Shown: positions 1 to 64,000 of the stretch, one piece after another | Numbering within the stretch: the first letter of the stretch is position 1 | How the letters are laid out: each line of letters opens with the position of its first letter | From: Deltaproteobacteria bacterium | GTDB lineage: Bacteria > JAMCPX01 | Length of the DNA stretch: 64,000 nucleotides | Direction of reading: 5' to 3' | Assembly: GCA_023382265.1 (NCBI GenBank) | Contig: JAMCPX010000007.1 | Coordinates: forward strand, 1 to 64,000 | Made by a program: the position numbers and the translations under genes | The notes under the pieces: model-generated | What the model saw: only the letters and a program-made list of their open reading frames with translations | The model's database searches: none | Told to the model about the DNA's origin: nothing

Positions 1-173
1 ATAAAAAAAGCGGCAAGATTACAAAGAACATCAATTTTAAAGGTACAAACATCATCGGCTTCATGGCACCGATTGAAGTAGCCGGCAACCCGGAGCTTAT
101 AGAAATAGGTTACGAGGCGGGCTTCGGAGAGAAGGGAAGCATGGGGTTTGGGATGGTTAAAAGAACGGTTTAA
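1..173 (+). CDS. cas6: Cas6 CRISPR endoribonuclease, C-terminal end (gene cut by window edge)
   Basis: An open frame runs from the window edge (first full codon at base 3) to a TAA at 171-173, giving about 56 residues. The tail contains GYEAGFGEKGSMGFGMV, which matches the glycine-rich loop (G-x-G-x-x-x-x-x-G-x-G) near the end of RAMP-fold Cas6 proteins. Cas6 cuts the pre-crRNA inside the repeats and leaves the 5' handle on each crRNA. Its position directly before cas3 and in the same direction as the other cas genes supports the call. The catalytic N-terminal part lies outside the window, so active-site residues cannot be checked. Confidence 0.85.
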   Translation, partial: KKSGKITKNINFKGTNIIGFMAPIEVAGNPELIEIGYEAGFGEKGSMGFGMVKRTV

Positions 174-236
174 CAGAGGTTTTATGTTATTTACATGGAC
201 AGGAAATCCGTGGGTGGATATGGGGAAGAGGATAAA

Positions 237-2654
237 ATGGAATATACAAAATTTCAGAAACATGTAATCAACAAGTTAAAAAGTGGCAAGTCATTACTCC
301 TTATCGCTCCAACAGGTTTAGGAAAGACTCTTGCAGTTACAGGGGACATACAGGATAGCTTTTGCAAGATGGTATATGCCGTTCCACTGAGGTCACTCGG
401 CAAAGGCATTCAGAAAGAGATTTCGACCCTAAAAAGGGATGACAAAAGAATATCAGCCGTTATACATCACGGAGATATTCAGGAAAGCAAGTTGTTCGGT
501 GAAGAAGTTGTTATCACAACATATGATCAGGTTGTTTGTGCTGTTCCTGGCTTGCCGCTCAGTCTTCCGCTCAGGGCGGGACATGCCATAGCAGGGGCAT
601 TACTTATGTCACGCCTGATCTTGGACGAAACACATTTGGCTTGGAGTATCTCTGATAAGGCATTGTCAATATTGCTTGCCATAATAGATTTCAGACAAAA
701 ACTTGGTTTGCAAACCATCGTCCTAACTGCAACTTTGCCAAAAGAAGTGGCAACTCTTATTTCCAAACGATTGAAACTGGAATTGATAATAGTTGGCGAA
801 GGAGAGGTAGAGTCAGATGAAGGCTTGATACTCCGTGAAAATAATAGAAAAGTAACTATTTCAACCCTTGATTTAAAAAACAAAGGAAAGGGTAATGATA
901 AGAAGCTCGACTGGCAACCGCTGGATGACAAATTAAAGAATGCTAAGGGTAAACGCATATACTTTGCCAATACAGTAGAACGACTACAAACAACTTACGA
1001 CAGATTGATAGCATCCTCAACTATAAAAAAAGCCGACGAAATTATCGTCCTCCACAACCGAATGCCTCGTTCATGGAGAGCCGACGCAGAGCAGAGGTCG
1101 TACGATTGCTTTGGTAAGGGTTCACCCGATGGTGACCGGATTTTATTGACGAATCAGGTCGCAGAGGCAGGACTTGATATTTCCGCTCCATTAGTTATTT
1201 CTGATCCCGCTCCTGTGGATACACTGGTGCAAAGGGCTGGACGATGTGCCCGATGGTTCAGGAATAGTGAAACGAAAGGAGAATTTGTTGTTATTACTGC
1301 TCCCAAAACAGAAATTGAAGAAGGAAAGAAAGGATTAGCTCTTCCATACAAAGCTGCTTTGGTATTGGATGCTTTGCAAAAAAAACCAAATGGCCAAATG
1401 ACTTGGCAGGCAGAAAAAGAATGGGTTAATCAAGTGTGGGGCGGCGGTTCAGAGAAAGCCATGAAATCGGTAGAGGAATCTCTTAATGAAATTACCTTTG
1501 CTTTAAATCTTTTTGACCGTGCAGCACAAGAGCAGAAGCCTGGCCAGATTGCAGGTGCATTCCGTGAGATTTTGTCCGTTGAAGTTGCTGTTGAAGAAGG
1601 GGATTCTGTTCGCATAGACGATTTGGCACAACGAGACTTGCAAATTATGCTAATGCAAGGTCAACATCCGGAGACATCTTCTATTTCTCTTGGTAGGGCA
1701 TGGGCTTTAATCAGAAAATCGCAAGGTAAGTGTGCGGTAATCCGCTATAACGAACATGAAGACTTGGTTATTTCTCCGACTGATTCTGTAAGATTAGGTG
1801 ATGTCTTGATTGTTCCTTCATCTGTAGCCTACCTTCACAGAACAAAAGGTCTCTGTTTTGGCGATACAAATGAAATTAAAGGCGTATTTAGGTGCAGTGA
1901 TTGGCTGGCTAAGAAAGAAAGGTCAGGTGAACCTATTAAAAAAGAATATGGAAAGCAGCAAACCCTTTTGGAACACACATCAGGAGTAATGAAAGGAGTT
2001 TATCAGCGATTCACAAATGATGGTATGTACCGCTCCACGCTTAAGAACATTCTAAAATCCCTTGAACCCGAAAAAAATACAGAAACGCTTGCTAATATCG
2101 TTGCTTCTTTAAGTATGCTTGCTGCCGGTTTTCACGATTTAGGGAAAGCAGATAAAAATTGGCAAGCAAAAGCAGAAGAAATTGAAGGAAAACATTTCTC
2201 TGAACTTATAGGACGGACTTCAAAAATCGAAGGTCGAATAGGTGTTCCACATACGCCGCCTGGATATAATGCCATTGTAAAAGCTGCCGAATTGTTGATT
2301 GGTAATCTCGATTCAGCAGAATATTTAATTCGTTCGATTGCTCTTTCTGCTGCTCGCCACCATTCGAGTTTTTTAAATCCATCACAGGTAACTCATCATT
2401 TTGACCCGCATCCGCAAACTAATGAATTTATTAAAGCTGTCCTAAAAGCGGTTTCTGCTTCTGAAACAACAATAAAGCAATCTGATGAAATCCTCGAGGC
2501 AGCCAAAAAATCCCCAGCAAAAGAAGATGTGCCTCTGTTGTTACCTAATGTAGACCTTTTCCCTGTTTATGCCATTGTCGGGCGGGCAATTCTTATGGCT
2601 GACAGGGAAGATGCAGCAGGTGTGGAGTTAGAGATGTGGAGAACAAAACAATGA
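237..2654 (+). CDS. cas3: Cas3 helicase-nuclease with C-terminal HD domain
   Basis: This is the DNA-degrading effector of type I CRISPR interference: an SF2 helicase that unwinds target DNA plus an HD nuclease that cuts it. Helicase motif I is APTGLGKT (residues 24-31 from this start), the Walker B/DExH box is DETH (about 130-133), and motif VI is QRAGRCAR (about 345). The nuclease part follows the helicase, with FHDLGKADKNWQ near residue 650 and a later ARHHSS. In most Cas3 proteins the HD domain comes first, so this order is a marker of the subtype. ATG at 237 is preferred over 195 because GGGGAAGAGG lies six bases upstream. The end overlaps cas8 by four bases (ATGA). Confidence 0.93.
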   Translation: MEYTKFQKHVINKLKSGKSLLLIAPTGLGKTLAVTGDIQDSFCKMVYAVPLRSLGKGIQKEISTLKRDDKRISAVIHHGDIQESKLFGEEVVITTYDQVVCAVPGLPLSLPLRAGHAIAGALLMSRLILDETHLAWSISDKALSILLAIIDFRQKLGLQTIVLTATLPKEVATLISKRLKLELIIVGEGEVESDEGLILRENNRKVTISTLDLKNKGKGNDKKLDWQPLDDKLKNAKGKRIYFANTVERLQTTYDRLIASSTIKKADEIIVLHNRMPRSWRADAEQRSYDCFGKGSPDGDRILLTNQVAEAGLDISAPLVISDPAPVDTLVQRAGRCARWFRNSETKGEFVVITAPKTEIEEGKKGLALPYKAALVLDALQKKPNGQMTWQAEKEWVNQVWGGGSEKAMKSVEESLNEITFALNLFDRAAQEQKPGQIAGAFREILSVEVAVEEGDSVRIDDLAQRDLQIMLMQGQHPETSSISLGRAWALIRKSQGKCAVIRYNEHEDLVISPTDSVRLGDVLIVPSSVAYLHRTKGLCFGDTNEIKGVFRCSDWLAKKERSGEPIKKEYGKQQTLLEHTSGVMKGVYQRFTNDGMYRSTLKNILKSLEPEKNTETLANIVASLSMLAAGFHDLGKADKNWQAKAEEIEGKHFSELIGRTSKIEGRIGVPHTPPGYNAIVKAAELLIGNLDSAEYLIRSIALSAARHHSSFLNPSQVTHHFDPHPQTNEFIKAVLKAVSASETTIKQSDEILEAAKKSPAKEDVPLLLPNVDLFPVYAIVGRAILMADREDAAGVELEMWRTKQ

Positions 2655-4096
2655 TAGCTTTTGATTGGTCAAATGCTTCTTCGACATTACAGCATTTTGG
2701 CGGGAAGCCTGTTACATTATATGTGCAAAAGACAGGGTTACCGTTCTTTGATGTATTAAGGCTTTATGGCGCTATTGATTTGTACATTGGACTTCGAGAG
2801 GATGTTACTATACATGATGCTGGTAATGAATGGGAAGTTGCAGGAAGACAACGTGCTCATCTTTTAAAAGACAGAGATGTTGGCACTTTTAAACAAGTGT
2901 GGAATAAGAGAAAACCTGATGCCAAGAAATTTTGCGATTCCTTGCGCTCTCATATTTCTGAACGGCATCTTTCCTCTGACGACTATTTTATAGAGGGGAA
3001 AAAGAGCTATGATTCAACTTTACAGACAGGTATTAGAGGTATAGCTGCTTATAGTTACGAAACCTTGCAGACAGGTCAAACATCGAAGCCTGAATGTAAG
3101 GCTAATATCCCATTAGGTCAAGGAATGCTTGCCTTTGCAGGGGAGAAAAGAACAGAAAGTTTAGGAAACATTTTGTTTTTGCCTATCTTTGAGGGACAGA
3201 TTGACCTGTCCAAAGTTGTAAGTCCTTTGCGTGCCTGGCTTGGATTACCCAATGTAATTTGCTCTCAGACCTTGGCTTTATTATCTCTTAAATCATCCCT
3301 TTTGGGGGAAGGATACGAGGAACGGTTATCTGCGGTTGTTTTCAACACAAACCTTGGAAGCCAACGAAGCGACAATTATTCTGGTTTGATTTCAATAAAA
3401 TCAACAGCCATAAATAAAATTAAAACAGCCGATTTTGCTGCTCACCTATATCGTATGTTTAGAATATTAGTCAGCAAGGCTTGGAATAAACAAGGAAGAG
3501 AATACAAAGCTACAGAATTTGCACCTGATGCCATTGCAGTGGCTTATTGGCAGTTGCAACCTGTTGGCAAGCATCTGTCTTCAATGATTACATCGCAGGA
3601 GAGATTAAAAGCAAAAGGGAATCAATATGTTTTTACAAAACCTGAATATGTAAAGGAGGTATTTGATATGAGTTATGGAGATTGGAAAGGTGACCATGAA
3701 GCTGTGCAAAGGTTTGCCAAAGCCGTAGCATCAGCTATTTATTTTGCCAGACAGAGCAAGGCTGATAACAGTGAAAAAGGTAAGGTGTGGTATGACGAAG
3801 TTGTCATGCTCCGATCAGCGCCTTCACCAAGGGCTTTTTGCGAAAGAGCTTTAATCCTTTTGGAGCAAGGACATCGTGAGCATGGGCAGATCGGTACGGT
3901 TCACAGAGAGGAAGATTATGACCCTTCAGCGCTTATAGCAAGCATAGGAGAAGGACGAGATTTTGAGACTTTTCGTGACCTATTCAGAATGTACCTGATA
4001 CAGGAGAGTACATATAAATCGAAAGAATCTGAAGCAGAGGTATCAGATACAGATACCCCTGAAACAAATAATTCAGGAGAGGAGGAATTAAAATGA
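2651..4096 (+). CDS. cas8: Cas8-type large subunit of the type I Cascade complex
   Basis: A 481-residue protein between cas3 and cas7, the usual place of the large Cascade subunit, which recognises the PAM and helps open the target duplex. I see no standard catalytic motif, and the identification rests mainly on position, size and the Dev-like neighbours; DevT/Cmx8-like proteins are the closest guess. A GTG at 2636 is in frame, but the ATG at 2651 overlaps the cas3 stop as ATGA and has GGAG nine bases upstream, so it is the better start. The C-terminus is acidic, rich in Glu, Ser and Thr. It overlaps cas7 by ATGA at 4093-4096, which implies translational coupling. Confidence 0.75.
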   Translation: MIAFDWSNASSTLQHFGGKPVTLYVQKTGLPFFDVLRLYGAIDLYIGLREDVTIHDAGNEWEVAGRQRAHLLKDRDVGTFKQVWNKRKPDAKKFCDSLRSHISERHLSSDDYFIEGKKSYDSTLQTGIRGIAAYSYETLQTGQTSKPECKANIPLGQGMLAFAGEKRTESLGNILFLPIFEGQIDLSKVVSPLRAWLGLPNVICSQTLALLSLKSSLLGEGYEERLSAVVFNTNLGSQRSDNYSGLISIKSTAINKIKTADFAAHLYRMFRILVSKAWNKQGREYKATEFAPDAIAVAYWQLQPVGKHLSSMITSQERLKAKGNQYVFTKPEYVKEVFDMSYGDWKGDHEAVQRFAKAVASAIYFARQSKADNSEKGKVWYDEVVMLRSAPSPRAFCERALILLEQGHREHGQIGTVHREEDYDPSALIASIGEGRDFETFRDLFRMYLIQESTYKSKESEAEVSDTDTPETNNSGEEELK

Positions 4097-5154
4097 AACT
4101 ATGGAGTATATCTTTTGCCTATCGTTTAGGACTTGGTTTTCATGCATTGAATAATGAGGGATCTGATGGAAGCAATCTGATGCAGCCACGCCGTATTGAT
4201 GTTGGACAGGTGACTTACGATGGAATAAGCGGAGAAATTATCAGACGGCATATTTTGGAAAATTTTGTAGAAATATGCAGAAACCAAGAGCCCAAAATTC
4301 CTATGTTACCATTGAGTGAAGGGCTACATCCTGACAGGGGGCCAATTGGAATTCGTGCTGCTGCAAGAAATGGTAATACCTCTCCTGTTAAACTTAACGG
4401 AACTAATCTTTTCCAAAGCGTCAGAACAGCAATTGAGAAGTGTGCAGTTCTTGATGTCGGAGGTTTTCTTGCTGCATGGAAAGATGCCCAAGGTGAAGCT
4501 AATGCTGGTGATTATATAGCGGAAAAAGATTATATTGATCAGCACTGCGCTGAACTTGAAAAGGTTGATCCGGTAAAAAGAGAATCCTGTTTTGATGTGG
4601 CATGGCTGATTAGCGAAAATCCACAGGATTTGACTGTTACCCAGCATTCGGCATTTCGTGATACAGCTTCAATGAACAGTCGATATGCACAAAGCATGCG
4701 CTCCAATACCTATGGTGGTATCATTCGAGCTGATTTGCATAGAATAGGAACAGATGATTACTGGTATTTACAAAATAATAAACAGAGATTAGCTATCACA
4801 GAGGATGAACAGAAGAAACGCCAGAAAGCGATTATAGCGGCGATAATAAACTTCATTATCTCACCTACAGGATCAAAAACTGCAGGATGGGCTCCTCATG
4901 TATTTTTAACAGAAGGCGCAATTCTTCTTACATCTACCAGAACAGCTCCATTTGCCTCGCCGATAAAAGTGGATTTAACTGATCAAAACACGCCAGTAAA
5001 GGCAGATTCAACTTATGCAAATAAAATGGAAGATATTAAAAATGATACTGACACGTGGGTGTGGAAATTCAAAAATGCCAAAGAGCTTATTGATACGGTT
5101 TCGAAGATAACAGACACATTAGACGGGAAAAACGATGGCAAGAAAAAAAGCTAA
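4093..5154 (+). CDS. cas7: Cas7 backbone protein, Cst2/DevR family
   Basis: Cas7 polymerises along the crRNA to form the Cascade backbone. The N-terminus reads RLGLGFHALNNEGSDGSN followed by QPRRI; the LNNEG-x-x-G signature is characteristic of the Cst2/DevR branch of Cas7, named after DevR in Myxococcus fruiting-body development. At 353 residues the length fits the family. A strong Shine-Dalgarno (AGGAGAGGAGG) lies just before the ATG, unlike the weaker sites of the neighbours, which would fit the high Cas7 stoichiometry in Cascade. The ATG overlaps the cas8 stop, and the last 20 bases overlap cas5. Confidence 0.9.
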   Translation: MKLWSISFAYRLGLGFHALNNEGSDGSNLMQPRRIDVGQVTYDGISGEIIRRHILENFVEICRNQEPKIPMLPLSEGLHPDRGPIGIRAAARNGNTSPVKLNGTNLFQSVRTAIEKCAVLDVGGFLAAWKDAQGEANAGDYIAEKDYIDQHCAELEKVDPVKRESCFDVAWLISENPQDLTVTQHSAFRDTASMNSRYAQSMRSNTYGGIIRADLHRIGTDDYWYLQNNKQRLAITEDEQKKRQKAIIAAIINFIISPTGSKTAGWAPHVFLTEGAILLTSTRTAPFASPIKVDLTDQNTPVKADSTYANKMEDIKNDTDTWVWKFKNAKELIDTVSKITDTLDGKNDGKKKS

Positions 5155-5902
5155 AACGGATTCAAAAACAATTACGCCTGTTCCTGCACCACCGTTAATT
5201 TGGATCAAGGCAGCGTATAAGTTCCATACCTATGCCTATCGTGATCCCCGTTCTGCCTTTGCATCTGCAATGGGTTCGCCTGTTGTATCTCCGACAACGG
5301 TCCTACTTGGGATTGCATCAACTTTGTTCTCCATCGGAAAAGCTTGTGAAGCCAAGGCTTTTCTCGATATCGCCCAGCATTGCAAAGTTGTTGTGGATGC
5401 GCCTGACGGTGTAATATTTTTTAGAGCGTTCCATCAACTGAGACGATATGAGACTGGCGAAATGAAAGTAAAGAAAGAAAAATATAAACCAAATGAACGA
5501 ATTGGTTTAACAAAGATAAATCAAGGAACTCGTGAATACGGTTTGGTCGAGGGTCAAATTATTCTTTATGTTGGAATACCAGAAGAACATTATGAAGCAG
5601 TTAAATTGGCACTTACAAATTTAGGGCATTTTGGAACGCATGATTCTATGTGTTCATTAATTGGTAATGCTGAAAAGTGTTCTAAACCGGATAATGTGGT
5701 TTACATTCCGCCGGAACAGTGGGAAACTAGCATACCATCCGGTTCTACCGCTGTGACTCTTTCACGCTTTAAGAATGACGATATTAAACCAACTTTGTCT
5801 AACTGGTGGATGGCTGGGGGAGAAAATACAGAACGAGTTCAGTATTTTATTAAAGGTAAATTCGAAGGTACATCAAGAGGGAAAATATATAAAAAACATT
5901 GA
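5135..5902 (+). CDS. cas5: Cas5 Cascade subunit, DevS-like
   Basis: A 255-residue RAMP-type protein in the cas5 position directly after cas7. The region around residues 40-50 (AMGSPVVSPTT) matches the conserved Cas5 N-terminal segment, in which a small motif precedes the first RAMP helix. Cas5 binds the 5' handle of the crRNA and caps the Cascade backbone. The gene starts inside the end of cas7 (20-base overlap). Its stop at 5902 lies only eight bases before a truncated copy of cas4 sequence, which suggests cas4 once followed cas5 directly. Assignment to the DevS branch is inferred from the Cst2/DevR-type neighbour. Confidence 0.85.
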   Translation: MARKKAKTDSKTITPVPAPPLIWIKAAYKFHTYAYRDPRSAFASAMGSPVVSPTTVLLGIASTLFSIGKACEAKAFLDIAQHCKVVVDAPDGVIFFRAFHQLRRYETGEMKVKKEKYKPNERIGLTKINQGTREYGLVEGQIILYVGIPEEHYEAVKLALTNLGHFGTHDSMCSLIGNAEKCSKPDNVVYIPPEQWETSIPSGSTAVTLSRFKNDDIKPTLSNWWMAGGENTERVQYFIKGKFEGTSRGKIYKKH

Positions 5903-5909
5903 ATCAACC

Positions 5910-5972
5910 ATCACCGCAACTGCTTTCAATTACTTCTTCATCTGTCATCGCAAGCTGTGGTTGTTTGCGCAT
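5910..5972 (+). pseudogene. Relic copy of the cas4 5' region
   Basis: This 63-base stretch is a second copy of cas4 codons found intact at 6753-6815. The best part (5925-5972) matches in 46 of 48 positions, and the translations ITATAFNYFFICHRKLWLFAH and ITGTEFNYFFICHRKLWLFAH differ at only two of 21 residues. The copy has no start codon and runs into a stop at 5988-5990. The two copies are exactly 843 bases apart and bracket the DUF4258/DUF2283 pair, so an insertion or rearrangement separated cas5 from cas4 and left a partial duplication. Confidence 0.85.
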
Positions 5973-6079
5973 ATGGATAGGATAAATTGAGGAGATTAGG
6001 TTTTTATGTTATAAACCTTCTATTATAGCTTTTATGGATATTCAATGACTGAAAGGAATACAAATCTCATACAATTTAA

Positions 6080-6340
6080 ATGAATATTAAGTTTACAAAA
6101 CACGCAAAAGAAAGAGCGATTCAAAGAGGAGCTACAAAGCAAGAAATTGAAAATGTTCTTTTAGCAGGTATTGAATCATTGGCAAAAGGAAATAAAAAAT
6201 CAAAAGATATGGTTTTTGAGTATAATAGAGAATGGTTGGGCAAAATTTATCCACAAAAGAAAATAAAAGTGATATATGTTAAAGAAAGAAATGATATTAT
6301 AATTATTACAGTAAAAGTATTTTATGGCGAATGGAGGTAG
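6080..6340 (+). CDS. DUF4258 protein, toxin-like small protein in the cas operon
   Basis: An 86-residue protein beginning IKFTKHAKERAIQRGATKQEIENVL and ending in a strand-rich part with YPQKKIKVIYVKERNDII. This is the DUF4258 pattern: an FTxHAxxRxxxRG start followed by a beta-sheet with a conserved TV motif. DUF4258 proteins are often paired with DUF2283 proteins, as here with a six-base gap, and the pairs behave genomically like toxin-antitoxin modules; a toxic activity has not been shown to my knowledge. The gene is visibly more AT-rich than cas5 and cas1, which fits recent arrival. It has only a weak ribosome-binding site. Confidence 0.8.
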   Translation: MNIKFTKHAKERAIQRGATKQEIENVLLAGIESLAKGNKKSKDMVFEYNREWLGKIYPQKKIKVIYVKERNDIIIITVKVFYGEWR

Positions 6341-6346
6341 AATAAT

Positions 6347-6556
6347 ATGAAAATTACTTATGACCCTAAATATGATTTGCTCTATTTAAAAATGGGTGAA
6401 GCTAAAAAGGTTTTATGTAAAGAAGTTAACGATGATATAACCGTAGATATGGATGCTAAGGGAAAATTGATAGGCATTGAAATCCTTTCAGCATCGCAAC
6501 ATGTTGATCTAAAAATGCTGTTGCCGGTAGAAATCAAGAAAACAGCAGTGAGATGA
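6347..6556 (+). CDS. DUF2283 protein, antitoxin-like partner
   Basis: A 69-residue protein starting KITYDPKYDLLYLKMGEAKK and containing DITVDMDAKGKLIGIEILSAS, the typical DUF2283 pattern (YDPexDxLYixl, then D-x-x-G-x-lvGIEil-a). It follows the DUF4258 gene by six bases with GGAGG seven to eleven bases before the ATG, so the two are co-translated. The pairing recurs widely and resembles type II toxin-antitoxin modules, with DUF2283 as the presumed neutralising partner. That role is inferred from context. It lies between the relic and the intact copy of cas4. Confidence 0.8.
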   Translation: MKITYDPKYDLLYLKMGEAKKVLCKEVNDDITVDMDAKGKLIGIEILSASQHVDLKMLLPVEIKKTAVR

Positions 6557-6719
6557 ATTATCAATGAAGAAGTTAAGATACAAAAAGAGAATGTGTCTTA
6601 ACAAAGAATGGAAGCTGTTCTTGTCATTGGGCAATGCCATGTTTAACCTAATGCCGCTGAACTGGTTAATCTTGCAGAATAATTTTTAGAAGGCATTAAA
6701 AGATTTATTGCTTAGTAAT

Positions 6720-7232
6720 ATGGATATTTCGATCCCTTTTTCGCACCTACAGATCACCGGTACGGAATTCAATTACTTCTTCATCTGTCATCGCAAGCTG
6801 TGGCTGTTTGCACATGATATACAGATGGAGCAGGAGTCCGACAATGTGTACCTTGGCAATTTGATCCATGAACATTCGTATCCAAGAGAGAAAAAAGAGA
6901 TTATGATAGACGGCGTAATCAGGATTGATTTCCTTGATGATGGAGCTGTGCATGAGGTGAAGAAATCTGATAAAATGGAAGAATCTCATATATGGCAGGT
7001 GTTATATTACATTTATTGTCTCAGGCAAAAGGGTGTGGATATACGGAATGGAGTTATCAACTATCCCAAACAGAAACGTACCACGTCGGTAGAACTGACA
7101 CCTGAAAATGAAATTGAAATTACTCATACGCTCGTAAAAATAAAAGAAGTAGAGTCAATGCCACAACCTCCGGAGATTTTAAATACAAGGCTCTGTAAAA
7201 AGTGCGGCTATGAAGATTTCTGCTATTCCTAA
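6720..7232 (+). CDS. cas4: Cas4 RecB-like exonuclease of CRISPR adaptation
   Basis: Cas4 trims prespacers and selects those with a correct PAM before Cas1-Cas2 integration. The protein has a Cys at residue 24 (FFICHRKLWLF) and a C-terminal CKKCGYEDFC cluster, the four cysteines expected for the [4Fe-4S] site. The RecB-type nuclease core is RIDFLDDGAVHEVKKSD, with the Asp and E-x-K metal-site residues present. ATG at 6720 is chosen; an upstream TTG at 6708 is in frame but adds nothing conserved. The length of 170 residues is normal, so the gene appears intact despite the rearrangement next to it. It is followed by cas1 after 18 bases. Confidence 0.92.
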   Translation: MDISIPFSHLQITGTEFNYFFICHRKLWLFAHDIQMEQESDNVYLGNLIHEHSYPREKKEIMIDGVIRIDFLDDGAVHEVKKSDKMEESHIWQVLYYIYCLRQKGVDIRNGVINYPKQKRTTSVELTPENEIEITHTLVKIKEVESMPQPPEILNTRLCKKCGYEDFCYS

Positions 7233-7250
7233 CCATTCCATGTCAAAAAA

Positions 7251-8243
7251 ATGAAGCGTAACTACTACATTACAAAAAACGGCCGTTTAAAACGTCAGGA
7301 TAACACAGTTTATCTTGAATTTGAGTCAGGCGAAAAAAAGGTAATTCCTATAGAGGATGTGGAAGGCATTTATCTGATGGGTGAGATGGATCTGAATACC
7401 AAGCTTCTCAATTTTCTGGCACAGCAAAAAATTCCAGTGCATGTATTCAATTACTACGGCTATTACTCAGGCTCATATTATCCGAGAGAGCATCTGAATT
7501 CCGGTTTTCTCCTTGTCAATCAGGTGGAAAGCTATAAGAATCAGGAAAAGCGGCTTGTCATCGCAAAGGAATTTATATTGAGCGCCTCGCACAATATTCT
7601 CAGAAATCTTAAATATTACCAGAGCCGCCAATCAGGTCTCGAGGGTTACATAACTGATATCGAAGCAAAGATCCCAGAATTAGAGAAAGCCCCTGGTATT
7701 CAGGAACTCATGGCATGGGAAGGCCATGTAAGGGAGCGCTATTATGATAGTTTCAATGTCATTCTTAATCTCAAGGAAGAATTTACCAAACGGACAAAGA
7801 GACCGCCCGACAACATGATGAATGCACTTATATCGTTCGGCAATTCCCTGTTATATGCAACAACACTTGGTGAGATCTATCATACCCAGCTTAATCCCAC
7901 TATAAGTTTTCTTCACGAGCCTGGCAACCGAAGATTTTCGCTCAGTCTGGACATATCCGAGGTATTCAAACCTATTATCGTTGATCATGTAATATTCAAA
8001 CTGATCAATACCGGCATGCTTGATAATACGGATTTCGATAAGGACATAAACTTCTGCTATCTCACCGAAAAGGGCAGGAAGATTTTTCTCAGGGAATATG
8101 ACGAGCGCCTCGACACGACAATCAAGCATAGAACACTGAAGCGGAATGTTTCTTACCGACACATGATTCGGCTGGAATGTTATAATCTTGAGAAATGTAT
8201 TGCGGGTATCGATGAATATAAAGGGTTTAGGGCATGGTGGTAA
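7251..8243 (+). CDS. cas1: Cas1 CRISPR integrase
   Basis: Cas1, with Cas2, inserts new spacers at the leader end of the array. The 330-residue protein starts with the N-terminal beta-domain typical of Cas1 (YYITKNGRLKRQDNTVYLE, then IPIEDVEGIYLMGEMDLN). The metal-binding active site is visible as the Glu in AWEGHVRERYYDSF (around residue 160), the His in LHEPGNRRFSLSLDISE, and the downstream Asp/Glu in that same stretch. It resembles Cas1 proteins of type I-A/I-B systems with a separate cas4. There is no sign of truncation. Confidence 0.95.
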   Translation: MKRNYYITKNGRLKRQDNTVYLEFESGEKKVIPIEDVEGIYLMGEMDLNTKLLNFLAQQKIPVHVFNYYGYYSGSYYPREHLNSGFLLVNQVESYKNQEKRLVIAKEFILSASHNILRNLKYYQSRQSGLEGYITDIEAKIPELEKAPGIQELMAWEGHVRERYYDSFNVILNLKEEFTKRTKRPPDNMMNALISFGNSLLYATTLGEIYHTQLNPTISFLHEPGNRRFSLSLDISEVFKPIIVDHVIFKLINTGMLDNTDFDKDINFCYLTEKGRKIFLREYDERLDTTIKHRTLKRNVSYRHMIRLECYNLEKCIAGIDEYKGFRAWW

Positions 8244-8294
8244 CGTTACTCGAAGACACTCTTAATGATTCCCGGGCATCAAAGGTTTAAGAAT

Positions 8295-8558
8295 ATGTAT
8301 GTGATTCTGGTATACGATGTAAAAGAAAATAGGGTACAGAAAGTACATAAGCTTTTGAAACGGTATCTGAACTGGGTGCAGAATTCAGTTTTTGAAGGGG
8401 AACTTACAGAAGGACAGTTCGAGGCGATGAAGATAGATGTTAAGGAACGTATGAAAACAGAAGAGGATTCTGTAATCATTTATAAGCTCGGCAGCTTGAA
8501 GTATACAGATCGTGAGATAGTTGGCGTTGAAAAGAATTTGACAGATAACCTATTGTAG
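8295..8558 (+). CDS. cas2: Cas2 adaptation protein
   Basis: A small ferredoxin-fold protein (87 residues from this start) beginning MYVILVYDVKENRVQKVHKLLKRY, the classic Cas2 start with the conserved Asp after the first strand. The middle segment LNWVQNSVFEGELTEGQ is also typical. Cas2 bridges two Cas1 dimers in the spacer integrase. The open frame extends ten codons further upstream to an ATG at 8265, but the conserved protein begins at 8295. The array leader starts immediately after the stop. Confidence 0.93.
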   Translation: MYVILVYDVKENRVQKVHKLLKRYLNWVQNSVFEGELTEGQFEAMKIDVKERMKTEEDSVIIYKLGSLKYTDREIVGVEKNLTDNLL

Positions 8559-8675
8559 GTATAATTCTATCAGGAAAGTCGTCGAGGATACGGAGTTTTT
8601 ACATGATCAGAGGTAGACAGATGGTTTTGTGTTCTTTGACAACTTAATATGCTGTTTTTTCGGCAAAAATTTTGC
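8559..8675 (+). promoter_or_regulatory. CRISPR leader
   Basis: These 117 bases separate cas2 from the first repeat and are the only place for the array promoter and for the sequence that directs new spacers to the first repeat. A TTGACA lies at 8636-8641 and an AT-rich TTAATAT at 8645-8651, but they are not spaced as a standard -35/-10 pair, so I do not fix a start point. The orientation is supported by the repeat ending in GAAAC, as in related type I repeats with an 8-base 5' handle. Confidence 0.65.
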
Positions 8676-10025
8676 CTTTTAATCGCACCAGTATGGAATT
8701 GAAACTATATGCTGTTAAATGTCCCCACCGAACCCCTAACTTTTAATCGCACCAGTATGGAATTGAAACTTCTTTGCAGTTATTTCGTCAATTTTACCTG
8801 TAATTCTTTTAATCGCACCAGTATGGAATTGAAACGTAGATAATAAACTACTGTGTCCTAAAAGTTCTTTCACTTTTAATCGCACCAGTATGGAATTGAA
8901 ACCAGACTCAACCGATCCTACAAAACGACCTTTATCCTCTTTTAATCGCACCAGTATGGAATTGAAACAGCATCAACGATATTCGGGACTCGTCATTCGT
9001 CGGTCCTTTTAATCGCACCAGTATGGAATTGAAACAATATCGTTGATGCTCGGCTCACCATCTTCTTTGCTCTTTTAATCGCACCAGTATGGAATTGAAA
9101 CTATAAAAGATGGCTTAGAAGAGGCTATAATTCTGTCTTTTAATCGCACCAGTATGGAATTGAAACCACTCAGTTGGGCGGCAAATTATGGGTATGTCGA
9201 TCTTTTAATCGCACCAGTATGGAATTGAAACGACATTTTTTCAGAAGAACCTGCTTCAGATGCACCCTTTTAATCGCACCAGTATGGAATTGAAACTTTG
9301 GTCCCATGCTACACCTCACCTATCAGGTTTTTCTTTTAATCGCACCAGTATGGAATTGAAACATATATATATATGAACTCGGAAACTTTTAAAAACATCT
9401 TTTAATCGCACCAGTATGGAATTGAAACGCGATAATAAATAATCGTTAATGTCGTCAAGTATTACTTTTAATCGCACCAGTATGGAATTGAAACCGCTCC
9501 CCGCCTGCGGCGTGCCAGGCGCGGACAACTTTTAATCGCACCAGTATGGAATTGAAACTTACCTGCCGCCCAGCTGAGTGCGGTATCGCCGTACCTTTTA
9601 ATCGCACCAGTATGGAATTGAAACTTATCATAAAAAAAGATGAATGCAATTGTGATATTAATCTTTTAATCGCACCAGTATGGAATTGAAACTAAATAGT
9701 ATAGCCTCCAGTATCATGTGGATCGTCTGACTTTTAATCGCACCAGTATGGAATTGAAACTGATCTCTCGTCTGGGCTTTGGGAGTTAGATAGCTCTTTT
9801 AATCGCACCAGTATGGAATTGAAACCTCGTATATTATCTGCTGATAGGTATTGGGCACGCTCCTTTTAATCGCACCAGTATGGAATTGAAACCCTGCAAT
9901 GCAGGACCGCCACGATAGCGCAATGAAGCTTTTAATCGCACCAGTATGGAATTGAAACAAAATCTCAGCAGGCTCGGAAGATTTAGACAAGTACACTTTT
10001 AATCGCACCAGTATGGAATTGAAAC
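8676..10025 (+). CRISPR. CRISPR array, 21 repeats of 30 bases and 20 spacers
   Basis: The 30-base repeat begins CTTTTAATCG and ends GAATTGAAAC; all 21 copies read as identical. Starts are at 8676, 8740, 8806, 8873, 8939, 9006, 9072, 9137, 9202, 9267, 9333, 9399, 9465, 9529, 9595, 9663, 9731, 9796, 9863, 9929 and 9996. The 20 spacers are 34-38 bases long. The predicted crRNA handle is ATTGAAAC. Identical repeats, with no decay even at the far end, suggest a working array; a single altered repeat (11871-11900) lies beyond an interrupting phage block. Several spacers translate into phage or mobile-element motifs (see findings). Confidence 0.99.
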
Positions 10026-10054
10026 TTATTTAATATTGAACCCGTCAAATTTAA

Positions 10055-10354
10055 CATCGCCTTTTTGACTTTATTATTATTTGTGTTGCAGGATTTATCA
10101 TACTTTGGTTTATAAGAGAATCTTTTAAATCCCTTAGGCAGATATTAATTGTTGTTGCCAAAATCATTCGCTATATAATAGATGTCTTTCCTCATTCTAC
10201 AAAGAAAATTAAAGAAAGTTTTGCCGAGACTATTACTGTTCAGAAGACAAAAGGCATAAGCATTGTAACCAAAATCGCGATTGGGGTTTTTATTGGCTTC
10301 TTTGGATTGCTTGCCATTTTTTTGATATATGCAAGTCTAACGCCTACACCCTAA
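10055..10354 (+). pseudogene. Membrane protein gene, 5' end missing
   Basis: An open frame of 99 codons without any ATG, GTG or TTG near its start runs from a stop at 10052-10054 to TAA at 10352-10354. It encodes a hydrophobic segment near the front (IIICVAGFIILWF), a charged middle, and a second hydrophobic segment close to the C-terminus (IAIGVFIGFFGLLAIFLIYAS). The missing start and the position 30 bases after the last array repeat indicate that its 5' part was lost when the array and phage DNA were joined. It converges on and overlaps the gpG gene by a few bases. I do not recognise the family. Confidence 0.5.
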
Positions 10355-10806
10355 TCCACTTTTAACGCCGCTTCAATAGCCTCTATAATCTCATTTATAT
10401 CGTCATTATCCAGGACGAGGAAGGGATGCGCGGGAATGCGGGCGCTCTGGTTTCTGCCGGCAAGTCCGCCGAATTGATGGATTGCGGCATAAGCTTTATT
10501 TGTTCCAACCGATGCGCTGTTGGCATCGAAATCGGTTGTCACAGATGAAGCAAGCGAGCCGGTGCGCTGGAGCATTTGCCCGGGCCAGTGCCCTTGTTTC
10601 TCACGCTGTTTTATTGTCGAGAGTGCAAGAGGCAGCCAGTGGTCATGGCGGCCTTCCTTCTCAAAGTTTTGTTCCACCGCATCAGCCATGATGCCGGCGA
10701 TTTTGCGCATGACCGGCGTCATATCCTTGCTGGTTGCCTCCAGCTGCTTGAGTAGCTTCACGACATCACGGTCGTCTATGTGCACGTATATGGTAGTTTC
10801 ACTCAT
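10351..10806 (-). CDS. Phage virion morphogenesis protein, Mu gpG-like
   Basis: A 151-residue protein with the layout of the phage virion morphogenesis (gpG / tail completion S) family. It has a short N-terminal helix pair, then QNFEKEGRHDHWLPLALSTI and QREKQGHWPGQMLQRTGSL, then AYAAIHQFGG and a late RIPAHPFLVLD segment. These conserved blocks (F-x-x-E-G, W-x-x-L-x-x-x-T, I-L-x-x-T-G-x-L, A-x-I-H-Q-F-G-G, I-P-A-R-P-F-L) are all present, so the reading frame looks intact. In Mu-like phages this gene follows gpF, as here. No other structural genes follow, so it cannot form particles alone. Confidence 0.85.
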   Translation of the reverse strand: MSETTIYVHIDDRDVVKLLKQLEATSKDMTPVMRKIAGIMADAVEQNFEKEGRHDHWLPLALSTIKQREKQGHWPGQMLQRTGSLASSVTTDFDANSASVGTNKAYAAIHQFGGLAGRNQSARIPAHPFLVLDNDDINEIIEAIEAALKVD

Positions 10807-10917
10807 TTTGACATAACCTTTTTTTGGTGTATATATTATAATAATTATCAGGAATCATCGATACTGCCGCTTGCGGCGGTGCAACCTTATCCGGGGCTTT
10901 GGTCGGTGGTTCCTTTT

Positions 10918-11430
10918 TTATTTTTTTATACTCTTTGGAAACAACAATGTCCCAGTGCGCTGTTTGTTCAGGTAATCCAGATTCCCGGGCTGAAAAGTAG
11001 TTGTTCCCTGCCATGTACCATTAATATTATCAAAGACTGCATATCCGCCGATCTTCCCGCTGGCGTCTTTATATATGCCGATATATCGTCGGCACAGCCG
11101 CCATTTACCGTCTTGCGTTTGTACAAAGGTCTCCCAGATTTCAGAAGGATGTTTTATCGTATCAGCAAGCATAGGGAGGTAAATCTCCCGGTCGGCCTGA
11201 AAGACTTTATAATCTTTATATTGATCCTGGACCGGCTTACTTTTGTCTCTTGTAAAAAGAGCATCAGAAACCACAAGTGGAACGTTTGCATCGTCCGTAA
11301 AAACCACCGGTGGGGCACCTACTTTTGTTCCAAAAATATTCAGAAATTTATCGATGTACTGTATAGGCGTATCGTTACTCTGTTGATGAGCAGGTTGTAT
11401 GAGGGCCGTTGTAAGCGGCGCGGCATACAT
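10918..11430 (-). CDS. PBECR2-like phage nuclease-domain protein
   Basis: A 170-residue protein matching the phage Barnase-EndoU-ColicinE5/D-RelE-like nuclease group (PBECR2 as I remember it): FLNIFGTKVGAPPVVFTDD near residue 30, then PLVVSDALF, LADTIKHPSEIW, KWRLCRRYIGIY and a C-terminal TWQGTTTFQPG with YLNKQRTGTLLF. In Mu-like phages this domain is usually fused to the C-terminus of gpF or lies next to it. Here it is separate, five bases after the gpF stop. The family is predicted to be RNA-cleaving and may act during or after DNA ejection; that function is prediction. Confidence 0.7.
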   Translation of the reverse strand: MYAAPLTTALIQPAHQQSNDTPIQYIDKFLNIFGTKVGAPPVVFTDDANVPLVVSDALFTRDKSKPVQDQYKDYKVFQADREIYLPMLADTIKHPSEIWETFVQTQDGKWRLCRRYIGIYKDASGKIGGYAVFDNINGTWQGTTTFQPGNLDYLNKQRTGTLLFPKSIKK

Positions 11431-11434
11431 ATTA

Positions 11435-11870
11435 CTACAGGGGATCGTCGAGGGGAGTATATATGCCGGTTGATTTGTATGGAGGTGGTGTTGGTTTGAG
11501 CGTAAAAGGCGCCATGTCGTCGCGACCAGGGCAGTAGCTCCAGCCTTTGTCCGGAGCGATATCCATACCGGTGACCGGGTCGTGAAATGTTGTCACCGGA
11601 ACTTTCTCATTCGAGCCTTTGCTGAGCGGCTCATAAGTCGTACTCATATTCCCCGCCGACGATTCCACCTTTGCACCGCTACGTTTCAGGGCGCTCTCGC
11701 TCAGGGCTGCCGTACGGCAACGGCAATTAAATCCGTTCGGGGGAAAGTGGGAGCGCCAGAATGGATCATCATACCGAAACACTATGCCGTTAAGTGCCGC
11801 GTGCGTGGGACGTGTCTTTGCATCCATAACCGCGACATACTCCCAGTATGGACGATCTGCCGCCATATCA
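11435..11870 (-). pseudogene. Mu gpF-like phage head protein, N-terminus lost
   Basis: The frame encodes the conserved C-terminal part of the gpF head morphogenesis family: RPYWEYVAVMDAKTRPTHAAL, then DDPFWRSHFPPNGFNCRCR. The usual N-terminal two thirds (over 200 residues) are missing. Upstream, the frame runs directly into the reverse complement of a CRISPR repeat (11871-11900) and opens formally at 11926, giving a meaningless hybrid start. The break is at the exact repeat edge, so the gene was cut by the event that joined phage DNA to the array. Confidence 0.85.
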
Positions 11871-11900
11871 CTTTTAATCTCACCAGTATGGAATTGAAAC
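11871..11900 (+). repeat. Detached CRISPR repeat, one mismatch
   Basis: This 30-base unit matches the array repeat at 29 of 30 positions (CTTTTAATCT instead of CTTTTAATCG at its start) and has the same orientation. It lies 1845 bases beyond repeat 21. Terminal repeats are often slightly degenerate, so this is probably the original last repeat of the array. Because phage DNA, not a repeat, lies on its left, the sequence before it cannot be processed into a crRNA with a normal 5' handle. Confidence 0.95.
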
Positions 11901-12246
11901 TTCCGTGACAATTCCCGTGGATACAATTAACCCAAAAAATACAATAGGGCAGATTTAAAGATACAAACCTTTTGCAAGCCCTTCTGAGATCAAAAAGAGA
12001 GAAACGAAAGCGTGGCTATTGAAGATAAGATTTCACTTAAAAAATACCGCCCAAAATAGGTTCTCTGAGAACATTTTCTATGAACCCCGTTAGAAAAGAC
12101 ATGGCTTTTGTCCTTTTTTTTTGCACTATGCAGGCAGACAGTTTTAAGACTCCGAACCCTTTTCACTGCCGTGTCTGGGAATATTGTTTGCAATCAACAG
12201 GTTGGAAAGCTTTTAGTCCAGTGGGTTGAAAGATCTTTATAACCAA
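11901..12246. other. Gene-free stretch after the detached repeat
   Basis: These 346 bases are the trailer of the CRISPR locus up to the next gene. A 67-codon frame exists on the - strand (11990-12193), but it has no recognisable motif, no ribosome-binding site and an unusual composition. I see no further repeat copy, tRNA or clear terminator. Confidence 0.5.
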
Positions 12247-12918
12247 TCATTTCCTGTATTTCCCATCAGACTCAATCCATTTTTTTACCGCGTGTAACGC
12301 CTTTGGTAGATCTTTCCGTGTTAGATAATTCTCCACAAACTCAGGAACAAAAGAGCCTACATCGAGTTTGCTTCCGTACCGTGCAAGCGTATGATCATCA
12401 TCAATTTTATAAAACTGCCAGTAGCCGTACAGATCTTTTATGTCATGTTTGTATGACTTATCCAGTTTCCATGTTAATCTATAATCATTATCTTGAAAGT
12501 AATGGTTTACACGGTAGCGGATTGTAAAGAATAAAGCCTTTACGGTAAACGCCACTGTATTGCCGTTCTTATAGCTATTTACAAGATTTGATTCCTCAAG
12601 ATCGGGTATGTATTGTGCCTGACATTCTGTACATTTTATCAATCTCCAGACCTTCTCAATAGGTTTGTTGATAACGAGGGATGCCTTAATCAGAGATTTA
12701 TTTCTATTCTCGGATTTTGAATCTTGTTTGAGGATAACAATCTCCCCTGCCTCAAGGTTATTTATGTCTGTAATTGTTAATCCTGCGAGTGCTTTTGGAG
12801 AAAGTGGTGGAGAGGATAGTTTTATTGTATCATTTCCATATACTGTTCGAGTGAGAGATATAAACAGTAACAAGCTCAATAGCAGGGTAGTGTTTTTTAA
12901 TAGATTCACGTGCTTCAC
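12247..12918 (-). CDS. Exported START/SRPBCC-like lipid-binding domain protein
   Basis: A 223-residue protein with an N-terminal signal sequence (LLKNTTLLLSLLLFISLTR, about residues 6-24) and a single SRPBCC/START-like domain, seen in the pattern INKPIEKVWRLIKC, then YIPDLEESN and a late helix before the C-terminus. Such domains bind hydrophobic ligands in a helix-grip fold. The predicted location is periplasmic or membrane-attached. The start is GTG with GGAGG five bases upstream. The gene follows the FMN-binding protein at 12933 by 14 bases in the same direction, so they probably share a transcript. The ligand is unknown. Confidence 0.7.
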   Translation of the reverse strand: MKHVNLLKNTTLLLSLLLFISLTRTVYGNDTIKLSSPPLSPKALAGLTITDINNLEAGEIVILKQDSKSENRNKSLIKASLVINKPIEKVWRLIKCTECQAQYIPDLEESNLVNSYKNGNTVAFTVKALFFTIRYRVNHYFQDNDYRLTWKLDKSYKHDIKDLYGYWQFYKIDDDHTLARYGSKLDVGSFVPEFVENYLTRKDLPKALHAVKKWIESDGKYRK

Positions 12919-12932
12919 AATACCTCCGTTAA

Positions 12933-13331
12933 TTATGCAATTCTTTCACCAGCAGTGGGACCTGGCTTAAGATTGTAAATCTCTTCAACCTTTACTGCTA
13001 TAACAGCTAAAGGTGCCGGTCTGTTTAATTGAGCAGCCATTTCTTTTGCTTTTTCAAAAATCGGGCCCGATGTAACAATGCCGGCATGCCCAAAAAACCT
13101 AAAACCTTCTGTTCTCTCTTTATTCACCACGGCGATTGCAACAATCGGATTTTCCTTTATATTTGAAAAAGTCCTTTTACCGGTACCTTCATTAAAGATA
13201 ATTGTTTCATCATCCAAAGCTCTTGTACTTTTTTTAGGACCTACATCAGGTATGCCCTGTTTGTTTGCAGTGGCTACAAAGCATTGATTCTCGGCTATTA
13301 ATGTTTTCATAGCATCGGTTAATTTAGTCAT
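12933..13331 (-). CDS. Pyridoxamine 5'-phosphate oxidase-like FMN-binding protein
   Basis: A 132-residue split-barrel flavoprotein of the PNPOx-like group: MTKLTDAMKTLIAENQCFVATANKQGIPDVGPKK at the start, then IIFNEGTGKRTFSNIKENP and a VAIAVVNKERTEGFRFFGHA strand. Proteins of this short type bind FMN (or F420/haem in other branches) and usually have no proven substrate; they are not the vitamin B6 enzyme PdxH. AGGAGATAA directly precedes the ATG. It is the first gene of a probable two-gene unit with the START-like gene. Confidence 0.8.
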   Translation of the reverse strand: MTKLTDAMKTLIAENQCFVATANKQGIPDVGPKKSTRALDDETIIFNEGTGKRTFSNIKENPIVAIAVVNKERTEGFRFFGHAGIVTSGPIFEKAKEMAAQLNRPAPLAVIAVKVEEIYNLKPGPTAGERIA

Positions 13332-13680
13332 ATTTATCTCCTTTTTTTATCTTATTGTCACATCATGTACAACAATTTTTATATTTAACTCAATTCACTT
13401 TAATTTCCAATAAATATTGATTCGAAATGCCTTTGCCCTATGGTGCTTGTCATAAGGTACAATGTCCTGACAGGGTGGCATGGAATTCCCGGTCACCCAT
13501 TTTTAATCTTACCTAAAACTACACTCTGATCTATGATGCAGAAACTTTTTTTAAAAATACGTTTAACAAATAGAAATGGAGGTAAAAATAAAAAAATCAT
13601 GATCGGCTTTTCAACTTTCCAACATAAGCAGGTTAAGCTTTATACAGTTATTGTAGTAATATTAAGGAAGCGGCTGCGGG
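13332..13680. other. Gene-free stretch
   Basis: About 350 AT-rich bases upstream of the FMN-binding protein gene. They should hold its promoter, but I cannot point to a convincing -35/-10 pair. No RNA gene, repeat or terminator is recognisable. Confidence 0.4.
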
Positions 13681-13773
13681 TTAGACTTTTTCAGGCAAAG
13701 ATATTGTAGAATGATGCGACAAACCAGCTGGTATGGCTGTTTTTTTTACTTCACTCGACGATGGTTTGTCCAT
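13681..13773 (-). CDS. Possible 30-residue peptide
   Basis: An ATG at 13773 preceded by GGGG at a suitable distance opens a 30-codon frame (start MDKPSSSEVKKTAIPAGLS) that ends at 13681, just downstream of the cytochrome c gene on the same strand. It has no known motif. It may be the remaining N-terminus of a lost gene or a chance frame. The call rests only on the ribosome-binding site and position. Confidence 0.25.
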   Translation of the reverse strand: MDKPSSSEVKKTAIPAGLSHHSTISLPEKV

Positions 13774-13793
13774 ATACACCCCAGTCGCTTGTA

Positions 13794-14219
13794 TCACTGC
13801 GGCTTCCCGCCCATGTCCATCGGCTTGCCCTGGGAAAGCGAGGTAATGTAGCTGACCAAGGCGTTCATCTCGGCGCTGCCGTAAGCGGGGGGCTTGCCAT
13901 GAAGCGCACCAACGATACAATTCCCGATCTGGTCTTCCAATGTAATCACCTTGTTAACCTTGGGATTGAAGCGGGGGAAAATGGTTGCGGCATTGGCGAG
14001 GCTTGGGAATTTCATGCCGCCTGGCATCCTGCCTGGTTCTATCCCACCATCAGTGTGACAGGTTTCGCATGTCTTACCGTTGCCGCCGAAAGTACCATGT
14101 ATGAATAGATCCTTACCTTGCTGGATTGCCTTTTCCAGTTGCGGCTTGCCGGCGGCGTAAAGAATCGAAGAAAAAACCATCATGATCACTACACTGAACA
14201 ATGGTGTAATGCGTTTCAT
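13794..14219 (-). CDS. Exported monohaem c-type cytochrome
   Basis: A 141-residue protein with an N-terminal signal sequence (ITPLFSVVIMMVFSSILYA) and one haem attachment motif, CETCH, at about residue 60. The C-terminal part, NCIVGALHGKPPAYGSAEMNALVSYITSLSQGK, has the pattern of the SoxX/thiosulfate dehydrogenase type of class I cytochrome. It should carry electrons in the periplasm. The physiological partner is not evident, but the sulfite-exporter-type permease gene upstream makes a role in sulfur compound metabolism reasonable (inference). The ribosome-binding site AGGAGATT is clear. Confidence 0.85.
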   Translation of the reverse strand: MKRITPLFSVVIMMVFSSILYAAGKPQLEKAIQQGKDLFIHGTFGGNGKTCETCHTDGGIEPGRMPGGMKFPSLANAATIFPRFNPKVNKVITLEDQIGNCIVGALHGKPPAYGSAEMNALVSYITSLSQGKPMDMGGKPQ

Positions 14220-14323
14220 TGTTAATCTCCTTTCAATTTTAAAGTTAATAATCTGTATAAAAATTCTCTTATCCCACCCTCCATTCCTATGTTCTGTTTC
14301 AGCGGCATCTTATAGTTACCCTT

Positions 14324-14740
14324 CTAACGCAAGAAGAGGCTGTAAGTCAGAACACTGAATACTAACGCAGTGAAAAACGTGTACTTGCGATTGCGCTCCA
14401 CGAAGGCAAAGTAGAGCATAGAGGCAAACACGCGCAGGTATGGCGTCAGCATCAGCGTGGCAATCCCCATGCTGATGAAGAGATGCGGTTGAAAATCGCC
14501 AGATAACATCTGCCGTATATCTGTAAGCACAAAGACGTACAAATTCATGCCCGCTATAGAATATGTAATCCCCAGTTGACCGGTCACCAGCCAGCTCCAG
14601 ACAATACCAATGGCAATCAGTGCCATGCTCAGTAACACACCGATCAACAAAATGTATCCAACCAGAGCTTCCATATCAAAACCCGACCTCTTTGTACCGG
14701 CCGGTTGATGCCTATCTGTTGTTCCCTCAAGTGCTATCAT
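14324..14740 (-). CDS. DUF1634 membrane protein
   Basis: A 138-residue protein with three to four membrane segments (YILLIGVLLSMALIAIGIV; a middle one around LMLTPYLRVFASMLYFAF; and FFTALVFSVLTYSLFL at the end), in the pattern of DUF1634. This family is commonly encoded next to TauE/SafE permeases, as here, where its ATG overlaps the stop of the permease gene (ATGA at 14737-14740). A joint function as a transporter accessory is likely but unproven. The soluble start up to residue 22 is not conserved, so a later Met (MEALVGY) could be the true start. Confidence 0.8.
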   Translation of the reverse strand: MIALEGTTDRHQPAGTKRSGFDMEALVGYILLIGVLLSMALIAIGIVWSWLVTGQLGITYSIAGMNLYVFVLTDIRQMLSGDFQPHLFISMGIATLMLTPYLRVFASMLYFAFVERNRKYTFFTALVFSVLTYSLFLR

Positions 14741-15567
14741 CTTATAATTCCGATCCCGCGCAAAATCATTTCAATACCTAATACCGCTAAAACCACTAAG
14801 AAAAAATGGCGTATTTTTTGATTTGTGAACCTGACGAGTAGCCGTGTGGCAATAAATGCGCCTATAAGAATGCCCAGAATCACAGGCGCAGCAAGCCCTG
14901 GATCGATCAAACCTGCTGCAAGATAAACACTCGCGCCTGCAAGCGCCGTCACACCGATAATCAGGTTGCTTGTGGTGGTGGACACTTTCGGCGGCAGTCC
15001 CATTACCAGATCGTGGATCAACACCTTGAGTGCTCCTGCTCCGATCCCGAGTAGCCCGGCGATCAATCCTGCACCAAACATAAGCGGCCCGCCAAAGTAG
15101 GCACGCACCCCGCGATAGCTGATGGTTTGTCCAACTGCCTGGTCATAATAACTCCCTTCTAATTGCAGCCACTTGGAAAACGCATCTTGATGTGTAACGG
15201 GTGTCCATCCATCGTGCCTCTGCAAGAAAAGAGCCGCCCATGCTCCCAGCAACACGATTCCGAAAACGAAAAAAAGCGGACCCTGTGCCGAAACCACGGT
15301 TATTGCTGCACCAACCAGTGCACCTACAATTGTAAACATCTCAAGGAACATGCCGACCTTGAGATTGGTAATATGATCACGCACATACGCCGAGGCTGAA
15401 CCGCTTGATGTGGCAATTACTGAGACAATACTAATGGCAATGGCATGCTTGATGTCCATGCCCATCAAAGTGAGAGCTGGAATAAGAACAACACCGCCGC
15501 CCATCCCGCTCATCGCACCGATAAAACCTGCTATAATGGAAATAAAAAAAAGTAATTCGAAAGACAC
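14737..15567 (-). CDS. TauE/SafE family anion permease
   Basis: A 276-residue permease of the sulfite exporter TauE/SafE family with about eight membrane segments in two repeated halves. The family hallmark GxxxGxGGG appears at the start (GAMSGMGGGVVLIPAL) and again mid-protein (GLLGIGAGALKVLIHDLVMG). These proteins move sulfite, sulfoacetate or related anions across the inner membrane. GTG at 15567 is chosen as the start because AAGGAG lies six bases upstream; a TTG at 15582 is in frame but lacks a ribosome-binding site. It is coupled to the DUF1634 gene. Confidence 0.85.
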   Translation of the reverse strand: MSFELLFFISIIAGFIGAMSGMGGGVVLIPALTLMGMDIKHAIAISIVSVIATSSGSASAYVRDHITNLKVGMFLEMFTIVGALVGAAITVVSAQGPLFFVFGIVLLGAWAALFLQRHDGWTPVTHQDAFSKWLQLEGSYYDQAVGQTISYRGVRAYFGGPLMFGAGLIAGLLGIGAGALKVLIHDLVMGLPPKVSTTTSNLIIGVTALAGASVYLAAGLIDPGLAAPVILGILIGAFIATRLLVRFTNQKIRHFFLVVLAVLGIEMILRGIGIIR

Positions 15568-15663
15568 GGTAAGCTCCTTCAATGTTGTGTATAGTTTGAC
15601 GCTTTGAACATGTCAAGGAACCATGGGGCGGTCTGCTCTCAACGACTTATTTGAAAAACAAAA

Positions 15664-15736
15664 AGCTGGGAGTGGGACTTGAACCCGCAACCTGCGCATT
15701 ACGAATGCGCTGCTCTACCAATTGAGCTATCCCAGC
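15664..15736 (-). tRNA. tRNA-Thr (anticodon CGU)
   Basis: A full cloverleaf on the - strand: acceptor GCTGGGA/TCCCAGC, D-arm GCTC/GAGC, anticodon stem GCGCA/TGCGC with loop TTCGTAA (anticodon CGU, reading ACG), and T-arm GCGGG/CCCAC with loop TTCAAGT. The T-stem contains one C-A mismatch, which is unusual. CCA is not encoded; the discriminator base is T. Confidence 0.95.
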
Positions 15737-16089
15737 GCCGAGCTATTATTGTATTGCAAAAATATGGGCATGCGTCAAGCAGTGAGCTCTATGGACAGTA
15801 TGGCGAGCTTTCTATCCTCTCCAGCGAGGAGATGCCAGGGTAGGTTTCTGCTCCATCGATATACGCTGTGTCAGCCCATTGGCATCGAAAATTTGTATGT
15901 CAGTAAGACAGTCGGCATTGATACCCATTTGCCGTAGAAGTAGTGGTAGCCTGAAAAATAATACCTACTCACATAATAATTCAAACTCATATTGCCCTTT
16001 TGCCCCGCCCGTCGAGGAAGAAGATAGAAATTTAGGATGACGCAATCTTGTAATTTCAGATGCGATCGGCAAGAAATGAAGCTGTAAAT
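15737..16089. other. Gene-poor stretch behind tRNA-Thr
   Basis: About 350 bases between the 5' end of tRNA-Thr and a broken antitoxin-like gene. No credible gene is seen. Together with the broken gene and the tRNA fragment further on, it looks like the decayed remains of a small inserted segment. Confidence 0.4.
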
Positions 16090-16316
16090 TCAATCTTTCT
16101 TTGCTTCATTTACGATGGCTTTTATTGCGCCATCTACAGAGTTAAACCTGATCTTTTTTCCTTTCTCTGCATTGAGTATCCGTTTTTCAAACAATTTCTT
16201 CTTCCTTGCTTTCAGCGAAGATAAGAAACGAAATCTTCAATCTCTTTCAGATACTTTTTAGGGAGCTTCGAGAGAAGATTATCAATCTTTTCCTTTTCAA
16301 GCGTATCGGTCTGCAT
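16090..16316 (-). pseudogene. Frameshifted antitoxin-like gene (DUF2281-type)
   Basis: From an ATG at 16314-16316 the frame reads MQTDTLEKEKIDNLLSKLP, then LKEIEDFVSYLR and a stop. In the next frame the protein continues immediately as KARKKKLFEKRILNAEKGKK and runs to a stop at 16090-16092. Joined, the two parts make a protein of about 75 residues with the LP-x-x-x-L-x-E-I-x-D-F-V-x-x-L pattern of small DUF2281/antitoxin-like proteins. A one-base change near 16210 has broken the gene. No toxin partner is visible. Confidence 0.6.
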
Positions 16317-16400
16317 GTATTTATAATACTTATTTTCAAAAAATAGCCAAGCTTGTTTATTTATTAAAATTCTGTGATAAATCTGTTTTTGCCTTTTTGG

Positions 16401-16440
16401 TATTATGATTGAGCTGCTCTACCAATCGAGCTATCCCGGC
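16401..16440 (-). pseudogene. tRNA 5'-half relic
   Basis: On the - strand this reads as a 5' acceptor strand, a D-arm and an anticodon loop (GCCGGGATAGCTC, GGTAGAGCAGC, loop with CAT). It matches the tRNA-Thr 5' half at 34 of 40 positions. The anticodon stem no longer pairs and the 3' half is absent. The CAU anticodon suggests an elongator tRNA-Met-like origin. Confidence 0.7.
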
Positions 16441-16525
16441 ATCGCATATGGATTCTCTCAGAAAAACCCTTATTCTGTCAGGGCAATGAACAAGGTCTAT
16501 GTGTTCCATGGTACGCCGGTATAGA

Positions 16526-16556
16526 TTCTCTGGATCCCCGCTCTTGCTGGAATAAC
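16526..16556. repeat. REP-like inverted repeat element
   Basis: The sequence CTCTGGATCCCCGCTCTTG followed by CTGGAATAA resembles the common intergenic element with arms like ATTCCCGC and GCGGGAAT. A related copy is at 37812-37840. Such elements are usually dispersed through a genome; that cannot be tested in one window. Confidence 0.35.
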
Positions 16557-16583
16557 AACATGGAAGCTTTAACTCGCCGTAAA

Positions 16584-18038
16584 CTATTTTCCCCTTGACG
16601 CATGTACTGCAAAGTTTGCCGCAGTGCCTGTGTACAGGTGCGGCAGGGTTATCATTGGGTTGGAAAGAGAACCATGCTTATCCCGTTCTTTGAGCCTGTT
16701 GTAATCTATGCCGTGCTCCTGTAGCGCCTTATTGAACTCCTCATTTGCCCTCTGCCTTGCCTCGTAGAGTTTCATCTGAACCCTGCTTTTGACATTGACC
16801 TCTGCATCCCCAGATGTCTCTATTGAAACGAATATGCTCTCTGCCAGATCACTCGTGACCTTTGACTGCACTCCGTCGCTTAGCGTACTGGGCATACATC
16901 CGAACGGCTTTACAGAAACAACCATGTGTGCCTTTTTTTCTTTGAAAGCCATTATATGCTTACCTACCTCGAGGTGCCCCTCGCCTCCGGTTATGCGAAC
17001 ATTAAAGTAGGGTGATGCATAATCCGCAAGCCTTTTCTGCGAGGGCAGCCTGCTTGTCCATCGGCCAATCGCCCTTCTGTAGGTGTTGAAATAAAAATTA
17101 AAGAGCTTCTTTAACATGAATATACCCATCAGTCTTCCTGCGGCAATTACGGGCTTGATCATGAAACGATCCTTTTCTTCAAGGGAGCTGCTCCATAAAA
17201 GGTAATCTATCCATGTGGAGACAGGCTCTGTTTTTACCTCGGCACCCTCTGATTCAAGCCATCTTGCAAGCCTGTAACTGCCGTCGCCTTCTGTTGTCTG
17301 CGCCCAGAACTCTCCTATGATCTGAACGATAGGTTTGACCCTGAGATAATCAACCTCTATCCTGACAAGCCTCTTGTGAAGCCCTCGCAGGGCTGCGGTT
17401 ATCGATGTATTGTCCAGAAAAGCATTGTAAAAACTGTTTCTGTAAAGAGCTATCACTTCGTCAGTTTCGCCGGTGTTTTTTTCATAGGGTCTTATCCTGT
17501 AACCTATTTCGTTCAGTATGTCTCCAAGAACAAGTGCCTTTATAAGTGCTTTATAAAATGCTCTGTTTGCCTGTAAGCCGTTCTGTACCCCTTTTTCAAA
17601 CTTGTCTGACTGTTCAAATGTAAGGATCCTGAAGTTCCTGAAGCCCGCCTCACGAAGCGATTTCCTGTATTCCGATTCATACATGCCGAACCTGCACGGA
17701 CCGCACGCCCCTGCGGTCAGAAACACGAACCGATCTTCTATATCGAAAACACCGCTCATTTTAAGGTTATTCAAATACCTGATAAGATTGCCAACGGTAT
17801 AGTATGTTGGGTTGCACTGGCCACGGTTGCCGTACTCCTTCCCTGTCTGGAGTGCCTGATTATCGGGTACGGGCAGATGATCGGCATTATAACCAAGACT
17901 TTCCATTACGCCCTTTATAAGGTGCTCATGATTTAATGTGAGTCCGCCGAATAGTATTGTTGTCCTGTCCCTCTGTTCTCTTGTGAATGGCAGCTCGGAA
18001 TGTTTTTTGTAATGTTGTATGTTTTTCCGGTTAATCAT
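16584..18038 (-). CDS. Acyl-CoA dehydratase activase-related protein (DUF2229-type)
   Basis: A 484-residue protein that matches the C-terminal part of the very long CoA-substrate-specific enzyme activase proteins. Seen motifs are TILFGGLTLNHEHLIKGVME at the start, the cysteine sites GNRGQCNPTYY (near residue 75) and TAGACGPCRFGMYESEYR (near 110), and VSVKPFGCMPSTLSDGVQS near 380. The conserved cysteines suggest an iron-sulfur site like that of 2-hydroxyacyl-CoA dehydratase subunits. The ATG at 18038 overlaps the end of the activase gene by eight bases, so the two are made together. The substrate is unknown. Confidence 0.75.
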   Translation of the reverse strand: MINRKNIQHYKKHSELPFTREQRDRTTILFGGLTLNHEHLIKGVMESLGYNADHLPVPDNQALQTGKEYGNRGQCNPTYYTVGNLIRYLNNLKMSGVFDIEDRFVFLTAGACGPCRFGMYESEYRKSLREAGFRNFRILTFEQSDKFEKGVQNGLQANRAFYKALIKALVLGDILNEIGYRIRPYEKNTGETDEVIALYRNSFYNAFLDNTSITAALRGLHKRLVRIEVDYLRVKPIVQIIGEFWAQTTEGDGSYRLARWLESEGAEVKTEPVSTWIDYLLWSSSLEEKDRFMIKPVIAAGRLMGIFMLKKLFNFYFNTYRRAIGRWTSRLPSQKRLADYASPYFNVRITGGEGHLEVGKHIMAFKEKKAHMVVSVKPFGCMPSTLSDGVQSKVTSDLAESIFVSIETSGDAEVNVKSRVQMKLYEARQRANEEFNKALQEHGIDYNRLKERDKHGSLSNPMITLPHLYTGTAANFAVHASRGK

Positions 18039-21000
18039 AATTTCCAACCTGTTCCGGGATATAAACTGCGATTGACTTAAGATTTATAGGTACATCCTCA
18101 GTCTCATTTCTTAAATGTCCCGAATACTGTTTCAAAAAATAATCAATAGTCTCTATCCTTATTTTTATTGATCCTGCAGGTTTGTTCTCATCTATGTCAT
18201 GGAATGTAAAATAAGGGGTATCGGATGCCTTTAAAATGGATTCAATAGTGCTGTAAATGGGTGCGTCATTCCCGCACCTGAAACTTGACAGGTCAACCGC
18301 GACAAGGTTTTTGTGCCTTGCAACATACTTTGCGGCCCAGAGTTTTTTGTTTGTGTTTTCGCTGTAAGAGTTTTTCCAGACATCATCTATACTCATGGGG
18401 TTTTCAAGTTCTCCCGCAGCAAGTTCATCGCCGAACAGCATTGACAATGCTTCCCGATCAATCGGGAGTGATTCTATAGTAAATACTGGATAACCGCGTT
18501 TCTGGAGTTCTGACAGTATATCATGATTTATTCCTGGATCAGCATGGTAAGGCCTGCCAAGCACTGCGATCCCTATCCTTTTTTCTTTTTCGAGTCTTCT
18601 CAATACTCCCATGGCACGATTTCTCAAAACAGTGTAAAACCGCTCGAGTGATAGTTCTCCTGATGCGATTGCGTGCCTGTTTTCCAGCATGCTAACACCG
18701 AACCACTCCTTGAAGAATCTATACATCTGGAACCTGAAAAGTTCCGGCTCCGACATGTTCAGTACCGGGTTTAAATATTTTATTCCTCGCTGCTGAAACA
18801 CATCGTCCTGTTTTGTGAATGCCGCCTTGACGGCCTCCGGCATTATTGTGGCTGAAGGGCATGCATGACTGTTTATGGTGTTGACAAGCTCTGTTTTAAG
18901 GGTAAGCATAATCGGGTAGAATATTGCATCAACGTTCTTTTCATATATAAGGTTATGCACGTGTGCGAGTGCGGCCTTGCTCGGGAAACACTGGTCTATC
19001 GAACCTCTCCTTGTGCCGTGTTTATACATCAGTTCATCCGTTACATCCGAAAAAACGATATTCTCTCCGGGTACGCCGAGGGCTTTAAGATATCCTGTAA
19101 AAAACGGTGCCGTCCCATACATGTTTAACGCCCTCGGTATTCCTATCCTTGTGTGTTTGCGGGAATCCAAATATTTTCCGCTTGTCCTTTTTCGCAACGC
19201 TATAGGCAGGATGGATTTATTAACAGGGTGCTTCAACGTATAGCCTGACGATTCAATATCCGTTGAAAATGCTTCACGGGACATAATGTCCGCAAAATTG
19301 GGATTGTCCTTTTTAATTCTGCTGGTCTGAGATTTTATTGTCTTTACCGCATCGATATTATCCGCCATACCTTTTTCGCATGATGCCACGATAAATCTGC
19401 TCTGTTTCCCCACGCCTTTGTGCATGTCAATAAATATCCTGAGACATTTGTTCTTACAGAAATTACAACGTGTTGTTTGGTCCTGTGTTATTGAGTAGGC
19501 AAGGTCCCGCACCGCATCAATGCCTATGAATCCCGTAGGCCTGCCGGCGAGTACACTGATAGCCTCGATCGCAGCACCTATTGCCCCGCTTTCACCCGTA
19601 TATTTATGAACAATGATATTGGCGTCGGGAACTCTTGCTTTTATAAAATCATGTTGCGCCTTTACAACCGCAAGGTTGTTATGCGTGCCGCCCTGCAAAA
19701 CAAAATTTTTGCCGAACTTCCCGAGGTTTGATTCCTGAACAACATACAGCCAGATGTTCCTGGGCAATACGTCCGCAAGCCCTGCCATTATCTCTTCCCT
19801 TGTAAACCCCTGCTGCTGGAAATTAACAATATCAGCCTCAAGAAACACAGCGCATCCGTAGTTAAACGATGGTGCACGTGCCGCTTTTAATGCAACTTCA
19901 GCATATTCGTTAATCTCATAACCGAACCTGTTTGCGGTATTCTGCAGAAAATATCCGTTGCCGGCAGAACATTGCGTGTTCAGCCTGAAGTCTTTTACCC
20001 TGCCGTTGTCCAGGAATATGATCTTTATGTCCTGTCCGCCCACATCGCAGATTACGTCTACGTCCTTGTAAAAATGAAGCGCCGATTTTGTATGCGCCAC
20101 GGTCTCAACGATAGCAACATCCGCACCTACCGCCTCTTTTATCATGTCCTTTGCATAGCCTGTTGTGCCTGCACCGAGTATCTCAAGTTTTTTACCGTTG
20201 GTGATTACGGCATCGTTTAAACTCAGGATGATCTGTTTCGTATCATCTATCGGATTACCGCGCGAGAGTATGTAAGACCGTTCAATGACCTCTCCGTCCC
20301 CTGTAATAAGCACACCCTTTGTTGATGTGGAACCTCCGTCTATACCAAGATATGCCTTAATAACTTTATCACTGTTAAGCCTTAAGTCCGCTTTATAAGA
20401 CGGGGATACACTTTTCAGAAAAGACACGGCGTCCTTGTGTTTGCCGGAATGCCCCTGTAATCCGGGATTATAGGTATTCCTTATTTTGCCGAGATGCTGT
20501 GAAAGCAGGGCTGCACCGCTAAACCTGCTTTCCCTCCCATCCGATATGCCGTAGAATATGCTTCCTATTGCGGCAAAAAACTGGGCATTGTCCGGCACTC
20601 TAATATGGAATGCTGGATCATTTTTTACTTTTATGCCTCTCTGCTCCCATAGCAGCGGTATATTATGCTGCCACGCCTGTTTTAATGCAGGTATAAATGT
20701 GTTAGGCCCTCCGAGCAGCAACACATCAGGGTTAAGCGTATTGCCGCGCGTGAGGACACTCAGGTTCTGCTGTACTATTGCCTCAAACAATGATGCCATG
20801 AGCTCTTCCGGTGGGACTCCCTGCTTCTGAAGACTGTTTATGTCCATCTCGGCAAACACGCCGCACCTGCCTGCAACTGCGTGTATCTTTATACCGGCAT
20901 ATTTAAGATTCGAGAGGTACTGTTGTGTAATATTTAGTTTTACTGCGATCCTGTCTATAACTGTTCCTGTGCCGCCTGCACACTTGTCATTCATGGTTGT

Positions 21001-21405
21001 AAATATGCGCTTCCTGCCTGTAGACGGATCTACAGACCATATTATTGCCTTTGCATCCTGTCCGCCTATTTCAATTACGCTGTTTATGTCCGGGTACAGC
21101 TTTTCTACCACAAGGGTTACTGCGTTGACTTCCTGTACATACCTGCACCCTAATACGGATGCGATCGTGGCTCCACCGCTGCCTGTGACAAAAAGGCTTA
21201 TGTCCGCATTACCGAACCGCTCCTGCACTGCTGACAGAAACTCTATGACCGTTTCTATCTGTCTCGCCTCGTGCCTCTGATAGGAACTGTAAAGTATGCT
21301 TTGGGCATCATCCAGCACAACGCCCTTTACTGTTGTAGAACCGACATCGAGGCCCGTGTAATAATGTCCAGTACCGCGGGGTATGTTATTTGAGGGATAA
21401 CCCAT
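18031..21405 (-). CDS. Giant acyl-CoA dehydratase activase with two BadF/BadG/BcrA/BcrD ATPase domains
   Basis: The 1124-residue protein contains two activase domains in tandem. Domain 1 has YYTGLDVGSTTVKGVVLD at the start, the cluster-binding helix NDKCAGGTGTVIDRIA and a second Cys in GRCGVFAEMDI. Domain 2 (about 345-625) has LGIDGGSTSTKGVLI, NTQCSAGNGYFLQN and YGCAVFLEADI. A CNFCKNKC motif and a DUF2229-type region (with RIGIPRALNMYGTAPF) follow. Activases use ATP to drive one electron uphill onto a dehydratase through a [4Fe-4S] cluster normally held between two identical subunits; here the pair is fused. The start is uncertain (ATG 21405 or TTG 21420); both overlap the TetR gene. Confidence 0.8.
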   Translation of the reverse strand: MGYPSNNIPRGTGHYYTGLDVGSTTVKGVVLDDAQSILYSSYQRHEARQIETVIEFLSAVQERFGNADISLFVTGSGGATIASVLGCRYVQEVNAVTLVVEKLYPDINSVIEIGGQDAKAIIWSVDPSTGRKRIFTTMNDKCAGGTGTVIDRIAVKLNITQQYLSNLKYAGIKIHAVAGRCGVFAEMDINSLQKQGVPPEELMASLFEAIVQQNLSVLTRGNTLNPDVLLLGGPNTFIPALKQAWQHNIPLLWEQRGIKVKNDPAFHIRVPDNAQFFAAIGSIFYGISDGRESRFSGAALLSQHLGKIRNTYNPGLQGHSGKHKDAVSFLKSVSPSYKADLRLNSDKVIKAYLGIDGGSTSTKGVLITGDGEVIERSYILSRGNPIDDTKQIILSLNDAVITNGKKLEILGAGTTGYAKDMIKEAVGADVAIVETVAHTKSALHFYKDVDVICDVGGQDIKIIFLDNGRVKDFRLNTQCSAGNGYFLQNTANRFGYEINEYAEVALKAARAPSFNYGCAVFLEADIVNFQQQGFTREEIMAGLADVLPRNIWLYVVQESNLGKFGKNFVLQGGTHNNLAVVKAQHDFIKARVPDANIIVHKYTGESGAIGAAIEAISVLAGRPTGFIGIDAVRDLAYSITQDQTTRCNFCKNKCLRIFIDMHKGVGKQSRFIVASCEKGMADNIDAVKTIKSQTSRIKKDNPNFADIMSREAFSTDIESSGYTLKHPVNKSILPIALRKRTSGKYLDSRKHTRIGIPRALNMYGTAPFFTGYLKALGVPGENIVFSDVTDELMYKHGTRRGSIDQCFPSKAALAHVHNLIYEKNVDAIFYPIMLTLKTELVNTINSHACPSATIMPEAVKAAFTKQDDVFQQRGIKYLNPVLNMSEPELFRFQMYRFFKEWFGVSMLENRHAIASGELSLERFYTVLRNRAMGVLRRLEKEKRIGIAVLGRPYHADPGINHDILSELQKRGYPVFTIESLPIDREALSMLFGDELAAGELENPMSIDDVWKNSYSENTNKKLWAAKYVARHKNLVAVDLSSFRCGNDAPIYSTIESILKASDTPYFTFHDIDENKPAGSIKIRIETIDYFLKQYSGHLRNETEDVPINLKSIAVYIPEQVGNYD

Positions 21406-21973
21406 ATAAACTAAAATCAATTAACCCTTTTATAATGATATCAACCCGCGGGAGATTATTATCGGTACGCGTAATCTTATCCATGATCTCCTTTATTCCG
21501 CCGGTTATAAATGCGGCAATAAGTTTAAGGTTACACTGCTTAACGAGATTCATCTGTATGCCGAGTGTTAATGCACTCTCTATAAGGGCGGTAATTTTGT
21601 TATAGAAGCTGTCAATCTTCTGGTCGGTAATCCCGTCGAGACCTGGAGCGTGCCTGAATAGTATCCTTGCAAGCTCAGGGTCGTCGGTTGCAAATTGAAA
21701 GACCCTTTTTATATTATCCGATATCTGTTCCAGAGGCGGTTTTTGATCTTTCCCGACAATGACCCTTTTCACGGCATTATTGATCCTCTCGAGCAACTGA
21801 TCAAACAGGGCATCAAAGATTTCCCTCTTATCCTTAAAATAAATGTAAAACGTGCCTCTCGCTATATCGGCACGTTTTATGATATCGCTTATACTCGTTT
21901 CATGGTAGCCTTTTATAGCGAACATCTCTTTTGCCGCACTTAAAATTAATAGCTTTCTTTCTTCATGTAACAT
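21386..21973 (-). CDS. TetR-family transcriptional regulator
   Basis: A 195-residue repressor with the TetR helix-turn-helix at residues 10-55: ILSAAKEMFAIKGYHETSISDI, then RADIARGTFYIYFKDKREIFDAL. The rest is the ligand-binding helical domain. It is the first gene of the activase operon, and its end overlaps the activase gene, so regulator and targets are co-transcribed. A perfect palindrome overlapping the promoter just upstream suggests autoregulation. The ligand is probably a CoA ester or related acid, by analogy only. An AGAGGGTG site precedes the ATG. Confidence 0.88.
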   Translation of the reverse strand: MLHEERKLLILSAAKEMFAIKGYHETSISDIIKRADIARGTFYIYFKDKREIFDALFDQLLERINNAVKRVIVGKDQKPPLEQISDNIKRVFQFATDDPELARILFRHAPGLDGITDQKIDSFYNKITALIESALTLGIQMNLVKQCNLKLIAAFITGGIKEIMDKITRTDNNLPRVDIIIKGLIDFSLYGLSLK

Positions 21974-21984
21974 CGCACCCTCTA

Positions 21985-22006
21985 TTAGACTGACATGTCA
22001 GTCTAA
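21985..22006. promoter_or_regulatory. TetR operator, perfect 22-base palindrome
   Basis: Two 11-base arms (TTAGACTGACA and its reverse complement) form a perfect palindrome 12 bases before the TetR ATG. It abuts the -10 element of the promoter for this gene, so bound repressor would block transcription start. Length and position are typical for TetR autoregulation. Confidence 0.75.
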
Positions 22007-22032
22007 TTATATAGTAAACCAGTGTTTGTCAA
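22006..22032 (-). promoter_or_regulatory. Promoter of the TetR-activase operon
   Basis: On the - strand TTGACA (22027-22032) and TATAAT (22006-22011) are both perfect consensus hexamers, 15 bases apart. The spacer is shorter than the ideal 17. The -10 element touches the operator palindrome. Confidence 0.65.
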
Positions 22033-22200
22033 TATTTTTTTAATATGATCAAATAATCTTATTTATTACAGAGTTATCCTGCTTAGATGTCTTTTCGCAT
22101 GATTGGCCATTTAACATTAAAATTAGGCAAGTTTATCTGCTTATGAACTTCCATATTTTTTAAATGCACTTTTGGGTTAAACAACTTCTTAGCAATTAAA

Positions 22201-22272
22201 AGCGGGCGACCGGACTCGAACCGGCGACGTCAAGCTTGGGAAGCTTGCATTCTACCACTGAATTACACCCGC
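22201..22272 (-). tRNA. tRNA-Gly (anticodon CCC)
   Basis: A full cloverleaf on the - strand: acceptor GCGGGTG/CGCCCGC with one G-T pair, D-arm ATTC/GAAT, anticodon stem CAAGC/GCTTG with loop TTCCCAA (anticodon CCC, reading GGG), and T-arm GCCGG/CCGGT with loop TTCGAGT. CCA is not encoded. Confidence 0.95.
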
Positions 22273-22397
22273 ATTTGTGTCACTTTTAACAGAATGTTTT
22301 AGATATGTCAATTTACCGTATAAGCATACCGGGTAGTCCGCTGATGTCAAGCTCAGCGACATTATAAATTTGCATAATAGCTGTACATTAAAATCGT

Positions 22398-22745
<348 letters not shown>

Positions 22746-22762
22746 CTACAGATAAAGTATAA

Positions 22763-22778
22763 AGCATAAGCTGTGCCA
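22763..22778 (-). promoter_or_regulatory. Sigma-54 (-24/-12) promoter of glnB
   Basis: On the - strand the sequence TTGGCACAGCTTATGCTT matches the sigma-54 consensus TGGCACG-N4-TTGC. The invariant GG (22776-22777) and GC (22764-22765) are separated by exactly ten bases. The predicted start is near 22752, a few bases before the ribosome-binding site. Confidence 0.65.
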
Positions 22779-22985
22779 AATGATATTTTTTCAATGAGCA
22801 GCCGGAGATAAGGCTTAAGACATGATGTTTTATAAAACATAATAATAAAAATATTACACTAATGTGATGATGAGACAATAATGTTATAGATGCGTTGTCA
22901 CCCAAATAACCTATTTAAAGAATCAGGGAGTCTATGAGATTACTAAAAATCTGGGTCTGCAGAGTTAGCCTCCTCATAAACCATC

Positions 22986-24176
22986 TCAGAGAAATTTCAT
23001 TTTTACCGGCTTTTTCTTACCGATTTTTATGATATAATTGCCGTGTGCGTTTAGTTTATAAAAGATATCATTTATGGTTTCATTGTTTATGCTTATACTG
23101 CCGCTCTGTATAAGCCTTTTTGTTTCCGATTTACTTGATACAAGACCTGTATCCGCAAACAGATCGTATAATAAAACAGACTCCGCTGCGGTATGCATTT
23201 CATACTCTTTTAAATTGCCGGGAAGCTCTTTTCTTGAGAATATTCTTTCAAAATCATGCATCGCTTCATTTGCTTTTTCTTCCGAATGAAATCTTTTACA
23301 AATCATAAATGCAAGTTGTTTTTTAATATCCATTGGGTTTTGTTTTTTTGAAAGTGACTGCTCTTTTAATGATGCAATCACTGATTCCGGCAGATCCGTC
23401 AGCAGTTCATAGTACGACCACATCAATTCATCGGATATGCTCATGATCTTTCCGAACATCATATCGGCCGGTTCATCAATGCCGATATAGTTACCATAAG
23501 ATTTGCTCATTTTTTTTATGCCGTCGAGTCCTGGTAATAACGGCATTGTTAAAACGATTTGCGGTTTTTGATTATAAGCCTCCTGCAGAACCCTGCCTAC
23601 AAGAAGGTTAAATTTTTGATCGTTTCCACCTATCTCCACATCTGCATTAAGCATAACAGAATCATAGCCCTGCATTAATGGATAAAGAAGTTCATGGATC
23701 CCAATAGGTTTATTCTCCGTATAACGATTTTTAAAATCATCTCTTTCAAGCAGCCTTGCTATGGTGTAGTTTGACGTGAGTTTCATTAGTTGTATCATAT
23801 CCATTTTCATAAACCATTCGGAATTGTATCTGACTTCTGTTTTTACAGGATCAAGGATCTTAAAAGCCTGCTCGGTATAAGTCTTTGCGTTTCTGAGCAC
23901 CTGTTCTCTTGAAAGCTGTGGTCTTGTTACCGATACACCTGTTGGATCGCCTATCATTGCCGTAAAATCACCTATAAGGAATAAAACGGTATGTCCTGCA
24001 AGCTGAAAATGCCTTAGTTTTTCCATTAAAACGGTGTGTCCAAGGTGTATATCTGCCGATGTTGGATCAAATCCGGCTTTTACCCTTAGAGTATGCTTTG
24101 ACAGAATACGTTCTTTTAATTCACTTTCCCGTATAATTTCAACTGAACCTTTTTTTATGAGGGACAATGTATCCAT
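22986..24176 (-). CDS. tyrS: Tyrosyl-tRNA synthetase
   Basis: A 396-residue class I synthetase that charges tRNA-Tyr. The HIGH motif is [16 protein letters not shown] (about residue 43), the KMSKS motif is [15 protein letters not shown] (about 230), and the tyrosine pocket is seen in [27 protein letters not shown]. An S4 RNA-binding domain ends the protein ([19 protein letters not shown]). The form of the motifs ([12 protein letters not shown]) fits the TyrZ-type branch. Transcription probably comes through from the ferredoxin gene side only weakly, since a terminator lies between them. Confidence 0.96.
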
Positions 24177-24212
24177 TAGAATTAAAAATCCAAACTTGGA
24201 AAACTATTTAAA

Positions 24213-24240
24213 AAGGAGGGCGTAATCAAACGCCCTCCTT
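24213..24240 (-). terminator. Intrinsic terminator after the ferredoxin gene
   Basis: A perfect 10-bp stem with arms AAGGAGGGCG and CGCCCTCCTT and an 8-base loop. On the - strand the stem is followed by TTTTTAAAT, so it ends the ferredoxin transcript before tyrS. Confidence 0.85.
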
Positions 24241-24251
24241 GAAGTGCTGGA

Positions 24252-24467
<216 letters not shown>

Positions 24468-24525
24468 TTAAAGTTATCTGTTTTAGTATACTTTATAATA
24501 TAGCGTCCTTCAGGGCAAACATAGT

Positions 24526-25653
24526 TTAAAGCCACTTTTTTTTATAATGTAAAGAATTATCTTTATACATGTTCATTGCCGTCATTGCAAGCAGCTTTGC
24601 TCCTGATTTCACCATTTTATACGCAAAAGGTTTGTCTCCTGCAACCCTGAACGCCTCCGAATGAGCCGGCGTTGCTCTATGCGTAATTTTCAAGGTAGGG
24701 TGTATTGTTCTTACAACATGGCTTACATTGCCTATATCGGATGAACCAAGTTCATGATCGGTAAAAAAATTGTCAACCTTTATCCCCATCTCCCTTGCAT
24801 GCTTTTCAAATACACGGGCAAGCGTAAAATCAGGCTTTAACGGATAATAGGTGTTGCCAATATTATTAATCCTATAATTAAGTTTATATGTTATGGCGGC
24901 ACCTCTAACCATTTCTTTAAACCTTTTCAGCAAAGCTGCATGGGATGATAAAGTTTTTGATCTTATGTAAAATTCTGCAACGGCAATCTCAGGAATTACA
25001 TTGGGTGCAGCCCCGCCCTTTCTTATAATACCGTCTATCCTGTCTCCGCCCCTCATTGTTATCCTGTTCGCATCTATTGCTTGAAACAAAGACAGGATAC
25101 CGGCAAGCGAGCTTCTCCCATCCCATGGATTTGCAGAGGCGTGTGAAGATATACCTTTAAAAATAACCTCGTGTCTTGATAATGATAATGATAACTTTAT
25201 GATCTCCGTTCTATCGGCAGGATGTATCATCATCACAGCATAAATGTCTTTGAATATTCCCATTCTGACAAGAGTTGCCTTTGCTCCAATAGTTTCTTCT
25301 GCAGGACAACCTATAATGTGTATGGTTCCTTTTGATTTTAAACTTTTCTGTACCCCTATACCCCCAAGCACTGAAATTCCTGTTATCAGGTGGTGCCCGC
25401 ATGCATGTCCCATACCGTCAAGTGCGTCGTACTCTGCAAGAAACGCTATCTCCGGCTTACCCTTTCCTGATGTGGCAACAAAAGATGTCGGCAAATCATC
25501 AACATCTTTTATGGAAAACCCGTAAGAACTTAACAGATCGCATATTTTTGTTTTTGCCTTAAATTCTTTTAAACCTGTTTCGGGATTGTTGTATATGTAT
25601 CTTACAAGATTGATAACATCGGAATAAGCATCATCAATTGCGCTTAAAAGCAA
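24526..25653 (-). CDS. M20-family metal-dependent amidohydrolase
   Basis: A 375-residue M20D-type hydrolase. The metal-site motifs are LAEYDALDGMGHACGHHLIT (about residue 75-95) and PAEETIGAK (about 118), followed by a dimerisation domain around SRHEVIFKGISSHAS and a late GSSDIGNVSHVV with a conserved histidine. Such enzymes remove acyl or aminoacyl groups from amide substrates (for example p-aminobenzoyl-glutamate or N-acyl amino acids). The gene starts with TTG, 13 bases after the frr stop, and is probably the last gene of the rpsB operon. A paralogue lies at 55872-57017. Confidence 0.85.
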   Translation of the reverse strand: MLLSAIDDAYSDVINLVRYIYNNPETGLKEFKAKTKICDLLSSYGFSIKDVDDLPTSFVATSGKGKPEIAFLAEYDALDGMGHACGHHLITGISVLGGIGVQKSLKSKGTIHIIGCPAEETIGAKATLVRMGIFKDIYAVMMIHPADRTEIIKLSLSLSRHEVIFKGISSHASANPWDGRSSLAGILSLFQAIDANRITMRGGDRIDGIIRKGGAAPNVIPEIAVAEFYIRSKTLSSHAALLKRFKEMVRGAAITYKLNYRINNIGNTYYPLKPDFTLARVFEKHAREMGIKVDNFFTDHELGSSDIGNVSHVVRTIHPTLKITHRATPAHSEAFRVAGDKPFAYKMVKSGAKLLAMTAMNMYKDNSLHYKKKWL

Positions 25654-25665
25654 AGAATGGGGAAT

Positions 25666-26223
25666 CTATACCTCCATTATTTCCTTGTTCTTTTTCTCAA
25701 CAAGGTCATCTATCTTTTTTATAAATTCATCGGTAAGCTCCTGGACCCGCTTTTGGAAAACCTTTACTTGATCCTCGGTGCTTTTTTTTTCCTTTTCGCT
25801 TTTTTTAATTTCATCATTTGATGTTCTTCTTATATTACGGATGGAGATGCGCGCATCTTCCGCAAATTTATTTGTGATCTTTGTCAATTCCTTTCGCCTT
25901 TCCTCGGTTAGCGATGGTATGGAGATACGGATGATTTTGCCGTCATTAATCGGGGTAAGCCCGAGATCGGATATGAGTATGGCTTTTTCTATATCAGCAA
26001 TAGCATTTGCATCCCATGGCTGTATGATGATTTGTTTCGGCTCGGGTGTTGTAATCGAGGCGATTTGGTTCAAAGGAGTTAGCGTCCCGTAATAATTTAC
26101 CTTTACGATATCGAAAATTGATGCAGAAGCCCTTCCAGTTCTGATCCGTACAAGTTCACTTCTGAATACATCTATGCTTTTTTCCATCTTTTCTTTTGTT
26201 TCATGGATGATTTTGTCTTCCAT
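25666..26223 (-). CDS. frr: Ribosome recycling factor
   Basis: A 185-residue protein with the full RRF pattern: KEKMEKSIDVFRSELVRIRTGRASASIFD at the start, then YYGTLTPLNQIASITTPEP, and the C-terminal helices with ELTKITNKFAEDARISIRNIRR. RRF splits the ribosome after termination together with EF-G. It lies four bases after pyrH in the conserved rpsB-tsf-pyrH-frr order. Length and motifs are normal. Confidence 0.97.
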   Translation of the reverse strand: MEDKIIHETKEKMEKSIDVFRSELVRIRTGRASASIFDIVKVNYYGTLTPLNQIASITTPEPKQIIIQPWDANAIADIEKAILISDLGLTPINDGKIIRISIPSLTEERRKELTKITNKFAEDARISIRNIRRTSNDEIKKSEKEKKSTEDQVKVFQKRVQELTDEFIKKIDDLVEKKNKEIMEV

Positions 26224-26227
26224 AAGA

Positions 26228-26950
26228 TTACCTTCCTGAGATCAATGTGCCGAGCTTTTCTCCAAGCACGATTTTTTTTATGTTGCCCTTTATTTTTATA
26301 TCAAAAACAATTATCGGGAAATTATTATCCATACTTAAAGAGATAGCTGTAGAATCCATTACTTTTAAACCTCCTTTAAGTATGTCCATGTATTTTAACT
26401 GATCGAATTTCACAGCCTCTTTTACGAGCTTAGGGTCGGCATCATAAACCCCATCGACCTTTGTTGCCTTCATAAGGACATCTGCCTTTATTTCTATTGC
26501 CCGTAAGGCTGCCGCTGTGTCTGTTGTAAAATAAGGATTACCTGTTCCACCGGCAAATATGACAACTCTGCCCTTTTCAAGGTGTCTGATCGCTCTCCTT
26601 CTTATATACGGCTCTGCAATCTCATGCATTTCTATTGCAGACTGTACCCTTGTGTTTATTCCAAGCTGTTCAAGCACACTCTGCATTGCAAGTGCATTTA
26701 TGTTTGTTGCAAGCATACCCATATAATCTGCCGTGGTTCTATCGATCCCTAGCTCAGAGGATAACGGATCCCCCCTAACAATATTACCGCCGCCTATTAC
26801 CACGGCGATCTGAACGCCAAGCTGCGAAACCTCTTTTATTTGCCCCGCGATATCTTTAAGCGACCCAGGGGATAACCCCCTGCCTTCCTCTCCGCCAAGG
26901 ATTTCGCCGCTTAATTTAAGAAGTATTCTCTTATACTTCAAAGCATCCAT
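26228..26950 (-). CDS. pyrH: Uridylate kinase
   Basis: A 240-residue UMP kinase of the amino acid kinase fold. Motifs are [19 protein letters not shown] (phosphate binding), [32 protein letters not shown] and [22 protein letters not shown]. It makes UDP for nucleic acid and sugar-nucleotide synthesis. The gene lies in the classic translation cluster between tsf (nine-base gap) and frr. Confidence 0.97.
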
Positions 26951-26959
26951 ATAATGGTA

Positions 26960-27568
26960 TTAATCCTTTGATGTTTCGCCAAGCTGATACCTTGCAAACC
27001 TCCTTATAATAACATTCTCCCCTAACTTCCCTATAAGTGCTTTAAGCAGATCACCAACAACAATGTTCGGGTCTCTTATGTATGCCTGTTCCATGAGACA
27101 TACCTCTTTATAAAATTTATCAAGTTTACCCTGAACCATTTTCTCTATGACATTAGCAGGTTTGCCGGATATTTTTGATTGCTCGGTATATATCTCTTTT
27201 TCTTTCTGAATTACATCCTGCGGAACGTCTTCACTGTTTATATAAAGAGGATTTGCAGCAGCGATTTGCATTGTTATCTCCTTTACAAACATCTTGAAAT
27301 CCTGAGTTCTTGCTACAAAATCTGTTTCACAGTTTACTTCAACAAGCACACCAATTCTGTTCCCTGCATGTATATATGATTCAATGACACCTTCTGCTGC
27401 TGTTCTTCCGAGTTTTTTTGATGCAGAGGCAATACCTTTCTTACGCAGTATGTCGATTGCCCTATCATAATTGCCGTCCGCCTCTGTTAAAGCGTTTTTA
27501 CATTCAAGGATACCTGCACCGGTTTTTTCTCTTAAAGATCGAACCATTTCTGATGTTATTTCTGCCAT
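26960..27568 (-). CDS. tsf: Elongation factor Ts
   Basis: A 202-residue nucleotide exchange factor for EF-Tu. The UBA-like N-terminal domain has SLREKTGAGILECKNALTEADGNYDRAIDIL, and the core has EVNCETDFVARTQDFKMFV. It is shorter than E. coli EF-Ts (283 residues): it has only one core subdomain, as in many short EF-Ts proteins of thermophiles and other lineages. It lies 18 bases after rpsB. Confidence 0.96.
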   Translation of the reverse strand: MAEITSEMVRSLREKTGAGILECKNALTEADGNYDRAIDILRKKGIASASKKLGRTAAEGVIESYIHAGNRIGVLVEVNCETDFVARTQDFKMFVKEITMQIAAANPLYINSEDVPQDVIQKEKEIYTEQSKISGKPANVIEKMVQGKLDKFYKEVCLMEQAYIRDPNIVVGDLLKALIGKLGENVIIRRFARYQLGETSKD

Positions 27569-27586
27569 TCTAAGATATCTCCTTCT

Positions 27587-28399
27587 TTAATTATTAAATT
27601 CCTCGGGAACATCAAGCTCCTGATTTTTTTCTATATCGGCATTTTCAACCACTTCCTGAACCTGTTCGGGTTGTTCATGCACTTCTGGTTCTTCTATTTT
27701 TGGGGTACGTTCCTGCCTGATCTTAAACCCTTCAAGGCAAGCATCAGCCATTTTTGAAGTAATAAGCTTTACAGCCCTTATTGCATCATCATTTGCAGGT
27801 ATTGGATACTGAATCGGTTCTGGATTACAATTCGTATCAACAACACCAACAATAGGAATTCCAAGTTTTCCAGCTTCCATTACCGCGATTTCTTCATGAT
27901 GTGTATCAACAATAAACAACATATCCGGTAGCTTTTTCATATTCTTTACACCGCCAAGATATTTCATGAGTTTATCTTTTTTCTTCTTTAGATGCATCTG
28001 CTCTTTCTTTGTTAGCTTTTCAAATGTACCGTCTATTTCCATTTTCTCAATAGATTCAAGTCTCGAAAGGTTACTTTTAATTGTTTTATAGTTAGAAAGC
28101 ATGCCTCCGAGCCATCTAACATTTACATAAAACATCCCTGCCCTGTCTGCCTCTTCCTTGATCGAATCCTGAGCCTGTTTTTTTGTACCTACAAAAAGGA
28201 TGGCTCCACCGCTCGCCACAGTTTCTACTACTGCTGCATACGCCGTTTTTAGTGCTTCAAGGGTTTTTTGCAGATCTATTATGTATATCTTATTCCGCGC
28301 CTCAAAGATGTATGGCTTCATCCTTGGTTCCCATCGGTTGGTTTGATGGCCAAAATGTACACCTGCTTCAAGCAGGTCTTTCATACTGACATCGAACAT
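27587..28399 (-). CDS. rpsB: 30S ribosomal protein S2
   Basis: A 270-residue S2 protein starting [25 protein letters not shown] with the diagnostic [10 protein letters not shown]-type segment [20 protein letters not shown] and the [27 protein letters not shown] signature. The C-terminal tail after residue 230 is acidic and Glu/Gln-rich ([15 protein letters not shown]) and extends past the conserved fold. It is the first gene of the translation cluster. A clear AGGGAGGAAC site precedes the ATG. Confidence 0.97.
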
Positions 28400-28621
28400 A
28401 GTTCCTCCCTGGTTTTAAACTTCCATCCGCCTTTATTCTGGTTTGAAGACTCTTTCGAGCACCATTAAACCAATAGGCAGATGTGCTTATTTTATTTAAC
28501 TAATTTTTAAAACATACAAAAATTCAAATTACAAGCAAATGTAAAAACTTTTTTCATTTATACGTTAAGCATGGAAAGTCGGGCAGGCATGAAAGTTGAA
28601 TTTTAATAAATGATAAATAGA

Positions 28622-30172
28622 TCAGCTATGCTTTTTTTCACGGGCCTTCTCTATTCGTACCTCTTTGCCTTTCAGGATGATTTTATCAATGGATCTTATA
28701 ACCTGCTCTGCATAATCCTTTGAAACCTCAACAAATGTAAAAGCCTCCATCATGGTTATCCTGCCGATACTGTTGAACGGGACTTGTGCCTCTGCTGTAA
28801 AGGTTTTAACAATATCTTTTACTGTCATATTATCCTTCTTGCCGATTGTCATGAAAAGCCTGGTCATTGAGCCCTGCTCGTTTTCTTTTACATGTTCCGT
28901 TCTATCGCTGAACGACATACTCATTACCGCTGCGAGACACTCTATCGGATCATATTGTTCAAGTAACTTCTCTGCGGCTGGGATGAAGTTGCTGTAAGCT
29001 TCTTGTTTTATTGCAGAAGCGATGTTATCAAGTATTGATTGTTGTTTTACGGCCATCACCTCTTTTAAGGACGGCAGCTTTTCTCTTGCTATCTTAGTTT
29101 TTGCTGTCTTCTCTATAAGCCTGAACTCCCTGTATTCCTTGGGGGTTACAAACATTATTGCTATTCCGGTTTTCCCAGCCCTGCCTGTTCTGCCTATCCT
29201 GTGGATATAGCTCTCGGGATCCTGCGGTATGCTGTAATTGATCACATGCGTTACATCCTGGATGTCCAGTCCTCTTGCCGCAACATCCGTTGCAACGAGG
29301 ATGTCTATGGAACCTTCTTTAAAATGCCTCATCACCGTGTTTCTCTGGGACTGGGAATAATCTCCATGAATAGCGCCGGCATTGTAGCCCATATCTTTAA
29401 GTTTTAAAGCAACCTTATCAGCTTCTCTCTTTGTGTGGCAGAACACAAGGCATCTATAAAGGTCCTCAACGTCCATGATCTTTGATAGTGCATCAAGCTT
29501 CTCATCCTCACGTACCTCATAAAAGATCTGCCTTATCTTTGGGACAACGATATCGGCAACATTTATCATGACCTTTACAGGATCGTGCATATACTTTTTA
29601 GAAAGTGAGATAACATTACTGTTGATAGTTGCTGAAAACAACATCGTTTGTTTTTGTTCCGGGGTTTTTCCTAGTATGCTCTTAATGTCATCGATAAAGC
29701 CCATATCAAGCATCTCATCAGCCTCATCAAGCACCGCTATACTGACCTTATCAAGTTTTAGTGTACCCCGATGAATGTGATCTATCACACGCCCCGGTGT
29801 TCCTATAACTATGTCAACCCCTTTTTTTAGAGCGCGGAGCTGGTGCTCAATGGACTGTCCTCCATAGATCGGGATAGCGCTGAGCCCCTTGAATTTACCG
29901 ATTTTGTTAAACTCTTCTGATACCTGTATGGCAAGCTCCCGTGTAGGCTCAAGAACTATGGCCGAGGTAAGACTGCCCTTTTTGCATAACTGAAGCACTG
30001 GTATTGCAAAGGCTGCGGTCTTGCCGGTCCCGGTTTGTGCCTGACCTATAATGTCCTTACCCTCAAGCGCAGGCGGTATAGCGGCTTTCTGTATAGGCGT
30101 TGGTTCTTCATATCCCATCTGGTAAACAGCCTTTACTATCTGGGCAGATATGCCAAGTTCTTCAAAATTCAT
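28622..30172 (-). CDS. DEAD-box RNA helicase with DbpA-type RNA-binding domain
   Basis: A 516-residue helicase. Motifs in order: the Q motif with EEPTPIQKAAIPPALEGKD, motif I AQTGTGKT (about 45-52), DEAD in VLDEADEMLDMGF (about 150), SAT in MLFSATINS, and motif VI HRIGRTGRAGKTG (about 320). A C-terminal domain (RLFMTIGKKDNMTVKDIV through EVRIEKAREKKHS) fits the DbpA RNA-binding fold of DeaD/CsdA-type helicases, which help ribosome assembly and mRNA decay. It follows pilT by 41 bases on the same strand, so it may be partly read through from the pilus operon. Confidence 0.92.
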   Translation of the reverse strand: MNFEELGISAQIVKAVYQMGYEEPTPIQKAAIPPALEGKDIIGQAQTGTGKTAAFAIPVLQLCKKGSLTSAIVLEPTRELAIQVSEEFNKIGKFKGLSAIPIYGGQSIEHQLRALKKGVDIVIGTPGRVIDHIHRGTLKLDKVSIAVLDEADEMLDMGFIDDIKSILGKTPEQKQTMLFSATINSNVISLSKKYMHDPVKVMINVADIVVPKIRQIFYEVREDEKLDALSKIMDVEDLYRCLVFCHTKREADKVALKLKDMGYNAGAIHGDYSQSQRNTVMRHFKEGSIDILVATDVAARGLDIQDVTHVINYSIPQDPESYIHRIGRTGRAGKTGIAIMFVTPKEYREFRLIEKTAKTKIAREKLPSLKEVMAVKQQSILDNIASAIKQEAYSNFIPAAEKLLEQYDPIECLAAVMSMSFSDRTEHVKENEQGSMTRLFMTIGKKDNMTVKDIVKTFTAEAQVPFNSIGRITMMEAFTFVEVSKDYAEQVIRSIDKIILKGKEVRIEKAREKKHS

Positions 30173-30213
30173 AAGTATTTTTCTCCTGTCCTTAGTAAAG
30201 TCTTCAAATTCTT

Positions 30214-31293
30214 TTATGTCAAGCTATCATTCGCACTTTTTGGTATGTATTGTTCAAAAATAGACTTATTATTCGCATGTGCATAGGCATCCAATGGGGT
30301 TATCTTTTTCATCTTTAGCAAGTCGAGTATGGATTGATCCATAAGCTGCATACCGTCTTTTTTACCCGTCTGAATAATGGAGGGAATTTGAAATGTTTTA
30401 GACTCCCGTATAAGATTCGATACTGCTGGATTAGAAACCATAATTTCTATTGCCGCAATCCTTCCATTGCCGTCTGCCGTTTTTATCAACTGCTGGGCTA
30501 TAACCGCCTTAAGCGATTCCGAAAGCATTGTTCTTATCTGCTCCTGTTGATCCTTAGGGAATGCATCTATAATTCTATCAACCGTCTTTGAAGCACTTGA
30601 GGTGTGCAAAGTCCCAAACACGAGATGACCTGTTTCTGCTGCTGTAATGGCAAGAGCTATTGTCTCAAGATCCCTCATTTCTCCTACAAGTATTACATCG
30701 GGGTCCTCTCTTAATGCAGAACGCAACGCAGCAGCAAAGCTATTAGTATGATCCCCGATCTGTCTCTGGTTTACAAGACATCCGACATTTTGATGGACAA
30801 ATTCTATCGGATCTTCAAGCGTTAAAATGTGTTCCGAAGAAGTCCTGTTAATGAAATCAATAAGGGCTGCAAGTGTTGTAGATTTTCCGCTCCCGGTGGG
30901 TCCAGTTACAAGAATAAGCCCCTTTTCATAATTACAGAAAAGTTTTATTACATCAGGCATACCGAGTTCCTCAAGCTTTGGTACGGCCGACGGAATCATC
31001 CTTAACACTGCTGCCATACCTCTTCTTTGAAGAAATGCATTAACCCTGAACCTTGCCGTCCCTTTGAGTTCATATGCAAAATCATATTCTTTATTTTGTA
31101 AGAACGATTGCTTGCCATTCTCATCCATAACTTCGAGTATCAATGATTCCATATCGTTTTGAGTAAGCTCTCTGAATTCTGTTTTTACGAGATCTCCGTG
31201 CATTCTAATAATAGGTGGAGAACCTACTGCTATATGGAGGTCTGAGCCCTTTTTTTCTTTGAGTAACTTTAATAAACCATCAATCTTTGCCAT
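30214..31293 (-). CDS. pilT: Type IV pilus retraction ATPase PilT
   Basis: A 359-residue AAA-like secretion ATPase. Walker A is GPTGSGKSTTLAALIDF (about 130), the Asp box is LTLEDPIEFVH, Walker B is DPDVILVGEMRDLETIALAI, and the His box is TGHLVFGTLHTSSAS. The N-terminal PAS-like domain with KGSDLHIAVGSPPIIRMHG is typical of PilT. It depolymerises pili for twitching. It is the last gene of an operon with an HD-GYP phosphodiesterase, a CheY protein and an MshEN protein, which points to c-di-GMP control of retraction. A PilU role is possible. Confidence 0.95.
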   Translation of the reverse strand: MAKIDGLLKLLKEKKGSDLHIAVGSPPIIRMHGDLVKTEFRELTQNDMESLILEVMDENGKQSFLQNKEYDFAYELKGTARFRVNAFLQRRGMAAVLRMIPSAVPKLEELGMPDVIKLFCNYEKGLILVTGPTGSGKSTTLAALIDFINRTSSEHILTLEDPIEFVHQNVGCLVNQRQIGDHTNSFAAALRSALREDPDVILVGEMRDLETIALAITAAETGHLVFGTLHTSSASKTVDRIIDAFPKDQQEQIRTMLSESLKAVIAQQLIKTADGNGRIAAIEIMVSNPAVSNLIRESKTFQIPSIIQTGKKDGMQLMDQSILDLLKMKKITPLDAYAHANNKSIFEQYIPKSANDSLT

Positions 31294-31305
31294 AAGCCTC
31301 TAATT

Positions 31306-32085
31306 CTATTCAGCCCAGCTGCCGTTTTTAATTTTTACGGCTATCAAATCCCTTAATTTACCAATACGCATCACTGATTTTATATGTTCCTCTTCTATAT
31401 GATCTTCGGCTAAAATCACGCCGATCAAATCATCTATTAGAATATCCAGAAGATAATTGCCTATAACTGCTCCGCGATAAAAAAGCGATATGTTCACATT
31501 TTTAGCGTACCTGCCCTCAAAAGCCATGCATATGGCATTTTTATAAACAAGTTTCTCAAATCCGGGTCCGACGTCTTTTAATATCCTGTATATCTCCGGC
31601 CTTATGTCTAAGATTTTCGCATCAGTTTTATTACCCAAAGAGCCCGGCTCACGATTTCTGTAAACGTACTCTATCATCCTTAAAATCTCTTTCTCGTCGC
31701 TTATTGCTAAATTTACCTTTTTACCCGAAATATGTTCGATCTCTTCTATGGGCTCATTTTCCAGCGGATCGGCAACGACAACATTAACAAAATCGTGAGC
31801 CTGACTTATTGTCAGCAGTGCATGTCGTTTGGCAAACTCATAAGGCACAAGGAGTACACTCTTCGGATCGATCATGTATTTTTCCTCAAGATCTGGTATA
31901 TATGGAATGTTCAACTGTGAAGCAATCGCCCAGTTTATATCATCCTTTCCAAGAAAACCGAGTTTTACAACAGCATCACCAAACTTAATACCGTGCGTTT
32001 TTTGCAAGTTGAGAGCCTGTTCTATTTGATCATTGTTTAATAATTTTATGTCCCTTAACAATTCACCGAGCTTTTTTTTATACAT
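31306..32085 (-). CDS. MshEN-domain protein, probable c-di-GMP receptor
   Basis: A 259-residue protein whose N-terminus is an MshEN (GspE/PilB N-terminal) domain: KKLGELLRDIKLLNNDQIEQALNLQ followed by KFGDAVVKLGFLGKDDINWAIASQ. These are two copies of the LGxxLxxxxxLxxxxLxxALxxQ motif that binds c-di-GMP in MshE. No ATPase domain follows. The C-terminal ~90 residues form an unrecognised alpha/beta region containing FEGRYAKNVNISLFYRG. It is therefore a free-standing sensor or adaptor, 12 bases before pilT, and its likely job is to couple c-di-GMP level to pilus dynamics (inference). Confidence 0.7.
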   Translation of the reverse strand: MYKKKLGELLRDIKLLNNDQIEQALNLQKTHGIKFGDAVVKLGFLGKDDINWAIASQLNIPYIPDLEEKYMIDPKSVLLVPYEFAKRHALLTISQAHDFVNVVVADPLENEPIEEIEHISGKKVNLAISDEKEILRMIEYVYRNREPGSLGNKTDAKILDIRPEIYRILKDVGPGFEKLVYKNAICMAFEGRYAKNVNISLFYRGAVIGNYLLDILIDDLIGVILAEDHIEEEHIKSVMRIGKLRDLIAVKIKNGSWAE

Positions 32086-32094
32086 GATATTGAG

Positions 32095-32478
32095 CTATAC
32101 TTTTGGGTTAAGATTTTTCTTCCTTGCGAGGGTGATCAGATTTTCAAGTTTCTCTACCTTAAACGGTTTTTCTATGTACAACAAAGAGCCTATATTAAAT
32201 GCACTCTCCATAACCTCTTTTGAGCCATAAGCTGTCATCACAATAACAACCGTTTGCGGGTACTTCTTCTTTATGATTTCAACAAGAGATATTCCATCCA
32301 TCTTCGGCATTTTAATATCCGTAACAACTATATCAAATTGCGCTTTCTCAAGCTGTTCTACCGCTTCTTCTGCACTGTAAACGGCAAACACTTCAAGACT
32401 CCTGTCATTTGCATTTAATAATTTTGATATATTATTTGCAAAATACACTTCATCATCGATAATTAATATCTTTGTCAT
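32095..32478 (-). CDS. Single-domain CheY-like response regulator
   Basis: A 127-residue receiver domain: KILIIDDEVYFANNISKLL at the start, phospho-acceptor Asp in FDIVVTDIKMPKMDG (about 54), Thr in VIVMTAYGS (about 82) and Lys in IEKPFKVEKLENL (about 104). All phosphorylation residues are present. No output domain, so it works by protein contact, perhaps with PilT or the MshEN protein. The ATG overlaps the HD-GYP stop (ATGA). Confidence 0.9.
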   Translation of the reverse strand: MTKILIIDDEVYFANNISKLLNANDRSLEVFAVYSAEEAVEQLEKAQFDIVVTDIKMPKMDGISLVEIIKKKYPQTVVIVMTAYGSKEVMESAFNIGSLLYIEKPFKVEKLENLITLARKKNLNPKV

Positions 32479-33503
32479 TTAGACTTTCCCTTTTTGTCAT
32501 AAGCATTATCATCGATCACCCCTTCTCTGAGCAGATCAAAAAATACCTCAGTCACGTTCGGATCAAACTGCGTGCTCTCATGTAATTTTATTTCATAAAT
32601 TGATTCCTGAAGGTTTTTTGCCGGTCTATACAAACGTTTTGACCTCATTGCATCGTAAGCATCTGCAATAGCTATAATCCTTGCCTGGACTGGAATATCA
32701 TGACCTTTAAGATTATCCGGATAACCGTCACCGTTTACCCATTCATGATGGCTTCTTACAATATTGGATATATTATTGAATGGCTTTTGTTCTCTCAGTA
32801 TCTGCTCGCCGTAAACGGTATGCATCTTAACGATTTCTCTTTCTTCCTCCGTAAGAGAAGAAGGTTTAAGCAGGACATAATCGGATATAGCCAGTTTACC
32901 TATATCGTGAAAAATGGATGCCCAATAAAGTATGTCGAGTTGTTCTGCAGAAAGTGTCATGCGTTTACCGATCCGCATTGAAATCAAATTTACCCGTTTG
33001 GTGTGCAGTTCAAGTGCCGGATCCTTGATTTCAATAATAGAGAGGAAGTTATTTTTTAAAGCATCGAGTTCCTGCGAGATAATCTTTTCATATAAATTCT
33101 GTCTCAATTCAATCAAAAGGTTTTCCCTTTGCTGCCTCTTATTTTTGTATAGCTCTTTAATCTTTTCTAACAATAACGATGGTTCAAACGGCTTTATTAT
33201 GAAATCATGCACGCCAATTTTGATTGCATCGACAGCAATGGATAATTCGGGATATCCTGTCATAACCATTATACCCGTTAATGGATACCTATGCTTCAAT
33301 TCTTTAGATAATTCGATACCGCTTTCGTTTTTAAGCATCACATCAAATAATGCCATGTCCGGCTTGACATCATTTATACTTGCTTTAAAATCTTCTGCAC
33401 TTGAAAAGGTGACGACATTTGTATCTGGAAGACTCGATGTTATAAATTCGGAAAGCATTTTAAGCAGCATCACATCATCTTCTACTATTAGTATATTTTT
33501 CAT
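32475..33503 (-). CDS. Response regulator with HD-GYP c-di-GMP phosphodiesterase domain
   Basis: From the ATG at 33503 the protein has 342 residues: a receiver domain (MKNILIVEDDVMLLKMLSEF, Asp in PDMALFDVMLKNESG, Lys in FIIKPFEPSLL) and an HD-GYP domain. The HD-GYP residues are complete: HTKRVNLIS, FHDIGKLAISD, HTVYGEQIL, RSHHEWVNGDGYPDNLKG and IIAIADAYDAM. HD-GYP enzymes break down c-di-GMP. An upstream ATG at 33614 is in frame, but the added 37 residues are not conserved. No ribosome-binding site precedes 33503, and a sigma-54 promoter lies so close that the message may be leaderless. Confidence 0.93.
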   Translation of the reverse strand: MKNILIVEDDVMLLKMLSEFITSSLPDTNVVTFSSAEDFKASINDVKPDMALFDVMLKNESGIELSKELKHRYPLTGIMVMTGYPELSIAVDAIKIGVHDFIIKPFEPSLLLEKIKELYKNKRQQRENLLIELRQNLYEKIISQELDALKNNFLSIIEIKDPALELHTKRVNLISMRIGKRMTLSAEQLDILYWASIFHDIGKLAISDYVLLKPSSLTEEEREIVKMHTVYGEQILREQKPFNNISNIVRSHHEWVNGDGYPDNLKGHDIPVQARIIAIADAYDAMRSKRLYRPAKNLQESIYEIKLHESTQFDPNVTEVFFDLLREGVIDDNAYDKKGKSK

Positions 33504-33515
33504 ATCATTTATAAA

Positions 33516-33532
33516 TAGCAATATGTGTGCCA
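33516..33532 (-). promoter_or_regulatory. Sigma-54 (-24/-12) promoter of the HD-GYP/PilT operon
   Basis: On the - strand the sequence CTGGCACACATATTGCTAT fits the consensus TGGCAC-N5-TTGC almost perfectly; GG (33530-33531) and GC (33518-33519) are ten bases apart. The predicted start is about 33506, three bases before the HD-GYP ATG. The rest of the 33504-33853 gap is AT-rich; an inverted repeat CCGCCA-AGT-TGGTGG at 33738-33752, about 210 bases upstream, could be an activator site. Confidence 0.7.
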
Positions 33533-33853
33533 GATAAATTTTTAGATAACTACTTGGAATATAAAGATAATCTAAATATGGAGTATACTTGATATGGTAA
33601 ATATTAAACATCAAAACTATATTAATATTTGTAATTTGCGGTTTTAATGTATGTAAGTATCTCTTATTGAAACACTAATCTTGTCCTTGCGCGTTTGATT
33701 AAAAATAAGCAATAATGATTAAATTTCCGCTGAACCTCCGCCAAGTTGGTGGCTTCTTAGGAATGATCATACAATCTGAAATGAACACAAATATGCATCA
33801 AATTGGTACTTGCTCCAAACTATGTAAACCGGCTCATGAAACGTATAAAGATA

Positions 33854-34267
33854 TCAGTGCTTAATTAAATACCATACGTAGTTTATGGTAAAGCTTCCAA
33901 ATACAAGACTGGTCAGATTTATAAGGATTTCAAAAAACATGCCGGAGTTTATGTGTTTGTACATACCGTTCTCAATGTTATACAATACATCCATTAATCC
34001 TAAGAAAACGAATGTACCGCCTGCAACAATACCCCATAACACACCTATTGACTCACTCCTGTAAAGGAAATAGGCTGATAAGAAAAATGCTATGCTCATC
34101 CAGAGATCGGCAGCAACAAAACTTTTTTGAAATACCATGTAACACTTTTCATCTGAAGATTGGACACTGCCTGGAACAAAGAAAAAGAGTATCCAGAAAA
34201 CTATCGTGAATACACCGGCAAGAACCTCAAGGACGATAAACACCATGGAAACATTATTTATAACCAT
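33854..34267 (-). CDS. Small four-helix membrane protein, unknown family
   Basis: A 137-residue hydrophobic protein with four predicted membrane segments: MVFIVLEVLAGVFTIVFWILFF, LWMSIAFFLSAYFLY, VLWGIVAGGTFVFLGLMDVLY and FFEILINLTSLVFGSFTINYVWYLI. Short polar loops separate them. I do not recognise a family. AGGAGG precedes the ATG. It lies alone between the HD-GYP operon and the divergent histidine kinase, so its link to either is open. Confidence 0.6.
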   Translation of the reverse strand: MVINNVSMVFIVLEVLAGVFTIVFWILFFFVPGSVQSSDEKCYMVFQKSFVAADLWMSIAFFLSAYFLYRSESIGVLWGIVAGGTFVFLGLMDVLYNIENGMYKHINSGMFFEILINLTSLVFGSFTINYVWYLIKH

Positions 34268-34462
34268 ATAACCTCCTTAATGATTTTTATCAAATATCAC
34301 AAATAAAAAAATTGTTAAAGCATAAATCGCATCATACGTTGCCAGGTAATTTAAATACACATCACAGCCAAACCGGAAGACAGGCGCACAAGTACCGTTA
34401 CAACCGGCCGCATCTCGGCTGTCTCATTTGCATCACTCGGAATTTCATGGTAATTAAAAATT

Positions 34463-35965
34463 ATGATAAAACGCATCATCGGAAAGTTTAAGTTATACGT
34501 ATCAAAGCCGTGGGAAATATTTACCAGCCTTTCTTTAAAATTAAAACTCTCTATTGCCATGATGATGATCACTTTGCTTATGGTTGGCCTTCTATCATAC
34601 ATTCATTATGAAAATGAGAATGTGCTTATAAATGATTTTAAGGAAGACACGCTTAGCCTTTCAACAGCCATACAGATCGGCATTCAGCAGATGACAATGG
34701 TAACAGGCAAAACGGATGAGGCAAGGTTAAGATCCTATATAAAAGATTTAAACAAAAAAGGCGTAAAAGAGATCTCCATCATAAATAATCAGAACGAGGT
34801 CATAGCGAGTTCCAACCCAAAACATAAGGGGCAGATACTCAGAATAATTCACCCCAAAAAAGAATTCATGATAACAACAAGCCTGGGTGAAGAAAACCCA
34901 TCAAAGCCGCAAAAATCCTACAATATTATAGTCCCGATTATTGTAGGTAATGTACAGCTTGGTTATGCACATATTGTCATGCATCTGGATGATATCCAAA
35001 GAATCCTTGAAAAAACATTCTATGAAAGAATACTCGTTGCCATAATAATCCTTAGTTTTGGGATCAGCGCCATTATTTATCTGTCAAACAGATACACAAA
35101 ACCTTTGTATAATGTCATTGATGCTGCAAAAAACATATCAGATGGAAATCTCAAAACGAGATTGGCGGAAGATAGAAATGACGAAATCGGGGTGCTCAAT
35201 AAGAGCTTTAACAATATGATAAAGAGCCTGAGCGAAAAAAAGGAACTCGAAGACAGGCTGCGGAAATCGGAAGAACTTTCAAAACTCGGACAGCTTTCTG
35301 CAGGACTTGCACATGAGATAAAAAATCCATTAAATTTTATTAATCTTAGCATAGATCACCTTAAAACAAAAGCAATGGGACTGAACGGAAAGATGCAGGA
35401 AGAATTTGTAAGTACGGTAGATGCTATCAAAGCAGAGCTTTACCGTTTAAACAGGCTTACAGAGCAGTTTCTTAATCATGGAAAAACAATTCTAATCAAT
35501 AAACAACCGATGAACCTAAACCTGCTTCTCGCACAGATAATAGAGCTCATAAGAAGCAAAATCGAATCACAAAACATTACACTCGATCTCTCAATGCCCG
35601 ACAGTATAGTTTATGCAGATGGAGAAGTTGAGCACCTGAGAACGGCAATTCTCAACATCGTAATTAATGCTATAGAAGCCATGCCTGACGGCGGGAAACT
35701 TACAGTAAGGCTCTCGATGGATAGTACACAATGTTATATGGGGTTTAAAGATACGGGATCCGGGATAACCGAAGATAACCTTGATAAGGTATTTGAACCA
35801 TTTTTTACAACAAAAGAAACCGGCATAGGTTTCGGTCTGGCTATATGTAAAGACATTATAACCCAGCACAATGGATCGATCTCTGTAAAGTCTATGAAGG
35901 ATCATGAAACAGAGTTTACGGTAAGCCTGCCCTTATCAAAAGTACAATTCTCAAATGCGGTATAA
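34463..35965 (+). CDS. Membrane sensor histidine kinase
   Basis: A 500-residue kinase. Membrane segment 1 is at about residues 30-47 (LSIAMMMITLLMVGLLSY), an extracytoplasmic sensor domain follows, and segment 2 is at about 193-212 (ILVAIIILSFGISAIIYL). Then come a HAMP domain, the phospho-acceptor His in LSAGLAHEIKNPLNFINLS (about 280), and the ATPase boxes NAIEAMPDGG (N), DTGSGI (G1) and GIGFGLAICKDII (G2). It should pass a periplasmic or membrane signal to the NtrC-type regulator that overlaps its 3' end by 11 bases. The signal is unknown. Confidence 0.93.
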   Translation: MIKRIIGKFKLYVSKPWEIFTSLSLKLKLSIAMMMITLLMVGLLSYIHYENENVLINDFKEDTLSLSTAIQIGIQQMTMVTGKTDEARLRSYIKDLNKKGVKEISIINNQNEVIASSNPKHKGQILRIIHPKKEFMITTSLGEENPSKPQKSYNIIVPIIVGNVQLGYAHIVMHLDDIQRILEKTFYERILVAIIILSFGISAIIYLSNRYTKPLYNVIDAAKNISDGNLKTRLAEDRNDEIGVLNKSFNNMIKSLSEKKELEDRLRKSEELSKLGQLSAGLAHEIKNPLNFINLSIDHLKTKAMGLNGKMQEEFVSTVDAIKAELYRLNRLTEQFLNHGKTILINKQPMNLNLLLAQIIELIRSKIESQNITLDLSMPDSIVYADGEVEHLRTAILNIVINAIEAMPDGGKLTVRLSMDSTQCYMGFKDTGSGITEDNLDKVFEPFFTTKETGIGFGLAICKDIITQHNGSISVKSMKDHETEFTVSLPLSKVQFSNAV

Positions 35966-37331
35966 TATTGTAGTCGTAGACGACGATATAAAACAGGCAG
36001 AAATCATAGTAAAGATCCTTGGTGATGAAGGTTACTTCGCAAAGGGCACAAACAAACCTCATGAAGTTCTTGAACTTTCAAAAAACAATTCTATTGAACT
36101 TGTGATCAGTGATCAGGCAATGCCAGGCATGGACGGGATAAAGCTGTTAGAAGCACTCTCTACAATTACGGAACCACCTCTTGTGATAATCCTTACAGGG
36201 TACGGCACAATCTCAAAGGCTGTTGAAGCTATGAAAAAAAAGGCGTTTGACTATCTTACAAAACCGCTTGACAGGGATAGACTGCTAATGGTTGTAAAGA
36301 ATGCACTTGAGCTTAAAAGGCTTGATAAAGAGAACAAAGAACTGCGGGCAATAATCAAGGGAGACCGGATAGACAGCATAATTGGCAGTTCGGGTGTAAT
36401 AGAAGATGTAAAGAAGATCATAAAAAAAGTAGCTCCAACAAACTCGACACTTTTAATAACAGGCGAGAGCGGAACCGGTAAAGAACTTGTAGCAAGAGCA
36501 GTACATAGACTCAGTCTAAGAAAGGATGCCACGTTCTCAGCAATAAATTGTGCAGCAATACCGGACACGCTTATAGAAAGCGAATTATTTGGATACGAGA
36601 AAGGTGCTTTTACAGGTGCCGTAACATCAAAACAAGGCATTATCGGGGCAACAGATAAAGGTACATTGTTTCTCGATGAAATAAGTGAATTAAGTACCAA
36701 CATGCAGGCAAAGCTCCTGAGGCTGATTCAAAATAAGGAGATCAAACCACTCGGCAGCTCCAGCATAGTCCCGGTTGATGTAAGGATCATCTCTGCAACA
36801 AACAAACCCATAGAGCAGGAAATAAAAAACGGGAGATTCAGGGAAGACCTTTATTACAGATTAAATGTTATAACAATACAGATACCTCCATTAAGGGAAA
36901 GACAGACAGATATACCAATCCTGATTGAATACTTTTTAAAAAAGTATAATTACGCCCACTCAAAACAGATAAAAAGCATAGATAATGATGCGATTGGCCT
37001 TCTTCTTAAATACGGTTGGCCCGGGAATGTAAGACAGCTTGAGTCTGTAATTGAAAGGGCTATATTGCTTACGGAGAGCGATGTGATAACAAAAAATGAC
37101 CTGCCCATAGAAATAAAAACTGCAAAATCCACAGTAATAGATCTCGGAATGTATGATTTTGAACTCCCAAATACCGGTATCAATTTTTACGAGCTTGAAA
37201 AAACAATACTTATAAAGGCAATGAAAAAAGCAGACGGCGTAATTACAAAAGCAGCGGGTTTACTTGGTATGAGCTATAGGACTTTACAGTACAGGCTTGA
37301 AAAATTCGGGATAAACAGGAAGCCTGATTAA
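35955..37331 (+). CDS. NtrC-family sigma-54-dependent response regulator
   Basis: A 458-residue activator: receiver domain (IVVVDDDIKQAEII, Asp in LVISDQAMPGMDG, Lys in DYLTKPLDRDRL), central AAA+ domain (Walker A GESGTGKELVARAVH, sigma-54 contact loop GAFTGA, Walker B KGTLFLDEISELS, GWPGNVRQLESVIERA) and a C-terminal Fis-type helix-turn-helix (KAAGLLGMSYRTLQYRLEKFGI). All working residues are present. It is co-translated with the kinase. The two -24/-12 promoters seen in this window need such an activator; the one at 33516 is the closest candidate target. Confidence 0.95.
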   Translation: MRYNIVVVDDDIKQAEIIVKILGDEGYFAKGTNKPHEVLELSKNNSIELVISDQAMPGMDGIKLLEALSTITEPPLVIILTGYGTISKAVEAMKKKAFDYLTKPLDRDRLLMVVKNALELKRLDKENKELRAIIKGDRIDSIIGSSGVIEDVKKIIKKVAPTNSTLLITGESGTGKELVARAVHRLSLRKDATFSAINCAAIPDTLIESELFGYEKGAFTGAVTSKQGIIGATDKGTLFLDEISELSTNMQAKLLRLIQNKEIKPLGSSSIVPVDVRIISATNKPIEQEIKNGRFREDLYYRLNVITIQIPPLRERQTDIPILIEYFLKKYNYAHSKQIKSIDNDAIGLLLKYGWPGNVRQLESVIERAILLTESDVITKNDLPIEIKTAKSTVIDLGMYDFELPNTGINFYELEKTILIKAMKKADGVITKAAGLLGMSYRTLQYRLEKFGINRKPD

Positions 37332-37417
37332 TCGCAGTAAGCCCCGTAGAAAACCTTAAGCAGCGTTAATCCATAACGCGTTTGTCTCTGAAACGGAACA
37401 TCCGTTTGAGATGCGGT

Positions 37418-37567
37418 TCAGGCGTTTTTTGCCGGGATCCCTTTATATTTGATACCTTGATTCGCAACCCAGACATTGCCGGATGCGTCTATCACTATGC
37501 CAGAAGGTAAAAGAATAACCGCATCATATAGTCCCCTTATTTCATTAATTGCTTTAAGCGGATGGCT
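37418..37567 (-). pseudogene. Relic of an NHL-type beta-propeller gene
   Basis: On the - strand about 48 codons read NEIRGLYDAVILLPSG, then IVIDASGNVWVANQG and a stop at 37418-37420. The I-x-I-D-x-S-G-N-V-W-V-A-N pattern is a typical NHL or Vgb-like propeller blade. No start codon or further blades are present, so this is a leftover C-terminal scrap of a larger gene. Confidence 0.6.
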
Positions 37568-37811
37568 ATTTTACCTCGTAAGACCCGTAAAAACAATAAT
37601 ATTTATAAGGCTAATGCAATCTCTTATCACACTTTGGAAATATCCATGTCCTCAATATAATTGACTTGATCGGCGGTATGCTTTAGAAATGGATAAATGC
37701 TGAAGACATACCTGCAGGAAACATATAATGATGCAGTTATACACAAAGAAACGAATATCCTCGCAGCAAGCAGTGGGGTATCCGTTATACCAAAGCTTGC
37801 GGGCATACATC

Positions 37812-37840
37812 CTCTGAATTCCAGCTTTTGCGGGAATGGA
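37812..37840. repeat. REP-like inverted repeat element, second copy
   Basis: The sequence CTCTGAATTCCAGCTTTTG followed by CGGGAATGGA has inverted arms (ATTCCAGC and GCGGGAAT, one mismatch). It is related to the element at 16526-16556. Confidence 0.35.
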
Positions 37841-37905
37841 AATATAGGCACTTTACCCCGGCGTAAACGTCGAGGAAATCTTTTGATTAAAGCAATAAAG
37901 GTTAA

Positions 37906-39927
<2,022 letters not shown>

Positions 39928-39949
39928 TGCCGTCATAAGACAGAAATAA

Positions 39950-39977
39950 AAAGCCCCGCAGCAATGCGCGGGGCTTT
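39950..39977. terminator. Bidirectional intrinsic terminator between ligA and hppA
   Basis: A perfect 10-bp stem (AAAGCCCCGC / GCGGGGCTTT) with an 8-base loop. It is followed by T runs in both directions and serves the convergent ligA and hppA genes. Confidence 0.92.
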
Positions 39978-40002
39978 TTTAATTCAAAACAAGTTTATAA
40001 AT

Positions 40003-42174
40003 TTACAGGAACAATGGTGCCATGACAAGTGTAACCGTAGCCAATAATTTAATAAGAACGTGGATAGATGGACCTGCTGTATCCTTGAATGGGTCGCCTA
40101 CCGTATCACCTACAACCGCTGCCTTGTGTGCATCGGATCCCTTGCCTCCAAACATACCTGTTTCTATGTACTTCTTTGCATTATCCCATGCACCACCGCC
40201 GTTGTTCATAACCACGGCAAGCAATACGCCGGTAATTGTTCCAACCATTAGAAAACCTCCAACTGCCTGTGCACCAACATCAAACCTCTTAAAAATTAAC
40301 CCTATAACAATCGGTGAAAGTATTGGCAGGATACCCGGAAGTATCATCTTCTTAAGGGCTGTCTTTGTAACAATATCAACTGTTCGTGCATAATCCGGCT
40401 TTGAAGTGCCTTTCATAATGCCCGGGTTTTCCTTAAATTGCGCCCTGACATCGCTTATTACCGAATACGCTGCTTTACCGACAGCACTTATTGCGAGCGA
40501 TGCAAATATAAATACCAGCATTCCACCAAACATAGCAGCGACAAATATATGTACCTCTGCAAGATTGATGGTATGTGCCATAGTATAAATCTGTTGTGCA
40601 GTATAGCTTGCAAAGTTCTTTGATTTCTGCATCAATTCGCCGACATCGTCAAGGTATGCATTGAATAGCAGGAATGCCGCAAGTGCCGCACTGCCTATTG
40701 CATAGCCTTTTGTCAATGCCTTTGTTGTATTACCAACAGCATCAAGCCTGTCGGTCTTCTTCCTGATCTCTTCCGGCTGTTGTGACATCTCGATGATGCC
40801 TCCTGCATTATCCGTTATCGGACCGAATGTATCCATTGCAAGGATGTAAGCGGAGGTTGAAAGCATACCCATTGTTGCAATCGCAGTTCCAAAAAATCCG
40901 CCGCCTGATATAGCAACTTTTCCAGGATGCATTGCCATTTCGAGATCACTTCCCTTGATTCCAAAGTAGTAGGAAAGAATCAGTGCGATCGATATTACTA
41001 TTACAGGCAGTACCGTATTCTCAAGTGCCACTGCAAAACCCGTAATAATAACGGTCGCAGGCCCTGTCTTTGCAGATTCTGCAATTGATTTAACAGGCCT
41101 GTATTTGTATTCCGTATAGTACTGTGTGATATACACAAACAGGATACTTGTTACAATACCAACCAGACCAGCGTAGAAGAACCATATATTCCCGTTAAGC
41201 ATAAGGTCTGTTGCAGCGTAAAAACCGATTGCAGCAAGTATGCTTGTAAGAAAATAACCATTGTTCAATGCCTGCATAGGATCTCCATCTTCTTTTGTCT
41301 TTACAACCATAACGCCAAACATAGCTGCAATAAGACCGAATGCCCTTGCAAGCAGAGGAAACAGTATGCCCTTCAATCCAAAATGAGGATAAAGTGCTAT
41401 TCCAAGTATCATGGCTCCAATGTTTTCTGCTGCGGTTGATTCAAATAAGTCAGCTCCCCTGCCTGCGCAGTCACCGACATTGTCACCGACAAGGTCTGCT
41501 ATAACAGCAGGGTTTCTTGGGTCATCCTCAGGAATTCCCGCCTCTACCTTACCCACGAGGTCTGCACCGACATCAGCGGCCTTCGTATAAATACCGCCGC
41601 CAAGCTGGGCAAACAAAGCAACAAAACTGGCGCCAAATCCGTACCCAACAAGCATGTATGGTACATGGGTTGGATTACCAAGACCGCCGTATATCAAGAA
41701 TAATATAGATATACCGAGCAAACTCATTGCAACAATTGTTATACCTGAAACAGCGCCCCCGCGTAGCGATACCTTCAATGCCTCATCAAGGCTCCGTGTT
41801 GATGCGGCTGCGGTTCTTACGTTCGATCTGATAGCAATATGCATACCCACATAACCTGCGAGTGCAGATGAGAATGAGCCGAATATAAAGGCTATGCCGG
41901 TTTTTATTGCAAGGCTTGTATCGTGCTGTACACCGTAGTATATACCAAAGATGATAATGGCTGTAAGAATCGCGAGTGATATAATCGTTTTGTACTGCCT
42001 GTTCAAAAATGCGACAGCGCCCTCTTTAATCGCGTTACTGATTTCCTGCATCTTCGGTGTTCCCATATCCTTTTTAAGAACCCACCTTGCCAACCAGCCT
42101 GCGTATCCCAGTGATACGAGACTGACCGCAATGATGCAAGTCAATATTATTTGAGCTTCTTGTCCCTGTGTCAT
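40003..42174 (-). CDS. hppA: Membrane proton-translocating pyrophosphatase (K+-independent type)
   Basis: A 723-residue integral membrane enzyme with about 16 membrane segments that couples PPi hydrolysis to H+ pumping. The substrate signature is [20 protein letters not shown], with [16 protein letters not shown] next to it and a C-terminal [14 protein letters not shown]. The sequence [10 protein letters not shown] carries Lys where K+-dependent enzymes carry Ala, marking the K+-independent subfamily. The ATG overlaps the stop of the exchanger gene (ATGA) with AAGGAGGAAG upstream. Such pumps recover energy from biosynthetic PPi in energy-limited cells. Confidence 0.96.
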
Positions 42175-43343
42175 ACTTCCTCCTTCTTTATTTTTATATA
42201 TTTTTTATAAACCAAGACAAAATCGTTTAACGCATCCATACCTTTAAATCCGGCAACAATCATCACCGACTCTAACAAAGCCCATCCTAAAAATATCCCC
42301 ATAACAATCCCTCTTAAATCGGGGAATATAAACTGTATAAGCCACATAACGAATACTAAACTTGCTTCATACAAAGTAAATCGCATGTCAATCAAAAGTA
42401 AAGCAACCGTTATACATTGAGCAAAAGTTAGCAGCATTTCCATCTTCTGATAAGTATCAAAATGTATTGGCGATATGTGCCCGATCGAAACCGCATATAT
42501 AAAAGGAAGCAGTGCCGGAAGAATTGTCAGTTGATTAATCGTTGATGAGGTTAAATTCATCAGCCCCATTGCTGCACCAGTCTTTTTTTTTGCCCAATAA
42601 AATGCACTTAGTTTTTCCGGAAACTCGGACAGGAAGGGCGCAACCCATTGAATGAATATAAAGTTTGAGACCCCGAGTGTAGCAGCTATGCCCATCATAC
42701 TTCCTATAAATGGACCAACCACGAGTATAAGACCAAGCCCTCCTGCCAAAAATAGCATAACAATTGTGACAGTTCTCTGAAAAGGCTTCATGGATATAAC
42801 TTTACGCGGGACATACTCTATATGTTCTTCTTTGTCAGAGGAGGGTAATCTGAATAACAGCATTAAATATATAGCATAGACACTAATCATAAAAAGGCCA
42901 TCATACATGTTTAGACTCCCTTTAAGATAAATAAAAAATAAATAGATTGTACCAAGGAGGAAAAATACCACTTCAATGGAGTGAGTCTCATTGATTATAA
43001 TGGTAGAGCCGTTTTTATGTTTTCTATTGTACAGGTATGAAACAAAAAATACCAGCGGAAGCCCAACGCCTGTTAATAATCTCAAGGAGCCTGTAAAATT
43101 TGCAAGCAGCAAATGCACTTGCTGTTTCCATGCAAGATCAGCCTCTACCATAAATTCAGGTGCTGTTTGAAACCATGCAAGTAATGCAAGTGCAAGCCCT
43201 TGCGAAAGAAAAAATTGTGCAGACTCAGCGGCCCATGCAATTATGAATGCGAGAATCACTATAAGAGGAAAGGTCCATAAGGCATGGATTGAATGCATCT
43301 CTCCGTATAAAAGAACAGGCAGCATATTCAAGCATTCTGACAT
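42171..43343 (-). CDS. CaCA-type cation exchanger (Na+/Ca2+ exchanger-like)
   Basis: A 390-residue protein with about ten membrane segments in two halves. Half 1 has AAESAQFFLSQGLALALLAWF with QTAPEFMVEADLAWK, and half 2 has GVSNFIFIQWVAPFLSEFPEKLSAFYWA with MGLMNLTSSTINQLT. These resemble the alpha-1 and alpha-2 repeats of Na+/Ca2+ exchangers (S/T-x-PE followed by G-x-x-x-x-S/N-x-x-x-N), although the second Pro-Glu block is diverged. It probably trades a divalent or monovalent cation for H+ or Na+. Its stop overlaps the start of hppA. Confidence 0.7.
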   Translation of the reverse strand: MSECLNMLPVLLYGEMHSIHALWTFPLIVILAFIIAWAAESAQFFLSQGLALALLAWFQTAPEFMVEADLAWKQQVHLLLANFTGSLRLLTGVGLPLVFFVSYLYNRKHKNGSTIIINETHSIEVVFFLLGTIYLFFIYLKGSLNMYDGLFMISVYAIYLMLLFRLPSSDKEEHIEYVPRKVISMKPFQRTVTIVMLFLAGGLGLILVVGPFIGSMMGIAATLGVSNFIFIQWVAPFLSEFPEKLSAFYWAKKKTGAAMGLMNLTSSTINQLTILPALLPFIYAVSIGHISPIHFDTYQKMEMLLTFAQCITVALLLIDMRFTLYEASLVFVMWLIQFIFPDLRGIVMGIFLGWALLESVMIVAGFKGMDALNDFVLVYKKYIKIKKEEV

Positions 43344-43387
43344 AACTGTTGTTAGCTTTTAAATAATTTAAAAGTCAATTCTTATTG

Positions 43388-43654
43388 TTATTCATCTTCT
43401 ACGAAGCTTAGCTGATTTATTGCATTATTTGTCAGCTCATCGACAAGCTCCATATTGTTATTAGCGATATCATCTCTTATCCGGGTGAGCGATTTCAAAT
43501 CATAACCTTTAAGGTTCTCTGTGAGCTTTTTCTTAATATTCTCTATATCATCAGAAAACAACTCCTCAAATTCCTCCTCATTATCCCATGCGATCTGTTT
43601 GTATCTATCAATACACGTCTTAACTATGTAATCTACAATATCATCCATAATCAC
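43388..43654 (-). CDS. Small acidic helical protein, unknown
   Basis: An 88-residue protein, rich in Asp, Glu and Asn and predicted to be nearly all helix (IVDYIVKTCIDRYKQIAWD, then LFSDDIENIKKKLTENL). No family is recognised. AGGAAGTGA lies before the ATG. It precedes the exchanger gene by 44 bases on the same strand and may be its operon leader. Confidence 0.55.
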   Translation of the reverse strand: MIMDDIVDYIVKTCIDRYKQIAWDNEEEFEELFSDDIENIKKKLTENLKGYDLKSLTRIRDDIANNNMELVDELTNNAINQLSFVEDE

Positions 43655-43965
43655 TTCCTTGTATTTTTCAAAAGTTCTATCTGAAAATAGAGATCAATTC
43701 AAGAATAAACAGATTATTAGAGCAGCCTCAAACATACAATAAAGATACATTTGTACAACATTAACCGCACTGCAAAGATAAACCGGGGTGACAGGCTTAT
43801 CAGGCTGACCAGAAATAGCGTTTTTATCCTGTTTTGATTTGCTAACCGATTGGTTGTATTTAGGCTGATTTTGGGAAATTTGAATTCTCGGTTACATATT
43901 GTATAGGTTCTTGATTTATAGTATTTCATGGCTTATGTATATTTTAATTCAGATTGGAGCTTATA
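43655..43965. other. Intergenic region before the suf-thi-rib run
   Basis: These 311 bases lie between divergent genes and must hold promoters for both directions. I find no TPP riboswitch signature (no CTGAGA or CCTGAT box) in spite of the thi genes downstream. No RNA gene or operator is recognised. Confidence 0.4.
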
Positions 43966-45195
43966 ATGGATATTGAACGAATAAGAAAAGATTTCCCCGT
44001 TTTATCACGCATTGTCAGGGATAAACTGCTTGTTTATCTTGACAACGCGGCAACAACACAAAAACCGATTCAGGTAATAGAGGCGATAAGCGATCTATAT
44101 AAACGATACAATGCAAATGTGCATAGAGGTGTTTATCTGCTCGCAGAAGAAGCAACAGACGCACATGAGGCGGCAAGAGAGGCTGTAAGAAGATTTATAG
44201 ATGCACCTTCTACGGAAGAGATTATCTTTACAAGGAATACAACAGAGTCGATTAACCTTATTGCATACACATGGGCAGAGGCAAATTTAAAAAGCGGGGA
44301 TGAGATTATTCTAAGCATAATGGAGCATCATAGCAATTATATCCCGTGGTTCAGAATAGCACAGAGGAAGCATGCAAGCATAAAGATCGTTCCCGCAACT
44401 TCAGAGGGTATTTTTGATATGCAGGCATTCAAAGGTATGCTATCTGAAAGGACAAGGCTTGTAACAGTTACACAGATGTCAAATGTCTACGGCACAATAA
44501 ATCCGGTAGAAGAGATAACACGGCTTTCACATGAAGCAGGCGCTACTGTTATTGTGGACGGAGCGCAGAGTGCTCCACATATGAAGGTGGATGTTAAAAA
44601 GATAGGTTGTGACTTTTTTGCATTTTCGGGTCATAAGATGCTTGGACCAACAGGTATTGGAGTTCTATACGCAAAGAAATCATATCTCAGCAACATGGAG
44701 CCGTTTTTAACAGGCGGAGAAATGATACTCAAGGTTACACTTAATAATGTCATTTATAATGAACTGCCCTGGAAGTTTGAAGCAGGTACGCCTGACTATG
44801 AAGGTTCCATCGGTTTAAAAGCAGCAATAGAGTATCTCGAATCCATAGGAATGGATAATATTGCAGAGTACGAACATGAGCTGACCGTGTATGGGTTAAA
44901 AAAAATGAAAGAGGTGCCGGGCATAATAATTTATGGGCCTGATGATCCGTCCAAAAAAGGCGGGATCATCGCATTTAATATAGACGGCATGCATTCCCAT
45001 GATATTGCAACAATACTTGACAGCGAGGGAATAGCAATAAGGGCAGGTCATCATTGTGCACAGCCGCTCATGATTGTTTGTGATGTTTCTGCAATGGCAA
45101 GGGCGAGTTTTTATTTTTACAATACAAAGCAGGAGATTGATAAGCTTGTACAGACACTAAAAAAGGCAAAGGAGATGTTTACGCATGGCACTTGA
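43966..45195 (+). CDS. sufS: Cysteine desulfurase, SufS type
   Basis: A 409-residue PLP enzyme that takes sulfur from cysteine for Fe-S clusters and thiocofactors. Seen are the PLP Lys in FFAFSGHKMLGPTGIGVLY (about 222), VDGAQSAPH, and the active Cys in RAGHHCAQPLM (about 360), the SufS-type arrangement. ATG 43966 is chosen because GGAG lies about ten bases upstream; a TTG at 43954 is in frame. The gene overlaps sufU by 11 bases. The thi genes behind it fit a supply of sulfur to thiazole. Confidence 0.95.
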   Translation: MDIERIRKDFPVLSRIVRDKLLVYLDNAATTQKPIQVIEAISDLYKRYNANVHRGVYLLAEEATDAHEAAREAVRRFIDAPSTEEIIFTRNTTESINLIAYTWAEANLKSGDEIILSIMEHHSNYIPWFRIAQRKHASIKIVPATSEGIFDMQAFKGMLSERTRLVTVTQMSNVYGTINPVEEITRLSHEAGATVIVDGAQSAPHMKVDVKKIGCDFFAFSGHKMLGPTGIGVLYAKKSYLSNMEPFLTGGEMILKVTLNNVIYNELPWKFEAGTPDYEGSIGLKAAIEYLESIGMDNIAEYEHELTVYGLKKMKEVPGIIIYGPDDPSKKGGIIAFNIDGMHSHDIATILDSEGIAIRAGHHCAQPLMIVCDVSAMARASFYFYNTKQEIDKLVQTLKKAKEMFTHGT

Positions 45196-45607
45196 AGATT
45201 TATATAAAGAGATTGTTATAGAACACTATCAGCATCCAAAACATCATGGGCATCTTGAGCACTTTGAAGCAAAAGCAGAGGGTTCAAACCCATTATGCGG
45301 AGACGAAATAGGGATAGAGCTTCAATTCGATGGAGACGTCATAAAACAGATCATGTTTACAGGCGGTGGCTGCTCAATAAGCCAATCCGCCATTGACATG
45401 CTTGCAGATATAGTAAAAGGAAAGTCTACAACAGAGATACATAAGATTATCGAGGAATACAAAAAGATGCTACAGGGGGAGCAGCACGATCCGGATATCA
45501 TCGGTGATCTTGAGGCACTTTCAGAAGTAAAAAAATATCCCGCAAGGGTAAAGTGCGCCAGTTTAAGCTATGCGGTGCTTGAGCAGGCAATAAATCAGAA
45601 AAAATAA
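45185..45607 (+). CDS. sufU: SufU-type Fe-S assembly / sulfur transfer protein
   Basis: A 140-residue U-type scaffold: LYKEIVIEHYQHPKHHGHLE at the start and three conserved Cys in NPLCGDE, GGGCSISQSA and ARVKCASLSY. The insertion between the second and third Cys (about 20 residues longer than IscU) is a SufU marker. It accepts sulfur from SufS through a zinc-bound Cys exchange. No sufBCD genes are in the window. Confidence 0.93.
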   Translation: MALEDLYKEIVIEHYQHPKHHGHLEHFEAKAEGSNPLCGDEIGIELQFDGDVIKQIMFTGGGCSISQSAIDMLADIVKGKSTTEIHKIIEEYKKMLQGEQHDPDIIGDLEALSEVKKYPARVKCASLSYAVLEQAINQKK

Positions 45608-45619
45608 TCGGAGGAGATA

Positions 45620-46405
45620 ATGGTTCAATATTATGATGACCTTTTAAAGATCAGAAAAACAAAACCGCTTGTGCACCACATAACAAACTATGTTGTCATG
45701 AACGTCAGTGCCAATATAACACTTGCACTCGGGGCATCCCCTGTAATGGCTCATGCAAAGCCGGAGGTAGAGGATATGGCATCAATTGCCCAGGTGCTTT
45801 ACCTGAATATAGGTACACTGAGTGATGAGTGGATCGAAGCAATGATCATGGCAGGTAAAATGGCTAATAGATCGCACGTTCCTGTGCTGCTTGATCCTGT
45901 TGGTGCCGGAGCAACTATATACAGAACACAAACCGCCAACCGGATATTAAAAGAAGTAAAGGTTAATGTGCTTAAAGGCAATGGAGGTGAGATGCAGTCG
46001 CTCGCAGGTGAAGATGTAAAGGTAAAAGGTGTTGATTCTACAACATCGGCAAGTCCAGACATTGCATCTGCACTTGCAAGTAAATATGGACTTATTGCCG
46101 TTGTAACAGGAAAAGATGACTATGTGTCCGACGGCAAAAAAACAGCGGTTATAAGTAACGGTACGGATATGTTTCAGAAAATAACCGGTGCCGGTTGTAT
46201 GCTCGGATCTATTATTGCATCATTTATGGCTATTAATAATGATTATTTTACAGCTTCTATACAAGGACTCGTATCATTTGAGATAGCAGGTGAAAAGGCA
46301 GTGACAAAGTCAAAACTTCCTGGTGGTTTTATGCCTGCACTAATCGATGCAATATCAATACTTGATGAAGATGCATATAAACTTGCAAAGGTAAAGATAA
46401 AGTGA
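45620..46405 (+). CDS. thiM: Hydroxyethylthiazole kinase
   Basis: A 261-residue ribokinase-fold enzyme that phosphorylates the thiazole alcohol for thiamine salvage. Motifs: PLVHHITNYVVMNVSANITLALGASPVMAHA, VLLDPVGAGAT, NVLKGNGGEM and the catalytic KITGAGCMLGSIIA. GGAGGAG lies five bases before the ATG. It is coupled to thiE by a GTGA overlap, so the pair makes a salvage route from thiazole to thiamine phosphate. Confidence 0.95.
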   Translation: MVQYYDDLLKIRKTKPLVHHITNYVVMNVSANITLALGASPVMAHAKPEVEDMASIAQVLYLNIGTLSDEWIEAMIMAGKMANRSHVPVLLDPVGAGATIYRTQTANRILKEVKVNVLKGNGGEMQSLAGEDVKVKGVDSTTSASPDIASALASKYGLIAVVTGKDDYVSDGKKTAVISNGTDMFQKITGAGCMLGSIIASFMAINNDYFTASIQGLVSFEIAGEKAVTKSKLPGGFMPALIDAISILDEDAYKLAKVKIK

Positions 46406-47025
46406 GGGGCAACAAACCACAAATACCGCCCGGCATTTACGGTATTACATCAAGGGATTTCGGTTACACCCATGAACAAACAGCCGTGTATTTATTAAAG
46501 GCGGGTGTAAAGGTCATCCAGTATAGAGAAAAACACGCCGACACGCGGATTCAATACAAAGAAGCTAAAAGAATAAAAGAGCTGTGCATTGCTTACGGTG
46601 CTTTATTCATAATAAATGATAGAATGGATATAGCCCTTGCCGTTGATGCAGACGGTATTCATATAGGCCAGGATGATATGCCAATTGAAGTGGTAAAACG
46701 GTACATGGATGGAAAGATTATAGGTGTATCGGTAAGAACTGAACAAGAGGCAATAATAGCACAAACAAACGGTGCCGATTATCTCGGTGCAGGTGCTGTG
46801 TATCCAACAACAACAAAAGAGGATGCACTAAGTATAGGGCTTGAGGGACTGGCAAAGATCATAAATGCTACAACCTGTCCTGTCGTTGCCATAGGCGGAA
46901 TAACAATGGATAAAATTCCAGCATTAAAAGGACTTGATTTGCACGGCATGGCGGTTATATCGGCTATTGCTGGTGCTCCTGACCCGGAGAGATCTGCGAA
47001 AAAATTTATTCAATTATTTGGATAA
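46402..47025 (+). CDS. thiE: Thiamine-phosphate synthase
   Basis: A 207-residue TIM-barrel enzyme joining HMP-PP and thiazole phosphate. Motifs: VIQYREKHADTR (about 36), FIINDRMDIALAVDADGIHIGQDDMP, GADYLGAGAVYPTTTKED and VVAIGGI. The start is GTG overlapping the thiM stop. All phosphate-binding residues are visible. No thiC or thiD is nearby. Confidence 0.95.
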   Translation: MRGNKPQIPPGIYGITSRDFGYTHEQTAVYLLKAGVKVIQYREKHADTRIQYKEAKRIKELCIAYGALFIINDRMDIALAVDADGIHIGQDDMPIEVVKRYMDGKIIGVSVRTEQEAIIAQTNGADYLGAGAVYPTTTKEDALSIGLEGLAKIINATTCPVVAIGGITMDKIPALKGLDLHGMAVISAIAGAPDPERSAKKFIQLFG

Positions 47026-47070
47026 TGATCCGGGCTTACCGTATGAGATTTTTTAAACAATAAAATTGTG

Positions 47071-48009
47071 ATGCCGCGAGAGGAGGAGAGAATTACTACT
47101 TTGTCTGCAAAATTATCCGCTTATCCGTCTATGCTTATTAAGAAGTTAAAGATCATACTTGAGATGATCAAATTCGAGCATACTTTATTTGCTTTGCCTT
47201 TTGCCTTGATAACAATGCTGCTTGCTGCCGGGGGTTTCCCGACATTGCATCAATTGGTATGGATATTCATTGCACTTACGGCCGCAAGAACGATTGCAAT
47301 GCTCTTAAACAGGGTCATTGACGCTTACATTGATGCAAAGAACCCAAGAACACTCAATAGGGCCATACCGAAGGGACTTGTTTCAAGGCTGTTCGCCGTC
47401 ATACTCGCAATAATCAGCGCCGGCATCTTTATCTTTTCCGCTTACAAATTAAACACATTGAGTTTTATTTTAAGCTTCCCCGCTTTGGCTGTTACGCTGG
47501 CATATTCGTTCCTGAAAAGGTTTACGTGGTTTAGCCACTTTGTGCTTGGCTTTATTGATGCAATGGCACCCGCGGGTGCGTGGATTGCAATAAGAGGCAA
47601 CCTGCCTGTTAGTATCATGATTTTGAGCCTTGCCGTTGTACTATGGGTTGGAGGATTTGATGTGCTTTACTCTTTGATGGATCTCGAATTTGACAAAAAA
47701 GAACACCTGTTTTCAATACCAGTAATCTTTGGCGTTAAAAGGGGTATCTTTCTCTCAAGGCTTTTTCATGTGCTCATGGTTTTATGTTTGATTATTTTCG
47801 GTTTGATTTATCCAATGCACATCTTTTATTTTATTGGAGTAATGTTTGTAGTGCTCCTGTTCATATACGAGCATAGCCTTGTTAGACCGGATGATTTTTT
47901 AAAGGTTGAAAAGGCTTTTTACGAAACAAACATCGGCGTTAGCGGGATTATGCTTTTCTTTTCTGCACTGGATATATATCTGATCTCGGTAATGCACTTA
48001 AAAATATAA
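47071..48009 (+). CDS. UbiA-family aromatic prenyltransferase
   Basis: An integral membrane prenyltransferase with about nine membrane segments. The two Asp-rich motifs for prenyl-PP and Mg2+ are NRVIDAYIDAKNPRT (about 90-105) and YSLMDLEFDKKEH (about 205-215). It attaches a polyprenyl chain to an aromatic acid in quinone synthesis; UbiA and the menaquinone enzyme MqnP are both possible, and MqnP is plausible in this kind of organism (inference). The start is unsure: ATG 47071 has no good ribosome-binding site, while a TTG at 47101 has AGGAGGAGAG before it, although spaced rather far. Confidence 0.88.
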   Translation: MPREEERITTLSAKLSAYPSMLIKKLKIILEMIKFEHTLFALPFALITMLLAAGGFPTLHQLVWIFIALTAARTIAMLLNRVIDAYIDAKNPRTLNRAIPKGLVSRLFAVILAIISAGIFIFSAYKLNTLSFILSFPALAVTLAYSFLKRFTWFSHFVLGFIDAMAPAGAWIAIRGNLPVSIMILSLAVVLWVGGFDVLYSLMDLEFDKKEHLFSIPVIFGVKRGIFLSRLFHVLMVLCLIIFGLIYPMHIFYFIGVMFVVLLFIYEHSLVRPDDFLKVEKAFYETNIGVSGIMLFFSALDIYLISVMHLKI

Positions 48010-48048
48010 GATAAAAATATGTTTGCTTATTGTACGTTTGTGTAAAAA

Positions 48049-48867
48049 ATGGGAGAGATTATCAATCCAAAACCATTTGTAAAATGGGCAGGAGGTAAAA
48101 GGCAGATTATAGATATACTCCTGGAGAATAGTCCCGATACGTTCGGAACATATATTGAACCATTTATCGGGGGAGGTGCATTATTGTTCGCTTTGATGCC
48201 GGAGAATGCCATCATATCCGATATCAATTCTGAACTTATAATTGCATATAAAACCATAAAAACACATGTTAACAAACTAATAAAAAGTTTAAGTAAACAT
48301 AAGAATGAAAAAGAATACTTTTACGCTATAAGAGCCAAGAAAGCATACAGATCTGATATCATCAAAACGAGCAGATTCATCTATTTGAATAAAACATGTT
48401 TTAACGGGTTGTACAGAGAGAACTCAAAAGGTGAATTTAATGTACCTTTCGGAGAATACGAGAGACCAAACATAGTAGATAAAGAGAATCTATTTACCGT
48501 CTCTGTTTATCTGAATTCGGCTAATGTGAAGATACTGAACCAGGATTTCAGAAAAGTTCTTTTAAACGCACGAGAACGGGATTTTGTTTACCTCGATCCT
48601 CCGTATCATCCATTGAACAACACGTCTTCTTTTACCAAATATACGAGAGAGGATTTTAACAAACATGATCAAGAGGAGCTCTCGGATATCTATAGTAAAC
48701 TTGATAAACGCGGATGTTATGTAATGCTTTCTAATTCCAATACAAAATTCATTAAACAACTTTATAAGGGGTATAAAATACAGGAGATAAATGCTAACCG
48801 GTTTATAAACTGTAGAGCAGAAAAACGCGTAAAAATGCCTTTTGAAGTTATAGTAAAAAACTGGTAG
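48049..48867 (+). CDS. Dam-family DNA adenine N6-methyltransferase
   Basis: A 272-residue D12-class methylase. The SAM site is FVKWAGGKRQIIDILLENSP with YIEPFIGGGALLFAL, and the catalytic motif is VYLDPPYHPLN (DPPY). The arrangement and the NTSSFTKYTREDF that follows resemble GATC methylases of the DpnM/Dam group, so GATC is the likely site. No restriction gene is adjacent and the flanking genes are housekeeping, so it is probably a solitary methylase for regulation or repair. Confidence 0.88.
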   Translation: MGEIINPKPFVKWAGGKRQIIDILLENSPDTFGTYIEPFIGGGALLFALMPENAIISDINSELIIAYKTIKTHVNKLIKSLSKHKNEKEYFYAIRAKKAYRSDIIKTSRFIYLNKTCFNGLYRENSKGEFNVPFGEYERPNIVDKENLFTVSVYLNSANVKILNQDFRKVLLNARERDFVYLDPPYHPLNNTSSFTKYTREDFNKHDQEELSDIYSKLDKRGCYVMLSNSNTKFIKQLYKGYKIQEINANRFINCRAEKRVKMPFEVIVKNW

Positions 48868-48985
48868 GCAGAAGTAATGTACCTAAAAGAGAGCAATTAA
48901 TCAAGTCTAAAAAAGTAATCATGAAAAGGCTGTTCAGTAGAGATGTATAGCATTAAACCTATATATATCGTATAAAGTTACAATA

Positions 48986-49594
48986 ATGATGAACGATTTA
49001 GATTATATGCTTCAAACATTGTATCCATGGTCTTACGTGTTTATAGGTTTAGGTGTAATGATAGAGAATATGGGTGTACCTGTACCGGGTGAAACTATCA
49101 TGGTTGCATCAGCCATACTTGCCGTATCCGGAAGGTTAAATCCGTATCTTGTTATTATAAGCGGTGCTGCCGGTGCTGTAATCGGAGATAACATCGGCTA
49201 CTGGTTGGGTAGAATTGGCGGCAGAAGACTTGTGAATAGATTATCTTTAAAATTTCAATACATTAACAAAGCAGTGGGTTCAACGGAAAAATTCTTCAAA
49301 AAATATGGCGGCGCAACAGTTTTTTTTGCAAGATTTATAGCTGGTGTAAGGATATTTGCAGGACCATTCGCGGGTTTGTCTCTGATGGATTTTAAAAGAT
49401 TTTTTATTTATAATGCTACAGGTGCAATAATATGGGCATGCACGGTTGTTCTTGTAATATCCTATCTCGGTAAATTTTATTACACATATGTACAGGATTA
49501 TGAGTATGCAAATTATGTTATTTATGGTATTATCTTTATTATAATAATATATATGACATACAGTATAATAAAAAAGTTGAAGAACCATGCATGA
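48986..49594 (+). CDS. DedA-family membrane protein
   Basis: A 202-residue protein of the DedA (SNARE-associated) family: MIENMGVPVPGETIMVASA with the essential Glu, GDNIGYWLGRIGG, and the basic motif FFARFIAGVRIFAGPFAG. Four to five membrane segments end with VIYGIIFIIIIYMTYSI. DedA proteins are flippase-like; some recycle undecaprenyl phosphate or move phosphatidylethanolamine. The specific lipid cannot be told. Two ATGs in a row (48986, 48989) could serve as start. Confidence 0.9.
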   Translation: MMNDLDYMLQTLYPWSYVFIGLGVMIENMGVPVPGETIMVASAILAVSGRLNPYLVIISGAAGAVIGDNIGYWLGRIGGRRLVNRLSLKFQYINKAVGSTEKFFKKYGGATVFFARFIAGVRIFAGPFAGLSLMDFKRFFIYNATGAIIWACTVVLVISYLGKFYYTYVQDYEYANYVIYGIIFIIIIYMTYSIIKKLKNHA

Positions 49595-49650
49595 CAAATT
49601 GTTAGACAATATACATGAAATAAACGGCTTATAAGAGGTACCCAGGCGAA

Positions 49651-50418
49651 ATGACTGCAAAAAAAGAGTCCGGCTTGCTGAAGTTTATAAAAAAGCTTGT
49701 AAAAACAAAGGCGCAGAAAAGTGTTGATAAAGATATTGCCAATCTATTAAGGCAAATTGAACATCTAACGTATAAACGATTTAATGATTACGGTCATATA
49801 AAAAAAGCACTTACCCATAAGTCTTCAAATACAGCATCGGAATACGAAAATTATGAAAGAATGGAGTTTCTTGGTGATGCAGTATTGGGACTTATCATAT
49901 CGGATCTATTATACACAGGTTACAGGCATGAAAATGAAGGCAAACTAACTTATTATAAAGATACATTGATTCAGATGAGAAGTCTTGCTTTAAAGGCAAG
50001 AAAATTGGGTCTGGCTGAATATGTAAAGGTCGGCGCAAGAGAAAAGAGAAACGGCTTTGCAAACAGTGATGTTCTGCTTGCGGATATCTTTGAATCACTG
50101 GTAGGAGCTATATATATTGATATGGGATTTGAACCGGCATACAGGTTTATAAAGACCGTGTTTGAAAAAGACATAAAACATATCTATGCGAGACCTGAGT
50201 GGGATTTTAAATCAAAGTTAAATAATATTGTTCAAGAGCTTTATAAGGAACCCCCTGAATATAAAACCATAAACGAAACTGTTGTAAAGGGTATTAAGAT
50301 TTATAATGTCGCTGTTGTAATTAACAATGAAGACATGGCACACGGTGAAGCCAGGAATAAAAAAGAAGCAGAGCAGATAGCTGCAATGGGCACCTTGAAA
50401 AAACTTGGCAAGCTATAA
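49651..50418 (+). CDS. rnc: Ribonuclease III
   Basis: A 255-residue double-strand RNase with the signature NYERMEFLGDAVLGLIISDLLY (about residue 70) and the second acidic site ADIFESLVGAIYIDMGF. A C-terminal dsRNA-binding domain has DFKSKLNNIVQELYKEPPEY and HGEARNKKEAEQIAA. It processes rRNA and mRNA. The N-terminus has a basic extension of about 30 residues before the core. The ribE gene follows after two bases. Confidence 0.96.
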   Translation: MTAKKESGLLKFIKKLVKTKAQKSVDKDIANLLRQIEHLTYKRFNDYGHIKKALTHKSSNTASEYENYERMEFLGDAVLGLIISDLLYTGYRHENEGKLTYYKDTLIQMRSLALKARKLGLAEYVKVGAREKRNGFANSDVLLADIFESLVGAIYIDMGFEPAYRFIKTVFEKDIKHIYARPEWDFKSKLNNIVQELYKEPPEYKTINETVVKGIKIYNVAVVINNEDMAHGEARNKKEAEQIAAMGTLKKLGKL

Positions 50419-50420
50419 CG

Positions 50421-51044
50421 ATGTTTACAGGTTTAATTGAACATACCGGCATTGTTGAAGATATTGATAGCAGCGGATTTATAAAGGTCAATATCAAAAA
50501 CCTTTCAGAGACACACGCAGGGGACAGTATTTCTATAAATGGAGCATGCCTTACACTTGTATCGATCAACAAATCAACATACACCTTTGAACTATCTCCA
50601 GAAACGATTAAGACGGCAGGCTTCGGTATAATCAGACCATATGATATGGTTAATGTGGAGTTACCCAAAAGGCTTTCCGACAGATTACATGGCCACCTTG
50701 TCCAGGGACATATCGATACGACAGCAGATATTATAAATATTAAGGAGTCAGGGAAGCATCATTCTTTTACCTTTGCCTTGAAAAGGATTTCCCCATATCT
50801 TGTGGATAAAGGGTTTATTGCAATTGACGGCATAAGTGTGACACCATATAATGTTAGCGGTACAATGTTCACAATCGCCGTTATACCATACACCTATGAG
50901 CATACAAACCTGAATAAAAGGCATGTTAAAGAACGGGTAAATATTGAATTTGATGTAATTGCAAAATATATTGATAGTATATTAAATATTAAGAAACGTT
51001 CCAAAATAACAGAAGATTTTTTAAAGGAAAGAGGTTTTGCATAA
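50421..51044 (+). CDS. ribE: Riboflavin synthase
   Basis: A 207-residue protein of two lumazine-binding repeats, [15 protein letters not shown] with [12 protein letters not shown], then [14 protein letters not shown] with [15 protein letters not shown]. It dismutates two lumazines to riboflavin. It is overlapped by one base with ribBA (51044). Together with ribBA and ribH it covers all riboflavin steps except the ribD deaminase-reductase, which is not in this window. Confidence 0.95.
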
Positions 51045-52249
51045 TGCCGATAACTAGTATTGAAAAGGCTATAGATGATATTAAAAACGGAAAAATGGTC
51101 ATCCTTGTTGATGATGAGAACAGGGAAAATGAAGGAGATCTGTGTATCGCAGCGGAAAAAGCAACACCCGAGATAATCAGTTTTATGGCAATCTATGGCA
51201 GAGGACTTATATGCCTTTCATTGACAGAGGACAGGCTTAATGAGCTGAACCTGCCTTTAATGGTTAATGATAATACATCAAAGTACGGCACAGCATTTAC
51301 AGTATCTATCGATGCAAAAGAAGACGTTACAACAGGGATATCGGCTTATGACCGGGCAAAAACAATACAGGTTGTTATTGATGATAAAACAAAACCGTAT
51401 GACCTTGTCAGGCCAGGGCATGTGTTTCCATTGATGTACAAAAAAGGCGGCGTTCTTGTAAGGGCAGGTCAAACAGAAGGCTCTGTTGATCTTGCAAGGC
51501 TCGCAGGTTTAAAGCCTGCTGCTGTGATTTGCGAGATCATGAAGGACGATGGAACAATGGCAAGGATGCCTGATCTCGAAAAATTTTCAAACGATCACGG
51601 GATCGGCATTGTAACTATTGAGAAGCTTATACATTACAGAATGACACAGGAAAGACTTGTTAAAAGGGTTTCAGAGGCTAATATACCAACAGAATACGGC
51701 GGCGAATTTAAAGCTATTGTCTATGAGAATGACCTTGATTATAACCAGCATATCGCACTTATAAAAGGAAACATAGATCCCCAGGAGCCCGTGCTTGTAA
51801 GGGTGCACTCGGAATGTTTAACAGGTGATGTGTTTGGCTCAAAAAGGTGCGATTGCGGCAGCCAGCTGCACGAAGCCATGAAAATGATAGAAAAAGAAGG
51901 CAGAGGTGTAATCCTTTATCTGAGACAGGAAGGCAGGGGAATAGGGCTTGCCAATAAGATAATGACTTATTCACTACAGGATCAAGGTTTTGATACGGTA
52001 GAGGCTAATCATGCGCTCGGATTCCCGGCGGATCTAAGAGACTATGGCATAGGTGCCCAGATACTTGCAGATATTGGTGTAAAAAAGATGAGGCTCATGA
52101 CGAATAATCCTAAGAAACTTCACGCAATAGCAGGATACGGACTTGAGGTCGTGGAGAGGGTTCCAATTGAAATAACGCCTAACAATATAAACGCTCGATA
52201 CTTAAAAACAAAACAGGATAAGATGGGGCACATCCTGCATTTAAAATAG
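51044..52249 (+). CDS. ribBA: Bifunctional DHBP synthase / GTP cyclohydrolase II
   Basis: A 401-residue fusion. The RibB half (1-200) has [22 protein letters not shown] with the acidic metal site and [23 protein letters not shown]. The RibA half has [24 protein letters not shown] with the three zinc Cys, and [12 protein letters not shown]. It starts both branches of riboflavin synthesis. Both active sites look complete. Confidence 0.96.
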
Positions 52250-52257
52250 GAGGTAAA

Positions 52258-52755
52258 ATGAAGATAATTGAAGGACATCTGAAGGGTGAGGGTCTAAGGA
52301 TTGGTATAGTAACAAGCAGATTTAATCACTTTATCACAGACAGGCTTGTGGACGGCGCACTCGATGCATTAAAAAAAGTTGGTGTTGGAGAAGAGGATAT
52401 TACAATTGTAAGAGTACCCGGCTCTTTTGAGATACCCATGATAGCCAAACAGCTTGCAAAACAGAATTTAAATGCGGTATTAGCGCTTGGTGCAATCATA
52501 AAAGGCGGCACCTCTCACTATGAGTATATTGCATCGGAGGTTACAAAAGGTATAGCAAACGCATCATTAGAGCTCGGCTTTCCCATCGTATTTGGAATTT
52601 TAACGACCGAAACCATCGAAGAAGCAATAGAAAGAGCGGGAACAAAACAGGGTAACAAAGGATACGAGGCTGCTATGAGTGCAGTGGAACTTGCAAATCT
52701 GATGAGGATAATGGACAAACAATGGGTAAAAGACAAGATCGAGAAGAAATCCTGA
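52258..52755 (+). CDS. ribH: Lumazine synthase
   Basis: A 165-residue enzyme with [39 protein letters not shown] and [19 protein letters not shown], the substrate-binding loops of the icosahedral or pentameric lumazine synthase. AGGAGG lies before the ATG. The last 34 bases overlap nusB in another frame. Confidence 0.96.
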
Positions 52756-53114
52756 AGGCACTGTACAATATCGACCTTATAAATGACTATTCAGAATCAT
52801 CTGTAAAACAGCTTGCAATGATGAATAATTGGACACCGGCAACCAATGATACGATTCTAAAAATTGCAGCAAATATAAATACGATAGATCAATACATATC
52901 AAAATATCTTAAAAATTGGGCTATCGGTAGAATTGCTGTTGTGGATAGGAATATTCTCAGGCTTGCGATAAGCGAACTCTTGTATGAGCCTGTCACACCT
53001 ATTAAAGTTATAATAAACGAGGCTGTTGAGATAGCAAAAAAATATGGCACAAAGGACTCGTTCTCATTTATTAATGCAGTTCTCGACAAAGTGGCAAGAG
53101 AGCTGAAAAGATAG
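52722..53114 (+). CDS. nusB: Transcription antitermination factor NusB
   Basis: A 130-residue all-helical protein whose C-terminal half has the NusB pattern [21 protein letters not shown], then [32 protein letters not shown]. It pairs with NusE for rRNA antitermination. The ribH-nusB order is very common. The N-terminus is shortened but contains the usual R-x-x-x-L-x-x-L-Y start. Confidence 0.95.
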
Positions 53115-53116
53115 TA

Positions 53117-53671
53117 ATGAGCCTTACAGTAGACCTTGACAATTCATTGGAAAAGCAATCGGGTGAAATGATTGCGGTATGCATGTTCGAGAGCATTGCT
53201 CCGGTGCACGGGTGTGCGGGTATAATTGATTGGGAGATCTCGGGTGAGATCTCAAGGCAGGTGGAAAGCAAGAAATTCTCTGGCGAAAGAAAAGACAGGC
53301 TTTTAATTTATTCTCAGCACACATGTGTACCGCCAAGAAAGGTGCTTTTATACGGACTCGGTAAAAAAGAAAACTTTAATCAAAAGATATTAGCCGCACT
53401 TACGAAAGACCTTATGCAGACCTTAAACACCTTATCCGTTTATAAGTTTATGCATGTACTGCCGGTTCTTTACGGAATAGAAGCAAAAGTTCAGACAATG
53501 ATAAACACAATAGCATACACAATGCTTGAATATACTTATATAGAAAAAAAGGATTACACATTAAAATTACTGTGGGATAATATTTCATCAGTGGATGTTA
53601 AAACGGCATTCAGGGAAGCAGTTAACATGCTGCCTGATGCGGATATCATAATACTTGAAAGGGAGGTTTAG
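53117..53671 (+). CDS. Free-standing N-terminal domain of M17 leucyl aminopeptidase
   Basis: A 184-residue protein resembling only the N-terminal, macro-like domain of PepA-type aminopeptidases: GCAGIIDWEISGEISRQVESKKFSGERKD, then RKVLLYGLGKKENFNQK. The catalytic C-terminal domain with its two-zinc site is absent, and the frame ends normally before fabH. Such a protein cannot be a peptidase. In E. coli PepA the N-domain helps in DNA binding, so a structural or regulatory role is possible, but that is inference. It starts two bases after the nusB stop. Confidence 0.65.
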   Translation: MSLTVDLDNSLEKQSGEMIAVCMFESIAPVHGCAGIIDWEISGEISRQVESKKFSGERKDRLLIYSQHTCVPPRKVLLYGLGKKENFNQKILAALTKDLMQTLNTLSVYKFMHVLPVLYGIEAKVQTMINTIAYTMLEYTYIEKKDYTLKLLWDNISSVDVKTAFREAVNMLPDADIIILEREV

Positions 53672-53676
53672 ATAAA

Positions 53677-54672
53677 ATGAAAAGATCTCGAATACTGGGG
53701 GTTGGAGTATACCTGCCTGAAAAGGTGGTAACAAATTTTGATCTTGAAAAGTTTATGGATACAACAGACGAATGGATAAGACAGAGGACGGGTATTGAAG
53801 AACGCCATTTCGCTGCAGAAGGCGAAGGCGCTGCAAAAATGGGCGCTATCGCAGCAGAAGAGGCGATAAAAAATGCAGGCATAAAAAAGGAGGAAATAGA
53901 CTTCATTATATTTGCAACATTAAGTCCGGATTATAATTTCCCGGGCTCTGGTGTGCTTGTTCAGGATATACTTGGTATTGATACAATAGGCGCACTCGAC
54001 ATAAGAAACCAATGCACCGGATTTATATACGGGTTATCTGTGGCGGATCAATTTATAAAAACAGGCATGTACAAAAAGATACTTGTAATAGGTTCAGAGG
54101 TGCACTCAACAGGTATAGAATTAGCCACGAGGGGCAGGGATGTTTCAGTCTTATTCGGTGATGGTGCAGGTGCGGTAGTAGTTGGACCGGAGGAAGATGA
54201 GAATAAAGGCATACTATCAACGCACCTTCATTCAGAAGGCAGGTATGCCAAAGAGTTATGGGTTGAAGCGCCGGCAAGTGTTCTACATCCAAGATTAACA
54301 AAAGAGATGCTTGAGGAAGGCAGGCATTATCCTAAAATGAATGGACGGAACGTGTACAAGCATGCAGTAACGAGGATGCCGGAGGTGATTATGGAGGCAT
54401 TGAATGCAAACGGTTATCAGCTTTCCGATATAGACTTACTTGTTCCTCATCAGGCAAACATGAGGATCAACGAATATATAGGAAATATGCTCGGCATACC
54501 GCCTGAAAAGATAGTGCATAATATACAAAAGTATGGTAACACAACTGCAGCAACAATCCCGTTATGCCTCTACGATGCACTTAAAGATGGCAGGTTAAAG
54601 CCGGGTCTGCTTGTATGCATCGTATCATTCGGTGCAGGTTTTACATGGGCTTCTGCATTGGTAAGATGGTAG
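53677..54672 (+). CDS. fabH: 3-oxoacyl-ACP synthase III
   Basis: A 331-residue condensing enzyme that starts fatty acid synthesis from acetyl-CoA and malonyl-ACP. The catalytic Cys is in DIRNQCTGFIYGL (about residue 112), His in LLVPHQANMRINEYI (about 255) and Asn in QKYGNTTAATIPL (about 285). A GDGAGAVVVG motif is present. Length and residues are normal. The stop lies inside the start of the acetyltransferase gene (ATG at 54666). Confidence 0.96.
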   Translation: MKRSRILGVGVYLPEKVVTNFDLEKFMDTTDEWIRQRTGIEERHFAAEGEGAAKMGAIAAEEAIKNAGIKKEEIDFIIFATLSPDYNFPGSGVLVQDILGIDTIGALDIRNQCTGFIYGLSVADQFIKTGMYKKILVIGSEVHSTGIELATRGRDVSVLFGDGAGAVVVGPEEDENKGILSTHLHSEGRYAKELWVEAPASVLHPRLTKEMLEEGRHYPKMNGRNVYKHAVTRMPEVIMEALNANGYQLSDIDLLVPHQANMRINEYIGNMLGIPPEKIVHNIQKYGNTTAATIPLCLYDALKDGRLKPGLLVCIVSFGAGFTWASALVRW

Positions 54673-55145
54673 TAGAAAAAGAATTTTTAAAAAATATATT
54701 GTCCACAATAACAAGAGAGGCAACAATAGATGATCTGACAGACATCTGGATGGTTGAAAGACACTCTTACGACGATCCATGGTCTTTGAACGTATTAAGG
54801 CAATCTCTTGAAGACAGGCATGCATTTAACCTCATAGCATTAAAGGAAACAGACCGTACTGTTACCGGATTTATCATCAACTGGCTCGTTATTGATGAGT
54901 TGCACATATTAAACATAGCGGTAAGTCCTGAGTTCAGGAGATACGGTATAGGCGATGTACTGCTCGAGTCAACCATTTATAATGCTAAAGCTCGTGGCTG
55001 TAAAACGGCGTACCTTGAAGTGAGAAGATCCAACCTACCCGCATTGACACTTTATATTAAAAAAGGTTTTAAGGTTACGGGTGTCCGAAGGGGCTATTAT
55101 TCCGATAACCGCGAGGACGCATTACTTATGACAAAGCTGCTATGA
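54666..55145 (+). CDS. rimI: Ribosomal-protein-alanine N-acetyltransferase-like GNAT
   Basis: A 159-residue GNAT acetyltransferase: REATIDDLTDIWMVERHSYDDPWSLNVL at the start and the acetyl-CoA loop LNIAVSPEFRRYGIGDVLL, followed by AYLEVRRSNLPALTLYIKKGFK, the RimI pattern. RimI acetylates the N-terminus of S18 or related proteins. The ATG at 54666 overlaps the fabH stop; an upstream start at 54615 lies deep in fabH and is not likely. It overlaps pyrK by ATGA. Confidence 0.88.
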   Translation: MVVEKEFLKNILSTITREATIDDLTDIWMVERHSYDDPWSLNVLRQSLEDRHAFNLIALKETDRTVTGFIINWLVIDELHILNIAVSPEFRRYGIGDVLLESTIYNAKARGCKTAYLEVRRSNLPALTLYIKKGFKVTGVRRGYYSDNREDALLMTKLL

Positions 55146-55906
55146 AAAAAACTCATACAGGCATTGTTGCTTCTATCAAAACCCTTGCGTCCGATTACTT
55201 GCTTTTATCCATAAAAGTAGAGGATGTGTTTAAATTTATACCCGGGCAGTTTGTCATGCTTAAGGTATCCGATACTTATGATCCGCTGCTTTTGAGACCA
55301 TTTAGTATTATGCGGGCGCATAAAAACATATACGAATTTCTCATAAAGATTCGTGGAAGAGGTACAGGGTTAATTGCAAATTTAAAAAAAAATGATTTCA
55401 TTTACCTTACAGGACCATTCGGGAATGGGTTTCCCGTTAACACAGGGAGACATCCTATCATCGTAGCAGGAGGCGCCGGTATTGCTTCTGTATATTCACT
55501 TGCCCGGAAGTTAAAGAAAGATAAAAAACCGTTTAAATTATTATATGGAGCGATAACAAAGAAAGAGCTTGTTATGCTTGAGGATCTTAAAATTTTTGAT
55601 CCCTTGATTGCAACGGATGACGGCTCATATAATTATCACGGCACTGTAACCTCACTCCTCGATAAAACAATAGAATACAGCAGCACTGTGTTTGCATGCG
55701 GTCCAATGCCGATGCTTTATAACGTAAAGCATATCGCAAAAAGGCATAAATCGGCTTGTTACGTATCACTCGAATCCCGTATGGCGTGCGGGTTCGGCGT
55801 ATGCCTAGGATGTACTATCTTTGATATGAAGGGAAATACAATAAGGGTATGTAAAGAAGGACCCGTATTTAATGCAGAGGACTTTAACCTTGAAGACTAC
55901 CATTAA
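55142..55906 (+). CDS. pyrK: Dihydroorotate dehydrogenase electron transfer subunit
   Basis: A 254-residue flavo-iron-sulfur protein: FAD site LLRPFSIMRAH, NAD site YLTGPFGNGFPV with IIVAGGAGIASVYSLARKLK, and [2Fe-2S] cysteines in ESRMACGFGVCLGCTI and a later VCKEGPVF. PyrK passes electrons from PyrD type 1B to NAD+. The pyrD partner is not in the window, so another NAD(P)H-linked role is possible. It is coupled to rimI by ATGA. Confidence 0.9.
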   Translation: MKKTHTGIVASIKTLASDYLLLSIKVEDVFKFIPGQFVMLKVSDTYDPLLLRPFSIMRAHKNIYEFLIKIRGRGTGLIANLKKNDFIYLTGPFGNGFPVNTGRHPIIVAGGAGIASVYSLARKLKKDKKPFKLLYGAITKKELVMLEDLKIFDPLIATDDGSYNYHGTVTSLLDKTIEYSSTVFACGPMPMLYNVKHIAKRHKSACYVSLESRMACGFGVCLGCTIFDMKGNTIRVCKEGPVFNAEDFNLEDYH

Positions 55907-57017
55907 AGATATTGTTAAATCATTAAAACCATCACTCATAAACCTTTCTCATGATATATGGTCTCATCCTGAGATTGCACTTGAGGAGTTTCGAACAAGA
56001 GATGCGATATGCGATTACCTGAGCGCACATGGATTTAACATAAAAAAGTCTATCGGCGGCATTAACACATCATTTATCGCAACTTACGGGCATAAGCCAC
56101 ATCCTGCAATAGCATACCTTTCAGAAATGGATGCATTGCCCGAACTGGGCCACGCATGCGGTCATAATGTTAATGCCTGTATAAGCGCTGGTGCTGCTGT
56201 TGCATTGTCAAAATCGGTAAACAAGGATAAATGTACGATTGCTGTTATAGGCACGCCTGCAGAGGAAATAGGATTCGGAAAACCAGAGCTTATAAGGCAT
56301 GGGATTTTTAAGCCTTTTGATGCCGCTATTATGAGCCATGCTTCAACAAAACGCATGAGCTTTAGATGCATGCTTGCACTCAAAAAGGTAAAGATAAGTT
56401 TTAAAGGAAAGTCCGCACATGCTGCTTCGTATCCGGAGCAGGGTAAAGATGCGCTGTCCGCCCTTATCCTAACAATAAACAATATCAATGCAAAACGTTC
56501 TATGTTTAAACCTTACATGCATGCAAATTTCATAATCACACGCGGAGGTACGGCACCAAACATAATACCCGATTTTGCGGAAGCTTATTATTATGTAAGG
56601 GCTAAAGATCTTAAAGAGCTTGATGAGCTTATGGAGCATGTAAGGACGGCTGTAAAGGGCGCTGGACTTGCAACAGGTACAAAATATAATATTATAGAAC
56701 AGGGTTACACACAGTATCCCTTCAAAATAAATAACGCACTTGTTAGGGTTTATGATGATGTGCTTAAAGAGCTTGGGCTAAAAAAGACCCGGACTGATCC
56801 CTGCGAAGGAATGGGGTCGTCCGATATAGGTAATCTTTCTTATATTATACCCACATTGCATGCAAGTACTCCCATAGGAAAGGATGCACACATCCATACG
56901 AATGAATTTAAGACGCTTGCCGTTTCAAAAACTGCTGACAGCGGCATATTAGAAGGTGCTACCACACTTGGTATGACAGGCTGCAAGATCATAAATAACC
57001 CGGGGTTATTATCTTAA
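55872..57017 (+). CDS. M20-family metal-dependent amidohydrolase, second copy
   Basis: A 381-residue paralogue of the enzyme at 24526-25653 with the same motifs: YLSEMDALPELGHACGHNVNACIS, TPAEEIGFGKPELIRHGIF, and late GMGSSDIGNLSYIIPTLHA. It should hydrolyse N-acyl or aminoacyl-amide bonds with two metal ions. It starts 35 bases inside pyrK, with ATG 55872 the first possible start and a TTG at 55890 as alternative. It meets the nuoN gene tail to tail with a nine-base overlap. Confidence 0.86.
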   Translation: MQRTLTLKTTIKDIVKSLKPSLINLSHDIWSHPEIALEEFRTRDAICDYLSAHGFNIKKSIGGINTSFIATYGHKPHPAIAYLSEMDALPELGHACGHNVNACISAGAAVALSKSVNKDKCTIAVIGTPAEEIGFGKPELIRHGIFKPFDAAIMSHASTKRMSFRCMLALKKVKISFKGKSAHAASYPEQGKDALSALILTINNINAKRSMFKPYMHANFIITRGGTAPNIIPDFAEAYYYVRAKDLKELDELMEHVRTAVKGAGLATGTKYNIIEQGYTQYPFKINNALVRVYDDVLKELGLKKTRTDPCEGMGSSDIGNLSYIIPTLHASTPIGKDAHIHTNEFKTLAVSKTADSGILEGATTLGMTGCKIINNPGLLS

Positions 57018-58454
57018 CAACGAATTTATAGATTGGACTGCAATATGTATCAGTTCAGAAGGCAATATGCCAAATTGAAAAACACCCCATATTGCTATAA
57101 TTATGCCTATCGATATGCCTGCCGGTACCGGAGTCTGTGTCTGAATCTCCGGTTCTTCAAAATACATTGCATAAACGACCCGCAAATAATAGTAAAGCGA
57201 TATTATGCTTGTAAATATACCAAAGATTGCGAGCCCGATATAACCGTTACTTATGGCCGCACTGAATACGTAGAATTTTGCCAGAAACCCTGCTGTAGGA
57301 GGTATTCCTGAAAGTGATAAAAGGAAGATAGCCATCATAAGACTAATTACCGGATGCGTTTTTGAAAGACCACTGTAATCGGAAAGCTCATTACCCGTCC
57401 CATCCTTCTTTTCAAGGTATGTAACAATTGCAAATGCACCCGTTGTTGTAAACGTATATGCAATAAGATAAAATATGGCTGCCGACATCCCGTAAACACT
57501 GCCGGAGACAAGTCCAACCACAATATACCCTGCATGTGCAATGCTTGAATATGCCAGCATACGTTTTACATTCTTTTGTGAGATTGCAACAACATTACCC
57601 ACAAGCATTGTCAATGCACTTAAAACCCATAGTGCATCCGATACTGGTACTTTATAAACATTGAACACTATGATCACAAGTTTTATAATTGCCGCAAAAC
57701 TCGCGGTCTTTACAGCGGTTGCCATAAACCCTGTAACAGGTGCAGGAGCACCTTCATAGGCATCGGGTGCCCATGCGTGGAATGGAACGACCGCAACCTT
57801 GAATCCTAGACCTATTAATATGAATGTAATGCCGCCCATCATGATGATGTTGGTCATCAAATCCTGTCTTGCGGTAAGAGACTTTGCAATAAGATAAAGA
57901 TTGGTGGTACCCAGTACGCTATAAACAAGTGCTATACCGTATAATAAAAATGCTGTTGCATAAGCTCCAAGAAGAAGATATTTCATTGAGCCTTCAAGGC
58001 TTGCACTTCTATCCCTTGTAAAACCAACAAGAGGATACACAGAAAAACTCATAAGCTCAAGCCCGAGGACAAGAACGATCATGTTTGTCGCAGAAATTAT
58101 AAACATCATCCCGAGAATTGCACTTAAGATAAGGATGTAAAAATGGCCGCCGTCGGGCTCAAACCTATCCACATAATCCAATGAAACTAATATCGTTATA
58201 ACACCAGACAGCATAACAATCATAAATAGTATAAGAGAAAACTCATCAATAGCGATCATGTTTGAAAATCCCATAATCTTATTACCCCAGAGATATATGG
58301 AAGTCCCCATACCCGTTAATATGCCGAGCACGGCTATTATACCTACAGCTAATTTTCTGCCCTCTGTAAAAGCGTCAAACATGGAAACTATAAAAAGCGT
58401 TACTACAATAACAAGTTCCGGAAGGATGGCAGTAAGATTCATTTGTCCCATCAT
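57009..58454 (-). CDS. nuoN: NADH-quinone oxidoreductase subunit N
   Basis: A 481-residue antiporter-like subunit with about 14 membrane segments. The conserved region with catalytic Lys and His is seen in FKVAVVPFHAWAPDAYEGAPAPVTGFMATAVK, followed by NVKRMLAYSSIAHAGYIVVGL. It is one of three proton channels of complex I and the last gene of the nuo operon. It converges on the M20 gene without a visible terminator. Confidence 0.96.
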   Translation of the reverse strand: MMGQMNLTAILPELVIVVTLFIVSMFDAFTEGRKLAVGIIAVLGILTGMGTSIYLWGNKIMGFSNMIAIDEFSLILFMIVMLSGVITILVSLDYVDRFEPDGGHFYILILSAILGMMFIISATNMIVLVLGLELMSFSVYPLVGFTRDRSASLEGSMKYLLLGAYATAFLLYGIALVYSVLGTTNLYLIAKSLTARQDLMTNIIMMGGITFILIGLGFKVAVVPFHAWAPDAYEGAPAPVTGFMATAVKTASFAAIIKLVIIVFNVYKVPVSDALWVLSALTMLVGNVVAISQKNVKRMLAYSSIAHAGYIVVGLVSGSVYGMSAAIFYLIAYTFTTTGAFAIVTYLEKKDGTGNELSDYSGLSKTHPVISLMMAIFLLSLSGIPPTAGFLAKFYVFSAAISNGYIGLAIFGIFTSIISLYYYLRVVYAMYFEEPEIQTQTPVPAGISIGIIIAIWGVFQFGILPSELIHIAVQSINSLLR

Positions 58455-58455
58455 T

Positions 58456-60033
58456 TTATTTCATCCTCTCCTGCATCCTGATCTGTGGAGGCTGAACCGG
58501 TACCGGTTGAATCACTTGCTGATTCTGAATCTGCAGTGGTTGAGCAAATGGTTTTGGTTTGACATACTCAATATAAGACCTGCTTGCATTGTTTATAATT
58601 TTTAAAAATGGCTTCGGATAAACGCCAATCCATACAATCATTACGAGGATAGGAAGCATAACTATAATCTCCCTTATACCCAAATCCTTCAGCCCTTCGT
58701 TTTTTTCATTCTTTATCTTACCAAAGAAAACTTTTTGATATGTTCTTAACATATAAACAGCGCCAAGCACAACACCAGTGCCTGCAAATACAGCATAAAC
58801 AGGCTTATCGAGAAATGATCCGATGAGTATCAGAAACTCGCCCACGAAACCATTCAATCCGGGCAACCCGATGGATGATAAGGTTACAATCATAAAGATT
58901 GTGGCAAACACGGGCATTACTTTTGCAATACCGCCGAACTCCGATATCTCTCTCGTGTGCCTGCGCTCATATATCATACCCACGAGCAAGAACAATGCCC
59001 CTGTTGAAAGTCCATGATTTATCATCTGCAACACGGCTCCATCAACGCTCTGCATATTAAGGGCAACAAGCCCAAGCATGACAAATCCAAGATGACTAAC
59101 AGAGGAGTATGCAACAAGTTTTTTTATGTCAGTCTGCATCATAGCAACAAGCGCACCATAAATAATTCCTATAATGGCGAGTATTGCTATGTACGGCAGG
59201 AATATGGCTGCTGCCTGCGGGAACAAGGGCATTGCAAGCCTCATATAACCATAGGTTCCCATCTTAAGTAAAACACCCGCAAGTATAACACTGCCGCCTG
59301 TCGGTGCTTCAACATGCGCATCCGGCAGCCATGTGTGGAATGGAAACATTGGCACCTTGATCGCGAAAGAAAGAGCGAATGCGGCAAACAACCATACCTG
59401 AACACTGAGAGGCAGGTTTAATCCATACAGTTTTATTATATCAAATGTATAAATACCCGTCTGCCTTCCGTATGCATAGTATAGATAGATTATCGCTATA
59501 AGCATCAACAAACTGCCAAACATGGTATAGATAAAGAACTTTACTGCAGCGTATATCCTTCTCGGACCTCCCCATATACCAATTATCAAGTACATCGGTA
59601 TAAGCATTGCCTCCCAGAACATATAGAAGAGTATGAGATCAAATGCTGCAAAGACACCAAGCATGCCTGTTTCAAGTACTAAAAACCAGAGGTAATACTC
59701 CTTTTCTCTGTTTTTTATGTAAGACCATGATCCAAGTATAACAATCGGCGTAAGAAAGGTTGTCAGTAACAACAATAAAAGACTTAAGCCGTCTACACCG
59801 ACATGATAGTTTATATTATACGCACCTATCCATGAGTGTCTCTCCACAAGCTGGAGTCCTATCTGTGCCGGATTAAACCAATGTACAAGGAATAAAGACA
59901 ATATAAAATTGACAAGCGATATTATCAGGGCATACCACCTTATCATTGTTTTGCCATTTATTATTGCACCGGCTATTGCTCCGATCAGCGGTAAGAAAAT
60001 TATTATCGTAAGTATATGAGACTTCAATTCCAT
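58456..60033 (-). CDS. nuoM: NADH-quinone oxidoreductase subunit M
   Basis: A 525-residue antiporter-like subunit. Key segments are [21 protein letters not shown] with the conserved Glu, [39 protein letters not shown] and [19 protein letters not shown]. The C-terminal 35 residues form a Gln/Pro-rich tail ([20 protein letters not shown]) not usual in NuoM. One base separates it from nuoN. Confidence 0.96.
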
Positions 60034-60039
60034 ATCATC

Positions 60040-61977
60040 CTACCTCAACACAAAGTATGCAAACAATGCAAAAACACCAACCAAAAATACGAGTACGTAT
60101 ATCTGGAAATCACCTGTCTGAATCTTTTTTAGTTTTGAAGATGTCCATTTTGTAATCGCAGCTGAGCCATTTACAGTACCGTCCACGATCCATACATCGA
60201 AGAACCTCCATAGAATATTTTCCGATAACCACATCATGGGCTGTATAATAATTGCATTGTATATCTCATCGACATAGTATTTGTTTAACAGCAAAGTGTA
60301 TAAACCGTCCGAGCCTTGTGCGATCTTCTTTGCGGTATCTCCTTTTGTCTTAATGTATATAAACCATGCCATAAATAATCCTGCAAAAGCCATGATAATA
60401 GAGCCAATCATAAGGAATGATTCTATTGATACACCCGCTTCAGGTACCGCTGCATTATTGAATACCGGTGCAAGATAATTGGCGAAGAGATCAGAGTTGT
60501 TCCATCCAAAAATATGCCCGAGGAGCGGGGGTATGCCAATATACCCGCCTATAACGGAAAGAACGGCAAGGACGATTAAAGGTATTGTCATGATCCCCGG
60601 CGATTCATGAATATGTTCCTGTACATGGTGATCAGCCCTGCTCTCTCCATAGAATGTCATATAAACAAGCCTGAATATGTAAAAGGCCGTTAAAAGTGCT
60701 GTTATGAATCCAAGTGCCCAGACCACAGTGTGCCCTGATGTATAAGCTGCCGATAGTATACTGTCTTTACTGAAAAATCCCGAAAGACCGGGGATACCCG
60801 ATATTGCAAGGGCTGCTGCAAGAAATGCTGCATGGGTAACTGGGATTTTGTTTTTTAGACCGCCCATCTTTCTCATATCCTGTTCACCGGACATGGCGTG
60901 GATCACACTGCCTGCTCCGAGAAAGAGTAATGCCTTAAAAAATGCATGTGTCATAAGATGGAATATCCCTGCGCTAAACGCACCTACACCTACACCAATA
61001 AACATATATCCGATCTGGCTAATCGTAGAATATGCAAGTACGCGTTTTATATCATTCTGGACAAGCCCTATGGTTGCTGCATAGAGTGCTGTTAATCCGC
61101 CCACCACAGCGACTACTTCAAGAGCAAAAGGAGCAAGCTGATACAAAAAGTTCATTCTTGCTATCATATAAACACCCGCCGTTACCATTGTTGCTGCATG
61201 GATCAATGCACTCACAGGCGTAGGGCCTTCCATCGCATCCGGCAGCCACACATAGAGAGGCAGCTGTGCAGACTTCCCGGTTGCACCAAAAAATAAGAGT
61301 ATACCCACGATCGTTAATATCTGAGGTGAGATAAGGTTTATGTGTGCTTGCATTGTTCTAAAATCAAATGTATAAATGCCCTTTGATGCAAACGCCGATG
61401 CAAGCAAAAATAAACCCAATAGAAATCCATAGTCTCCAACCCTGTTTGTTATAAATGCCTTTTTACCCGCATTGGCTGCAGAGTCTTTTTCATACCAGAA
61501 TCCTATTAACAGGTATGAGCATAAACCCACCCCCTCCCATCCGACAAACATGAGTACGATATTTGACGATAGGACAAGAAGCAGCATTGAGAACATAAAC
61601 AAGTTCAGGTATGCAAAGTACCTTGCGTATCCCTTGTCCTCATGCATGTAACCCACAGAATATACATGAATCAAGAACCCAACCCCAGTTACAACAAGTG
61701 CCATCACTGAACTGAGTTGATCAAACATAAGTTTAAAATCAATAGTAAGTGAGCCTGCATTTATCCATGTATAAACATGATCAACCAAAAGCCTCTGCTC
61801 GGCAGGCATACCCAATAGAATAAAGAACAGGTAAGACGAGGTTAAAAAGCTCAACAGAATGGCTGTACTGGCGACCCATGAAACAGCCTTATTGCCGAGC
61901 CTTTTGCCGATCATGCCGTTTATTACAAACCCGAGGAGCGGGAATATCAAAATATATCTTATAATGTTCAGTTCCAT
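60040..61977 (-). CDS. nuoL: NADH-quinone oxidoreductase subunit L
   Basis: A 645-residue subunit with about 16 membrane segments and the long lateral helix at the C-terminus. Motifs: FVGWEGVGLCSYLLIGFWYEK, GKSAQLPLYVWLPDAMEGPTPVSALIHAATMVTAGVY, and NDIKRVLAYSTISQIGYMFIG. It is the most distal proton channel of the membrane arm. The size is normal. nuoM follows after six bases. Confidence 0.96.
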   Translation of the reverse strand: MELNIIRYILIFPLLGFVINGMIGKRLGNKAVSWVASTAILLSFLTSSYLFFILLGMPAEQRLLVDHVYTWINAGSLTIDFKLMFDQLSSVMALVVTGVGFLIHVYSVGYMHEDKGYARYFAYLNLFMFSMLLLVLSSNIVLMFVGWEGVGLCSYLLIGFWYEKDSAANAGKKAFITNRVGDYGFLLGLFLLASAFASKGIYTFDFRTMQAHINLISPQILTIVGILLFFGATGKSAQLPLYVWLPDAMEGPTPVSALIHAATMVTAGVYMIARMNFLYQLAPFALEVVAVVGGLTALYAATIGLVQNDIKRVLAYSTISQIGYMFIGVGVGAFSAGIFHLMTHAFFKALLFLGAGSVIHAMSGEQDMRKMGGLKNKIPVTHAAFLAAALAISGIPGLSGFFSKDSILSAAYTSGHTVVWALGFITALLTAFYIFRLVYMTFYGESRADHHVQEHIHESPGIMTIPLIVLAVLSVIGGYIGIPPLLGHIFGWNNSDLFANYLAPVFNNAAVPEAGVSIESFLMIGSIIMAFAGLFMAWFIYIKTKGDTAKKIAQGSDGLYTLLLNKYYVDEIYNAIIIQPMMWLSENILWRFFDVWIVDGTVNGSAAITKWTSSKLKKIQTGDFQIYVLVFLVGVFALFAYFVLR

Positions 61978-61981
61978 TGTA

Positions 61982-62281
61982 TTACCATTTTAACTGCTTT
62001 AGATCGTCGATTTTCAGCATGCCGGATGTTTTATAAATCCTTACAAGAAGCGCCAGGGCTATTGCTGTTTCTGCTGCCGCAATGGTTATCACCATTATTA
62101 CAAATATCTGTCCGTCCAGTGTGTGCAGGTACTTTGATACAGATACAAACAGGATGTTTACGGCATTAAGCATGAGCTCAAGAGAAACAAGCATAATGAT
62201 AATATTCCTGCGCATTGCAACACCTATCATCCCTATTACGAAAAGGATGAAACTTAAAATAACGAGCATCTGATAACTCAT
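61982..62281 (-). CDS. nuoK: NADH-quinone oxidoreductase subunit K
   Basis: A 99-residue membrane subunit with three segments and the two conserved Glu: NIIIMLVSLELMLNAVNILFV (Glu about 35) and ITIAAAETAIALALLVRIYK (Glu about 70). It forms part of the fourth proton path. It overlaps nuoJ by four bases. Confidence 0.96.
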   Translation of the reverse strand: MSYQMLVILSFILFVIGMIGVAMRRNIIIMLVSLELMLNAVNILFVSVSKYLHTLDGQIFVIMVITIAAAETAIALALLVRIYKTSGMLKIDDLKQLKW

Positions 62282-62781
62282 TGATCCCTCTTCTTTTTTA
62301 TAAATGTAAGTGCGCCAAATATACCCACAAGCAGCACAAATGATGCAAGTTCAAAAGGTAAAAGATAATATTTAAGCAGGCTAAACCCGATATTCTGTGC
62401 AGAGCCGAATCCACTTATCACAAAACCCTCGGGCATCTTAAAGACGGCCCGTGCCATGTAGAACCCTATTACCGCTATAAGCATTATTATAAGATAAGAC
62501 GCTATAGAGGCAGGTTTAAATTTAATAAATGCGTGATCAGATTTCCTTAAATTAAACATCATTATAACAAAGAGGAATAGAATAAGCATCGCTCCAACAT
62601 ACACTATGATCTGAACGGCGGCTAAAAATGGTGCATCAAGCAGGATAAAAACAAAAGCGGTTAAAAAGAAAGAAACACCCATTGAGAGAGTACTGTAAAG
62701 AGGATTGGTAGATAGAATGGCATACAGATAGGATAAGATCAGCAGCACCGACAGAATATACATTAAAACGGTACCTATCAT
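62278..62781 (-). CDS. nuoJ: NADH-quinone oxidoreductase subunit J
   Basis: A 167-residue membrane subunit with five segments. The conserved part FVFILLDAPFLAAVQIIVYVGAMLILFLFVIMMFN contains the hinge glycine-tyrosine area (YVGA) needed for coupling. It overlaps nuoI and nuoK by four bases on each side. Confidence 0.95.
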   Translation of the reverse strand: MIGTVLMYILSVLLILSYLYAILSTNPLYSTLSMGVSFFLTAFVFILLDAPFLAAVQIIVYVGAMLILFLFVIMMFNLRKSDHAFIKFKPASIASYLIIMLIAVIGFYMARAVFKMPEGFVISGFGSAQNIGFSLLKYYLLPFELASFVLLVGIFGALTFIKKKRDQ

Positions 62782-63308
62782 TTTGCCACCATCCTCAGGT
62801 CGGTTTTTTGCAGAACTAACTTTGGCCGCTGTTCCGCCACAAGACTATAAAAATCTGTCATGATTATTGCATTCTCGGGACACGCTTCAACACAGTATCC
62901 ACAGTATGCACATCTTGTAAGATCAACCTCAAAAATTTTTGGGCTTCTCTCTTTTCTCGGATCCGGGGATTCTTCCGGCTCAATATATATCGCAAAAAAA
63001 GGACATACAGTTTCGCACATCTTGCACGCAACGCATCGTCCGAGATCTCCGTCTACAACAAGAGCGTGCTTGCCTCTAAAATCCGTTGTAAGTTCTATCC
63101 TTTCAACGAACTCCTGAGCATCCTTATCCATTACCTTTATTATGCTTCTTCTCTGTCCTCTAATTTCAAGTCTCTCTTCGGGATAGTTTATTGCAAATTT
63201 CTTTCTTCTGAAGAAGTGTGTAATTGTAACACCAAGTCCCTTTATAATCTCAATGAGATAAACGGCTTCCTTAAATTTATATCTTTTTTTATCTGTCTGA
63301 TTTACCAT
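62778..63308 (-). CDS. nuoI: NADH-quinone oxidoreductase subunit I
   Basis: A 176-residue protein with two [4Fe-4S] motifs, CVACKMCETVCP (about residue 92) and CAYCGYCVEACP (about 132), which hold the N6a and N6b clusters leading electrons to N2. The N-terminal amphipathic part anchors it to NuoH. It lies two bases after nuoH. Confidence 0.96.
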   Translation of the reverse strand: MVNQTDKKRYKFKEAVYLIEIIKGLGVTITHFFRRKKFAINYPEERLEIRGQRRSIIKVMDKDAQEFVERIELTTDFRGKHALVVDGDLGRCVACKMCETVCPFFAIYIEPEESPDPRKERSPKIFEVDLTRCAYCGYCVEACPENAIIMTDFYSLVAEQRPKLVLQKTDLRMVAK

Positions 63309-63310
63309 AT

Positions 63311-64000
63311 CTAAATAACCCTCAACATCATAAGAACGGCTGTTATAACGATGTTTAAAAGTGCAAGCGGGATTAATAGTTTCCAGCCAAGCGCTGTTAA
63401 TTGATCAAATCTGAATCTCGGCAGTGTCCATCTTATCCACAGGAATAAGAACAGGAAAAATACTGTCTTCACGACGAATGACAAAATCCGGAGTATCGCC
63501 ACAATCCAGTTCGGCATATATAAAATCCCGAGCTTTGGGAAAATAAAGCCTATGCTGTGAAGATAAGGTACCTGGTATCCGCCAAAGTAGAGTGTTGCAA
63601 GCAAGGCTGATGCTGTAATTATGTTTGCATATTCACCCATAAAAAAGAAAGCAAACTTCATACTTGAATACTCTGTATGATACCCGCCAACAAGTTCTGA
63701 TTCGGCTTCCGGCAGATCAAACGGGACTCTGTTTGTCTCCGCAAAAACGCTTACAATAAAAAGTATAAATCCAAGCGGCTGAACCAATATACCCCATTTC
63801 GGAATTACACCAAACCACAGATTACCCTGATACTGGGCAATTTTATTCAATTGTAATGAGCCGTAAACCATTATTATCCCTATCACAGATAGCCCCATTG
63901 CAATTTCGTAGCTTATAAATTGAGATGCCGATCTGAGCCCGCCAAGTAAAGAAAACTTGTTGTTTGACGACCAGCCTCCCATTATGATTCCGAATATCCC
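63311..64000 (-). CDS. nuoH: NADH-quinone oxidoreductase subunit H, 5' part outside window
   Basis: The frame is open to the window edge, so the first third of the gene is missing. The visible 229 residues include IIMGGWSSNNKFSLLGGLRSASQFISYEIAMGLS, and the quinone-site region ETNRVPFDLPEAESELVGGYHTEYSSMKFA, both hallmarks of NuoH. It links the quinone chamber with the membrane arm. The ATG at 63982 lies within the conserved core and is not the true start. Confidence 0.96.
   Translation of the reverse strand, partial: GIFGIIMGGWSSNNKFSLLGGLRSASQFISYEIAMGLSVIGIIMVYGSLQLNKIAQYQGNLWFGVIPKWGILVQPLGFILFIVSVFAETNRVPFDLPEAESELVGGYHTEYSSMKFAFFFMGEYANIITASALLATLYFGGYQVPYLHSIGFIFPKLGILYMPNWIVAILRILSFVVKTVFFLFLFLWIRWTLPRFRFDQLTALGWKLLIPLALLNIVITAVLMMLRVI

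Follow-up and report, generated by a model that had tools for sequence, protein, structure and literature searches.

Only two pairs among the 20 spacers of the CRISPR array described here, spacers 8 and 14 and spacers 5 and 6, overlap beyond chance. The first of these pairs is likely, if not proven, to derive from DNA coding for ankyrin repeats, and we hold with good confidence that spacers 8 and 14 would be ordinary type I spacers taken from an invading phage or mobile element with ankyrin DNA, most likely from two repeats of one gene. The array lies in a 64,000-nucleotide stretch of DNA from a member of the Deltaproteobacteria; this whole stretch is referred to below as the window, and all positions are counted from its first base.

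Overlap and ankyrin reading of spacers 8 and 14

Spacer 8 (9167..9201, plus strand, 35 nt) reads LSWAANYGYVD in its third frame on the plus strand, so that its crRNA would be in the coding sense of an ankyrin-like frame, while spacer 14 (9559..9594, 36 nt) is read on the minus strand, the second frame of its reverse complement giving YGDTALSWAAG. The block that spacer 8 has in common with the reverse complement of spacer 14, CACTCAG[T/C]TGGGCGGCA, is identical at 16 of 17 positions. The coordinates, shared block and open frames on which the original prediction was built were all reproduced; of the peptide that it gave for spacer 8, the leading A requires one base from the PAM side. The 20 spacers that have intact repeats on both sides were compared with one another in both orientations (190 pairs), a 21st that lacks a closing intact repeat being left aside. 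Pair 5/6 scored 15 (15/15 identical), pair 8/14 scored 14 and the third-best pair 9; the top score in 400 dinucleotide-preserving shuffled sets was 13, and none of the 400 reached either of the two leading pairs.

The simplest source of the pair 8/14 is two repeats of one gene. An identity of 16/17 falls within the range of two repeats of a single gene, since at least 16 of the matching 17 bases agree in 5 of 78 repeat pairs of one ankyrin gene of the host (C58) and in 1 of 28 of another (C72). The single T/C difference within an otherwise identical core, the opposite strands and the common PAM geometry would also be expected if both spacers had been taken from a single site that is present in diverged strains of one virus, re-acquired after escape, and we give this variant perhaps one chance in a handful or slightly better. 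It is disfavoured, not decisively, by the divergence of the two sequences right after the core (GGTAA versus AATTA), where the codons differ from repeat to repeat within single ankyrin genes of the host.

The ankyrin reading itself was assessed by scoring the open spacer frames on a profile built from 9 ankyrin repeats in proteins of the host itself. Spacer 8 scored 13.9 bits and spacer 14 scored 12.5, ranking first and second, and the next spacer frame reached 5.2; 9 and 21 of 19,476 random 36-mers from the window equalled the scores of spacers 8 and 14, respectively. The best score in 200 shuffled spacer sets was 14.9, above that of spacer 8, with the 95% point at 11.3. In 1000 further shuffled sets, one spacer scored at least 13.87 in 7 sets and at least 12.54 in 20. 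On a second and thinner profile, made from only 6 repeats of relatives, spacers 8 and 14 again ranked first, and on both profiles the Leu of the two peptides sits in one column. The possibility that the frames are coincidental, with spacers 8 and 14 coming from related non-ankyrin DNA and resembling ankyrin peptides by chance, gains something from the length of the peptides, which is 11 residues, and from the thinner profile, on which 157 and 383 of 19,474 random 36-mers score as well as the two spacers. It is nevertheless improbable, given that the spacers hold ranks 1 and 2 on two profiles and that two scores of at least 12.54 occurred together in none of the 1000 shuffled sets. What makes the ankyrin reading likely is that two peptides in one register share DNA in the same frame. 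Ankyrin-type coding DNA, the source proposed in the original prediction, is in this way backed by both profiles, strongly by that of the host and more weakly by that of the relatives.

The CRISPR-Cas locus and its PAM

In the array (8676..10025, plus strand), a 30-nt repeat, CTTTTAATCGCACCAGTATGGAATTGAAAC, occurs 21 times without variation and separates 20 spacers, each 34-38 nt long. The last bases of the repeat, ATTGAAAC, form the crRNA handle with which many repeats of types I and III terminate on their 3′ side (PMC8482600). This ending suggests that the array is read from left to right with its leader beside cas2, and the leader would then occupy 8559..8675 (plus strand), between cas2 and the first repeat. 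An outlying repeat with one mismatch lies further on, at 11871..11900 (plus strand), beyond a phage-like fragment. The interval 10026-11930, between the array and this repeat, carries genes of Mu-like phage type, all read on the minus strand, namely a tail-completion protein (10351-10806), a PBECR2 nuclease domain (10918-11430) and a truncated MuF (11435-11926). MuF homology starts right at the edge of the outlying repeat, so the phage gene seems to be cut there. We looked for a second copy of the fragment in the host genome and found none; it may be captured phage DNA flanked by repeats, a scar left by recombination or an assembly error.

The locus is a type I CRISPR-Cas system, with cas3, Cascade genes and cas1-cas2 beside the repeat-spacer array, cas5 being assigned by position only. 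The window starts inside cas6, and cas3, cas8, cas7, the probable cas5, cas4, cas1 and cas2 follow up to 8558, all on the plus strand. The lack of a PF10040 match had suggested that cas6 is missing; TIGR01877 located the gene, split across two contigs, with its 3′ part at 21..161 of the window (C7:21-161, below the cut-off when taken alone) and its 5′ part at the end of contig C1 (C1:63973-64566), which overlaps the start of the window by 127 identical bases. Pfam, NCBIfam and PADLOC all recognise cas3 (195..2654), in which the helicase domains come first and the HD nuclease domain is C-terminal, as well as cas7 of the DevR family (4093..5154) and cas4 (6708..7232). The large subunit, cas8 (2636..4096), gave a weak PADLOC match to Cas8a (E 1.6e-14) and none in Pfam or NCBIfam. 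Gene order places the probable cas5 at 5135..5902, where the Pfam, NCBIfam and PADLOC family searches found no match; we take it to be cas5 from its position. The adaptation genes are completed by cas1 of the type I-B class (7251..8243; TIGR03641, 462 bits against a cut-off of 304) and cas2 (8295..8558; TIGR01573 and PADLOC Cas2b). A DUF4258-DUF2283 gene pair, which we presume to be toxin-antitoxin-like, interrupts the operon between cas5 and cas4 (5910-6815); it is flanked by a 63-nt direct repeat whose copies are 89% identical, the second lying near the 5′ end of cas4.

Support for a PAM of the form 5′-CCN, with CC one base before the protospacer on the crRNA-sense strand, comes from both overlapping pairs. 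Spacers 5 (8969..9005) and 6 (9036..9071), both on the plus strand, overlap at their starts on opposite strands, the first 15 bases of spacer 5 being the reverse complement of those of spacer 6, and each therefore holds the 5′ flank of the other. Read in this way, CCG directly precedes spacer 5 and also spacer 6; joined, the two give 58 known bases, with the merged frame SKEDGEPSINDIRDSSFVG. Spacer 14 shows CCG ahead of the core of spacer 8, and spacer 8 shows CCA at the flank position of spacer 14, these flanks being those of a related site rather than of the true protospacers; the PAMs would accordingly be CCG for spacer 8 and CCN for spacer 14. CC makes up 4.7% of the dinucleotides in the window. 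A CCN PAM had been proposed from the sequence next to spacers 8 and 14, where we confirm CC, and spacers 5 and 6 add independent support. As a small point of method, overlapping spacers on opposite strands expose each other's flanks, and the pair 5/6 yields a PAM without a known target. CCN is listed as a PAM for types I-A and I-B (PMC8482600), and the new spacers of the C. difficile I-B system come mostly from plasmid sites with a CCN flank (PMC8406132).

Search for the target and origin of the spacers

No contig carrying either protospacer was found in the collections searched, which were IMG/VR, the GTDB contigs, phages, plasmids and 9 genomes of the host phylum, and which may omit near relatives of this genome. 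In IMG/VR, the exact 17-mer core had 4 matches, which differ from spacer 8 at 11-16 positions and from spacer 14 at 13-17; none lies in an evident ankyrin frame as judged by eye, and their number is about that expected by chance on a rough estimate from the approximate size of the collection. The same collection gave no match to degenerate amino-acid-level patterns for spacers 8 and 14, to their exact 21-base outer parts, to the bases shared by spacers 5 and 6, to a degenerate pattern of the 5/6 merged frame or to an exact pattern for part of spacer 3. A 20-mer made of CCG and the core was absent from the GTDB genome contigs. Searched against phages and plasmids, the whole array gave short, weak matches, neither spacer 8 nor spacer 14 being fully covered among the matches listed (best 20 of 35 phage records); with the two spacers alone, 80% coverage was reached nowhere among the matches listed (in one search, the best 10 of 24 plasmid records). 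The widest match to a phage or plasmid among those listed, on a Novosphingobium plasmid, covers 78% of spacer 14 at 89% identity. Most of these scans used exact patterns and could thus miss a diverged protospacer, and the genus-level search covered the host genome only. An ankyrin gene with both sites, as envisaged in the original prediction, did not turn up in these searches. Nor did an exact match of the spacers to non-ankyrin sequence, the finding that it had named as counting against the ankyrin reading, or any near-full-length match of either spacer. With the protospacer found in none of these collections, the identity of the target rests on two 11-residue peptides.

The original prediction had also raised the risk of self-targeting, which is not supported by sequence comparison with the host. 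Ankyrin matches are present on three contigs of the host, and in its three ankyrin genes even the closest stretch differs from spacer 8, and likewise from spacer 14, at 16 of the 35-36 positions. TALSWAA is not read in any of the 21 repeats listed for the two large ankyrin genes, whose cores match spacer 8 at no more than 9 of 17 bases. Outside the array, the host genome has no match to spacer 8 with up to 3 mismatches, and BLAST with E up to 10 returned no match over spacer 8 or 14; both the exact 17-base core and its 20-base form with up to 2 mismatches are absent outside the array from the host and from the other 8 genomes of its phylum. A TALSWAA-type pattern run over the 9 genomes recovered spacer 14 itself and one match in another genome (G006), whose frame is broken by stops. 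That the spacers derive from ankyrin genes on the chromosome of the host or a close relative, and so record self- or kin-targeting, is therefore very unlikely: ankyrin matches do occur in all 9 genomes examined of the phylum, but 24 ankyrin loci taken from the genomes other than the host's differ from spacer 8 by at least 13 mismatches and from spacer 14 by at least 12.

The default reading is that the target lies on a phage or other mobile element; the source may instead be plasmid-borne or lie on the chromosome of another strain. In the explanation that we favour, spacers 8 and 14 would both have been cut from DNA that encodes the TALxxAA helix of ankyrin repeats. This DNA would most likely belong to two repeats of one multi-repeat gene (or to related genes), carried into this lineage by an invading phage or other mobile element not present in the collections searched. 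Cas4-Cas1-Cas2 would have picked CCN-flanked sites twice, from opposite strands; with the leader beside cas2, spacer 14 would be the older acquisition, from one strand, and spacer 8 the newer, from the other, and the resulting crRNAs would guide Cascade and Cas3 back to the ankyrin gene. The opposite-strand pairs 8/14 and 5/6 fit repeated or primed acquisition as known for type I systems, priming being a candidate only.

Three further sites in the array bear a resemblance to genes of mobile elements when judged by eye. The reverse complement of spacer 3 (8836-8872) reads KELLGHSSLLS, which we take to resemble the motif at the C-terminus of tyrosine recombinases; spacers 5 and 6 taken together (8969-9071), translated as above, presumably resemble a motif of DnaB-like replicative helicases; and the reverse complement of spacer 16 (9693-9730) reads SDDPHDTGGYTI, in our view similar to a phage lysozyme-type motif. 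If right, these leads are consistent with an origin of the spacers in phages or mobile elements.

The lineage of the host is represented among 10 named records for its DNA ligase by a closest match labelled 'bacterium', a MAG with 88% identity, followed by four at 77-82% (three 'bacterium' MAGs and one Deltaproteobacteria). Should the target be a phage, spacers 8 and 14 would be the sole trace that the searches gave of a virus of this phylum with an ankyrin gene, and would provide two short baits for it. More speculatively, a virus of this sparsely sampled phylum might carry a multi-repeat ankyrin gene against which the host was repeatedly immunised from both strands, and whose near-identical repeats would offer several sites to Cascade, so that the gene would be targeted again and again and would be a point of vulnerability for the virus; we put this forward as a tentative scenario.

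Comparison with known systems

Overall, spacers 8 and 14 represent a sound observation with an ordinary mechanism, an ordinary antiviral record that very probably comes from ankyrin-repeat DNA. The locus resembles type I-B and I-A systems with a CCN PAM in its adaptation genes of the Cas1b, Cas2b and Cas4b classes, its DevR-family Cas7, its Cas8a-like large subunit, the ATTGAAAC end of its repeats, its 34-38 nt spacers and the CC in the reconstructed flanks. It differs from them in three respects. The subtype signals are mixed, Cas1b, Cas2b and Cas4b being the best matches for the adaptation genes, with cas1 in the I-B class, while the large subunit matches Cas8a only, and weakly; the HD domain of Cas3 is at the C-terminus; and the DUF4258-DUF2283 pair separates cas5 from cas4.

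Phage WO of Wolbachia is an ankyrin-carrying phage. Phages with ankyrin-repeat genes are further known from sponges, as the 'Ankyphages' (PMC8777954). Among the papers listed from the literature on ankyrin, none on spacers against ankyrin genes was found. For the putative invader considered here, the collections searched gave no viral contig with the site; Ankyphages and phage WO would be the kind of invader that spacers 8 and 14 record.

Follow-up and report, generated by a model that had tools for sequence, protein, structure and literature searches.

A fragment of a Mu-like phage lies within the CRISPR array of the window (the whole stretch of 64,000 nucleotides analysed here, located on contig 7 of a 2.63-Mb draft genome of 73 contigs), where 1845 bp separate the end of repeat R21 from the terminal repeat R22. 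A sequence-only reading of the same DNA had reported this interruption and had attributed it to recombination of a gpF-targeting spacer with its own protospacer. The observation is confirmed, the repeat coordinates and spacings included, while the recombination interpretation is plausible but unproven. The phage origin of the insert may be taken as secure.

The array consists of 21 identical 30-nt repeats (R1–R21) with 20 spacers of 34–38 nt, and R22, which differs from these repeats by the single substitution G10T, looks like the original terminal repeat of the array. No other copy of the repeat and no second array were found elsewhere in the same genome. The array is preceded by a type I cas operon encoding Cas3, a Cas8a-like protein, Cas7, Cas4, Cas1 of the I-B type and Cas2, the adaptation genes of which appear intact (Table 1). 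Cas3 (195–2654) carries its helicase part at the N-terminus and the HD nuclease domain at the C-terminus, and its gene precedes cas8, unlike the ORF in the cas3 position of locus L041, which is placed after cas5. The operon also contains, immediately 5' of cas4, a toxin–antitoxin-like pair formed by a DUF4258 gene (6080–6340) and a DUF2283 gene (6347–6556); the pair is bracketed by a 63-bp duplication of the 5' end of cas4 (5910–5972 and 6753–6815, 89% identical), as if it had been inserted at this gene.

Table 1. Features of the interrupted array and of the phage insert (positions in the window)
Feature	Position	Strand	Basis
cas4, cas1 and cas2 adaptation genes, apparently intact	6708..8558	+	profile matches
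CRISPR array, R1–R21 and spacers 1–20	8676..10025	+	repeat and spacer coordinates
Spacer 19, matching gp36 of the Mu-like phage group of the insert	9893..9928	+	spacer alignment
Candidate ordinary 35-nt spacer S21 (alternative: phage DNA)	10026..10060	+	length, CTTTT following, stop in the phage-gene frame
CTTTT, identical to the start of the repeat (5 bases); candidate for the left joint, through microhomology or a partly duplicated repeat	10061..10065	+	
Membrane-protein gene, 5'-truncated, convergent with gpG	10066..10354	+	reading frame; unrelated gene at the matching position in locus L028
gpG (Phage_tail_S, virion morphogenesis), intact ORF	10351..10806	-	Pfam, alignment to the prophage of a relative
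PBECR2 domain, separated from gpF by a frameshift	10918..11430	-	Pfam, comparison with fused homologues
Partial gpF (C-terminal portion), truncated at the edge of the repeat	11435..11869	-	Pfam, alignment
CCG, candidate PAM	11830..11832	+	sequence
38-nt gpF stretch, candidate former spacer S22 or protospacer	11833..11870	+	spacer length, CCG
R22, terminal repeat, single substitution G10T	11871..11900	+	repeat comparison

The Pfam profiles matched in the insert are Phage_tail_S/gpG (1e-30), PBECR2 (2e-25) and Phage_Mu_F (4e-18), the latter only in its C-terminal part (profile positions 59–111). The same genes occur in the same order in a prophage on contig 81 of G008, a genome from another genus of the same family; this prophage also possesses portal, terminase, gp36 and contractile tail genes, and its gpG is 86% identical to that of the window at the DNA level. 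The gene identities read from the letters alone (truncated gpF, PBECR2 and gpG) are borne out. The alignment of gpF to the G008 prophage ends one base short of R22 and the gpF coding sequence reaches the last base of the insert, in agreement with the earlier claim that gpF stops at the repeat edge. On the left side, the truncated membrane-protein gene, for which no homologue was found, terminates at a position that in the G008 prophage marks the end of an unrelated gene. The gene content of the insert is limited to gpG, PBECR2, the partial gpF and the partial membrane-protein gene; being truncated within genes at both ends and devoid of integrase and transposase, the insert represents an internal phage fragment. 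With no defined ends in addition, it differs from an integrated prophage or a transposable element.

In the G008 prophage gpF and PBECR2 form a single 448-aa ORF, and they are fused in one ORF in the 6 relatives that have PBECR2, whereas the frame in the window is broken by about one base. This difference suggests that the insert is a decaying chromosomal remnant and not part of a live phage, with a naturally split gene as the possible alternative. As seen in locus L028 (4349–5695) and in several IMG/VR contigs, the fusion places a nuclease-like toxin domain at the C-terminal end of a phage head protein.

A resident Mu-like prophage, for which a search of the same genome had been advised together with the initial interpretation, was rejected as the donor, since neither a second copy of the insert nor a second gpF was found there (the gpF search was calibrated). 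The Mu portal family also gave no match in the genome, a result of little weight as control genomes were equally blank, and the parent phage had no match in IMG/VR or in phage records. Two further candidates were discarded: a phage-borne solitary repeat acting as an integration site, because the repeat is absent from viral contigs and from L028, and an element with shared terminal repeats, because the ends of the insert have only TGA in common.

Repeat-rich CRISPR arrays are known to give chimeric contigs in short-read assembly (PMC6617893), and a chimera formed through spacer–protospacer identity in a mixed population would yield joints at repeat edges. Contig ends in the draft, however, share exact 127-base overlaps, the signature of a de Bruijn graph with k = 127, and a shared spacer (38 bases) or repeat plus spacer (68 bases) is shorter than this inferred k. 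The break in the gpF–PBECR2 frame, pointing to a dead remnant, also speaks against such an artefact. We therefore regard a chimera as very improbable and the joints as probably real, although errors inherited from a smaller k are possible.

The host appears to have met the phage group in question before. Spacer 19 aligns over 36 nt with gp36 of the G008 prophage and shows 5 mismatches, each of which falls on a third codon position (PAMQDRHDSAMK), which indicates that it derives from the phage group of the insert and that the host sampled this group. None of the 20 array spacers matches the insert itself. Matches of spacer 13 to several phages at the protein level were dismissed as low-complexity arginine runs.

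At the right joint, phage homology runs to within one base of R22, so that the joint marks the outer limit of a stretch as long as a spacer, which continues into phage DNA. The triplet CCG is indeed present one spacer length (38 nt) before R22, as had been pointed out. Its value as a PAM, which had been set at CCG from spacers 5 and 6, requires some revision. These two spacers do share 15 perfect overlapping bases and imply CCG for each. Spacers 8 (9167–9201) and 14 (9559–9594), which lie on opposite strands, overlap with 18/22 identical positions and apparently derive from two related phages, imply CCG and CCA, and in the G008 prophage CCT precedes the sequence matched by spacer 19. Though read from diverged homologues, these triplets indicate that the PAM may be CCN and not strictly CCG; CCN with G favoured is probably the better description. 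A null obtained by sliding within the insert, with the motif accepted at a distance from the edge equal to one of the five permitted spacer lengths, gives a chance of 0.11 for CCG and 0.25 for CCN. The former value is somewhat above the 8 percent estimated before, and the PAM evidence is, as then judged, suggestive only. Because just 2/20 spacers of the array are 38 nt long, the likelihood ratio in favour of a former gpF spacer is only about 4 (0.10 vs 0.0225), and falls further under a CCN PAM.

The left joint can be read in more than one way. It had been placed at 10025/10026 and described as looking illegitimate, but it need not lie there and may instead be a 5-bp microhomology, CTTTT, within a repeat. 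A stretch of spacer length (35 nt) followed by CTTTT has a chance of 0.02–0.03, and the frame of the membrane-protein gene, which has no start codon, opens at 10056, directly after a stop at 10053–10055. Both features favour assignment of 10026–10060 to S21, in which case the phage DNA may begin at 10066. The stop codon and the otherwise fortuitous CTTTT speak against the idea that S21 (from 10026 onward) and S22 were both phage-derived, with the array DNA between these spacers exchanged for the phage DNA lying between their protospacers. Such an exchange would produce exact repeat edges on both sides with no illegitimate step, and frame 0 is open from 10026 and would be connected to the membrane-protein gene by shifting one base in a T-run; nevertheless, the searches yielded no phage carrying this left sequence, and we consider the exchange distinctly unlikely.

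If the insert extends over 10066–11870, CTTTT flanks it on both sides and its ends read TG...CA, as would be expected of a transposition-like insertion with the 5-bp target duplication that Mu makes. Both ends are nonetheless inside genes and share no end sequence beyond TGA, the gpF coding sequence continues to the last base and a transposase is lacking, which makes this the least probable of the explanations considered. The flanking CTTTT and the truncation within genes at both ends would equally result from plain illegitimate insertion, that is, from the capture of a phage fragment by double-strand break repair or replication slippage, with a 5-bp duplication, at a spacer/repeat boundary hit by chance. 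Falling within one base of the repeat edge would be a coincidence of roughly 1 in 20, and Ku was not detected in the genome, which renders classical end joining less likely. We judge this explanation rather unlikely, but it keeps an appreciable part of the probability.

The position of the right joint invites yet another explanation, since the 5' edge of the repeat is the place of the first Cas1–Cas2 attack. A long phage fragment could have been joined by a 3' end to the 5' edge of R22 in a first-site reaction on the wrong repeat, with subsequent repair copying only the 5 repeat bases CTTTT; S21 followed by CTTTT would then represent a partial repeat duplication. Prespacers naturally come from phage DNA, cas4–cas1–cas2 look intact and no lost repeat or spacer is required. 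On the other hand, integration is normally a leader-end event involving 34–38 nt, and CCG at 38 nt would have to be accidental. We know of no kilobase-sized product of Cas1–Cas2 integration. The arrangement also departs from a canonical spacer insertion in the size of the insert (1.8 kb), in having a canonical R21 but a variant R22, and in the repeat copy of at most 5 bases. We regard an aberrant event of this kind as unlikely, more so than plain illegitimate insertion.

Our tentative preference, held at somewhat less than an even chance, is that a gpF spacer recombined with its protospacer and that a microhomology joint at CTTTT removed the upstream repeat. The ancestral array would have ended in R21, S21 (35 nt), a repeat, S22 (38 nt, from gpF of a Mu-like phage) and R22. 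Recombination between S22 and its own protospacer in the phage DNA would have brought gpF and the neighbouring phage DNA, the CCG PAM included, up to R22, while the other side would have been joined at the 5-base CTTTT that starts the repeat upstream of S22. The CTTTT joint could have arisen in a single event resembling homology-facilitated illegitimate recombination (HFIR), in which one homologous anchor is combined with a joint at a few bases (PMC6382021), or in a later deletion of the integrated phage following a single crossover. The repeat required for the S22 crRNA would thereby have been lost along with most of the phage, including the target gene of spacer 19. Such a product may have been selected because both the source of the guide and the protospacer of spacer 19 were removed; with these gone, the remnant would not be targeted by the array and would now decay.

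The phage fragment, its right edge to within one base, a further spacer against the same phage group, the intact-looking adaptation genes and the broken gpF–PBECR2 frame are observed; we infer that S22 and a repeat before it once existed, that they took part in recombination, and in what order the steps followed. The points counted in favour of spacer recombination are the joint within one base of R22, CCG exactly 38 nt upstream, the origin of spacer 19 from the same phage group, the failure to find a second insert or gpF in the genome or an array spacer matching the insert, the low chance of S21 followed by CTTTT, the limit of the membrane-protein frame, the failure to detect Ku and the presence of a ComEC homologue. 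Against it, 38 bp is a short anchor for recombination of the RecA type, the model requires a lost repeat and a lost spacer, neither of which is seen, and it leaves without explanation a 10-mer, CCAGTATGGA, common to the end of the gpF fragment (11844–11853) and the repeat (11882–11891), the chance of which is about 4e-4 per 38-bp stretch. The comparison with related arrays that had also been proposed revealed no intact gpF spacer (11833–11870) in any array or strain; the relatives examined, none of the same species, do not possess this repeat, and the only array found was a distant one in L041. The original proposal, in which loss of the upstream repeat accounted for survival, agrees with all that was found and is strengthened by the internal nature of the fragment, the spacer 19 match and the low probability of a chimera, but stays unproven given the PAM ratio and the near-equal rivals. 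A Cas1–Cas2 event or plain illegitimate insertion fits almost as well. Spacer recombination and the Cas1–Cas2 model both account for the exact right edge; the former relies on a documented process and explains CCG, while the latter needs no lost parts.

PMC8616872 cites two reports of recombination between spacers and phages (Watson et al., 2018; Varble et al., 2019). In the staphylococcal case of Varble et al. (2019), as described there, phage DNA was likewise joined to the array inside the matching spacer, and this reportedly favours the spread of the CRISPR locus through transducing particles; the window, in contrast, would present a remnant residing in the chromosome, within a type I array, for which a single joint through a spacer is proposed. 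In Streptococcus pyogenes, prophages integrated into CRISPR loci (Varble et al., 2021, by its title in the references of PMC10434264) similarly place phage DNA within such a locus. Entry of phage DNA into CRISPR loci, including entry through spacers, has already been described, and the window offers a natural variant of it. The streptococcal integrations are reportedly site-specific and involve whole prophages, unlike the internal fragment found here, which has no integrase or att sites. Insertion sequences also interrupt CRISPR-Cas loci with foreign DNA (PMC10359306), but our insert contains no transposase and no inverted repeats. HFIR, known from natural transformation of S. pneumoniae, A. 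baylyi and P. stutzeri, resembles the favoured model in its single homologous anchor and microhomology joint (PMC6382021); our literature search found no description of it for phage DNA in CRISPR arrays.

If Cas1–Cas2 did join one end of a kilobase phage fragment to the edge of the trailer-end repeat, with repair closing the other side, adaptation would on rare occasions capture whole phage genes and could thus misfire at the kilobase scale. If spacer recombination is the true explanation, the array would provide a natural type I example of phage DNA entering the chromosome through the immune memory of the host, at the price of losing the offending guide.
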